A stretch of 57,064 nt of DNA from Gammaproteobacteria bacterium (GTDB taxonomy: Bacteria > Pseudomonadota > Gammaproteobacteria > Xanthomonadales > Wenzhouxiangellaceae): assembly GCA_021772955.1 (NCBI GenBank), contig JAJFKZ010000026.1:1-57064 (forward strand), in the 5' to 3' direction. A model generated the notes under the pieces. That model saw only the letters and a program-made list of their open reading frames with translations, searched no databases and was not told where the DNA came from. Positions 1-57,064 of the stretch are shown in pieces. The translations under genes and the position numbers were made by a program. The stretch's first letter is position 1. Each line of letters starts with the position of its first letter.

Positions 1-2
1 GC

Positions 3-752
3 GAGCGCGTCTACATCATCACCGGCTCCAGTCGTGGCATCGGTCTGGCCACTGCCACCGCACTCGCCGCCCAGGGTGCAGCGGTGGTCATATCCAGTCG
101 CAAGCAAGAGGCCTGTGATGCCGTTGCGCAACGCTTGCGCAGTGACGGTGCCAAGGTGCTGGCGCAGGCCTGCCATATCGGCAAGCATGAGGATCTGCAG
201 CAGCTGATCGACAAGACCATTGCCGAATTCGGGCGTCTCGACGGGCTGGTGTGCAACGCTGCCAGCAACCCTGTGTATGGACCGCTGGCCGAGCTTGATC
301 AGCAAGCCTTTGATCTGATCATGCGCAACAATCTCTACAGCCAGATCGAACTGACACGCATGGCAGCCGCGCATTTGCAGGCAAGTGGCCATGGCGCGAT
401 TGTGCTGGTGTCCAGTGTTGCCGGACTCAGCGGCCAGACCAATCTGGGCGCCTATGCCATCTCCAAGGCCGGTGAAATGCAACTGGCGCGAAATCTGGCG
501 CTGGAATACAGCCGCCAGCAGATTCGCGTCAACAGTGTGGCGCCGGGTTTGATACGTACCGACTTTTCCCAGGCCTTGCTGGCCGATGCCGACAAGGTCA
601 GGCAATTGGAACGGCAACTGCCCAGCGGCCGCGTCGGCGAGCCCGAGGACATCGCCGGCGTGATTGCGTTCTTGCTGTCTGACGCTGCCGCCTACGTGAA
701 TGGTCAGACCATCGTCGCGGACGGCGGCATGCTCATCGCACAATCTTTATGA
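3..752 (+). CDS. SDR-family oxidoreductase, 5' truncated by window edge
   Basis: Open frame from base 3 (ERVYIITGSSRGIGLATATALA): TGSSRGIG Rossmann motif, YAISKAGE active-site motif, C-terminal YVNGQTIVADGG. Confidence 0.9.
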   Translation, partial: ERVYIITGSSRGIGLATATALAAQGAAVVISSRKQEACDAVAQRLRSDGAKVLAQACHIGKHEDLQQLIDKTIAEFGRLDGLVCNAASNPVYGPLAELDQQAFDLIMRNNLYSQIELTRMAAAHLQASGHGAIVLVSSVAGLSGQTNLGAYAISKAGEMQLARNLALEYSRQQIRVNSVAPGLIRTDFSQALLADADKVRQLERQLPSGRVGEPEDIAGVIAFLLSDAAAYVNGQTIVADGGMLIAQSL

Positions 753-1588
753 GTCAGCACACCATGCAACATTTACAGCATCGAACCGCCGTGATTACCG
801 GCGCGGCCAGCGGCCTGGGCGCGGCCATGGCCAAACACCTGGCGCTGGCCGGTTTTCAGGTTGCGATCACCGACCGTGACCTGCAGCAGGCTCAGGCGCT
901 GCTGGATCAACATGCCTTTCCGGCCGGCAGTTTTGCTGCCGAACTGGATGTCAATAATGCACAGCACTGGCAGCAACTGCTGTCGCAAGTGCAATCGCAA
1001 TGGCCCGGGCTGGGCCTGTTGATCAACAATGCTGGCGTGGCCGCCGCCGGGCCGATACAGGATGATCCGCTGGCCAACTGGCGCTGGTTGTTTGACATCA
1101 ACGTGTTTGGCGTTACCGCCGGTTGTCAGACTTTTTTGCCGCTGCTGCTGCAGCAGAACAATGGCCACATCATCAACATCGCCTCGTTTGCGGCGCTGGC
1201 CGGGGCTCCGGCACTGAGCAATTATGGTGCCAGCAAGGCAGCCGTGCTGGCCTTGTCAGAAAGTCTGTATACCGAGCTGGCAGCCAGCGAGGTGGCGGTC
1301 AGTGTCGCCTGCCCGGCCTTTATTCAAACGGCATTGCTGGATAACATGCGAGTTCCGGTGGACAGCTACAAGCAACGCGCCGCACGCTGGATGCAGACCT
1401 CGGGTGTCAGCGCCGATGATTTTGCCAGACTGGTGTTTAGCGCGGCCGGAAAACGCCGTTTTCTGATTCTCACGCACACCAACACGCGTTGGATGTGGCG
1501 CTTGAAACGCTGGTGCCCGGCAGTCTACTATGCGCTGCTGCGACGCAGTGTGCGTCACCAGGCCCGGCGTCGTGGCAAACAAACGTAA
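749..1588 (+). CDS. SDR-family oxidoreductase
   Basis: TGAASGLGAAMA cofactor motif, NNAG, YGASKAAV active-site motif; start overlaps the preceding stop by 4 bp. Confidence 0.9.
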   Translation: MSQHTMQHLQHRTAVITGAASGLGAAMAKHLALAGFQVAITDRDLQQAQALLDQHAFPAGSFAAELDVNNAQHWQQLLSQVQSQWPGLGLLINNAGVAAAGPIQDDPLANWRWLFDINVFGVTAGCQTFLPLLLQQNNGHIINIASFAALAGAPALSNYGASKAAVLALSESLYTELAASEVAVSVACPAFIQTALLDNMRVPVDSYKQRAARWMQTSGVSADDFARLVFSAAGKRRFLILTHTNTRWMWRLKRWCPAVYYALLRRSVRHQARRRGKQT

Positions 1589-1668
1589 GCGCACCGTAGC
1601 TGACTGACAGTCAGTGCCGCCTGGGCTGACTCACTGCTGCTCGACTCACACCTGCTCACCGGCCCGGA

Positions 1669-2676
1669 TTACAAGCGCGAATACACCGCGTCAGCAAAGC
1701 TTTGGGTCGTGCCACTGCCGCCCAGGTCCGGAGTCAGCCGATCCTTGGCGATGATGGTCTCGCGAATTGCATGGCGCAATGTTTCGGCACAACCATGCTG
1801 GTCGATGTGATCCAGCATCATCGCTGCCGCCAGCATCAAGGCGCCGGGATTGGCGATACCCTGTCCGGCGATGTCCGGAGCCGAGCCATGCACTGCCTCG
1901 AACATGGATGCCGTAGCGCCGATGTTGGCCCCAGGGGCCAGTCCCAGGCCGCCGACCAGACCAGCGCACAAATCGGAAATGATGTCGCCGAACAGGTTGG
2001 TGGTCACGATGACATCAAAGCGCGATGGATCCATCACCAGTCGCATGGCGCAGGCGTCGACGATGATTTCATCGAACTCGATGTCCTGGTACTCTGCGGC
2101 CACTTTTCTGGCCGCATCCAGGAATATCCCCGATACCGCCTTGAGGATATTGGCTTTGTGCACTGCTGTGACTTTTTTCCGGCCCTGCTTGCGCGCCAGA
2201 TCAAAGGCATAGTGGCAGATGCGCTCGCAGGCATGACGCGTGTTGACCATTTTTGATTCCGCCCGCTCACCATCATCACTGACGAAGGAATCCAGCGCCA
2301 GATAGGCGCCCTCGGTGTTTTCGCGTACGGTAATGATGTCCACGTTTTCATAGCGCGACAAGGTGCCAGGAAACGACAGTGCCGGACGCACGTTGGCATA
2401 CATGTCGAACTGGTTGCGCAAGGTCACGTTGAGCGAGCGAAAACCACCACCGACGGGCGTCATCAATGGCCCTTTCAGCACCACGCCATGTTGCTCGATC
2501 ATGGCCAGCGTTCGGTCCGGAAGCAACTCGTTGCATTCTTGCTGTGCCACCAGACCAGCCTGGACATAGATAAACTCCAGATCACAATCCAGCCGCACCA
2601 GTGCCCCGACCGTAGCCTTGATGATTTCCGGTCCGATCCCGTCGCCGGGGATCACGACAATCTTGCGCGCACTCAT
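1669..2676 (-). CDS. Isocitrate/isopropylmalate dehydrogenase family, probably NAD-dependent isocitrate dehydrogenase
   Basis: IPGDGIGPEI, TVRENTEGAY, NLFGDIISDLCAGLVGGLGLAPGANIG, FEAVHGSAPDIAGQGIANP. Confidence 0.9.
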   Translation of the reverse strand: MSARKIVVIPGDGIGPEIIKATVGALVRLDCDLEFIYVQAGLVAQQECNELLPDRTLAMIEQHGVVLKGPLMTPVGGGFRSLNVTLRNQFDMYANVRPALSFPGTLSRYENVDIITVRENTEGAYLALDSFVSDDGERAESKMVNTRHACERICHYAFDLARKQGRKKVTAVHKANILKAVSGIFLDAARKVAAEYQDIEFDEIIVDACAMRLVMDPSRFDVIVTTNLFGDIISDLCAGLVGGLGLAPGANIGATASMFEAVHGSAPDIAGQGIANPGALMLAAAMMLDHIDQHGCAETLRHAIRETIIAKDRLTPDLGGSGTTQSFADAVYSRL

Positions 2677-2951
2677 GCTGAAAGACCGGCAGCTTTGGCG
2701 TTGCTGGCCAGCAAAGTATCCAGCTGCCCATTGCGCTCCAGCGCATTGAGGTCATCAAAGCCACCGATGTGCTGATCGCCAATGAAGATCTGCGGCACCG
2801 TCTTGCGACCGCTGAGTTCTATCATGCGCTGACGCAACTCGGCATTGCCCTCGATATCAATCAGTTCGTAATCAACACCCTTGCTGTTGAACAACTGCTT
2901 TGCCATGCGGCAGTAGGGGCAATATTCTTTGCTGTAAATAACGATGTTCAT
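2673..2951 (-). CDS. grxC: Glutaredoxin 3
   Basis: IYSKEYCPYCRMAKQLF (CPYC), TVPQIFIGDQHIGGFDDL. Confidence 0.9.
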   Translation of the reverse strand: MNIVIYSKEYCPYCRMAKQLFNSKGVDYELIDIEGNAELRQRMIELSGRKTVPQIFIGDQHIGGFDDLNALERNGQLDTLLASNAKAAGLSA

Positions 2952-2981
2952 AGCTCTCCATTCAAGGCGTGTGTGGATGAT

Positions 2982-3413
2982 TCATATGCAGCTGACGGGT
3001 TTCGGCAACCCGGCATAGCAGCTCAACTGCCGTGCTGGCGAATCCGGGAACAGAGCATACAGATAGCGACTGGAAGCCAATTCCGGCGACAGGCGCTTGC
3101 GCACTGCTGCCACCAGCAGTCGCATGCCCGGGGCGATGCCATAGTCTGCATGGTAATCGCGCACAAACCGGATCAACTGCCAGTGTGCTTCGGTCAACTT
3201 GATATTATCGCCTGCCGCCAGCTGAATGGCCAGTGCTTCTGTCCAATCTTCTGCCTTTAACACGTGCCCATGCTGATCCAGTTCGACCTGGATTGGCGTT
3301 GTTGCAGCAGCCGTCCGGTCAGTGACGTGATGTGCTGCCTGCGGGTCCGGCTTGCTCATGACCAGCTGCGCTGCAGTGGGTGCTGTTTGACCAGCTGCAG
3401 TATCTGTGTCCAT
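2982..3413 (-). CDS. tusE: TusE/DsrC-family sulfur relay protein
   Basis: DsrC-like core (LTEAHWQLIRFVRDYHADYGIAPGMRLLVAAV) and conserved C-terminal Cys (CYAGLPKPVSCI); last gene of a tusDCBE-like run. Confidence 0.85.
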   Translation of the reverse strand: MDTDTAAGQTAPTAAQLVMSKPDPQAAHHVTDRTAAATTPIQVELDQHGHVLKAEDWTEALAIQLAAGDNIKLTEAHWQLIRFVRDYHADYGIAPGMRLLVAAVRKRLSPELASSRYLYALFPDSPARQLSCYAGLPKPVSCI

Positions 3414-3655
3414 GTCAATAGTTTTACTGCTGGCGGTATGTACTCTGGACCAGCCAACTGTAACCAGTCTTTCGCGCAGACATAAACATGCGTGCTCGCC
3501 GTCAGTTTTTCAAACTCAGGGTGCGCGGCCAGCACGACTGCGTCTGCCAGCAGCACTACCGCGTCTGTCGATGCGGCGGCATCGACACAGCGTTGCAACA
3601 AGGCGCTATCCCCGGCTGCGCCCATCAACCAGTGCATGCAGCTGCGCTCAGACAT
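3356..3655 (-). CDS. tusB: TusB/DsrH-like sulfur relay protein
   Basis: Small protein between TusC-like and TusE-like genes; VVLLADAVV and HVYVCAKDWLQLAG; position plus weak motif. Confidence 0.65.
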   Translation of the reverse strand: MSERSCMHWLMGAAGDSALLQRCVDAAASTDAVVLLADAVVLAAHPEFEKLTASTHVYVCAKDWLQLAGPEYIPPAVKLLTWTQILQLVKQHPLQRSWS

Positions 3656-4043
3656 GGATCAGGTGTCGGCAATGACGTTGCAGTTGTTGCAATTTTACCT
3701 GCGGCAGCAGCACAACCGCCACCGCCAGTTGTTGCGCATCAGCACCGTAGCGCGACCAGTCTTCGACACTGACGTAAATCCTCGCGCCCAGTTCCTCGGC
3801 AGCGCCCCACAGCTTGCGCCAGTGGCCAGCTGCTGTTGTGCCAGCCGGCTGCTCTTTGCGCGGCAACTGCAGCACAGCCGCACCACTGACGAATAACATG
3901 ACCGGCCAGTCCATGCTCACCAGCGCCAACGGCCAATCCAGGGTTTCTCGCGGACAACTCACTGGCACGCGCTCAATCAACACAGCGATGCAGTCGTCTG
4001 ACGGCGCCTCGGCAGCCGGATGCTGGTCGAACTCAGGCAGCAA
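3648..4043 (-). CDS. tusC: TusC/DsrF-like sulfur relay protein
   Basis: DsrEF-like pattern (FVSGAAVLQL, ELGARIYVSVEDWSRYG) and position between TusD- and TusB-like genes. Confidence 0.65.
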   Translation of the reverse strand: MLPEFDQHPAAEAPSDDCIAVLIERVPVSCPRETLDWPLALVSMDWPVMLFVSGAAVLQLPRKEQPAGTTAAGHWRKLWGAAEELGARIYVSVEDWSRYGADAQQLAVAVVLLPQVKLQQLQRHCRHLIHV

Positions 4044-4392
4044 AGCTGATCACCCGATCGGCCACATGCAACAGTTCAGCCAGCTCGATCAGGCCGGATT
4101 GCTGCCATGGTGCTGCCGGTTCCAGTCGAGTGCGGCGACTCAGGCTGGCCCGGCACAGCAGTAAGTGCAGTGCAGGTTTTTTATCGTCGGCCATAGCCAG
4201 CTGCAGATAAGCGTCATTGGCCGCCTGCAGACCAGGGTCAAATGCTTGTACCGGGAGTGCGTGATAGACGCCATCGGCATGAAAAAAAACCGTCACCTGC
4301 AACCCCTCTGCCAACGCCGAGGCTGCCAGCTGCAACGCCGCAGCCGCACGCGTACTGCTTGGTGCGGTGTGTACGATCAGCAATAAATGCAT
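4033..4392 (-). CDS. tusD: TusD/DsrE-like sulfur relay protein
   Basis: DsrE-like start (MHLLLIVHTAPSSTRAAAALQLAASALAEGLQVTVFFHADGVYHAL); first gene of the tusDCBE-like run. Confidence 0.75.
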   Translation of the reverse strand: MHLLLIVHTAPSSTRAAAALQLAASALAEGLQVTVFFHADGVYHALPVQAFDPGLQAANDAYLQLAMADDKKPALHLLLCRASLSRRTRLEPAAPWQQSGLIELAELLHVADRVISFAA

Positions 4393-4594
4393 AAACCACC
4401 TGAGTCCGGGTCAATCATGGGCCTAATTGAACAAGTGAACATCCACATCACGCTGCCATTATAATCTGAGCTGGGAATTGATATTGAACGCCGGCAGCCT
4501 GAATGGCTGTCATCGCTTGAAGTTCTGGAGACACCATGATCGGTTCTGGAAAGGGCCGCTCAGACGCATCATTGAGCCATGACTTCATTGAACC

Positions 4595-6178
4595 ATGATG
4601 TTTAGAGCACAGTCTTACACCTTTATGCCAAACATGCAGCCAGACTACGCCAGCAACCCGACCTTTCCTGCACCGCGACTTGTGAGTCTGCTGCTGCCGG
4701 TTGGCATACTGCTTTGTGCCATGCTTGCAGGTACCCAGCCGCTGTATGCCCAATCAGGCAGCGCGGCCGGTCGTGTGCAGCTTCCCGACCTGGGGTCATC
4801 TGCCAGCACCCTGATTCCCGAGCATGAGGCCAAAGCCTATTCCCGCTACCTGCTCAGTCAACTGCGACAGTATGACTACGTGTTGGACGATCCGCTGGTT
4901 GAAGCGTATTTTCAGGACATGGCGTTTCGTATCGTCGCGGTCAGTGACGAGCCAGATCGTCAATACTTGTTTACCGTACTCAACGAACCCAGCATCAATG
5001 CCTTCGCCGTGCCCGGGGGGCTGGTGGCGTTGCACACCGGCATGATCCTGGAAGCCGACAATGCCAGCGAAATTGCCGGTGTGCTGGCGCATGAAATCGC
5101 CCACATCAGCCAGCAACATGCGGCACGGCGCTTTGAAGCCGCACAGAAAATGTCGGTACCGCTGATGATTGCCGCGATCGGCCTGATCCTGGTTGGCGGC
5201 ACCGGCGCCATTGCACCGGCGATCATGGGTACGCAGGGCGTGGCCATGCAGCAGCAGATCAATTACACCCGCGCCAACGAGCATGAAGCCGATCGCATCG
5301 GTATCTCGTGGCTGTCAGCAGCCGGGTTTGATCCTAACGCCATGGCCACGATGTTCAACAAACTGGGTCGCGCCTCGCGTAATTTCGCGATCGAAGTTCC
5401 GGAATACCTGCGTACCCATCCGGTTTCATCCACGCGCATTGCGGAGGCAAAAAACCGCGCCGCCTCGATGCCGCAACGCGTAGTCCAGCCCAGCCTTGAT
5501 TTTTTCCTGATTCAGGCACGGGTGCAGGTTTTGACCAGCAAGCGGCCGGAACAGGCCCTGCAGGCATTTCGGGACAAACTGCGCAAGGATGACAGTCCAT
5601 TGCCGGAGGCCTGGCTGTACGGTGAAGCGCTGGCACTGCAACAAATGGGTGACTATGACCAGGCCCGCGAAAACATCCAGACCCTGCTGGGCATGAACCC
5701 AACCCGGCTGGAGTACCAGATCGCTCGCGCGCAGCTGGAACTGGATGCCGGCAACACCGCCCAGAGCATCGATCAGTTCGAAATTTTATACCGCAAGTTT
5801 GCCGGCAACCGCACCCTGGGCCGCTACTATGCACAGGCGCTGCTGAAAACCCAGGAACCGGAACTGGCGGCACGTGCCGGTGAGATTCTGCGCAACGACT
5901 TGCTGGTGCATCGGGATGATCCGAAACTGTATGAACTACAGGCCCAGGCAGCACACCTGGCCGGGGATGATATTCGCGCCAGCAGTGCCAGCGCTGAATC
6001 CAGTTACTGGCGCGGTCAGATACACGACGCCATCAGCCAGCTGCGACGACTCAACAACCGCGATGACCTGAACTATTATCAACGCGCCAGGATCAGCAAC
6101 CGACTGGCCGAAATGCAGCTGGAGCTGGAACAACTGGTGAGCCTCGGCTACATCAGCGCCACTGCAGACACCGGCTGA
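4595..6178 (+). CDS. bepA: M48-family metalloprotease with C-terminal TPR region, BepA-like
   Basis: HEIAH zinc motif, signal-like N-terminus, NAFAVPGG, RANEHEADRIG; repeat-rich C-terminal half. Exact start uncertain. Confidence 0.8.
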   Translation: MMFRAQSYTFMPNMQPDYASNPTFPAPRLVSLLLPVGILLCAMLAGTQPLYAQSGSAAGRVQLPDLGSSASTLIPEHEAKAYSRYLLSQLRQYDYVLDDPLVEAYFQDMAFRIVAVSDEPDRQYLFTVLNEPSINAFAVPGGLVALHTGMILEADNASEIAGVLAHEIAHISQQHAARRFEAAQKMSVPLMIAAIGLILVGGTGAIAPAIMGTQGVAMQQQINYTRANEHEADRIGISWLSAAGFDPNAMATMFNKLGRASRNFAIEVPEYLRTHPVSSTRIAEAKNRAASMPQRVVQPSLDFFLIQARVQVLTSKRPEQALQAFRDKLRKDDSPLPEAWLYGEALALQQMGDYDQARENIQTLLGMNPTRLEYQIARAQLELDAGNTAQSIDQFEILYRKFAGNRTLGRYYAQALLKTQEPELAARAGEILRNDLLVHRDDPKLYELQAQAAHLAGDDIRASSASAESSYWRGQIHDAISQLRRLNNRDDLNYYQRARISNRLAEMQLELEQLVSLGYISATADTG

Positions 6179-6262
6179 ACAGTGTCAGCCGCTGCACATC
6201 TGGCATTGGCGTTATTGCGATCAGCACCGACAGGTGCTCACTGCGCATGCTGATGTCACCGA

Positions 6263-6295
6263 CAGTCATACATTCGTAACATTAATAACTATAAT
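6263..6295 (+). promoter_or_regulatory. Candidate Pho box and -10 upstream of phoB
   Basis: CAGTCAT (6263-6269) N4 TCGTAAC (6274-6280), then a perfect TATAAT (6290-6295) 9 nt further on. Confidence 0.5.
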
Positions 6296-6326
6296 CTGTA
6301 GTAATGTTCATGCAACTGACAGGCTT

Positions 6327-7058
6327 ATGCAGCAGGCCACATCATTGACTGGCCCCACCATCAAAGCCGACGTTTTGATCGTCGATGACGAACCGGCCAT
6401 TCGCGATATGCTGGCCTTCGCGCTGCAGCGAGTCGGCATGACCACACGCAGCGCCGAAGACGCTGAGCATGCACTGCATGCGATCGCCGACAAGCGCCCC
6501 GACATTGTGCTGCTGGACTGGATGATGCCCGGCATCAGCGGGCTGGATCTGGCCCGCCGCCTGCGCCGCGAGGACTTTACCCGGGACCTGCCAATCATCA
6601 TGCTCACCGCACGCGCCGCTGAGGACGATCGCGTGCATGGACTGGATTGCGGTGTTGACGACTACCTCATCAAACCATTTTCACCGCGCGAACTGATCGC
6701 CAGGGTCAAGGCCCTGCTACGCCGCACCAGCCATACTGATGCCGAAGGCTGCATTACTTCCGGGGACATTATCCTCGACGGCGAAAGCCATCAGGTCAAG
6801 GTAAAGGGTCAACTCGTGAGCATGGGCCCAACTGAATACCGCTTGCTGGAATTTTTCATGAGCCATGTCGGCAAGGCCTATAATCGTACTCAATTACTGG
6901 ACCACGTCTGGGGCACCAATGTGTATGTGGAAGAACGCACCGTGGATGTACACATACGACGTTTGCGCGTAGCACTGGGGCAGTACCATGTGGCCCATTA
7001 TATTCAGACTATCCGCGGACACGGCTATCGATTCAGCCCGCATGCAATCAGTAACTGA
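6327..7058 (+). CDS. phoB: Phosphate regulon response regulator PhoB
   Basis: Receiver domain (VLIVDDEP, LLDWMMPG, LTARAAEDD, DYLIKPFSPREL) and OmpR-type winged helix (MGPTEYRLLEFFM, VYVEERTVDVHIRRLR). Start 6327 preferred over the 6234 ORF start, which overlaps the likely promoter. Confidence 0.9.
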   Translation: MQQATSLTGPTIKADVLIVDDEPAIRDMLAFALQRVGMTTRSAEDAEHALHAIADKRPDIVLLDWMMPGISGLDLARRLRREDFTRDLPIIMLTARAAEDDRVHGLDCGVDDYLIKPFSPRELIARVKALLRRTSHTDAEGCITSGDIILDGESHQVKVKGQLVSMGPTEYRLLEFFMSHVGKAYNRTQLLDHVWGTNVYVEERTVDVHIRRLRVALGQYHVAHYIQTIRGHGYRFSPHAISN

Positions 7059-7171
7059 CAAGCATACGGCTGCACAGGAAGCCTGGTCGGTAGCAAACCG
7101 GCATGGGCAGATAAGTGGTGGCATCAATTCAGGGCGGCAATGACAAGACTGCCAGTTACGCGATTCTGATG

Positions 7172-8569
7172 ACCATGGCCAGGTTTCTATCCAGTAAAGC
7201 CAGCAAAATACATCTTACCCTGACCGCAGTGCTGCTGCTTGCCACATCGCTGCTCGGCTTGCTTACTGCTTCGTGGTGGCCGGTGCTCTTGCTGCTGACA
7301 GGCATGTTGATATGGCAGAACTGGCAGCTGCTGAAGCTGGAGCAGCTCATCAGTCACCACGGTATCAATGAGGATCAGCATCGCAGCCTGCAATTGCGCG
7401 GCATTTATCGGAAGATCCAGCAGCGTCTTTTGTTGCTGGAAATGCAGCGCCGACGACAGCGTAAATTACTCAAGAGCACGGTGCGCGAACTGCGATTCAT
7501 CACCGAATCCTTTCCCGAGCCTGCCATCATGCTGGACGATCGCGGCCACCTCATCTGGTTCAACCCTGCGGCGGCAAGACAGCTGCGACTGCGCAAGCCC
7601 GATGATCATGGCCAGCCACTGATCAATATCCTGCGTTACCCCGCTTTTACCGACTGGCTCGCCGAGGGTCTATCTCGCCCGATCGACATCAACAGCCCTG
7701 CCGACAGCAACATCAAGCTCAACGTGCGCCTGTTCATGCTTAACCAAAGGCGCCGTCTGCTGCTTTTTCGTGATGTTACCGAACTGCGCAACGTGGAGCA
7801 GGTGCGGCGTGATTTTGTCGCCAATGTCTCCCACGAACTGCGCACCCCGCTGACCGTGCTGATCGGCTACCTTGAAACCATGCTCGATGAAACTGACCCA
7901 GGCATCCGTATGCTCAGCGAGCGCATGCGGGAGCAGACTGCTGCCATGCGCAATCTGATCGATGACCTGATCGAGATCTCGCGCCTGCAGTCTCAGCCTG
8001 CTGATCACCAACAAGATGTGGTCGATGTCTGTGGCCTGCTCGCGGCGCTGGAAAAACAGGCCGCCAGCCTGAATGACAAGCAACATCAGCTGCACTTTCG
8101 GTGCGACTCACCCCACCATCTGCTGGCCTCCGCCAAGGATCTGGAAAGTGCGTTCGCCAACCTGATCATAAACGCCATTCGCTACACGCCCGCCAAGGGC
8201 CACATACAGGTCAGCTGGGAAATCCACGAGAGTGCGGCGGTGTTTAGTGTCAGTGACGATGGTATAGGCATTCCCAAGGAAGACATTCCGCGTCTGACCG
8301 AACGCTTTTATCGCGTTACCAAGGACCGCTCACGCGCCAGTGGCGGCTCCGGATTGGGTCTGGCCATTGTCAAGCACGTACTCAATGCGCATGATGCACG
8401 CCTGGAAATCAACAGTGAACTGAATCGTGGCAGCACCTTCAGCTGCCTGTTTCCGCTAACGCGACTGGTCGCTGCAGCTGACGCCAAACGGCTGCATGAC
8501 AACAGTAAAATCGCTGGCGAATCCGCTGGCAATGCCGCGCTGCTCAACAACTCTACCGGTGACTTGTGA
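7172..8569 (+). CDS. phoR: Phosphate regulon sensor histidine kinase PhoR
   Basis: N-terminal hydrophobic segments, PAS-like region, FVANVSHELRTPLTVL H-box, GSGLGLAIVKHVL; directly downstream of phoB. ORF can extend to 7115. Confidence 0.9.
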   Translation, partial: TMARFLSSKASKIHLTLTAVLLLATSLLGLLTASWWPVLLLLTGMLIWQNWQLLKLEQLISHHGINEDQHRSLQLRGIYRKIQQRLLLLEMQRRRQRKLLKSTVRELRFITESFPEPAIMLDDRGHLIWFNPAAARQLRLRKPDDHGQPLINILRYPAFTDWLAEGLSRPIDINSPADSNIKLNVRLFMLNQRRRLLLFRDVTELRNVEQVRRDFVANVSHELRTPLTVLIGYLETMLDETDPGIRMLSERMREQTAAMRNLIDDLIEISRLQSQPADHQQDVVDVCGLLAALEKQAASLNDKQHQLHFRCDSPHHLLASAKDLESAFANLIINAIRYTPAKGHIQVSWEIHESAAVFSVSDDGIGIPKEDIPRLTERFYRVTKDRSRASGGSGLGLAIVKHVLNAHDARLEINSELNRGSTFSCLFPLTRLVAAADAKRLHDNSKIAGESAGNAALLNNSTGDL

Positions 8570-8571
8570 AC

Positions 8572-9693
8572 ATGCACTGTGCGTGGCAAACAACCCGCAA
8601 GTCAGGCTATGCTGATGACCAGTTGCAGTGCCCGGTACCAGCAACCCGGCCATTATTGGGACTGTTACATGCGGCTTTGTTGTTGTCGATATTGTTACAA
8701 GCCTGCAGCTGTGTCCAGGCTCGACAGCCAGATGTCGATTCAGTTGCTGAAAACATTCCAAACCAGGCCATACGACGCGGTCAATTGATCTCCACCGGAT
8801 CAGTGACCATGGCCGAATTGATGTATGAAATTGCCCGCCAGCTGAACGCCAGCCATCCCGAGTTCAGCATGCAGGTGCACGCCTCCGGCTCAGCCACCGC
8901 ACCACCGGCGCTGACCGAAGGCACTGCCAACGTTGGCGCCATGAGCCGCGCCATGAGCAGTGCCGAGCTGGAGCAGTTTCGGCAGCGCCACGGCTATGAC
9001 CTGACCCGAATCATCGTTGCATTTGACGCCATCGTCATCATTGTCAATCCCCGCAACCGCCTTACCTCGATTAGTCTGGAGGAGATTGACCGAGTGTTTT
9101 CAGCCAGCAGTGCCTGCCCCCAGAACCTTGACCAGCATGGCTTCAGTCGTTGGGACGAGCTGATTCAGCAATCCGAAACTCATCAGCCAGGCGCGCTGGC
9201 CGGTCGTTCCATGCAACGCTTCAGCCGCAATTCCGCCTCCGGCACCTACTCCTGGTTTCGCGAACATGCACTGTGCGGTGGTGCAATGGCCGTTGCGGTC
9301 AATCACATGCCCAGCCACAACGCCATTGTCAACGCGGTGCGCCACAGCGTTAATGGCATTGGCTATGTCGGCTTTGCACACAGTGGCTACGGCATCAAAA
9401 CCCTGCCAATCAGAATGACCAGTGATTCTGATCAGCTGTTGCTGGCCAATCGAGACAACATTGTTGACGGCAGCTACCCATTGTCCAGACAACTGTATCT
9501 GTATCTGAATCTACCACCCGACCGCGACCTGAGCCCGGCCATGCGCAGCTTGCTGAGCATGCTTTTTTCAACTACTGGCGAAGCCATCATTGCACGTGCC
9601 AGGCTTATGCCGCTGAGCACCAGTCAGCAGCAACAGCAACTACAGGGCATAATGGCAGCGTCAGTTACAACAGCAACAACCAGGCCACCATGA
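8572..9693 (+). CDS. pstS: PstS-like phosphate ABC transporter substrate-binding protein, possible lipoprotein
   Basis: GSVTMAELMYEIARQLN, SGSATAPPALTEGTANVGAMSRAM, NSASGTYSWFREH, GIGYVGFA; possible lipobox LQAC. Alternative GTG start at 8566. Confidence 0.85.
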   Translation: MHCAWQTTRKSGYADDQLQCPVPATRPLLGLLHAALLLSILLQACSCVQARQPDVDSVAENIPNQAIRRGQLISTGSVTMAELMYEIARQLNASHPEFSMQVHASGSATAPPALTEGTANVGAMSRAMSSAELEQFRQRHGYDLTRIIVAFDAIVIIVNPRNRLTSISLEEIDRVFSASSACPQNLDQHGFSRWDELIQQSETHQPGALAGRSMQRFSRNSASGTYSWFREHALCGGAMAVAVNHMPSHNAIVNAVRHSVNGIGYVGFAHSGYGIKTLPIRMTSDSDQLLLANRDNIVDGSYPLSRQLYLYLNLPPDRDLSPAMRSLLSMLFSTTGEAIIARARLMPLSTSQQQQQLQGIMAASVTTATTRPP

Positions 9694-11852
9694 GCAACCC
9701 AAGCACAGCAAACCACGTTGCTGCGAACGCCTCGGCAATGGGTTTACCGGTACCGCAGCGTTGGACCAAAGACCAGATTGATCACCCATCGCTGTACATC
9801 AATCGCGAACTAAGCATGCTGCAATTCAATCGCCGGGTGCTGGAGCTGGCGCTGGATGACAGCCTGCCACTGCTGGAACGGGTGCGCTTTCTGTGTATTT
9901 CCTGCACCAATCTGGATGAGTTTTTTGAAGTCCGGGTGGCCTCGGAGCTGCAGCGCCAGAAGCTTGGCCTGTCGCCTTCCAGCCCGGACGGTCTGTCACC
10001 GACAACTGCCTTGCGGATGATTCGCGACAGCGCCACACAACTGGTCGATGATCAATATCACTGTTTCAACGCCATCTTGCAGCCGCAACTGCAGCAAGAG
10101 GATATCCGCGTGGTGCGCAGAAAGCAGTGGAGCAAGAAGCTGAAAAAATGGCTGCACAAGTATTTTCTGCGCGAGTTGATGCCGGTACTCAGCCCGTTAG
10201 GTCTGGACCCGGCGCATCCGTTTCCACGCATCCTCAACAAAAGCCTGAACTTTGCCGTTAGCCTGGAGGGCGTTGACGCCTTTGGACGTAACGCTGACAT
10301 GGCCCTGGTCCAGGCGCCGCGCTCGCTGCCACGCGTGATCCGTATTCCGCAATCGTACGCCAGCTCGCAGCATGATTTCGTGATGCTGTCAGACACCCTG
10401 CAGTGCTTCATGTCCGAGCTGTTCCCGGGCATGACCGTGAACGGCAGTTACCAGTTCCGCGTCACCCGAGACAGCGAGCTGTTTGTCGATGAAGAAGAAA
10501 TCGAGGATCTGGCTCGCGCACTGCAAGGTGAGCTTGAGCAGCGTGGTTATGCCGAGGCCGTGCGTCTGGAAATTGGCAACGATTGCCCGCCTGGCGTACT
10601 CAAGTTTCTGCAACACAAATTCAACCTGGAAGATGACGCGGTCTATTATTGCGACGGCCCGGTGAACCTGAACCGACTCAGCGCCATCTACGCACTGGTG
10701 GACAGACCGGACCTGAAATACCGCAGCTTCAAGCCGCATATTCCGCCGAGCATGCGCGATGAAGGCGATATCTTTGCTGCGATCCGCAATTACGACCATG
10801 TCCTGCATCATCCCTACGACAGCTTCATGCCGGTGATCGAGCTGTTACGCCAGGCCAGCATCGACCCCGATGTTCTGGCCATCAAACAAACCCTGTACCG
10901 TACTGGCGCAGATTCCATCATTGTCAAACTGCTGCTGGATGCGGCCAACAACGGCAAGGATGTGACCGTGGTGGTGGAATTGCTGGCACGCTTCGACGAA
11001 CAGGCCAATATCCAGTTGGCCACGCGCTTGCAGGAAGCCGGTGTGCAGGTGGTGTATGGCATCGTCGGGCACAAGACCCATGCCAAAATGCTGTTGATCG
11101 TGCGCCGGGAAAAAGACCGCCTGCACCGCTATGTCCATCTGGGCACCGGCAATTACCATCCGGTCACCGCAGCGCTGTACACCGACTGGAGCCTGCTCAC
11201 CGATCATCGTGGTATCTGTGAAGATGTGCACAAGCTGTTCCAGCAATTGTCCGGTATGGGCAAGGTGCCCAGGCTCAAGCATCTGCTGCATGCACCGTTC
11301 AACCTGTACGAAACGATGCTGGCCAACATCGAGCGTGAAATCAGCCATGCCCAGGCCGGCCACAATGCCAGCATTCGCGCGCGCATGAACTCGCTGACCG
11401 AGGCCAACATCATTCGCGCACTCTACCGTGCCTCCCGTGCGGGCGTGAAAATCCAGCTGTTGATCCGCGGCATATGCTGCCTGCGCCCGGGCATCAAGGG
11501 ACTGTCGGACAACATTGAAGTACGTTCCGTGCTCGGCCGCTTTCTGGAGCATAGCCGGGTGTTTTACTTCCACAACAACGGCGACAGCAAGCTGTATGCG
11601 GCATCCGCCGACTGGATGGATCGCAATCTGTTTCATCGCGTGGAAACCTGTTTTCCGATTCTCAATCACAAGAATGCCAAGCGCATCTTGCGAGATTCAC
11701 TGGAGCTGCCGTTTCGTGACGATATCCAGGTCTGGATCATGGCCACCGATGGCAGCTACAATTACCGACAGACTGTCAGTGATGCCAAAGGCCGTAAAAC
11801 CATGCTCAAGCGCCAGGTACAAGTACTACTGGATCAGCGTAAAAAGCACTGA
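9690..11852 (+). CDS. ppk1: Polyphosphate kinase 1
   Basis: YINRELSMLQFNRRVLELA, IKQTLYRTGADSIIV, HAKMLLIVRRE, HLGTGNYHPVTAALYTDWSLLT, LFHRVETCFPI. Confidence 0.97.
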   Translation: MSNPSTANHVAANASAMGLPVPQRWTKDQIDHPSLYINRELSMLQFNRRVLELALDDSLPLLERVRFLCISCTNLDEFFEVRVASELQRQKLGLSPSSPDGLSPTTALRMIRDSATQLVDDQYHCFNAILQPQLQQEDIRVVRRKQWSKKLKKWLHKYFLRELMPVLSPLGLDPAHPFPRILNKSLNFAVSLEGVDAFGRNADMALVQAPRSLPRVIRIPQSYASSQHDFVMLSDTLQCFMSELFPGMTVNGSYQFRVTRDSELFVDEEEIEDLARALQGELEQRGYAEAVRLEIGNDCPPGVLKFLQHKFNLEDDAVYYCDGPVNLNRLSAIYALVDRPDLKYRSFKPHIPPSMRDEGDIFAAIRNYDHVLHHPYDSFMPVIELLRQASIDPDVLAIKQTLYRTGADSIIVKLLLDAANNGKDVTVVVELLARFDEQANIQLATRLQEAGVQVVYGIVGHKTHAKMLLIVRREKDRLHRYVHLGTGNYHPVTAALYTDWSLLTDHRGICEDVHKLFQQLSGMGKVPRLKHLLHAPFNLYETMLANIEREISHAQAGHNASIRARMNSLTEANIIRALYRASRAGVKIQLLIRGICCLRPGIKGLSDNIEVRSVLGRFLEHSRVFYFHNNGDSKLYAASADWMDRNLFHRVETCFPILNHKNAKRILRDSLELPFRDDIQVWIMATDGSYNYRQTVSDAKGRKTMLKRQVQVLLDQRKKH

Positions 11853-11854
11853 TC

Positions 11855-13384
11855 ATGCCGCATCGTTCCAGCTACGCGGCCATTGATCTGGGCAGTAACA
11901 GCTTCCACCTGCTCATCGCGCGTCTCGAACACGATCAATTGCGCGTCCTCGACCGGGTCAAGGACATGGTGCGTCTGGTCGGTGGCGTGGACAAGCGCGG
12001 CCGCCTTGACGCGCAAACGCGCGCCAATGCACTGGCCAGTCTGAGCCGTTTTCGGCAACTTCTGGAAGGCATTCCAGAACACCAGATCCGCGTCGCCGCC
12101 ACCCAGAGTTTTCGCAAGCTCAGACACCCCGGGCAATTCATCAGCGCCGCTGAACAGGCGCTCGGTGCGCCAATCGAAATCATCAGTGGTCGCGAGGAAG
12201 CGCGATTGGTGTACCAGGGCGTGTACGCCAATCACCCGCTTAGCAAGCATAAACGTCTGGTGATTGATATCGGCGGCGGCAGCACCGAGCTGGCACTGGG
12301 ACGCAGCCGCAAGCTACTGGTCTCGGAAAGCATGCAGTACGGCTGCGTGGTCAGCAGTCAGGACTATTTCGGCGACGGCAAGATTACCAGCAAACGCTGG
12401 ACTAAAGCCATTGCCAATGTCTGCCGTGACATGCAGGAAAACACGCTGCGCTTTACCGAAACCGGCTTTCGCGAGGTCATCGGCGCCTCGGGCACCATCC
12501 GCGCCATTCAGGCCATCGCCGTGAACATGGGTTGGACCGAGCAGCACATAAACAGTGAGGTGCTGCAACGTTTGCAGCAGGCCATGACGACTGCCGGCCA
12601 CATCGACAAACTCGATCTGCCCGGTCTGAGCGAGCGACGACGTCCGGTGCTGGCTGGCGGTGTGGCGATTCTGGCGGCCTTGTTTCAGACCATGCACATC
12701 AACAGCATGACCGTATCATCGGCGGCCTTGCGCGAAGGCTTGCTGCAAGACCTGATCGGGCGGCTGCACAACGATGATCCGCGCGACAGCAGCATTGCAG
12801 CCTTCATGCAACGGCATGCTGTGGATCAGCGCCAGAGTCAGGCGGTCGCGTCCACCGTGAGCTATTTGCTGGGCCTGGTGGCCGAGCCCTGGTCAATCTC
12901 ATCAGCCCAGACCAAACTGCTGCTGCTTGCGGCCCAGGTCCATGAAGCCGGTCTGGCTATCGCCAATAGCCAGTATCAGTTGCACACGGCGTATTTGCTG
13001 CAGCACTCGGACTTACCCGGTTTTTCACAGTTGGAACAACGCTATCTGGCGGTGCTGGCGCGTTGGCACCGGCGCAGCATCACTGCAGAATGGCACGACG
13101 GTCTACCTGAGCGACTGCACGCTCCTGCTGCACGGGCTGTAGCGCTGCTGCGGCTGGCCGTGATCTTGCAGCGCAATCGCATGCAGATGAATTGCGCGCA
13201 GCTGCAGTTGCGCGTGCAGCAGAATGAGATGACTCTGATGTTGCCATCGGGTTGGCTGACCGAGCATCCGCTGACCGCGCAGGACTTGCAGCAAGAACAA
13301 ACCGCGCTGGGACCACTGGGTATCACACTGCAACTGCGCGAATCAGCTGACGTTATCGCTGTAGCTGCATCGCTGCCATCCTGA
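11855..13384 (+). CDS. ppx: Exopolyphosphatase (Ppx/GppA family)
   Basis: YAAIDLGSNSFHLLIAR, ISGREEARLVYQGV, LVIDIGGGSTEL; immediately downstream of ppk1. Confidence 0.95.
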   Translation: MPHRSSYAAIDLGSNSFHLLIARLEHDQLRVLDRVKDMVRLVGGVDKRGRLDAQTRANALASLSRFRQLLEGIPEHQIRVAATQSFRKLRHPGQFISAAEQALGAPIEIISGREEARLVYQGVYANHPLSKHKRLVIDIGGGSTELALGRSRKLLVSESMQYGCVVSSQDYFGDGKITSKRWTKAIANVCRDMQENTLRFTETGFREVIGASGTIRAIQAIAVNMGWTEQHINSEVLQRLQQAMTTAGHIDKLDLPGLSERRRPVLAGGVAILAALFQTMHINSMTVSSAALREGLLQDLIGRLHNDDPRDSSIAAFMQRHAVDQRQSQAVASTVSYLLGLVAEPWSISSAQTKLLLLAAQVHEAGLAIANSQYQLHTAYLLQHSDLPGFSQLEQRYLAVLARWHRRSITAEWHDGLPERLHAPAARAVALLRLAVILQRNRMQMNCAQLQLRVQQNEMTLMLPSGWLTEHPLTAQDLQQEQTALGPLGITLQLRESADVIAVAASLPS

Positions 13385-13408
13385 GTCAGGCGGGCATGTT
13401 CTACCTGA

Positions 13409-14386
13409 GTGCTGACCATGGCCTGTGACTGGCAACCATCTGCCAGCGTGGCCATGCTGTCATTGCGGGCCAAACTGCTCGCCGAGATTCGCCTTTTCTT
13501 TGCCCAACGCCAGGTAATGGAGGTGCAGACCCCGGTACTGAGCCAGCATGCCGTCACCGACGTACATATCGACTCCATCGCAACCAATGCGGCGTACGGT
13601 CAGGGTCAGTTGTTTGCTCGCAGTTCACCCGAGTTTGCCATCAAGCGCTTGCTGGCCGCCGGTTGTGGCGACTGCTACGAACTGGGGCCGGTGTTTCGTG
13701 CCGGTGAATCGGGCCGTTGGCACAACCCTGAATTCACCATGCTGGAGTGGTATCGGCTGGGCTGGCAACGGCAACAGCTGGAGCATGAATGTATTGCGCT
13801 GTTGCAGCATCTGCATCAGGGGTTTCTGAACTGGACCATACGCCACTGCAGCTACTCGGAACTGTGTCTGGAAGTGCTTGATTGCGATTTGATTCGCGCC
13901 GATGATCAGACCCTGCAGCAACTGGCCAGGCAACATGCATTAGCGCAGGATCGACACTGGCAGCGCACCCAATTGCTGGACTATCTGTTCAGTCATCAAG
14001 TGCAGCCACGGCTGCCGACCCGGCAAATCACCCTGGTACACGCGTTCCCGCCGGAACAGGTCGCCTTGGCTGAGCTTGCTCGTTGCGACCATGACGAATG
14101 GGTAGCGAACCGTTTCGAGCTGTATCTTGGTCCGGTTGAAATCGCTAACGGCTATCAGGAGCTGACCGATGCCGCTGAATTGCAACAAAGGTTTGCCCAC
14201 GACAACCGGACTCGTGCCCGACTGGGTAAAGCACAAATTGAACCTGACCAGCGCTTGCTCGAAGCCATGCGCCACGGTCTGCCTGCCTGCGCCGGTGTGG
14301 CGCTGGGGGTGGATCGATTGTTGGCGCTGATTACGCAGGCGGACAGCCTGGAAGGCGTGCTTGGCTTCACTGTCTTCGACGCATAA
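13409..14386 (+). CDS. epmA: Elongation factor P--(R)-beta-lysine ligase
   Basis: Class-II LysRS-like: VMEVQTPVLSQHAVTDVHIDS, ELGPVFRAGESGRWHNPEFTMLEWYRLGW, GVALGVDRLLAL; lacks the tRNA-binding N-domain. Confidence 0.9.
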   Translation: MLTMACDWQPSASVAMLSLRAKLLAEIRLFFAQRQVMEVQTPVLSQHAVTDVHIDSIATNAAYGQGQLFARSSPEFAIKRLLAAGCGDCYELGPVFRAGESGRWHNPEFTMLEWYRLGWQRQQLEHECIALLQHLHQGFLNWTIRHCSYSELCLEVLDCDLIRADDQTLQQLARQHALAQDRHWQRTQLLDYLFSHQVQPRLPTRQITLVHAFPPEQVALAELARCDHDEWVANRFELYLGPVEIANGYQELTDAAELQQRFAHDNRTRARLGKAQIEPDQRLLEAMRHGLPACAGVALGVDRLLALITQADSLEGVLGFTVFDA

Positions 14387-14412
14387 AAAAGCCGCCCCGA
14401 TAACGGGGCGGC
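14385..14412 (-). terminator. Rho-independent terminator for the secreted beta-helix-like protein gene
   Basis: GCCGCCCC-N6-GGGGCGGC followed on the - strand by TTTTTT; lies just downstream of 14449. Confidence 0.85.
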
Positions 14413-14448
14413 GCATTGGTGCACGGGTCTGATCGGAAATCTTGGTGA

Positions 14449-16254
14449 TTACTGACCAAGTGCGTTTTGAATGGCATCATCCAGTCCGGTTGTCCAGCTT
14501 TCGATCCAACGATCATTGGCGTCTCTGAAGGCCCCGATATAGGTTGTTTTGTCGAAGAAATCACCTAACGGTGCGACGCCACCATCGATCAGCACGGAAG
14601 ACTGCGAAGGAAAAACAGTGCCGGGCACAAATTGGGGATTAACATCGATCAGATTATTCTGTGCATTCCACCAATCCGAAATCAGGAACGGATCACTGGC
14701 AGTATCTTCAAATGCGCCCTGACCACAGCTACCGATGGCAGAGCCGGCCACGGTCAGGTTACCGCTAAGCGCAGATGGTATCCCACCATTATTGAAGGTT
14801 TCATTATCATCGATGTTGACGCAGCCCTCACCGGAGCCGGAGATAAACATGTTCCAGGCATTGAAGCTAGTACCGGTGCGCAAGCGCCATCCCTCACCTT
14901 CCGGCGCGGTGCCGATCACGGTGATATTGGCCAGGCGCGGATGGGAACGTGGTACAGCACTATTGTTGTTGGGGTTGTTGTCCATTTCAAAGCCATTGTC
15001 ATTGGACAGATCGCCCTGCACAATCAGGCCATACTGGATCGAACCCTGCCAGCCGAGATCGGTGTCCAGACTGTCATCACGGATGTTGCTCATGACAATA
15101 TTGCGCAGATTCACGGTACCGCCGAAAATCTCGATGCCGTCATCAAAACCGGAGTCCGTCTGCACGAATTCGATCACCGTTCCAGCGCCGACGCCAGCCA
15201 GTGACAGTGCATTCAGCTCTTCATCCTGAATAATGGGGTTGCCGGCGAAGCGGATTTGCAGGTATTTGATCAAGCCGCTGCTGTCGTCTACATTGTCTCC
15301 ACCGAACAAGCTACCTGGCAGACCTTCAAATGGCGCATCGCAAGCCGGCAGAGGGGCTGAGCAAGCGTTGGTTGGGGCATTGCCGAATATCGCCAAACCA
15401 CCGACATCACCTGGTGCTGGAGTCGTGCCCGTACCAATATCGGTAGCTGATGTCAATACGATTGGCGCAGTCGGCGTGCCTGCTGCGAAGATTTTTGAGC
15501 CGCGCTCAATAATCAGCGCATCAGAGCCGGAGCTACCGACGATATAGGTGCCTGGCTCGATGGTGACCGTCGCAGCACCGGTGTTATTGGCGCCGCCGAT
15601 GAAAGTCGGGCCATTCATCACCCAGACAATGTTGTTGCTCAGCGTGATGTCCACGTCTGTGTATCTGCCACTGATCTCACAGAATCTGCCATCAAAATCA
15701 GCAGTGGCAAAGGCTGGACACTGCGCAGGCGCTGGCTCCTGGTAGACGCACTGATCACTACCAACGGCTACTATATTACCGAGGCTTGAGCTGCCGCGAT
15801 CCATGTTCACTGTGCCTGAGCCAATATCAGGACCACCATTGTTGTTCCACTGCCAGTTCAAATCCATACTGTCGCATGAATTGAATTTTAGTGTGAACGT
15901 AGCAAAATCTTGAATACGTGTGTCGAAATTACCGTCTGGGCCACCGAAGAAGTTTCCACCACTGGTCAATGCCATCGACACAGCGAATGTATCTTCACCG
16001 GGAACAACACCGCTAAAAGTACCGCCAAGCCAGATCTGGTTGCCGTCATTATCAAAAGTGAATCCGGTTATGAACAGCGCTCCTCGATCGCGCGGACCGG
16101 TTTTAATAAACTGGATGTTCAGGCCGCGCCTGGCGTCAGCATTACTGACTTCGACCCACTGCCCATTAAACTGCTGATTGACCCAAAACGCCGATGCGTT
16201 CATGGCTATCAGCGTAGTAAGCACTATGGCTGACTGAATGACTCTATGCAACAT
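14449..16254 (-). CDS. Secreted protein with parallel beta-helix-like repeats, unknown function
   Basis: Signal peptide (MLHRVIQSAIVLTTLIAMNASAF); Gly/Asn/Ile-rich repetitive C-terminal two-thirds (GGTVNLRNIVMSNIRDDSLD, NGFEMDNNPNNN, RLANITVIGTAPEGEGWRLRTGT). Preceded by a Pho-box array. Confidence 0.8.
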   Translation of the reverse strand: MLHRVIQSAIVLTTLIAMNASAFWVNQQFNGQWVEVSNADARRGLNIQFIKTGPRDRGALFITGFTFDNDGNQIWLGGTFSGVVPGEDTFAVSMALTSGGNFFGGPDGNFDTRIQDFATFTLKFNSCDSMDLNWQWNNNGGPDIGSGTVNMDRGSSSLGNIVAVGSDQCVYQEPAPAQCPAFATADFDGRFCEISGRYTDVDITLSNNIVWVMNGPTFIGGANNTGAATVTIEPGTYIVGSSGSDALIIERGSKIFAAGTPTAPIVLTSATDIGTGTTPAPGDVGGLAIFGNAPTNACSAPLPACDAPFEGLPGSLFGGDNVDDSSGLIKYLQIRFAGNPIIQDEELNALSLAGVGAGTVIEFVQTDSGFDDGIEIFGGTVNLRNIVMSNIRDDSLDTDLGWQGSIQYGLIVQGDLSNDNGFEMDNNPNNNSAVPRSHPRLANITVIGTAPEGEGWRLRTGTSFNAWNMFISGSGEGCVNIDDNETFNNGGIPSALSGNLTVAGSAIGSCGQGAFEDTASDPFLISDWWNAQNNLIDVNPQFVPGTVFPSQSSVLIDGGVAPLGDFFDKTTYIGAFRDANDRWIESWTTGLDDAIQNALGQ

Positions 16255-16294
16255 GATTTACTCCGATGCTATGATGGAAAAACGTACACGACGT

Positions 16295-16350
16295 ATCATC
16301 ACATCACCGCGTTACACATTAATGACAGTCAAATGACAGGTAGATGACAG
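16295..16350 (-). promoter_or_regulatory. Extended Pho-box array and candidate -10 driving the secreted protein gene
   Basis: On the - strand: CTGTCAT CTAC CTGTCAT TTGA CTGTCAT TAAT GTGTAAC (half-sites at 16344-16350, 16333-16339, 16322-16328, 16311-16317; exact 11-bp period), then 10 nt to GATGAT (16295-16300). Confidence 0.85.
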
Positions 16351-16391
16351 CCGCATATTCCGTCGTCAACAGCGCAGTATGTGGTTGTGGC

Positions 16392-19300
16392 TCAGAAGCT
16401 GTAATCCAGACTGAGCTTGAATTCCCGGCCGGACTTGTAGCTGCGTTTGATAATCTCTCGTTGACTGAAAACCACGGTTTCATCCAGCAAGTTAGATGCA
16501 TTGAAAGCAACGCGCAAAGGGCCAAACTGTTTGCGCATGACAAAATCAAGAATTGCCGGCGGACTTTCGATGGAATCAGGGATACTTTGAATACCGGCTG
16601 TGGATATTCTTGAGCCTTCCTTGTTGAAAGACAGCGTGGCATCAAGCTCGTGCCGGAGGTTTTCATATCCCAGCACCAGATTGATGATGGAATCGGACTG
16701 ACCCTGCAACTTGCGCACCTGGTTGGTTTGCGCTACTGCATCTGCACCAAGATCCACCTCTGAGTCAATCAGGGAAAAATTGCCAGAAAAATAAAAATTA
16801 TCCAGTCTGGTCCACAGCCTGGACAAGCCGAAACGAAACTCGAACTCAACACCGAGCAAATCAGCGTTATCCGCATTTTCCAGCGTTGCCAGGTCAGATG
16901 TACTGGTCGGAAGAAATTGCAATTCAATCGGTTTATCGATGGTCTTGTAGAAGCCGCTGAAGGATATGAATTCATCATCGGCAAAAAACCAGTCCCAGCG
17001 TATGTCGTAGTTTTTCAGGTCACTTTGCACCAGATCAGTGTTACCGATAACTTCACTGTCGATGGTTGGATCATTGAATGGTGCCGCGGCAAATTCACGA
17101 AACTGCGGTCGGATGACAGACTCGGAAAATGCCAGCTTGATCTGATGCTGATCGTTGATAGTCCAGATCGTTGTAACAGCCGGCAAATAATCGGTGTTGA
17201 CGATTTCGCCGCGCAGCTCGGCCGGATTGGCCACGAACGGCTCAAACGAAGTCACTACCTGCTCGTTGTTCTCGACGCGCACACCACCATCAACACGCAC
17301 CGTATCCGCGATAGTCCAGTCGCCACCAAAGAAATAGCTGCTCAGGCGCTGATCCGCAAGGTAAAAATCGGTCGACAAGGTGCCTTCTCGCAGCTGGAAA
17401 CCATTGTCCCCGATGAAGTCATCCGACAATATTGCCTCCAGCGAGTCCATTGTCAGAATGTCCGGATTCTGCGCATCAGGCCCCCTGGCAGAAAATTGAA
17501 ACCGGCGCAGACTGGAGTCACGGTTACGATCATTGATGGAACCGCCCGCATATAAACCCAGATCCAGCCAATCATTCAGCTGCATATCCAGCTGTATGCG
17601 GCCACCAGCGTATTTGGCTAGTTCATCCAGCTTGGTGAAACGCAGCAGATTGTTGTCCGCAAATCGCGAAAAACTGAATTTCCCCGGAGACACCTCATCA
17701 AAGCGCGCTTCGCGCCGATTCGGTTCACGAAATTCAGAGGTGTTGCGAGACACCCCCCAGTCGATCATCAGTCCCTGCAGCCGCGAAAATTCGTGGTGAC
17801 CGGTCAATTGATTGATGAACGCTTCGTTCTCGGTCCAGCGCAACCTGATGTTGCGTCGATTAAAACCGTCCCGGAACGAAAAGCCTTCCGTGATGCGGTT
17901 GTCATTCAGCGACTGACGTACCAGCAGCATGGTGTATTTCAACAGTTGACTGCCATCCGTGCGTCCGATTTCGGTACTCAAAAAGCTGCTGGTCTCAACT
18001 TGTTCATTGGTTACAAACAGCTCCAGATCTGACAACAGCTGCAGCTCTTCGCCACTGCTCACTGCCACTTGCCGCCGTATTTCGCGCTGGGTATCCCAGT
18101 CCTGGTTATAACCGAGTGAACCGGTAAAACCCCAGCGCCAGGCATCACCGATCTGATAAGAATCACCACCCGCCAGATCAATGCCAAACGACGGCGGGGC
18201 CGATTCGCGTTGAATATCCCAGACATTGGAGAGATCTTCGCCCAGCCGCTCGATTTCGGTCCCGGTGAGCCCATTTTGATTGAACGGGCTGGCACGCGTC
18301 AAACGAGTATCTGCGATCACGTCGAAAGAATCCGGAAGAGCACGAGCACCGTTGTCAAAGCCGAGAAAATCCGTCGGACTGCCCGGCGAAGTCAAACCGG
18401 TTTTGAATGTGGTTCTGCTGTCATAGGTGCCGGAAACACCAATGCTCAAAAATCCCGTTTCCGGAATGCCATTGGTGCGCAGGTTAACCGTACCACCACC
18501 AAACTCGCCTGGCATATCCGGGCTCAAGGTTTTCTGCACACTGATTGACTTAATCACGCTGGTGGGGAAGATGTCCAGCGGAATCACATTGCGGGTCGGA
18601 TCCGGGCTGGGTACCGGCATGCCGTTGATCAACGTGCTGGAGTAGCGCTCTCCCAGGCCACGAACAAACACAAACTTGCCGCCGACCAGGCTCAGACCAG
18701 GCACGCGCTTCAAGGCGGAGGCGGCATCGCTGTCGCCAGTCTTGGCGAACTGCTCGGCACTGAGAATATCTGCAACCGAAGAACTTTGCCGCCGCTCGTC
18801 CAACACCGCTGCCAGACTGCCCTCGACATAGGGTTCAACCACCACGTATTCCGGCAGTTCAGAACCGGCCGACGACAGCTTCAGATCCTGCGTGGTGGTT
18901 GCGCCGCTGCTGACCGGGATGTTTTCCAGTGTGCGGGTGTTGTAGCGCGACGCCAACACCGACAAAGCGTATGTGCCGGGTGGCAGTTCGAAGTAGTAAC
19001 GACCATCAGCATCGGTCACCTGTTCGTCTGCCACCCCGCTGACAAACACACGTACACCAGCGATAGCCTTGCCATCTTCAGCGGAACTGATCTGGCCTTG
19101 CAACAAACCGGGATCGGCATCGACATCGGCACTGCGGGCAGCAGCAGGATCAATCTTGTCCGGATTGGAGCTCTCTATGTCAATGAACGGCATCGATTGA
19201 TCGGCAAAAAAATTGACCAGAATCTGCACCAACTCAGATTCGGTGAAGCGAAATTCGCGTATCAGCGGCGGCTGCCCCGGCATGCTCACCTGCAACTGAT

Positions 19301-19595
19301 AGGTTCCGGGCTCGACGCTAACTTGCAACCTGCCCGAAGCGTCGGTCTGACCGATCCCACGACCGTCCAGCATCACTTCAATATCGGCCCGATGATTGGT
19401 CTCCAGAAACACAAACAGGCTCAAGGACGCAGACGCTGATGATTCCGAGGCTGCAGCAGTCGGTTCGGACTGCTGCGCCGGTGCGGGCTGGCAGACCAGC
19501 AACAACACCAATACAGCAAACAGCTGGCGATGGATAGACTTTAATGCAGGCATGATCGGATATAACGGGGTGTGCGCAAGCGCGCTCAGGCGCAT
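16392..19595 (-). CDS. TonB-dependent outer-membrane receptor with N-terminal carboxypeptidase-regulatory-like repeats
   Basis: Plug motifs (SVADILSAEQFAKTGDSDAASALKRVPGLSLVGGKFVFVRGLGERYSSTLINGMPVPSPDPTRNVIPLDIFPTSVIKSISVQKTLSPDMPGEFGGGTVNLRT), long beta-barrel, C-terminal aromatic residue (SLDYSF). Start may be internal (MPALKSIHRQLF). Confidence 0.92.
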   Translation of the reverse strand: MRLSALAHTPLYPIMPALKSIHRQLFAVLVLLLVCQPAPAQQSEPTAAASESSASASLSLFVFLETNHRADIEVMLDGRGIGQTDASGRLQVSVEPGTYQLQVSMPGQPPLIREFRFTESELVQILVNFFADQSMPFIDIESSNPDKIDPAAARSADVDADPGLLQGQISSAEDGKAIAGVRVFVSGVADEQVTDADGRYYFELPPGTYALSVLASRYNTRTLENIPVSSGATTTQDLKLSSAGSELPEYVVVEPYVEGSLAAVLDERRQSSSVADILSAEQFAKTGDSDAASALKRVPGLSLVGGKFVFVRGLGERYSSTLINGMPVPSPDPTRNVIPLDIFPTSVIKSISVQKTLSPDMPGEFGGGTVNLRTNGIPETGFLSIGVSGTYDSRTTFKTGLTSPGSPTDFLGFDNGARALPDSFDVIADTRLTRASPFNQNGLTGTEIERLGEDLSNVWDIQRESAPPSFGIDLAGGDSYQIGDAWRWGFTGSLGYNQDWDTQREIRRQVAVSSGEELQLLSDLELFVTNEQVETSSFLSTEIGRTDGSQLLKYTMLLVRQSLNDNRITEGFSFRDGFNRRNIRLRWTENEAFINQLTGHHEFSRLQGLMIDWGVSRNTSEFREPNRREARFDEVSPGKFSFSRFADNNLLRFTKLDELAKYAGGRIQLDMQLNDWLDLGLYAGGSINDRNRDSSLRRFQFSARGPDAQNPDILTMDSLEAILSDDFIGDNGFQLREGTLSTDFYLADQRLSSYFFGGDWTIADTVRVDGGVRVENNEQVVTSFEPFVANPAELRGEIVNTDYLPAVTTIWTINDQHQIKLAFSESVIRPQFREFAAAPFNDPTIDSEVIGNTDLVQSDLKNYDIRWDWFFADDEFISFSGFYKTIDKPIELQFLPTSTSDLATLENADNADLLGVEFEFRFGLSRLWTRLDNFYFSGNFSLIDSEVDLGADAVAQTNQVRKLQGQSDSIINLVLGYENLRHELDATLSFNKEGSRISTAGIQSIPDSIESPPAILDFVMRKQFGPLRVAFNASNLLDETVVFSQREIIKRSYKSGREFKLSLDYSF

Positions 19596-28076: not shown

Positions 28077-30349
28077 GATTGGTATCGCTTTCTGAGCCGC
28101 AACCTGAAAAACTCAGCCACCGAGTTCATCACAAAAGTAAGACCGAACAACACCAGTGCCGCGAACAACAGCACCTGAAAGTGCATTGAAGCTGGATTTG
28201 CTGCCGACATTTCACTGGCCAGTGTCGGCGCAATGGCCTGCATGCCACGCAACACCGACGACGCCATGATCGGCGAATTGCTGCTGACCATCAGCACGAT
28301 CATGGTTTCGCCCAAAGCCCGGCCGAAGCCGATCAGTACGGCAGCCAGAATCCCGGCGCCGGCCGCCGGCACCATGACCTTCCATACCGTTTGCCAATGA
28401 CTAGCGCCCAGCGCCAGGGAGGCCAGTCGCAGGCGTTCCGGCACCGCGGCCAATGCATCTTCAACCAGCGCAAAAATACTGGGGGCAATACCCAGCCCCA
28501 GCACCAGACCAACCAGCAGGGCATTGTGCAGGTCATAGGTCCAGCCCAGGCCGGTTTCCAGCCAGGCACTGAAACTGCCATTGAAGAACAACCATTGCAG
28601 TAACATCCCCAGCCCCACCAGCGCCATCAGCAGCAGTAAAAACAGCGCATATTGCGCATAGGGCCGCACCTTGGCTGCTACGCGTTGCCGCAAAGAGCTG
28701 GCCCAGTAATAGCCCGTGAGCATCAACAACAGCGGGGTCAAAAGCAGCAGCAGCAAGAAGCTTAGCAGCTGATTTTGCAGCACCGGCGCCAGCCACAGAG
28801 CGCCAATAAAACCCAGCGTCACCGTGGGCAGCGATTCCAGTGTTTCCACCACCGGCTTGATGCGTTCGCGCCATCGCCGTGGCAGCATCAGTGCCGTGTA
28901 AATGGCGCCCAGCAATGCCAGCGGCAAACCGATCAACAGCCCGAGCGTGGCCGCCTTGAGAGTGCCAAACAGCAATGGTACCAAGCTCAAGCGCGGCGGC
29001 GACTGGCTGCTGGCCTGCGGCTGCCACTGCCACTGCGGTTGTACCTGACCCTGATAGTACTGGGGTTGCCACAAACTGCTCGCGGTCACTGCAGGCGAGG
29101 TGTCGAAGGTCCAGCTATGCAGCGTGTTCTGAGCATCGACCAGCAGCAGATAGCCAGCCTGCACGGCGACCAGCTGTCTGCGGTCGGTGTTGGGAGCCAT
29201 TTCATCACCGGCGCTCACCGTGGTATCAATACCGGTTTGCCAGACCGGCTTGCTCTGCGACAGATAAAACAGACGCAGTTGCGAGTCCGCACTGCAGGCA
29301 AGCCAACGTTGCGTGTTGTCGACCGCCACAGCGTGCAGCGTGTCATGGCCACAGACGTACTCACGAATCGGCACCAGCAGGCCATCTGCTGTGCGGCTGT
29401 ATTCTTGCATACTGCCTTGCGCAGAAGCTGCCAGTACACCGGCCTGCGGCATGACCATCAGCGCCACTAACGCCCCTGCTGCCTGGCCTGCATAGGCCAG
29501 CACATCCGGCTCATCCGCCAACGTCGAGGCGTGCAATAACATGCCATCACTGAGCCCGAGGTAAAACCCACCCGCCTGATCGGCCAACAGACTGCTGATT
29601 TGTAACGTGGACCAGTCCAGTTGCTGGCTGCTGCTGCGTTGACCCGCCACGATTGGCGTATAGGCTGTTATTGCATCGACATCCAGAGCAGCCAGCAGCT
29701 GCAGTTCAAACGGCTGGCCTGCTTGTGGCAGTTGCAAGCTGTGCAGCAGCAGCTTGTTGCCGCGCCCGGTGTTCCACAGTGTCAACAGCTGCTGCCGTTC
29801 GCCTGCCAACGACAACGACGCCTGCAACGGTATTGCCGCAGCGGTATCGAAACCTGCATCAGCATCGGGAAACTTGAACCATTGAACTTCAGCGCTGGCC
29901 ATTTGCGATCCGGCCTCAGCAGCACTGGCTGGCCAGCGCAAATAGCCGACCCCGGTCGCAGCATCGATGATCAGGATGTCGCGCTCACCAAGCTCGACGT
30001 ACACCGGTTTGCGCGCCTGCGACAGCTCCGCCGAGGGGGCCAGATCCAATGTCATCAGCGGCTCACCGCTATCAGCATGCAGAGCCTGCAACTGCAAGTC
30101 ATGCATGATCATCACGCTGGCCTCAGTAGCGACTGCAAGACCAACGAAACTCGGCACGAAGTCCATGGCCAGCTTACTTGCAGCAGTCTCGCTGAGCTGA
30201 CGCGGCTGCAACAACGCGATCATCGACAGCAGCAAATACCCCATCAGCAGCAAGGCCGTAGCCGTCACCAGCAGCGCTGCGGCGCCGGTGGCCATTGCAC
30301 CCAGCTGGTCAATACGGCGACGGCGTTGGTGAAGTGTGTCTGTGCTCAA
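28073..30349 (-). CDS. pstC: Phosphate ABC transporter permease PstC, with large N-terminal periplasmic domain
   Basis: VVETLESLPTVTLGFIGALWLAP, RLASLALGASHWQTVWKVMVPAAGAGILAAVLIGFGRALGETMIVLM; TTG start at 30349 plausible. Confidence 0.92.
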   Translation of the reverse strand: MSTDTLHQRRRRIDQLGAMATGAAALLVTATALLLMGYLLLSMIALLQPRQLSETAASKLAMDFVPSFVGLAVATEASVMIMHDLQLQALHADSGEPLMTLDLAPSAELSQARKPVYVELGERDILIIDAATGVGYLRWPASAAEAGSQMASAEVQWFKFPDADAGFDTAAAIPLQASLSLAGERQQLLTLWNTGRGNKLLLHSLQLPQAGQPFELQLLAALDVDAITAYTPIVAGQRSSSQQLDWSTLQISSLLADQAGGFYLGLSDGMLLHASTLADEPDVLAYAGQAAGALVALMVMPQAGVLAASAQGSMQEYSRTADGLLVPIREYVCGHDTLHAVAVDNTQRWLACSADSQLRLFYLSQSKPVWQTGIDTTVSAGDEMAPNTDRRQLVAVQAGYLLLVDAQNTLHSWTFDTSPAVTASSLWQPQYYQGQVQPQWQWQPQASSQSPPRLSLVPLLFGTLKAATLGLLIGLPLALLGAIYTALMLPRRWRERIKPVVETLESLPTVTLGFIGALWLAPVLQNQLLSFLLLLLLTPLLLMLTGYYWASSLRQRVAAKVRPYAQYALFLLLLMALVGLGMLLQWLFFNGSFSAWLETGLGWTYDLHNALLVGLVLGLGIAPSIFALVEDALAAVPERLRLASLALGASHWQTVWKVMVPAAGAGILAAVLIGFGRALGETMIVLMVSSNSPIMASSVLRGMQAIAPTLASEMSAANPASMHFQVLLFAALVLFGLTFVMNSVAEFFRLRLRKRYQS

Positions 30350-30363
30350 AACAAAAGCTGTCC

Positions 30364-30397
30364 AGTATGTTTTGGAATTGTGACAGGTAGATGACAG
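30364..30397 (-). promoter_or_regulatory. Pho box and -10 upstream of pstC
   Basis: - strand: CTGTCAT CTAC CTGTCAC (30380-30397), 10 nt, CATACT (30364-30369). Confidence 0.85.
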
Positions 30398-30504
30398 TCA
30401 TCAGCCGAATTGCTGACTTGCAATGACTGCTGAAACTGACCAAACTATGCCATTGATCAAGGTTATCATATCGAACCCTTCATGAAATTGGCAGGCTAAA
30501 ATTC

Positions 30505-31182
30505 ATGGCCATTAACTATCTCTCTGGCATCTTCGGGCCATCCTTGCTGAAACCACTGCAGCAGCATATGGATGCTGTTATCGCTTGTGTCAGCCTGTTG
30601 CCAGAATTGATTGTGAACTTGAATGAGAACAATCAGCAACAGGCGGCGTTGCTGCATGAACAGATCATCGCGCACGAACGTCGGGGCGATGAACTGAAAG
30701 CCGTGCTGCGCGAGCATCTCAGTTACAGTCTGCTGCTGCCGATTCCGCGGCGGGATTTGCTGGAAATCCTGCAGGTGCAGGACAAGTTGGCCAACCGGGC
30801 GCGCGATCTGGCCGGTCTGGTACGGCGCCGTGATCTGCGCTTTCCCGAAGACATGCGCGAGGAGTATCTGCGCTTTCTGCGCTGCTGCGTCAACAGCGCT
30901 GTTCAGGCGCAAAGCTCCATCCATGAACTGGATGAATTGTTCGAAACCGGTTTTCGTGGCCAGGTTGCCGAAATCATGTCCCGCTTTCTCAGCAATCTGG
31001 ATGCATTGGAAACCGAGGCCGACCAGCTGCAATCAGAGCTGGAGGCCAAGGTCATGCGGAAGGAACCCAGCCTGCCGGCTGTTGAAGTGATGTTTCTCTA
31101 CCGCGTACTGTCCTGGACCGGCAACATTGCCGATTACAGTGATCGTATCGGCAGTTCGCTGCATTTGCTAGTCACTCGTTAA
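30505..31182 (+). CDS. DUF47/PhoU-like phosphate transport regulator
   Basis: MAINYLSGIFGPSLLKPLQQHM, HERRGDELKAVLREHLSYSLLLPIPRRDLLEILQVQDKLANRA; next to pit. Confidence 0.9.
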   Translation: MAINYLSGIFGPSLLKPLQQHMDAVIACVSLLPELIVNLNENNQQQAALLHEQIIAHERRGDELKAVLREHLSYSLLLPIPRRDLLEILQVQDKLANRARDLAGLVRRRDLRFPEDMREEYLRFLRCCVNSAVQAQSSIHELDELFETGFRGQVAEIMSRFLSNLDALETEADQLQSELEAKVMRKEPSLPAVEVMFLYRVLSWTGNIADYSDRIGSSLHLLVTR

Positions 31183-31213
31183 CTCATAGACTGCCACCAA
31201 CCAGGAAACTGAT

Positions 31214-32467
31214 GTGGAATACAATCTGATCCTGCTCATCCTTGCTGGCGTATTCGGGCTGTTCATGGCCTGGGGAATCGGTGCCAATGATGTTGCCAAC
31301 GCCATGGCCACATCGGTCGGGGCTGGCGCGCTGACTATTCGGCAAGCATTGCTTGTTGCGGCCGTGTTCGAGTTTACCGGCGCCTTTCTGGCTGGCGGTC
31401 AGGTCACTGCGACGATACGCAGCGGCATCATCGAAAGCTCGCCGTTTATCAGCCAGCCGGATGTCCTCGCCATTGGCATGCTGGCTGCATTGCTGGGTGC
31501 CGGCATCTGGCTGATGATCGCATCCTGGCGCGGCTGGCCGGTCTCCACAACCCATTCCATTGTCGGTGGCCTGGTTGGCTTTGCCCTCATAGCCGTTGGT
31601 GCCGATGCCATTCAATGGGGCAAAATCGGTAACATCGTGATCAGCTGGGTGGTGTCACCCTTGCTCGCCGGCGTGATTGCCTACTTGCTGTTTCTCAGTG
31701 TGCAAGTGCTGGTGCTGCGGCGCAAAGACCCGCTGTCCGAGGCCAAACGCTATGTGCCGTTTTATATTTTCCTGGTCGGGTTCATCCTTTCTCTGGTCAC
31801 TTTGTTCAAGGGCCTCAAACACATCGGCCTGCATGTGACCACGCAGCAGTCCTATCTGATCGCTGTAGCAGTAGGGCTGTTTCTGGCGCTACTGGGCCGG
31901 GCTGTAATTAACAGATTACACCTGGATCCCAGTGCCGACATTGCTTTTCGCTTTGCCAACGTCGAGAAGATTTTCGGAATCCTGATGATCTTCACTGCCT
32001 GTGGCATGGCCTTTGCGCATGGCTCCAACGATGTTGCCAATGCCATTGGCCCGGTGGCTGCGGTGATCAGCATTACCCAGACCGGCAACGTGGCACAAAG
32101 CTCGCCATTACCCGTTTGGGTGCTGTTACTGGGCGGCTTTGGCATCGTGCTGGGACTGGCCATGCTCGGCCGGCGCGTCATTGCCACGGTGGGCAAACGC
32201 ATTACTGAACTGACCCCATCACGCGGATTTGCTGCAGAAATTGCCGCCGCTTCGACCGTGGTTTTGGCCTCTGCGACCGGCATTCCCGTGTCCACAACGC
32301 ACACGCTGGTTGGTGCGGTGCTGGGCGTGGGCATGGCCCGCGGCATCAGCTCGCTGAACCTGCGGGTCATCCGAAATGTGTTCATGTCCTGGATCATTAC
32401 CATCCCGGCCGGAGCACTGGTGTCGATTCTCAGCTTTCTGATTCTGCGCGCGATTTTGCTGCCCTGA
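31214..32467 (+). CDS. pit: Inorganic phosphate transporter, Pit family
   Basis: GANDVANAMATSVGAGALTIRQAL, GWPVSTTHSIVGGLVG, AHGSNDVANAIGPVAAV, GIPVSTTHTLVGAVLGVG. Confidence 0.96.
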   Translation: MEYNLILLILAGVFGLFMAWGIGANDVANAMATSVGAGALTIRQALLVAAVFEFTGAFLAGGQVTATIRSGIIESSPFISQPDVLAIGMLAALLGAGIWLMIASWRGWPVSTTHSIVGGLVGFALIAVGADAIQWGKIGNIVISWVVSPLLAGVIAYLLFLSVQVLVLRRKDPLSEAKRYVPFYIFLVGFILSLVTLFKGLKHIGLHVTTQQSYLIAVAVGLFLALLGRAVINRLHLDPSADIAFRFANVEKIFGILMIFTACGMAFAHGSNDVANAIGPVAAVISITQTGNVAQSSPLPVWVLLLGGFGIVLGLAMLGRRVIATVGKRITELTPSRGFAAEIAAASTVVLASATGIPVSTTHTLVGAVLGVGMARGISSLNLRVIRNVFMSWIITIPAGALVSILSFLILRAILLP

Positions 32468-33575
32468 GGCGATGCGTCTCGTGATAGCACCAGTGCCAGG
32501 GCTCCCAGTCAATGCTGTGCCGGTTGTGTTCTGGATAGGACTGCACAAAACCGAAACTGGCCGCGTTTCGTAACAGCCAGGCAAACGCCTGGGTGGTAGC
32601 AAACTGCTGCTGCAGCGGTGCCGACTCCGGCGAAGTCAGATCCAGCGCTCGGCCGCTGTGATGCTCGCTGAAGCCTGGGGCCGCAGACACTCTGAGAACC
32701 TGTTCGATAGTTTGCCCCTGGTCCAGCTTGCGTCTGATCAGCCCGTACTGATAAGCGTGACTGCGATAGGCTGACACCAGTTGTAAACTCACCCCATCGC
32801 GGTCTGCCTGGTGCTGCATTCGTTGCCAGGCCCGCACGGTCGCTGCAGTTGCCAGCTGCTCACGTCCGAAGCAATCTGTCCCCAGTGCGACCAGATTCTG
32901 CGCCTGCCGGTGCATGCGTAACTGGCGTCGAATGCCATAGTCAACAGCAATGCCCAATTGCTGACAGTGCTCCAGAATCTGTCTGCGTACACTACCCAGC
33001 CGTGGGCGCAGGGATTTATGCCAGCGCTGCTGGTAACCAGCATTACGGTCCGTTGTATTGCCAGCGTCCTGGCCTAAGCGGTGGCCTGCACGATGACCTG
33101 CGTGGTAACGATAACCGCTGCCCAGCAAACACCTGCCAATCTGCATCGTGGCCAGCAGCTGCAATTGCTGCACGCCATAATCACTGGCCATTTTTTCAGC
33201 AGCATCAACCACGGCAACCAGGCAAGCTGTGGTGTGGCCAGCGGCGTTGTCCGGTCTTGTCCGGATCAGCAACTGCTGCTCTGGCAAAAGCACTATGGCG
33301 ACTGCCTGCAGTCGATCATGACAGTGAGCCAGCAGTACGCATTCCTGCTGGAGCAGATCCAGCAGCTGAGCATCATGCAATGGATGATCACTAGCATCGA
33401 CGTGTTGCAGATCTGCAACGAACGCACGAATCGCATCGAAATCCTCAACCGCAGCCAGTCTCAGTTGATGCTCAGGTGTAGGCATATGTGCGTGATAAAC
33501 CATCTCTAGTTTGCTCCTGCTGCGGCCTGCCCGGCAACGATCATCACCGAGTCCAAGCAGTACCGCCGAATGCAA
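32430..33575 (-). CDS. M15B (VanY-like) D,D-carboxypeptidase domain with N-terminal GNAT-like region
   Basis: SEHHSGRALDLTSP and WEPWHWCY zinc/catalytic motifs; N-terminal LRLAAVEDFDAIRAFVADLQ resembles a GNAT start. Exact start uncertain. Confidence 0.8.
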   Translation of the reverse strand: MHSAVLLGLGDDRCRAGRSRSKLEMVYHAHMPTPEHQLRLAAVEDFDAIRAFVADLQHVDASDHPLHDAQLLDLLQQECVLLAHCHDRLQAVAIVLLPEQQLLIRTRPDNAAGHTTACLVAVVDAAEKMASDYGVQQLQLLATMQIGRCLLGSGYRYHAGHRAGHRLGQDAGNTTDRNAGYQQRWHKSLRPRLGSVRRQILEHCQQLGIAVDYGIRRQLRMHRQAQNLVALGTDCFGREQLATAATVRAWQRMQHQADRDGVSLQLVSAYRSHAYQYGLIRRKLDQGQTIEQVLRVSAAPGFSEHHSGRALDLTSPESAPLQQQFATTQAFAWLLRNAASFGFVQSYPEHNRHSIDWEPWHWCYHETHRLRAAKSRAESES

Positions 33576-33637
33576 GCAGGCTACGTTAGCAGCCGGTAGT
33601 ACATAACACTAATCGACTGCGGGAATACCGGGTTGGG

Positions 33638-34084
33638 CTAATGCAAGACCACAGACTGCTGTGAACTGGGTTTGCCTTCGGCCAGGTCATAGGGCAGCTT
33701 GACGTTATCCAGGCCGAGTTGCAGCATCAATTGCCGCAGATGCTGGTGTAACAAGGGATACAACTGCCTGGTGAACGGCGCATGGGCACGCTTGAAGTGG
33801 TCAAAATCCATCGCCACGCCGGAGATTTGCTGATAGGCAGCATGCATGACCAACTGCAAGCTGAATAACGGGTCGCCACCGGCCTCGGCTTCGCCACTAC
33901 AGCTGATGGTAGCGGTAATCTGGTAAGCCGGCAGACTTTCCTGCTGCCGCAGCATTTCGCGCGGCGTCATGTTCAGCTCCACCTTGGCGGTGACGGCTTG
34001 TTCCGCGCTGGCCTGCATGTGCAGGTCTGCGTGCACAGCACTGAGCTGTGTGTGTCGCAACGCAAATTGATCCATTATCGACAT
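33638..34084 (-). CDS. SecB-like protein, tentative
   Basis: SecB-like layout: LFSLQLVMHAAYQQISG followed by RQLYPLLHQHLRQLMLQLGLDNVKLPYDL. Confidence 0.5.
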   Translation of the reverse strand: MSIMDQFALRHTQLSAVHADLHMQASAEQAVTAKVELNMTPREMLRQQESLPAYQITATISCSGEAEAGGDPLFSLQLVMHAAYQQISGVAMDFDHFKRAHAPFTRQLYPLLHQHLRQLMLQLGLDNVKLPYDLAEGKPSSQQSVVLH

Positions 34085-34098
34085 AAATTCTCTTATTA

Positions 34099-34758
34099 TT
34101 AAACGCTTTCAGTTCGCCGCCACAGATACCAGCTGGCCAATGTCGACCACGGTTGCCAGCATTGTCCACGTTCAGCCACCTGCCGTGGTGTCGGCAGATC
34201 ATCCAGGCCATCGAGCAGCATCAAGCCTTTGCGAATGCCCAGATCATCAACTGGCAGCACATCGGCACGGGCCAGCCAGAACATCAGAAACATTTGCACG
34301 GTCCAGGGACCAATGCCACGCACCTGGATCAGTTTGTCAATCAATTGCTGATCTGTCAGATGCTGTAATTGAGCCATTGATGGCAACTGTCTGCCGCGAA
34401 TTTTCTTGCTCAGGTCCTGCAGTGCCAGTACCTTATTATGCGACAAGCCAACCTGGCGTAAGGTTTCATAGTTGATTTGCAGCAGCCTTTGTGCAGAGGC
34501 TTGCCGACGCTCAAACAGATCCAGAAAGCGCGCATGAATGGTACCAGCAGCTCGTCCGGAGAGCTGCTGGTAAATGATCGACCGTGACAGCGGCTGAAAC
34601 AACGAACGCACAGTTCGGGGCCTGAGCGGGCACCGGCCATGCTGCTGCTGGTGACTGTCAATCCATGCTCCCAGCCGCCTGTCGGCAGCGGTCAGATGAC
34701 CGACCGCTGCATCGACATTCAGCAACGCCGGGGAGCGCTGCACATCAAGTTCTACCAC
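34099..34758 (-). CDS. HhH-GPD DNA glycosylase, AlkA-like
   Basis: SIIYQQLSGRAAGTIHARFL, LIQVRGIGPWTVQMFLMFWLARADVLPVDDLGIRKG. Confidence 0.9.
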   Translation of the reverse strand: MVELDVQRSPALLNVDAAVGHLTAADRRLGAWIDSHQQQHGRCPLRPRTVRSLFQPLSRSIIYQQLSGRAAGTIHARFLDLFERRQASAQRLLQINYETLRQVGLSHNKVLALQDLSKKIRGRQLPSMAQLQHLTDQQLIDKLIQVRGIGPWTVQMFLMFWLARADVLPVDDLGIRKGLMLLDGLDDLPTPRQVAERGQCWQPWSTLASWYLWRRTESV

Positions 34759-34783
34759 GACACTTCAGCATATCAGCCTGGCA

Positions 34784-37669
34784 CTACTGGGGACTGAAGA
34801 CGGTGGTGTTCTGAGCTTTTGCTTGCGCCTGTGCCGAAGTCATGGTCAGATCATGAAAGCGGTTAGTCAGCCAAAGCGGCAGTTGATCAGCAAAAAATGG
34901 GCTGAAAAACACCGAACTACGACCACCTGGCAGCACTTCCTGTGCGTCCGGGCCGGCCGGGGTCATGACCCCAACGAAGCGTCGCGCCGGGCCTGATCCG
35001 AACATGAACTCCTGCAATCCATTGGCGCGCACGCTGTGCGTAGAAGCATCCACCACCTGATAACCGCCAGCTCTGGCAATGCCCGGTAAATCTGCCGCCA
35101 GATCAGTGAAGCCGCCACCATTGGGGATATTGAACGGATCGGTATTCAATGGATGATTGAACACGATTCTGTGCAAACGTCCCCAGCGATAGTCCATCAG
35201 TTCGGATGAGTTATTGAAGGCTGGCGCGAACTCATCACTGCGCAGCAACTCCAATGAGCTGATGATGCTACCAATGATCAGCTGACTGCGTGCATCGATG
35301 CCCTGCGGTGGATTGTTCGGGTCAAACAGCAATGGTACGCCGGACTCACCAAAGCCCTGCAACTGCTCAAAATCGACCAGTTGGCGGATCAGTGCATTCC
35401 AGGTGAGCTGATTGCTGGGTTTGAAATCACCCAGGCCCGAGCCATCCAGAATCGCATCGATGGAGTTTTGAATCAGCTGGCCACGAATGGTGGCAAACAG
35501 GGTGGCCGCCACGCTGCGTTCGATTTCGGATTGGCTTGGGGCCGGCAACGCCGCCGGGTTATCGCCCGGATCATAGCCCGCCTGAATGCCCGTAGGCGAG
35601 CTGAAATCCCAGCTCGACAACAACTGCAGTGCCTGTGCCATACGAGGATCGCAGGCAAATACAAACGGAATTTCATCCGGGCAGGTAGCGCCAGGCGGCG
35701 CCACAAACGCCGCCAGTGTGCCGACAACGATCGGATGCAGAATTTGCGCGTCCAGCATCTGGTTGTTGCCTTGCAACACGACCATGTCCTGTTCGGTGAC
35801 ATTGCCTCTGGCCACCAGATCCTGCAGCACCCGATCTACCCGGCCCATGCGCAGCGATGCATAACCTGGATTCAGGTAATACAAACCACCACCCGGGCGT
35901 AACTGATTCAGCGGGTTGTTGTCCAGCGTCACCCCGATCGGATCATTGTTGGCGTTGGCCACATAACCGCGCTCGGGATTGATGTCCTTGGGCATTTCCT
36001 GCCAGGGCATGATTTCAAACGGCACGGTCTGATTCGGCTGCGGATTCTGCACCGGCAGCCACTCATGATTGAGATCGCCGGAGCCATTGCGAATCAAGAA
36101 CGGCGGGATGCCACCATCCGGCGCCATATCGTTTTGCAGATCGGCTCGAATCGGATTTTCTGCCGAGGTGAAATAGGCGATATTGCCCTGAATATCGGCG
36201 TACACGAAGTTTTGTGAGCCAAAGTCGAACTTCTGCAGCGCGTCTTCAAACTGCGCCATGGACTTGGCGCGATTCATTTCGCGAAAGGCATCCAGTTCGA
36301 AGGTCGGTCCCCAACCAGTGTACTGCACGCTGATGCCGGTGGTGCCACTGACATCAACGATTGGACCATTGTTGCGGCGTGGCACAACGAAGGTAATGCC
36401 ACCGCCGTCCAGCGGCACATTGGCGCGACTGATACTGTTCTGCTGACCGTCCTGCGGGTTGTTGGCAAAATAGGTCTGGAAGATCAAGGTAATCGGTTCT
36501 TCCTGCCCCTTGTACATCGTTGCCACCGGCAAACCAAGACGATTCAGTTTCAGAGTTTCCTGATACGTATCCGTGACATCCATCGGGTGCACAGTGGAAC
36601 CCCAGCACAAGGTGCTGGTGCAGCCCTGGATAATGCCAGGTGTGCCCGGCACTGATACACCACTGGCTGAAAAACCGTTACCACCGGTAACGATCAGATG
36701 GTCTTCGGTGAACACGGAAGGCACATCCAGCGTCAGATGCGGATCGTTGGCGATCAGCGGAAAACCGCTGGCGCTGAACTCACCGCTCACCGCCCAGGCG
36801 TTCGAACCAGACCGGTTCTCGCGGCCATTGAGCTGTTTTCTGAGCATCGGTACGCTGCTGATTTTCTGCAAATAGCCCTGCGCCAGCGTAGCAAGCTCAG
36901 GGTCGATCGTGCCTATGCTTGCTGCCGCTGTTGCCGGCGTCTTGTCGTTGCCGCTTTGCAAGCCGAGATCAGTGTTTGAGGCCGACAACATGACACCACC
37001 GATACTCTCCAGAAATCCCGGCGCGCTGACGCGTCCATCCGGTGGTGCAAGGCGTACCAGATCCTGGGAGAACAATACTGAACCGTTAAAACCAGCCTGC
37101 TGACCAGCTTGCTGATAGGCCTGTGCCAGAATGGTGTTTTCGATGTCCAGATCAAACGACAACTGGAATGCCAGCGCCTTGCCAACGACGATGGAGTCCA
37201 CCGGCGACCATGGCGGCACCTGGTCCAGTTGCAGGGCAGCGTATTCCGGTGGCAATGGATTGTTAGCCAGATAGGTATTCACACCGTTGGCGTAGGCTTG
37301 CAGCCAGCCGCGAGTATCCGCGGTCAGCGCCGCATAGGTGGTCCAGGCCGAACGGCGCAGGCCCAATGTGCGCAATTGCACATCGTTGGCCAACTGGCTG
37401 GAACCGAACAACTCAGCCGAGCTGCCGCTGGCGACACGGCGATTCAGATCCATCCCGAAAAAACGATCACGCGCATGCAGATAACCCTGCATGTAGGCCA
37501 CGTCCAGCTCGCTGCTGCCGGAGATGGTTGGAATGCCATTGGCATCTTCATACACGGTGACATTGGCGTTGATGCCGGGCACACTGACCTGGGCCGCGAC
37601 CGACCCAGCCAACATGGCTGCAAACAAGGCAAAGGACGATAAGATCAATAGAGTTGATGTATTTTTCAT
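34784..37669 (-). CDS. Penicillin acylase family protein (Ntn hydrolase), secreted
   Basis: Signal peptide; GSNAWAVSG processing-site motif, LIANDPHLTLDVPSVFTEDHL, DVAYMQGYLHARDRFFGMDLNRR, FVYADIQGNIAY. Confidence 0.9.
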   Translation of the reverse strand: MKNTSTLLILSSFALFAAMLAGSVAAQVSVPGINANVTVYEDANGIPTISGSSELDVAYMQGYLHARDRFFGMDLNRRVASGSSAELFGSSQLANDVQLRTLGLRRSAWTTYAALTADTRGWLQAYANGVNTYLANNPLPPEYAALQLDQVPPWSPVDSIVVGKALAFQLSFDLDIENTILAQAYQQAGQQAGFNGSVLFSQDLVRLAPPDGRVSAPGFLESIGGVMLSASNTDLGLQSGNDKTPATAAASIGTIDPELATLAQGYLQKISSVPMLRKQLNGRENRSGSNAWAVSGEFSASGFPLIANDPHLTLDVPSVFTEDHLIVTGGNGFSASGVSVPGTPGIIQGCTSTLCWGSTVHPMDVTDTYQETLKLNRLGLPVATMYKGQEEPITLIFQTYFANNPQDGQQNSISRANVPLDGGGITFVVPRRNNGPIVDVSGTTGISVQYTGWGPTFELDAFREMNRAKSMAQFEDALQKFDFGSQNFVYADIQGNIAYFTSAENPIRADLQNDMAPDGGIPPFLIRNGSGDLNHEWLPVQNPQPNQTVPFEIMPWQEMPKDINPERGYVANANNDPIGVTLDNNPLNQLRPGGGLYYLNPGYASLRMGRVDRVLQDLVARGNVTEQDMVVLQGNNQMLDAQILHPIVVGTLAAFVAPPGATCPDEIPFVFACDPRMAQALQLLSSWDFSSPTGIQAGYDPGDNPAALPAPSQSEIERSVAATLFATIRGQLIQNSIDAILDGSGLGDFKPSNQLTWNALIRQLVDFEQLQGFGESGVPLLFDPNNPPQGIDARSQLIIGSIISSLELLRSDEFAPAFNNSSELMDYRWGRLHRIVFNHPLNTDPFNIPNGGGFTDLAADLPGIARAGGYQVVDASTHSVRANGLQEFMFGSGPARRFVGVMTPAGPDAQEVLPGGRSSVFFSPFFADQLPLWLTNRFHDLTMTSAQAQAKAQNTTVFSPQ

Positions 37670-37767
37670 GACGGCTCCCCGAGCAATTCGCAGCTCGACA
37701 ATCAGGACAGGAAGTTGTGTTTTATTAGTCTACACGAAGATGCACTGCGAATGCAGTGTGTGGTTCT

Positions 37768-38136
37768 TCAGTTGCAAAAATCGGCTTTACTGGCAGCAAT
37801 GATCAGCGCCAACCAACCACCCAGCAACAACATGCCGCCGATCGGTGTGAGCCAGAACAAGGTAAGCGGCGTCATGGCGGCCAGATACAGACTGCCGCAA
37901 AACAACAACATACCAGCCAGCCAGGCCCACACCACCAGCGTGCGCCAGCCATTGGCAGGCAGCAGCGCCGCTGTGGCCAGCAGCGCCAGGGTATGATAAA
38001 AATGGTATTGATTGGCCAACTGCAGCCAACCTTGCTGGCGCCCGTCAAGCTGCACACCATGGCTGGCAAATGCCCCCAACAGAACCGCCAATAAGCCGGA
38101 CATGGCAGTCAGGACTAGTGCCCTGTCACGCCTCAT
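37768..38136 (-). CDS. DUF423-family small membrane protein
   Basis: GLLAVLLGAFASHGVQL, ANQYHFYHTLALL, several TM helices. Confidence 0.85.
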   Translation of the reverse strand: MRRDRALVLTAMSGLLAVLLGAFASHGVQLDGRQQGWLQLANQYHFYHTLALLATAALLPANGWRTLVVWAWLAGMLLFCGSLYLAAMTPLTLFWLTPIGGMLLLGGWLALIIAASKADFCN

Positions 38137-38385
38137 ACGGCACTTTCAGCCAGGCGAGAAGCGGTCAGCTGCCAGGCGCGCGAGCGCAGCACTAGCTGGG
38201 CTAATTCAAGCGAGTGCAACACCGCAGATGGCCGCTTATCGCCTGGCCCACAGGGAGCTTGGCATTGGCACCAATGCTGTGTTGCAGTTCTTGGCAAGGG
38301 CGCGCCATTACCTGCAAACTGCGCCTTGCCTTGATACCAATGCCAGGCTCTGCAAGCCTCATATGAGGCGTGACAGGACACTGGT
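38114..38385. repeat. Nested imperfect inverted repeats
   Basis: 38114-38136 vs 38363-38385 (21/23, inverted); 38149-38172 vs 38224-38247 (21/24, inverted); perfect GCATTGG-CA-CCAATGC inside. Confidence 0.65.
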
Positions 38386-38412
38386 ATGCTGCGAGCGCGC
38401 ATCAGTTGCGCA

Positions 38413-39801
38413 TCAATTGTCACCTTCGACGATGGCATCAGGCACCGGTTTGAGCAAGTCAGTCATGCGCTTGTTCAGAGCATTGTATTTGTATTCTGGA
38501 AGCACGAATTCCCAGCCACGCAGGCGCCGATTCAAACGCTCCACTTCGGCGGCAGGAGCTGCGCCTGTATCCGCATCACTGTCAGCGTCGGCTGGCTGGG
38601 CTTCGTCGGTGTCACTGGCTGTGTCTTGGGCGGTAGCGCTGGCAACAGTCTCAGCCGCATTGGCCGCTCCTGCTCCGTCCGTGTTCTGATCCAGCTGCTG
38701 TTGCGGCTGTGCTACCGGCTGATGACCCGGTTCCAGTGATGCTTCGGCACGCAGCAGGTATTCATATTCAGTCGCTATCGGGCTGTTTTCAGTAGCTTCG
38801 CTGCTGCTGACTTCACTGCCACTCTCACTGCCGTCAGTGACGTCGCTGGCGCTGACAAGCTCACGTCGGTACAGACTCAGCAGCAGGTTGATACCATTGT
38901 CACTGACGAACAACAGCCTGGTGCTGGTCTCTGGCAAGTCTTTGGCTGCCTTGCGAACATCATCAGCGCGCAAACCCGTGAGCGCGTTGACGATGCCGTT
39001 GATGACCCATTGACCGGTTAATTCCCGCCCCTCGGGCAGATTCTGCAACTGCAATTCCAGGGCATCTGTATTGGGTCTGGCGAGCTGAATCAGATCTTTG
39101 TCGGCATGTCTTATGGTGACTGTGCTGATGCGGCTGCTTTGCCAATCCAGAATGCCCAGATCCAGCCAGTCGCGCGGTTGGGTCGGCACTTCCAGCGTTT
39201 TGTCCACCAGATAACTCTGTACCTGCTGGGGTTTGCGCACATAGCGGCCTTCCAGATCATCCGATCGAATGCCGATGATCAGTTCATTGTCCTCGCCCTG
39301 ACTCCAGCGCAGCAGACCGCCGCCAGTCTGTGTGTCGCTGATGGCCGCGACGCCCAATCGCGGATACATCGATTCACGGGCGGTCTTGGCAGCAATCACG
39401 CGTGCCTGACCCAGCTCACGCAGTAAATCGCGAACCTTGGCCCAGTCTGCCGGGTGGTTGTTTTTTTGCACCACCTGCCAGCCATTGACATGCCCGTTGT
39501 CTTGCCCGTTGTCTTGCCCGTTGTCTTGCCCGTTGTCTTGCCCATGGTCTTGCCGTTGCAGCTCGACCAACAACTGCTCCCCGGCCCCGTAAATCTGGAG
39601 ATTGTCGATGTCATTCGCATAATCAGCGAACTCTGGCAACAGCAGATCACCACTGGCCACGGTGCCACCTTCTGTGTCGCCGGTACGGCCCGGCTGACGT
39701 GTAATCTGCCAGGCGAGAATGCTGGTGATAATGGCTGCCAGCGCCAGCAGCAGCAGGGTTCTGTTGCTCATGCCTGAGCTCCCTGGCGACGCCGGCGCCA
39801 T
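38413..39801 (-). CDS. DUF4340-like membrane-anchored protein of a Gld-type ABC operon
   Basis: Signal-anchor N-terminus, LGVAAISDTQTGGGLLRW, LLLSLYRRELV; clustered with GldG/F/A-like genes. Confidence 0.75.
   Translation of the reverse strand: MAPASPGSSGMSNRTLLLLALAAIITSILAWQITRQPGRTGDTEGGTVASGDLLLPEFADYANDIDNLQIYGAGEQLLVELQRQDHGQDNGQDNGQDNGQDNGHVNGWQVVQKNNHPADWAKVRDLLRELGQARVIAAKTARESMYPRLGVAAISDTQTGGGLLRWSQGEDNELIIGIRSDDLEGRYVRKPQQVQSYLVDKTLEVPTQPRDWLDLGILDWQSSRISTVTIRHADKDLIQLARPNTDALELQLQNLPEGRELTGQWVINGIVNALTGLRADDVRKAAKDLPETSTRLLFVSDNGINLLLSLYRRELVSASDVTDGSESGSEVSSSEATENSPIATEYEYLLRAEASLEPGHQPVAQPQQQLDQNTDGAGAANAAETVASATAQDTASDTDEAQPADADSDADTGAAPAAEVERLNRRLRGWEFVLPEYKYNALNKRMTDLLKPVPDAIVEGDN
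39491..39550 (-). repeat. In-frame 12-bp tandem repeat (TGCCCGTTGTCT), 4 perfect copies plus 1 degenerate
   Basis: Read directly on + strand; encodes QDNG repeats in the DUF4340-like protein. Confidence 0.95.
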
Positions 39802-41624
39802 TGCAGCAGTAGCAACAACAGCACCACCAACAGCGGCACCAGACCGATGTTGATGACCTTCAGTGTTGTTCCCAGCGCCTCGATTTCTTTGTCCAGTTCC
39901 CGGCGCACCTTGCGCAGATCCCGGCGAATTTCCAGTCGTTGCTCGATAAACTGATCAATCTCCTGCTGCTGTTCGACCGAGAACACACTCAGATTACCGC
40001 TGTCTTCCGGTCGCGCAGATTGCAGTTCATTGATACGCTGCTCGGTTTCCTGCAACTGCTGTTGCAAACGCTGTTCGGTATCACGCAGGCGCTGCTCGGC
40101 GTCGCGTCGCAAACGATCCACACGCGTGAATGGCCGCGCCGACGTTGCGCGCGTGCGGATACTGATCAAATCGCTGTTGCCAATCAGATTGTCTACTGCA
40201 TTGATGACCAGATCGCCGTTGTTGGCAAATGGACTGAGTAGGGTCTGACCGAAGAAATTCTGCCGCTGCACCCAGAACCGATCATCCAGCAGGTCGGTAT
40301 CGCCGACCAGTACCACATTGATCTCGCCCTGACTGACGCCACCAGCGCTGACCGCGCGCTCCGGAAAGGCGGTAGCGGCCGCACCGTCGACGCGCACAGC
40401 CAGATTGTAAACGGTGCCAGAAGCTGCAAAACCGTTTAACAGATCAGCCGGGTTGCGCAGCATGTTCAACCGACTGGTGTTGATCAGCTGGCTGTTCTCA
40501 CTGCTTTGCAACAGCGGCTGCATGGTGGTGGTAGCGTTTTCGGCACGCGTGAAGTGTCCGGCCGTGGACACATTCACCGTTTCCAGCTCGGCGGTGATGA
40601 TATCGTCATCCGACATCGCGTCTTCGGTCAGGCCAAGAATGGCCACATGTCGGATCGGCGCTTGCCCCTGTCCCAGGCTGACCTGCAAAGCGTACAACGC
40701 ATCGCCAACCACGTTGGCGGCATCAAAGGCCACCCCCCAGGACTGAAACAGTTGCGGCAGTGTGGAACTGCCGGGTATGCCTGGCCCGCCCATCGGTGCG
40801 GACTCTGTGTTGGTATCCTGTTCCGCATTGGGGTCGACGAAAGCCAGCACGCGTCCACCTTGCAACGCGAACTGATCGATGGCGTAACGCAGATCTTCAC
40901 TGAGATCCTTGGGGTGCACCAGCAGCAATAGATCCAGACCCGGCGGCAATTCGGTCGCGGTGTTGACGATGGCCTGAACATCAAACAGCTGTTTCAGTTG
41001 ATCATAAATGGCCCAGCCCGGCGTCATGCTGCCGCGTTGCGGATCAAAACCGCCACTGATCGGCAGCGCGCTGATCATGCCGACGGTCAACGGTTCCGGC
41101 TGATTCAGGGTATAGATCATCTTGGCCAGATCGTATTCCAGATAGGCTTCCTTGTCCGGCTGCAGAAACGGAATCACCTGCACGCCATCAATGGCATTCA
41201 CGCCGACCACGCCGAAATACAGCGTATCCACACCATTGTTGACCGGAATCGCTTGCAAGCTATAGGCAGCAGCCTGGTCTTCTGCTTCGGAAAACGGCGC
41301 CGGATCAATGTACTCCAGACGCAGCTTGTTGCCGGCATGGGATTGGAACTCCTGCAACATCTCGCTGACGCGCTGCTGATAGGAGCGTATCTGCGGCAGA
41401 CCTGCGCTGGCCCTGGATGAGAAGTACAACTGCAGGGTGATGGGCTCTTCGATGTTGTTGAGTATGTTTTTGGTGCCAGCAGTCAGGGTGTAGAGATTAT
41501 TCTCGGTCAGATCCAGTCGCCCGCCACGCAATAAGGCGTTGCTGAGCATGGTCAGCGCCAAAAACAACACAGCCAGAAGCAGCAGACTGCTCCATGAAAA
41601 AAGGGTCTTGTTATGCTTGTTCAT
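39768..41624 (-). CDS. GldG-like ABC-type auxiliary protein
   Basis: N-terminal TM, RLDLTENNLYTLTAGTKNILNNIEEPITLQLYFSSRASAGLPQIRSY, C-terminal coiled coil and TM. Confidence 0.85.
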   Translation of the reverse strand: MNKHNKTLFSWSSLLLLAVLFLALTMLSNALLRGGRLDLTENNLYTLTAGTKNILNNIEEPITLQLYFSSRASAGLPQIRSYQQRVSEMLQEFQSHAGNKLRLEYIDPAPFSEAEDQAAAYSLQAIPVNNGVDTLYFGVVGVNAIDGVQVIPFLQPDKEAYLEYDLAKMIYTLNQPEPLTVGMISALPISGGFDPQRGSMTPGWAIYDQLKQLFDVQAIVNTATELPPGLDLLLLVHPKDLSEDLRYAIDQFALQGGRVLAFVDPNAEQDTNTESAPMGGPGIPGSSTLPQLFQSWGVAFDAANVVGDALYALQVSLGQGQAPIRHVAILGLTEDAMSDDDIITAELETVNVSTAGHFTRAENATTTMQPLLQSSENSQLINTSRLNMLRNPADLLNGFAASGTVYNLAVRVDGAAATAFPERAVSAGGVSQGEINVVLVGDTDLLDDRFWVQRQNFFGQTLLSPFANNGDLVINAVDNLIGNSDLISIRTRATSARPFTRVDRLRRDAEQRLRDTEQRLQQQLQETEQRINELQSARPEDSGNLSVFSVEQQQEIDQFIEQRLEIRRDLRKVRRELDKEIEALGTTLKVINIGLVPLLVVLLLLLLQWRRRRQGAQA

Positions 41625-41631
41625 TGCTCTC

Positions 41632-42378
41632 TCAATCCGCTTTGCGTAATTGCAGGATGATGGCGTTGGCGGTCAACCAGAAGCCGATCATCAGCATGAA
41701 AAAGATCAGATCACGCAGATCCAGTACCCCGCGGGAAATATCGGCGAAGTGGCTGATCAGGCTAAGATTGGCGATACCGTCAACGAACACCTGCGGCAAC
41801 CAGGCACGAAACGCTTCCAGCACGATCGGCAGACCGCTGAGCAAAAAGCCAAAGCAAACCACCACCGACAGAATGAAAGCCACCACCTGATTACGGGTCA
41901 AGGCAGAGATGCAACTGCCTATCGCCAGAAAGGCACCGGCCATCAGCCAACTACCGATGTAGGCCGCCAGAATGACGCCGTTGTCCGGATCACCCAGATA
42001 GTTGACCGAAAACCAGATCGGCACCGTCAGCAGCAACGCCAACCCCAGAAACAACCAGGCAGCAAGAAACTTGCCGACAATGGCTTCAACCAGCGTTACC
42101 GGCAGCGTCAGCAGCAGCTCGATGGTGCCGGATTTGCGTTCTTCGGCCCACAAGCGCATGGACAACGCCGGCACCAGAAACAGATACAGCCACGGATGGA
42201 AGCGGAAAAACGGCTCCAGATCAGCAATACCGCGCTGATAGAATCCCCCCAGATAAAAGGCGAAAGCCGCCGCCATGACGGTGAAAATAATGATGAAAAC
42301 CCATGCCACCGGAGTGACAAAATAGGCCTTGAGTTCGCGTTGCATGATGGTGAGCATGCCGTTCAGACGGGATTTCAT
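41632..42378 (-). CDS. ABC-2 type permease, GldF-like
   Basis: KAYFVTPVAWVFIIIFTVMAAAFAFYL, SMRLWAEERKSGTIELLLTLPVT. Confidence 0.9.
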   Translation of the reverse strand: MKSRLNGMLTIMQRELKAYFVTPVAWVFIIIFTVMAAAFAFYLGGFYQRGIADLEPFFRFHPWLYLFLVPALSMRLWAEERKSGTIELLLTLPVTLVEAIVGKFLAAWLFLGLALLLTVPIWFSVNYLGDPDNGVILAAYIGSWLMAGAFLAIGSCISALTRNQVVAFILSVVVCFGFLLSGLPIVLEAFRAWLPQVFVDGIANLSLISHFADISRGVLDLRDLIFFMLMIGFWLTANAIILQLRKAD

Positions 42379-43328
42379 GCGACCTCCTTGACATCGGTAG
42401 CAGTACGATCAGGTTCCGAACTGCGGGTAATCTCACGAAACACTTCATCCAGCCGACCTTCTTCAAGCCGGATACTGTCCACTGACCAGCCGTGTTTGTC
42501 GATGCTGGCCGTCACCGCGGACAGCAACTGTGCCTGGTCATGCGGGAACAAGGTCAACTCGTCGTCGTTGATTTCCACCCTGGCGACGCCCGCAAGCTTG
42601 CTCAGGATGCTGGCCGCAGATCGCAACTCAGCCATTTTCAGCGTTACCGCATTGTGATAGCGTGAGCGACCGATCAGCCCGGCCGGCGTATCATCGGCGA
42701 CCACACGACCGCGGGCAATGATCATGGCGCGATTACACAGTGCATCGACTTCTTCCAGAATGTGCGTGGAGACGATGATGATGCGGTTCTCGGACATCGA
42801 GCTGATCAACTCGCGTACATGGTGTTTCTGGTTTGGATCCAGACCGTCGGTGGGTTCATCCAGAATCAGCACCCGCGGATCATGCAAAATGGCCTGGGCC
42901 AGACCAACCCGGCGCTTGAAACCCTTGGACAAGGTCTCGATGCTTTGCTGCAAGACGCTGCCCAGTTCCAGACGCTCGGCCGCTGCCGCCGCCTTGTGCC
43001 TGGCTTCATGGCCTGTGAAGCCGCGCGCCTTGGCAATAAACTGCAGAAAATCAGTCACCGTCATCTCACCATACAATGGCGCACCTTCGGGTAAATAACC
43101 GATTTCTTGTCGCGCCCGCAGGCTGTCGGTGACAATGTCGTGGCCGTTGATAACAGCATTACCGGAGCTGGGTGCCAGAAACCCGGTCAGCATTTTCATG
43201 GTGGTGGATTTGCCGGCTCCGTTCGGACCCAGAAAGCCCAAAACCTCGCCCGGCTCAACCTTGAAACTGATATTGTCGACCGCCAGCAGACGATCAAAAT
43301 ATCGCGTCAGTGCTCTCGCTTCAATCAT
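42375..43328 (-). CDS. ABC transporter ATP-binding protein, GldA-like
   Basis: GPNGAGKSTTMKMLTGFL, LSKGFKRRVGLAQAILHDPRVLILDEPTDGLDPNQ. Confidence 0.93.
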   Translation of the reverse strand: MIEARALTRYFDRLLAVDNISFKVEPGEVLGFLGPNGAGKSTTMKMLTGFLAPSSGNAVINGHDIVTDSLRARQEIGYLPEGAPLYGEMTVTDFLQFIAKARGFTGHEARHKAAAAAERLELGSVLQQSIETLSKGFKRRVGLAQAILHDPRVLILDEPTDGLDPNQKHHVRELISSMSENRIIIVSTHILEEVDALCNRAMIIARGRVVADDTPAGLIGRSRYHNAVTLKMAELRSAASILSKLAGVARVEINDDELTLFPHDQAQLLSAVTASIDKHGWSVDSIRLEEGRLDEVFREITRSSEPDRTATDVKEVA

Positions 43329-43543
43329 AAGAAGTCTCTAGTATTCTATTGCTGCAAGACGTGCTGGTCAGGGGCAACACTATGCCAGCTCCCAGACCGG
43401 TGTCAATATCGGGTTGTGTGGACTCCAATTCAAGTGCGTTCGACCGCAGCAAGCGCAAAAATGTTCAGTCTGGCCGGGCTTCACTTTGCTGCCCAAAGCG
43501 GCTATGTTGTAGTAATGAATGACCAGCTTGTAGCATCGACCTT

Positions 43544-44665
43544 ATGCTGAACCCCGATGACCTGGACAAACCCGGCCCAATCAGCGACCCAATCAGCGGC
43601 GCAATCAGCAGCACTGGCCAGCCGTTGATCCTGCCGGCGCTGCCGGAAGGTCTGCTGGAGCTGCCGGCCACGGCGTTGTATCAGCAGCTGCCCGGCCCCT
43701 GCCTGATCAAGCTGGAGGGTGATGATCCACAGCCGCTGGTGGTCTCGGTATTGCAGCACGGCAATGAAGATTCCGGCTGGGATGCAGTGCGCCAGTTGCT
43801 GAAAAACCGTTATCAGCAGCAGCGCCTGCCGCGCAGCCTGTGGCTGTGGATCGGTAACACGCAAGCGTCACGCTGGCGGCGGCGGCGGCTCCCGGAGCAG
43901 CCGGATTTCAACCGCTGCTGGCCCTATCCAGGACGACCACCTGCCACCGAACATGATCGCCATGAGGTGGAAATGTTCGCCACTCTGACCGAAATCCTGC
44001 ACCAGGCGAACCCGCTGGCGGTCATCGATGCGCACAACAATTCCGGGCTCAATCCGCACTACGCGGCCATCAATCGGCTGGACTGGGGCTGCTACAACCT
44101 GGCCCGGCAGTTCACCGATATCGTGGTTTATTTCACCTCACCGCCGGGCACCATGGCCAATGCCTGTGCGATGTTCTGCCCTTCGTTGACGCTGGAATGC
44201 GGACGCGCTGGCGAACTGCACGGTACCGACCATGCCATGCAATTCATCGACAATTGCCTGCATCTGAAACACGTCGACACGGCGCCGCGATCGCTGGGCG
44301 AAGGCGTGGTTTACCACATGCAGGCCACGGTCTACGTGTCACCCGGGTTGAGCTTTGGCTTTCAGGCCGCGACGGCAGCAATCCGATTCATCCCCAACCT
44401 GGATCACCTCAACTTTCAGCAACTGCCGGCCGGCAGCAAGCTGGCCGACATCAACACCGATGGTCAACGCTGTGTGCTGGTGCTGGACGCGCACGGCCAC
44501 GATATCACCGACGCCTGTTTCAGCTTCGAACACGGCGAACTGCGCACCCGCCGCCCGGTCATTCCTTCCATGCTGACGCAAGACGAACGTGTCATCAGCC
44601 AGGATTGCCTGTGCTACCTGATGGAAATCATCGACCCGTTTCCGCAGCATGCAGATCCGCTCTGA
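43544..44665 (+). CDS. Succinylglutamate desuccinylase/aspartoacylase-like M14 protein
   Basis: VSVLQHGNEDSGWDAV, DAHNNSGLNPHYAAIN, PSLTLECGRAGELHG. Confidence 0.8.
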   Translation: MLNPDDLDKPGPISDPISGAISSTGQPLILPALPEGLLELPATALYQQLPGPCLIKLEGDDPQPLVVSVLQHGNEDSGWDAVRQLLKNRYQQQRLPRSLWLWIGNTQASRWRRRRLPEQPDFNRCWPYPGRPPATEHDRHEVEMFATLTEILHQANPLAVIDAHNNSGLNPHYAAINRLDWGCYNLARQFTDIVVYFTSPPGTMANACAMFCPSLTLECGRAGELHGTDHAMQFIDNCLHLKHVDTAPRSLGEGVVYHMQATVYVSPGLSFGFQAATAAIRFIPNLDHLNFQQLPAGSKLADINTDGQRCVLVLDAHGHDITDACFSFEHGELRTRRPVIPSMLTQDERVISQDCLCYLMEIIDPFPQHADPL

Positions 44666-44674
44666 AGCAATGAC

Positions 44675-45676
44675 TCAGCTCAAGCCGCAGTTGTTTTTTT
44701 CCAGTACCCGTTCGGCGCGGTAACTGGAGCGTACCAGCGGGCCAGACACCACTTCCAGAAAGCCCATGTCCAGGCCGGTCTGGCGAAATGCCTGGAACTG
44801 CTCCGGGGTCACGTAGCGAGCCACCGGCAGATGGTTGCTGGTGGGTCGCAAATACTGGCCAAAGGTGACAATATCCACACCGATGGCACGCAGATCGTGC
44901 ATGCATTCAACCACTTCATCGTCGGTTTCGCCCAGGCCCAGCATCAGACTGGTCTTGGTCAATAGTTCCGGCCGATAGCGCTTGGCGTGCGCCAGCACTG
45001 TCAGGGTCTGATCGTAACCGGCGCGTGGATCGCGCACTGGATGGGTCAGTCGCCGCACGGTTTCGACATTCTGGGCAAACACTTCCAGACCGGAATCGAC
45101 CACCGTTTCAATACACGCAAGCCGCCCCTGAAAATCCGGTGTCAACGCCTCCACTGCGGTGTGTGGATTGATGTTTTTGATCGAGCGTACGCAAGCAGCA
45201 TAATGACTTGCACCGCCATCATCGAGATCATCACGGTCGACCGAGGTCAAAACGATGTATTTGAGATCCATCAGGCGCACTGACTCGGCCACATTGGCCG
45301 GCTCCTCGTGATCCAGCCAGCCGCGCGGATTGCCGGTGTCCACCGAGCAGAAGCGGCAGGCACGGGTACAGACATCGCCCATGAGCATGATGGTGGCCGT
45401 GCCGGCGGTCCAGCACTCGCCGATGTTCGGGCACTTGGATTCCTCGCACACCGTGGCCAGTCGATGGCTGCGCACGTTGGCCTTGACGGCCGCATACTTG
45501 CCGCCCGATGGCAGCCGGACGCGCAGCCAGTCCGGTTTGCGGCCGAGCGGTTCGGGGGTGCTGCCAGTGCGTGCTTTGATGCCATCACGAATGGCGGTGA
45601 AGCCTTGTGGCTTGTGCACCTTGTCGCCGCTTTTGACGGTAATGGGAATGCGTTGTGCGCTCAGAGTTTCAGTCAT
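44675..45676 (-). CDS. lipA: Lipoyl synthase
   Basis: [41 protein letters not shown]; start placed at [11 protein letters not shown] (45676), not the 46177 ORF start. Confidence 0.95.
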
Positions 45677-45899
45677 GTTGCATTGACAATCAATACCAGA
45701 AAACATTTTATCGCAGATGCGTTGGTGGTTGCGTTGTTTCGAAGAGTTTATCCTGCGCTCACCTGTGACAGACGTTTTTTCAGTCCGCCACGTGCGTAAC
45801 GCTGCGTTGCGATTCTGCTGTTGCAGTGCTGGACAAGGACTGGGCCATTGCCTGCGAGTCATGCCTTGCGGCGAAGCATTTTCCGCCTCGCTGCAAGTT

Positions 45900-46976
45900 T
45901 CAGTATTTCCAGCGCAGTACACCAGCAAACAGCCGGGCACACTCAAGCAACTGATCGATACTGACCCATTCATCGATGCAGTGCGCTTGCGTGATGTCCC
46001 CCGGCCCCAATACCAGCGCCGGTACGCCGGCAGCACAAAACAACGCTGCTTCGGTCCAGAAGTGCACTGGCGGGGATGTCGGCAACTGGCAGGCATGCGC
46101 AAATGCTCTGGCACGACGATCATCCTGGCCTGCGACCGGCAATGGCGGGCCGGAAAACGACACCTGCCAGTGCGCATGTCGAGTGCTGTCTGCCAGACCG
46201 ATCAGGTGCTGCATGAACTGCTCATTGTCCGCACCTGGTTCCAGTCGCGCTGACCAGTGCAGGTCACAAGCATCGGTGATGACATTGCTGTTCTCTCCAC
46301 CATGAATCCGGCCCAGGTTGAAGCAACTGCGTCGCCCCTGTTCGGCCTCGCGCTCGCAATAGTCAAGCGCAGCTGCCAGCCAGCGTGCCGCCCGGTGATT
46401 GGCATTCTCACTGAGTGCCTGCGGCGCGGAAGAATGGCCAGCCACACCAGAAAAATGACCACGCACAGACAAGTAGCCCCGATGACTGAACACTGCACGA
46501 CAACGGGTCGGTTCGCAGACCACAGCCTGTTGGAAGCGTCCGGCAATCCCGGTTTGCAGAAATCGTTCTACACAGCAACCGTTGGCACCCTCCTCGTCGG
46601 TGGTAAACAGCAACGCCATGTCCTGCTCGCTGGTTTCTGCGAGCGCCAACAACACCGCTGCAGCGCCCTTGATATCACAGCTGCCACGACCGTAAACGCG
46701 CTTGTTTTTAATCGTCATTGCCAGCGGATCAACGCTCCAGCCACTACCGCAAGGCACTGTATCCAGATGACAATTGAACAGCACATGAGGCGCACCACGG
46801 CTGGCGAAAAAGGTGACATGGCCAGCATCATGATCAGTGATCTGGACGTCAAAACCAGGTTCCAGAACCTGACGCAAATAATTAAATATGGGTGAGCGCG
46901 CGTGCAGGTCGCGCGGTGGGTTCTGGCTGTCGCAGGCGAGCAGTTGCTGCAGATGATTGAGGATACGCTGTTTCAT
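45900..46976 (-). CDS. argE: M20-family deacetylase, ArgE-like acetylornithine deacetylase
   Basis: [70 protein letters not shown]. Confidence 0.85.
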
Positions 46977-47248
46977 GCATGTCCTCGCCGAATCCTGGCG
47001 GCCAGTGCGAAGCGTTGTCCGATCAACCTGACCATGCCTTCCGTCGACTGCGATGAGCGGTACGCCGAGCGCACGTACAGCGCATGTGCACCTTGTCGAT
47101 TAGCACCGATTTCATTGGTTGCGTGGGTACGCAGTGATGGATTCAGAAACAGCAAGGCGCTACTGCGACCGGCCAGATCCTGGCGCATCAACGTGGACCG
47201 TAATTGCACTGACAGCTCCTGTTCTAGCCCGCCTGGCATTTGTGCCAA
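46973..47248 (-). pseudogene. Probable decayed N-terminal fragment of an (acetyl)ornithine carbamoyltransferase
   Basis: LAGRSSALLFLNPSLRTHATNEIGANRQGAHALYV resembles the carbamoyl-phosphate-binding GKS-x-A-x-x-F-x-NPS-x-RTRTSFE...GGHA region; only 91 aa, no ornithine-binding domain; directly upstream of argE. Confidence 0.6.
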
Positions 47249-47347
47249 GACTAGGCGCAGTTTGCAGGTATAGTCAAGGGGCTGAGGCAGGAGTCAGGCC
47301 AACGGTGACCTGACCGGCATAAGGCTTGCGACAAATCTTGCCGTCAG

Positions 47348-48049
47348 TCAACTGTTTTGCGCAATCTGCCGGCGTGCATCAAGCTTGGATATTGCTTCAT
47401 CCAGTTTATCAACATCGACATACTTGAGTGCCTGCATCTGTTGCAGGAATTCACTTGCGCAGTCACCCTCAGGGGCAAATATGCGATTGTCATCCAGCGC
47501 AGCCTGGAATTTCTCGCTGAGATCACGAAATGCCTTTTTGTCATCAACTTGTTGCTGATACTCCAGAATCTTGGGCGATTTCGGGTCTATGTCCTTGAGC
47601 ATGCCCAAGTAGATAGTGGTGGCATACAGATAGCCGGCGTCAAGATTGGCGAGCACACGGTTTTCAACGCGATCCCGGATGATCTCTAGTTTGTTCAGCG
47701 CCGTCGTGTTTTGCGGATTGCCGGACAGCTCATGCATCACATCAAGCATGTCTTTTTGCAAGGCCGAATAGCCGGCAGTCTGCAATCCGGATTTACTTAT
47801 CCCTGATTGCAGGGTGGGCATGCTCATGAACCAGTCTTCAGTATTGATGGAGATGTCCTGCAGACGCTTGACGCGCTCGGTGTTATCGAGCTTCGCCGCC
47901 ACGATGTCATCAGCAGCAAACACGATTCCACTGAACATCATGGCCAACACCAGAATTGACAGGAACAGCAAACTTGGGCACAGGCAGGGACGAACTGTAC
48001 AACACAGCTGTCGATAATCGTGATTTTGAGTAATGTCGTAATGGGTCAT
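47348..48049 (-). CDS. Hypothetical exported protein
   Basis: Signal-like N-terminus (LLFLSILVLAMMFSGIVFAAD), helical remainder; ORF can extend to 48115. Confidence 0.6.
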   Translation of the reverse strand: MTHYDITQNHDYRQLCCTVRPCLCPSLLFLSILVLAMMFSGIVFAADDIVAAKLDNTERVKRLQDISINTEDWFMSMPTLQSGISKSGLQTAGYSALQKDMLDVMHELSGNPQNTTALNKLEIIRDRVENRVLANLDAGYLYATTIYLGMLKDIDPKSPKILEYQQQVDDKKAFRDLSEKFQAALDDNRIFAPEGDCASEFLQQMQALKYVDVDKLDEAISKLDARRQIAQNS

Positions 48050-48204
48050 GTTGACCACCCCGTATGTCCTGTTTCGAGCCCTCCCTGGACAGATGAACGC
48101 TCGCAAACCACACAAGCAATAAAACTATTGTACTACTTTCGAATACTGCCAGCAAGACAGCAACATGGTCAGTCGTGTAAGAAAACGCTGTGTCGAAGTG
48201 TAAG

Positions 48205-48224
48205 AACACTGCTGTCACAGTGTT
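48205..48224. promoter_or_regulatory. Candidate operator palindrome between divergent genes
   Basis: AACACTG-CTGTCA-CAGTGTT, perfect 7-bp arms with 6-bp spacer. Confidence 0.4.
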
Positions 48225-48370
48225 GTTTCCCTGGCTGTCATGCTGACATCGAAACGTCCTGTCCGGATGCTGACATGACAATCATCACATCGATTTACAG
48301 CCAGTTCACACTGTTGCGAGTCTGACTTGGCCTGCACAATGACAACAGATTCAAACATCCAGCATCTACC

Positions 48371-57064: not shown

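Follow-up and report, generated by a model that had tools for sequence, protein, structure and literature searches.

In two published systems, bacteria starved of phosphate secrete ElpS-type proteins, which rank with the most strongly induced and the most abundant of their secreted proteins (PMC2996285, PMC8115612). In Caulobacter crescentus, elpS (cc0170) is followed by the gene for the TonB receptor cc0171 and then by gspC-N, and the cells produce ElpS only when starved of phosphate, in contrast to cc0171, which is constitutive (PMC2996285). Overexpression of elpS increased the alkaline phosphatase activity in Caulobacter supernatants; deletion of the gene left the activity unchanged, the purified protein had no phosphatase activity, and that work showed no role in uptake (PMC2996285). 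In Flavobacterium, the lipoproteins FI, FII and FIII, stated to be 31–36% identical to ElpS, are secreted and induced by phosphate depletion; FI and FII reside beside TonB transporters (PUSIII/PUSIV), FII lies within the phoBR cluster, and Lidbury et al. modelled these ElpS relatives on polygalacturonase (PMC8115612).

We analysed a stretch of 57,064 nucleotides from a gammaproteobacterium of the family Wenzhouxiangellaceae (hereafter, the window), in which a gene for a secreted protein is preceded by a tandem array on the minus strand at 16350–16295. Read 5' to 3', the array begins with three exact copies of CTGTCAT, unit 1 (16344–16350, promoter-distal), unit 2 (16333–16339) and unit 3 (16322–16328), which are separated by ctac and ttga. 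After taat follows the degenerate, promoter-proximal unit 4, GTGTAAC (16311–16317), so that the spacing is exactly 11 bp three times over. A -10-like hexamer, GATGAT (16295–16300), lies 10 nt past unit 4, behind gcggtgatgt. The sequence-only reading had described precisely these elements, and its coordinates hold, with the minus strand implied. GATGAT is indeed present but is a poor -10 hexamer, as it lacks the first T of TANNNT, even though its distance from unit 4 is the optimal one across the secreted-protein family. The transcription start would be expected near 16288.

The array far exceeds what is expected by chance. It matches the CTGTCAT units at 21 of 21 positions over three units and at 25 of 28 over four, whereas the best values among 300 dinucleotide shuffles of the 57-kb window were 17/21 and 22/28, respectively, and none of the 300 equalled the array. 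Allowing at most one mismatch, the 2.63-Mb assembly contains no more than four copies of the pattern CTGTCATN4CTGTCAT: two lie in the array, one precedes pstC, and one is found on the small contig C24. The C24 copy lies on the strand opposite to a repeat-protein gene, directly past where that gene ends, and was taken as non-functional. In a two-unit position-weight scan of the kind that the sequence-only reading had proposed, both pairs of exact units came out on top of the window with 22.6 bits, ahead of the boxes before pstC (21.2) and DUF3450 (18.8); the next-best site outside these three scored 12.6. With four units, the array scored 37.3 against 17.7 for pstC, which bears out the claim that it is the strongest Pho array of the window.

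The units resemble the E. coli Pho box in their 7-nt CTGTCAT type, their 11-bp period, their orientation with the gene and their position upstream of the -10 (PMC4415409). Unlike in the E. coli box, four contiguous units are the best fit across the family (see below), although some promoters of E. coli also contain more than a single box, such as ugp with its multiple PHO boxes (PMC4415409). The gene neighbourhood supports the reading as PhoB sites, because phoB, phoR and pstC-pstA-pstB-phoU are all encoded in the same window. The plus strand carries phoB (6234–7058; TIGR02154 with 323 bits against a cut-off of 296), phoR (7115–8569) and genes for a PstS-family protein, ppk, ppx and an epmA-like gene. 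In the order of transcription, the minus strand encodes a pstC-like permease (28073–30349; PstC is the best model, under its cut-off), a pstA-like permease (26457–28076), a pstB-like ABC ATPase assigned by its position between pstA and phoU (25566–26381), and phoU (24827–25534). The PstA-like (539 aa) and PstC-like (758 aa) proteins are far longer than their E. coli counterparts, and in each a long N-terminal extension precedes the permease domain.

Downstream of phoU follow, on the same strand, the genes of an energiser operon: a DUF3450 protein (TtpB-like, the first gene, 23903–24754), a long MotA/TolQ/ExbB-domain protein (TtpC-like, 22479–23906), ExbB (21883–22482), ExbD (21471–21881), TonB (20827–21471) and a TPR protein in the TtpD position (19586–20803). 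This order matches that of the Vibrio TonB2 and TonB3 systems, TtpB-TtpC-ExbB-ExbD-TonB-TtpD, whose TtpB is likewise a DUF3450 protein (PMC6957404). As in Vibrio TonB3, an outer-membrane receptor belongs to the operon (PMC6957404), here a TonB-dependent receptor with CarboxypepD_reg, plug and OMP_b-brl_3 domains (16392–19595). Vibrio TonB2 serves Fur-controlled iron uptake (PMC6957404); the operon in the window differs in being preceded by a Pho-type box and linked to pst-phoU. This two-unit box, CTGTAACAGCTTTGTCAT (24801–24818, minus strand), lies in the 72-bp gap between phoU and DUF3450, 10 nt before TAGCAT. The pstC box, CTGTCATCTACCTGTCAC (30380–30397, minus strand), precedes CATACT by 10 nt, in the intergenic region between pstC and the divergent PhoU_div-Pit genes. 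A third Pho site is the array before the secreted-protein gene. The larger unit of receptor, dedicated TonB energiser and pst-phoU was absent from the sequence-only reading. A terminator search returned no site between the receptor gene and the secreted-protein gene, so read-through may add transcription; a strong intrinsic terminator-like hairpin follows the secreted-protein gene (14391–14412, minus strand).

The secreted protein comprises 601 residues (14449–16254, minus strand; ATG at 16254, with a Shine-Dalgarno-like GGAG 6 nt before it). It starts with a Sec signal peptide of the AxA type (..NASA/F..), and reading by eye revealed no lipobox cysteine at the N-terminus. Structure prediction gave a parallel β-helix core at approximately residues 180–580 with high confidence and an N-terminal β domain with low confidence. 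Sequence searches of Pfam, NCBIfam and PDB assigned no family, and Foldseek returned only weak β-helix matches, none to the PDB reaching E ≤ 0.001. Seven acidic residues (D371, D372, E375, D393, D394, D397 and E423) are invariant in 18 homologues and readily suggest themselves as a candidate binding or catalytic site. The invariant DD(G)xE and DDxxD motifs within residues 371–397 are 22 residues apart, about one turn of the β-helix. The arrangement of the aspartates between D371 and D397 resembles that of polygalacturonases, a likeness without sequence-profile support. Many of the relatives are tandem fusions with two or three β-helix cores per reading frame (loci L079, L082, L089, L095, L097, L110, L117 and others).

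We regard the protein as ElpS-related because of the elpS-receptor-gsp gene order found around homologues and the parallel with the ElpS-related FI/FII/FIII proteins of Flavobacterium. The earlier description as an uncharacterised secreted protein thus stands with respect to the Sec-type signal peptide but not with respect to being uncharacterised. The β-helix core is related to that of ElpS as judged through homologues in the elpS-receptor-gsp order, and a TonB receptor adjoins the gene in both cases. Unlike ElpS, the protein lacks a lipobox and carries an extra N-terminal domain, no gsp genes adjoin its gene, and the gene is linked instead to a dedicated TonB/ExbB/ExbD/DUF3450 operon and to pst-phoU. 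We did not assign it to ElpS proper, since a lipobox and linkage to type II secretion (T2SS) genes were both looked for and both found to be absent. A T2SS is encoded in the same genome on another contig, C113. The best gspE match on contig C61 appears from its gene order to be a type IV pilus ATPase, so contig C113 was taken as the T2SS. The Flavobacterium proteins, compared by description only, differ from the window protein in being lipoproteins of Bacteroidetes, and the available part of the article describes neither PhoB-box arrays nor a dedicated TonB operon for them (PMC8115612).

Sampling 369 genomes of the class yielded homologues of the secreted protein in 29, and sampling 299 of the order yielded matches in 127, many of the weaker order-level ones covering the N-terminal domain only. 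A wider collection scan, run with an alignment of a subset of the homologues since all 18 together proved too diverse, gave named loci that include Gamma- and Alphaproteobacteria, Myxococcota, Acidobacteriota and Poribacteria. A receptor homologue is present in 71 of the 80 named loci and nearly always adjoins the secreted-protein gene or occupies the opposite end of the same energiser operon. Within 10 kb, on contigs that were often short, the 80 loci contained PhoB in 17 cases, PhoR in 12 and PstB in 10. The order homologue-receptor-gspE-gspF-gspG, all in the same direction, recurs in 12 loci (L084, L088, L093, L099, L113, L120, L121, L125, L127, L132, L141 and L143), and the homologues in elpS-receptor-gsp loci show 33–37% identity. 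A tree of 119 cores separated T2SS-linked from energiser-linked members with few changes (support of 90 by a quick method), even though the split is not absolute because three weakly matching Alteromonadales DUF3450 loci fall on the T2SS side.

The promoter is conserved along with the family. Using a two-unit matrix built from the known consensus, with p values from shuffles, we found a box at p ≤ 0.02 in 49 of 107 upstream regions of the secreted-protein family, where about 2 were expected, and in 13 of 23 DUF3450 operons. The receptor genes served as a built-in negative control and gave 4 of 93, with the caveat that their upstream regions are often coding. A TANNNT hexamer lies exactly 10 nt past the box in 35% of 43 non-redundant promoters and at all other offsets between 0 and 31 in 0–7%; its position played no part in the selection of boxes. 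By the two-unit score alone, only 6 of 29 order-level relatives reached p ≤ 0.02. As this score missed many relatives with four-unit arrays clear by eye, we made a four-unit model within a combined scheme of n units at an 11-bp period, 10 nt and TANNNT. For the 128 upstream regions of the secreted-protein family, the mean z for n = 1 to 6 was 1.79, 3.12, 3.60, 4.14, 3.78 and 3.39, whereas the DUF3450 operons peaked at n = 2 (mean z of 3.92) and the receptors stayed at or below 0.5 throughout. With n = 4, 85 of the 128 regions scored above all 60 of their shuffles, against 10 of 93 for the receptors. A period of 11 gave a z of 4.18 and periods of 8–10 and 12–14 gave 0.39–0.69, and the best spacer between the last unit and TANNNT was 10 nt. 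These family counts include related species. The matrices came from the known consensus and were partly softened once some family members had been viewed, which leaves the four-unit fit short of full independence; this softening has no bearing on the period and spacer controls.

The design of four units at 11 bp, 10 nt and TANNNT thus scores best before the secreted-protein family, which is a new observation. Degenerate proximal units of the form xTGxAAC/T, such as unit 4 in the window, are common in the family. The sequence-only interpretation as a PhoB-type promoter gains from this conservation before homologues, and from the induction of the studied relatives, ElpS and FI/FII/FIII, by phosphate depletion. 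The occurrence of Pho boxes before the secreted-protein genes and almost none before the receptors parallels Caulobacter, with its induced ElpS and constitutive cc0171 (PMC2996285).

The comparison with a genome of the same genus (G443) reveals how the secreted protein and the receptor behave within an otherwise stable cluster. G443 contains the same cluster, with identities of 86% for PhoB, 81% for Ppk, 89% for TonB, 91% for ExbD, 90% for ExbB and 87% for PhoU. Over the energiser and pho genes the identity ranges from 54 to 91%, whereas it falls to 44% for the receptor and 40% for the secreted protein. The secreted-protein gene of G443 lies between phoU and DUF3450 in reversed orientation (loci L181/L182) and has its own four-unit array with TAAGAT, so the four-unit promoter is retained in either gene arrangement. 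The tree of the long ExbB protein places the window and G443 as sisters (100/99). The receptor tree and the secreted-protein tree agree in joining G443 to another locus, L064 (100/100), with the window outside on a branch of about 1.0. From the identity gap and the incongruence of the trees, we conclude that the receptor and the secreted protein either diverged fast or were replaced together, and this joint divergence supports the notion of a working pair.

We consider it probable, at roughly 70%, that 16350–16295 is a PhoB-activated sigma-70 promoter and that the ElpS-related protein and the TonB receptor serve phosphorus acquisition. The array, its spacing, the gene neighbourhood, the family-wide promoter conservation and the joint divergence of the pair are the parts of this proposal read from the sequences. 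The regulatory steps are modelled on E. coli PhoB: upon phosphate starvation, PhoR would phosphorylate PhoB, about four monomers of which would bind the four 11-bp units head-to-tail, substitute for a -35 element and bring RNA polymerase to the -10 hexamer ten nucleotides downstream. The product, a predicted β-helix protein, would be exported by Sec and would probably cross the outer membrane, the likely route being the type II secretion system on contig C113. There, it could work with the neighbouring TonB-dependent receptor, presumably powered by the dedicated TonB/ExbB/ExbD/DUF3450 complex, in capturing or releasing a phosphorus-containing substrate, and phosphorus would thereby be brought to the periplasm for the Pst system. 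The recurring four-unit design and the usual TonB receptor neighbour point to a common phosphorus-scavenging system. It is a tentative and wider proposition, to which we give rather less than even odds as a whole, that the secreted protein and the receptor form an exchangeable pair that sets the specificity of a phosphorus-import system of the outer membrane, controlled by PhoB and powered by TonB, that this system has spread over Proteobacteria, Myxococcota, Acidobacteriota and Poribacteria, and that the four-unit PhoB array is fixed to the secreted-protein gene wherever the gene is placed in the cluster.

Other functions under PhoB control deserve consideration. The protein might be a glycan-active β-helix enzyme, GH28- or lyase-like, that frees a polymer-bound substrate, with phosphorus involved only indirectly. 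The confidently predicted β-helix core would suit such an enzyme, as would the invariant residues D371/D372 and, 22 residues on, D393/D394/D397, the weak Foldseek match to a polygalacturonase and the polygalacturonase-based models reported for the Flavobacterium relatives (PMC8115612). We nevertheless regard it as unlikely, since no Pfam glycosidase matched even at E ≤ 1, the PDB search was negative at the threshold given above, and the adjoining genes are phosphate genes rather than carbohydrate enzymes. The published idea for ElpS, by which the protein would be a phosphatase helper raising extracellular phosphatase activity with a separate role for the receptor, draws on the effect of overexpression in Caulobacter, but the deletion had no such effect and the purified protein was inactive (PMC2996285). 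Moreover, no phosphatase gene adjoins the secreted-protein gene in the window, and the receptor homologue that accompanies the gene in most loci seems to diverge or move with it, all of which makes a helper function quite improbable here.

The repeats themselves could also be bound by another regulator of the OmpR/PhoB type or be a functionless chance array. OmpR-family regulators bind tandem repeats similar to Pho units, which lends the former some plausibility. Against both stand the shuffles, none of which equalled the array, the identity of the consensus with that of E. coli PhoB (PMC4415409), the family-wide conservation with its specificity for one period, and the linkage to phoB and pst, so we hold either to be very improbable.

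The ElpS-related family as such was already known; the family-wide four-unit promoter and the paired divergence of receptor and secreted protein are what is new here. Neither was found in the literature searched, which was mostly without subscription journals, so that this falls short of proving novelty. The locus joins the non-lipoprotein form to a putative PhoB promoter of four units, a receptor as its likely partner, a TonB energiser of its own and a pst operon, and leads to the testable proposal that phosphorus compounds are actively imported across the outer membrane. The promoter signature (four 11-bp units, 10 nt, TANNNT) could be used to find such genes in unannotated genomes.

Two further sites in the window may be of regulatory relevance. 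A 155-bp gap (30349–30505) with one Pho box separates pstC from the divergent PhoU_div-Pit pair, and this one site may regulate both low-affinity and high-affinity phosphate import. The listed start of phoB is probably about 26–32 codons too early, with the true start at the ATG at 6311 or 6329. Inside the listed 5' end, at 6263–6295 on the plus strand, a Pho-like pair, CAGTCAT-acat-TCGTAAC, is followed after 9 nt by a perfect TATAAT. The pair, through which phoB may be autoregulated, is kept in the same-genus genome.
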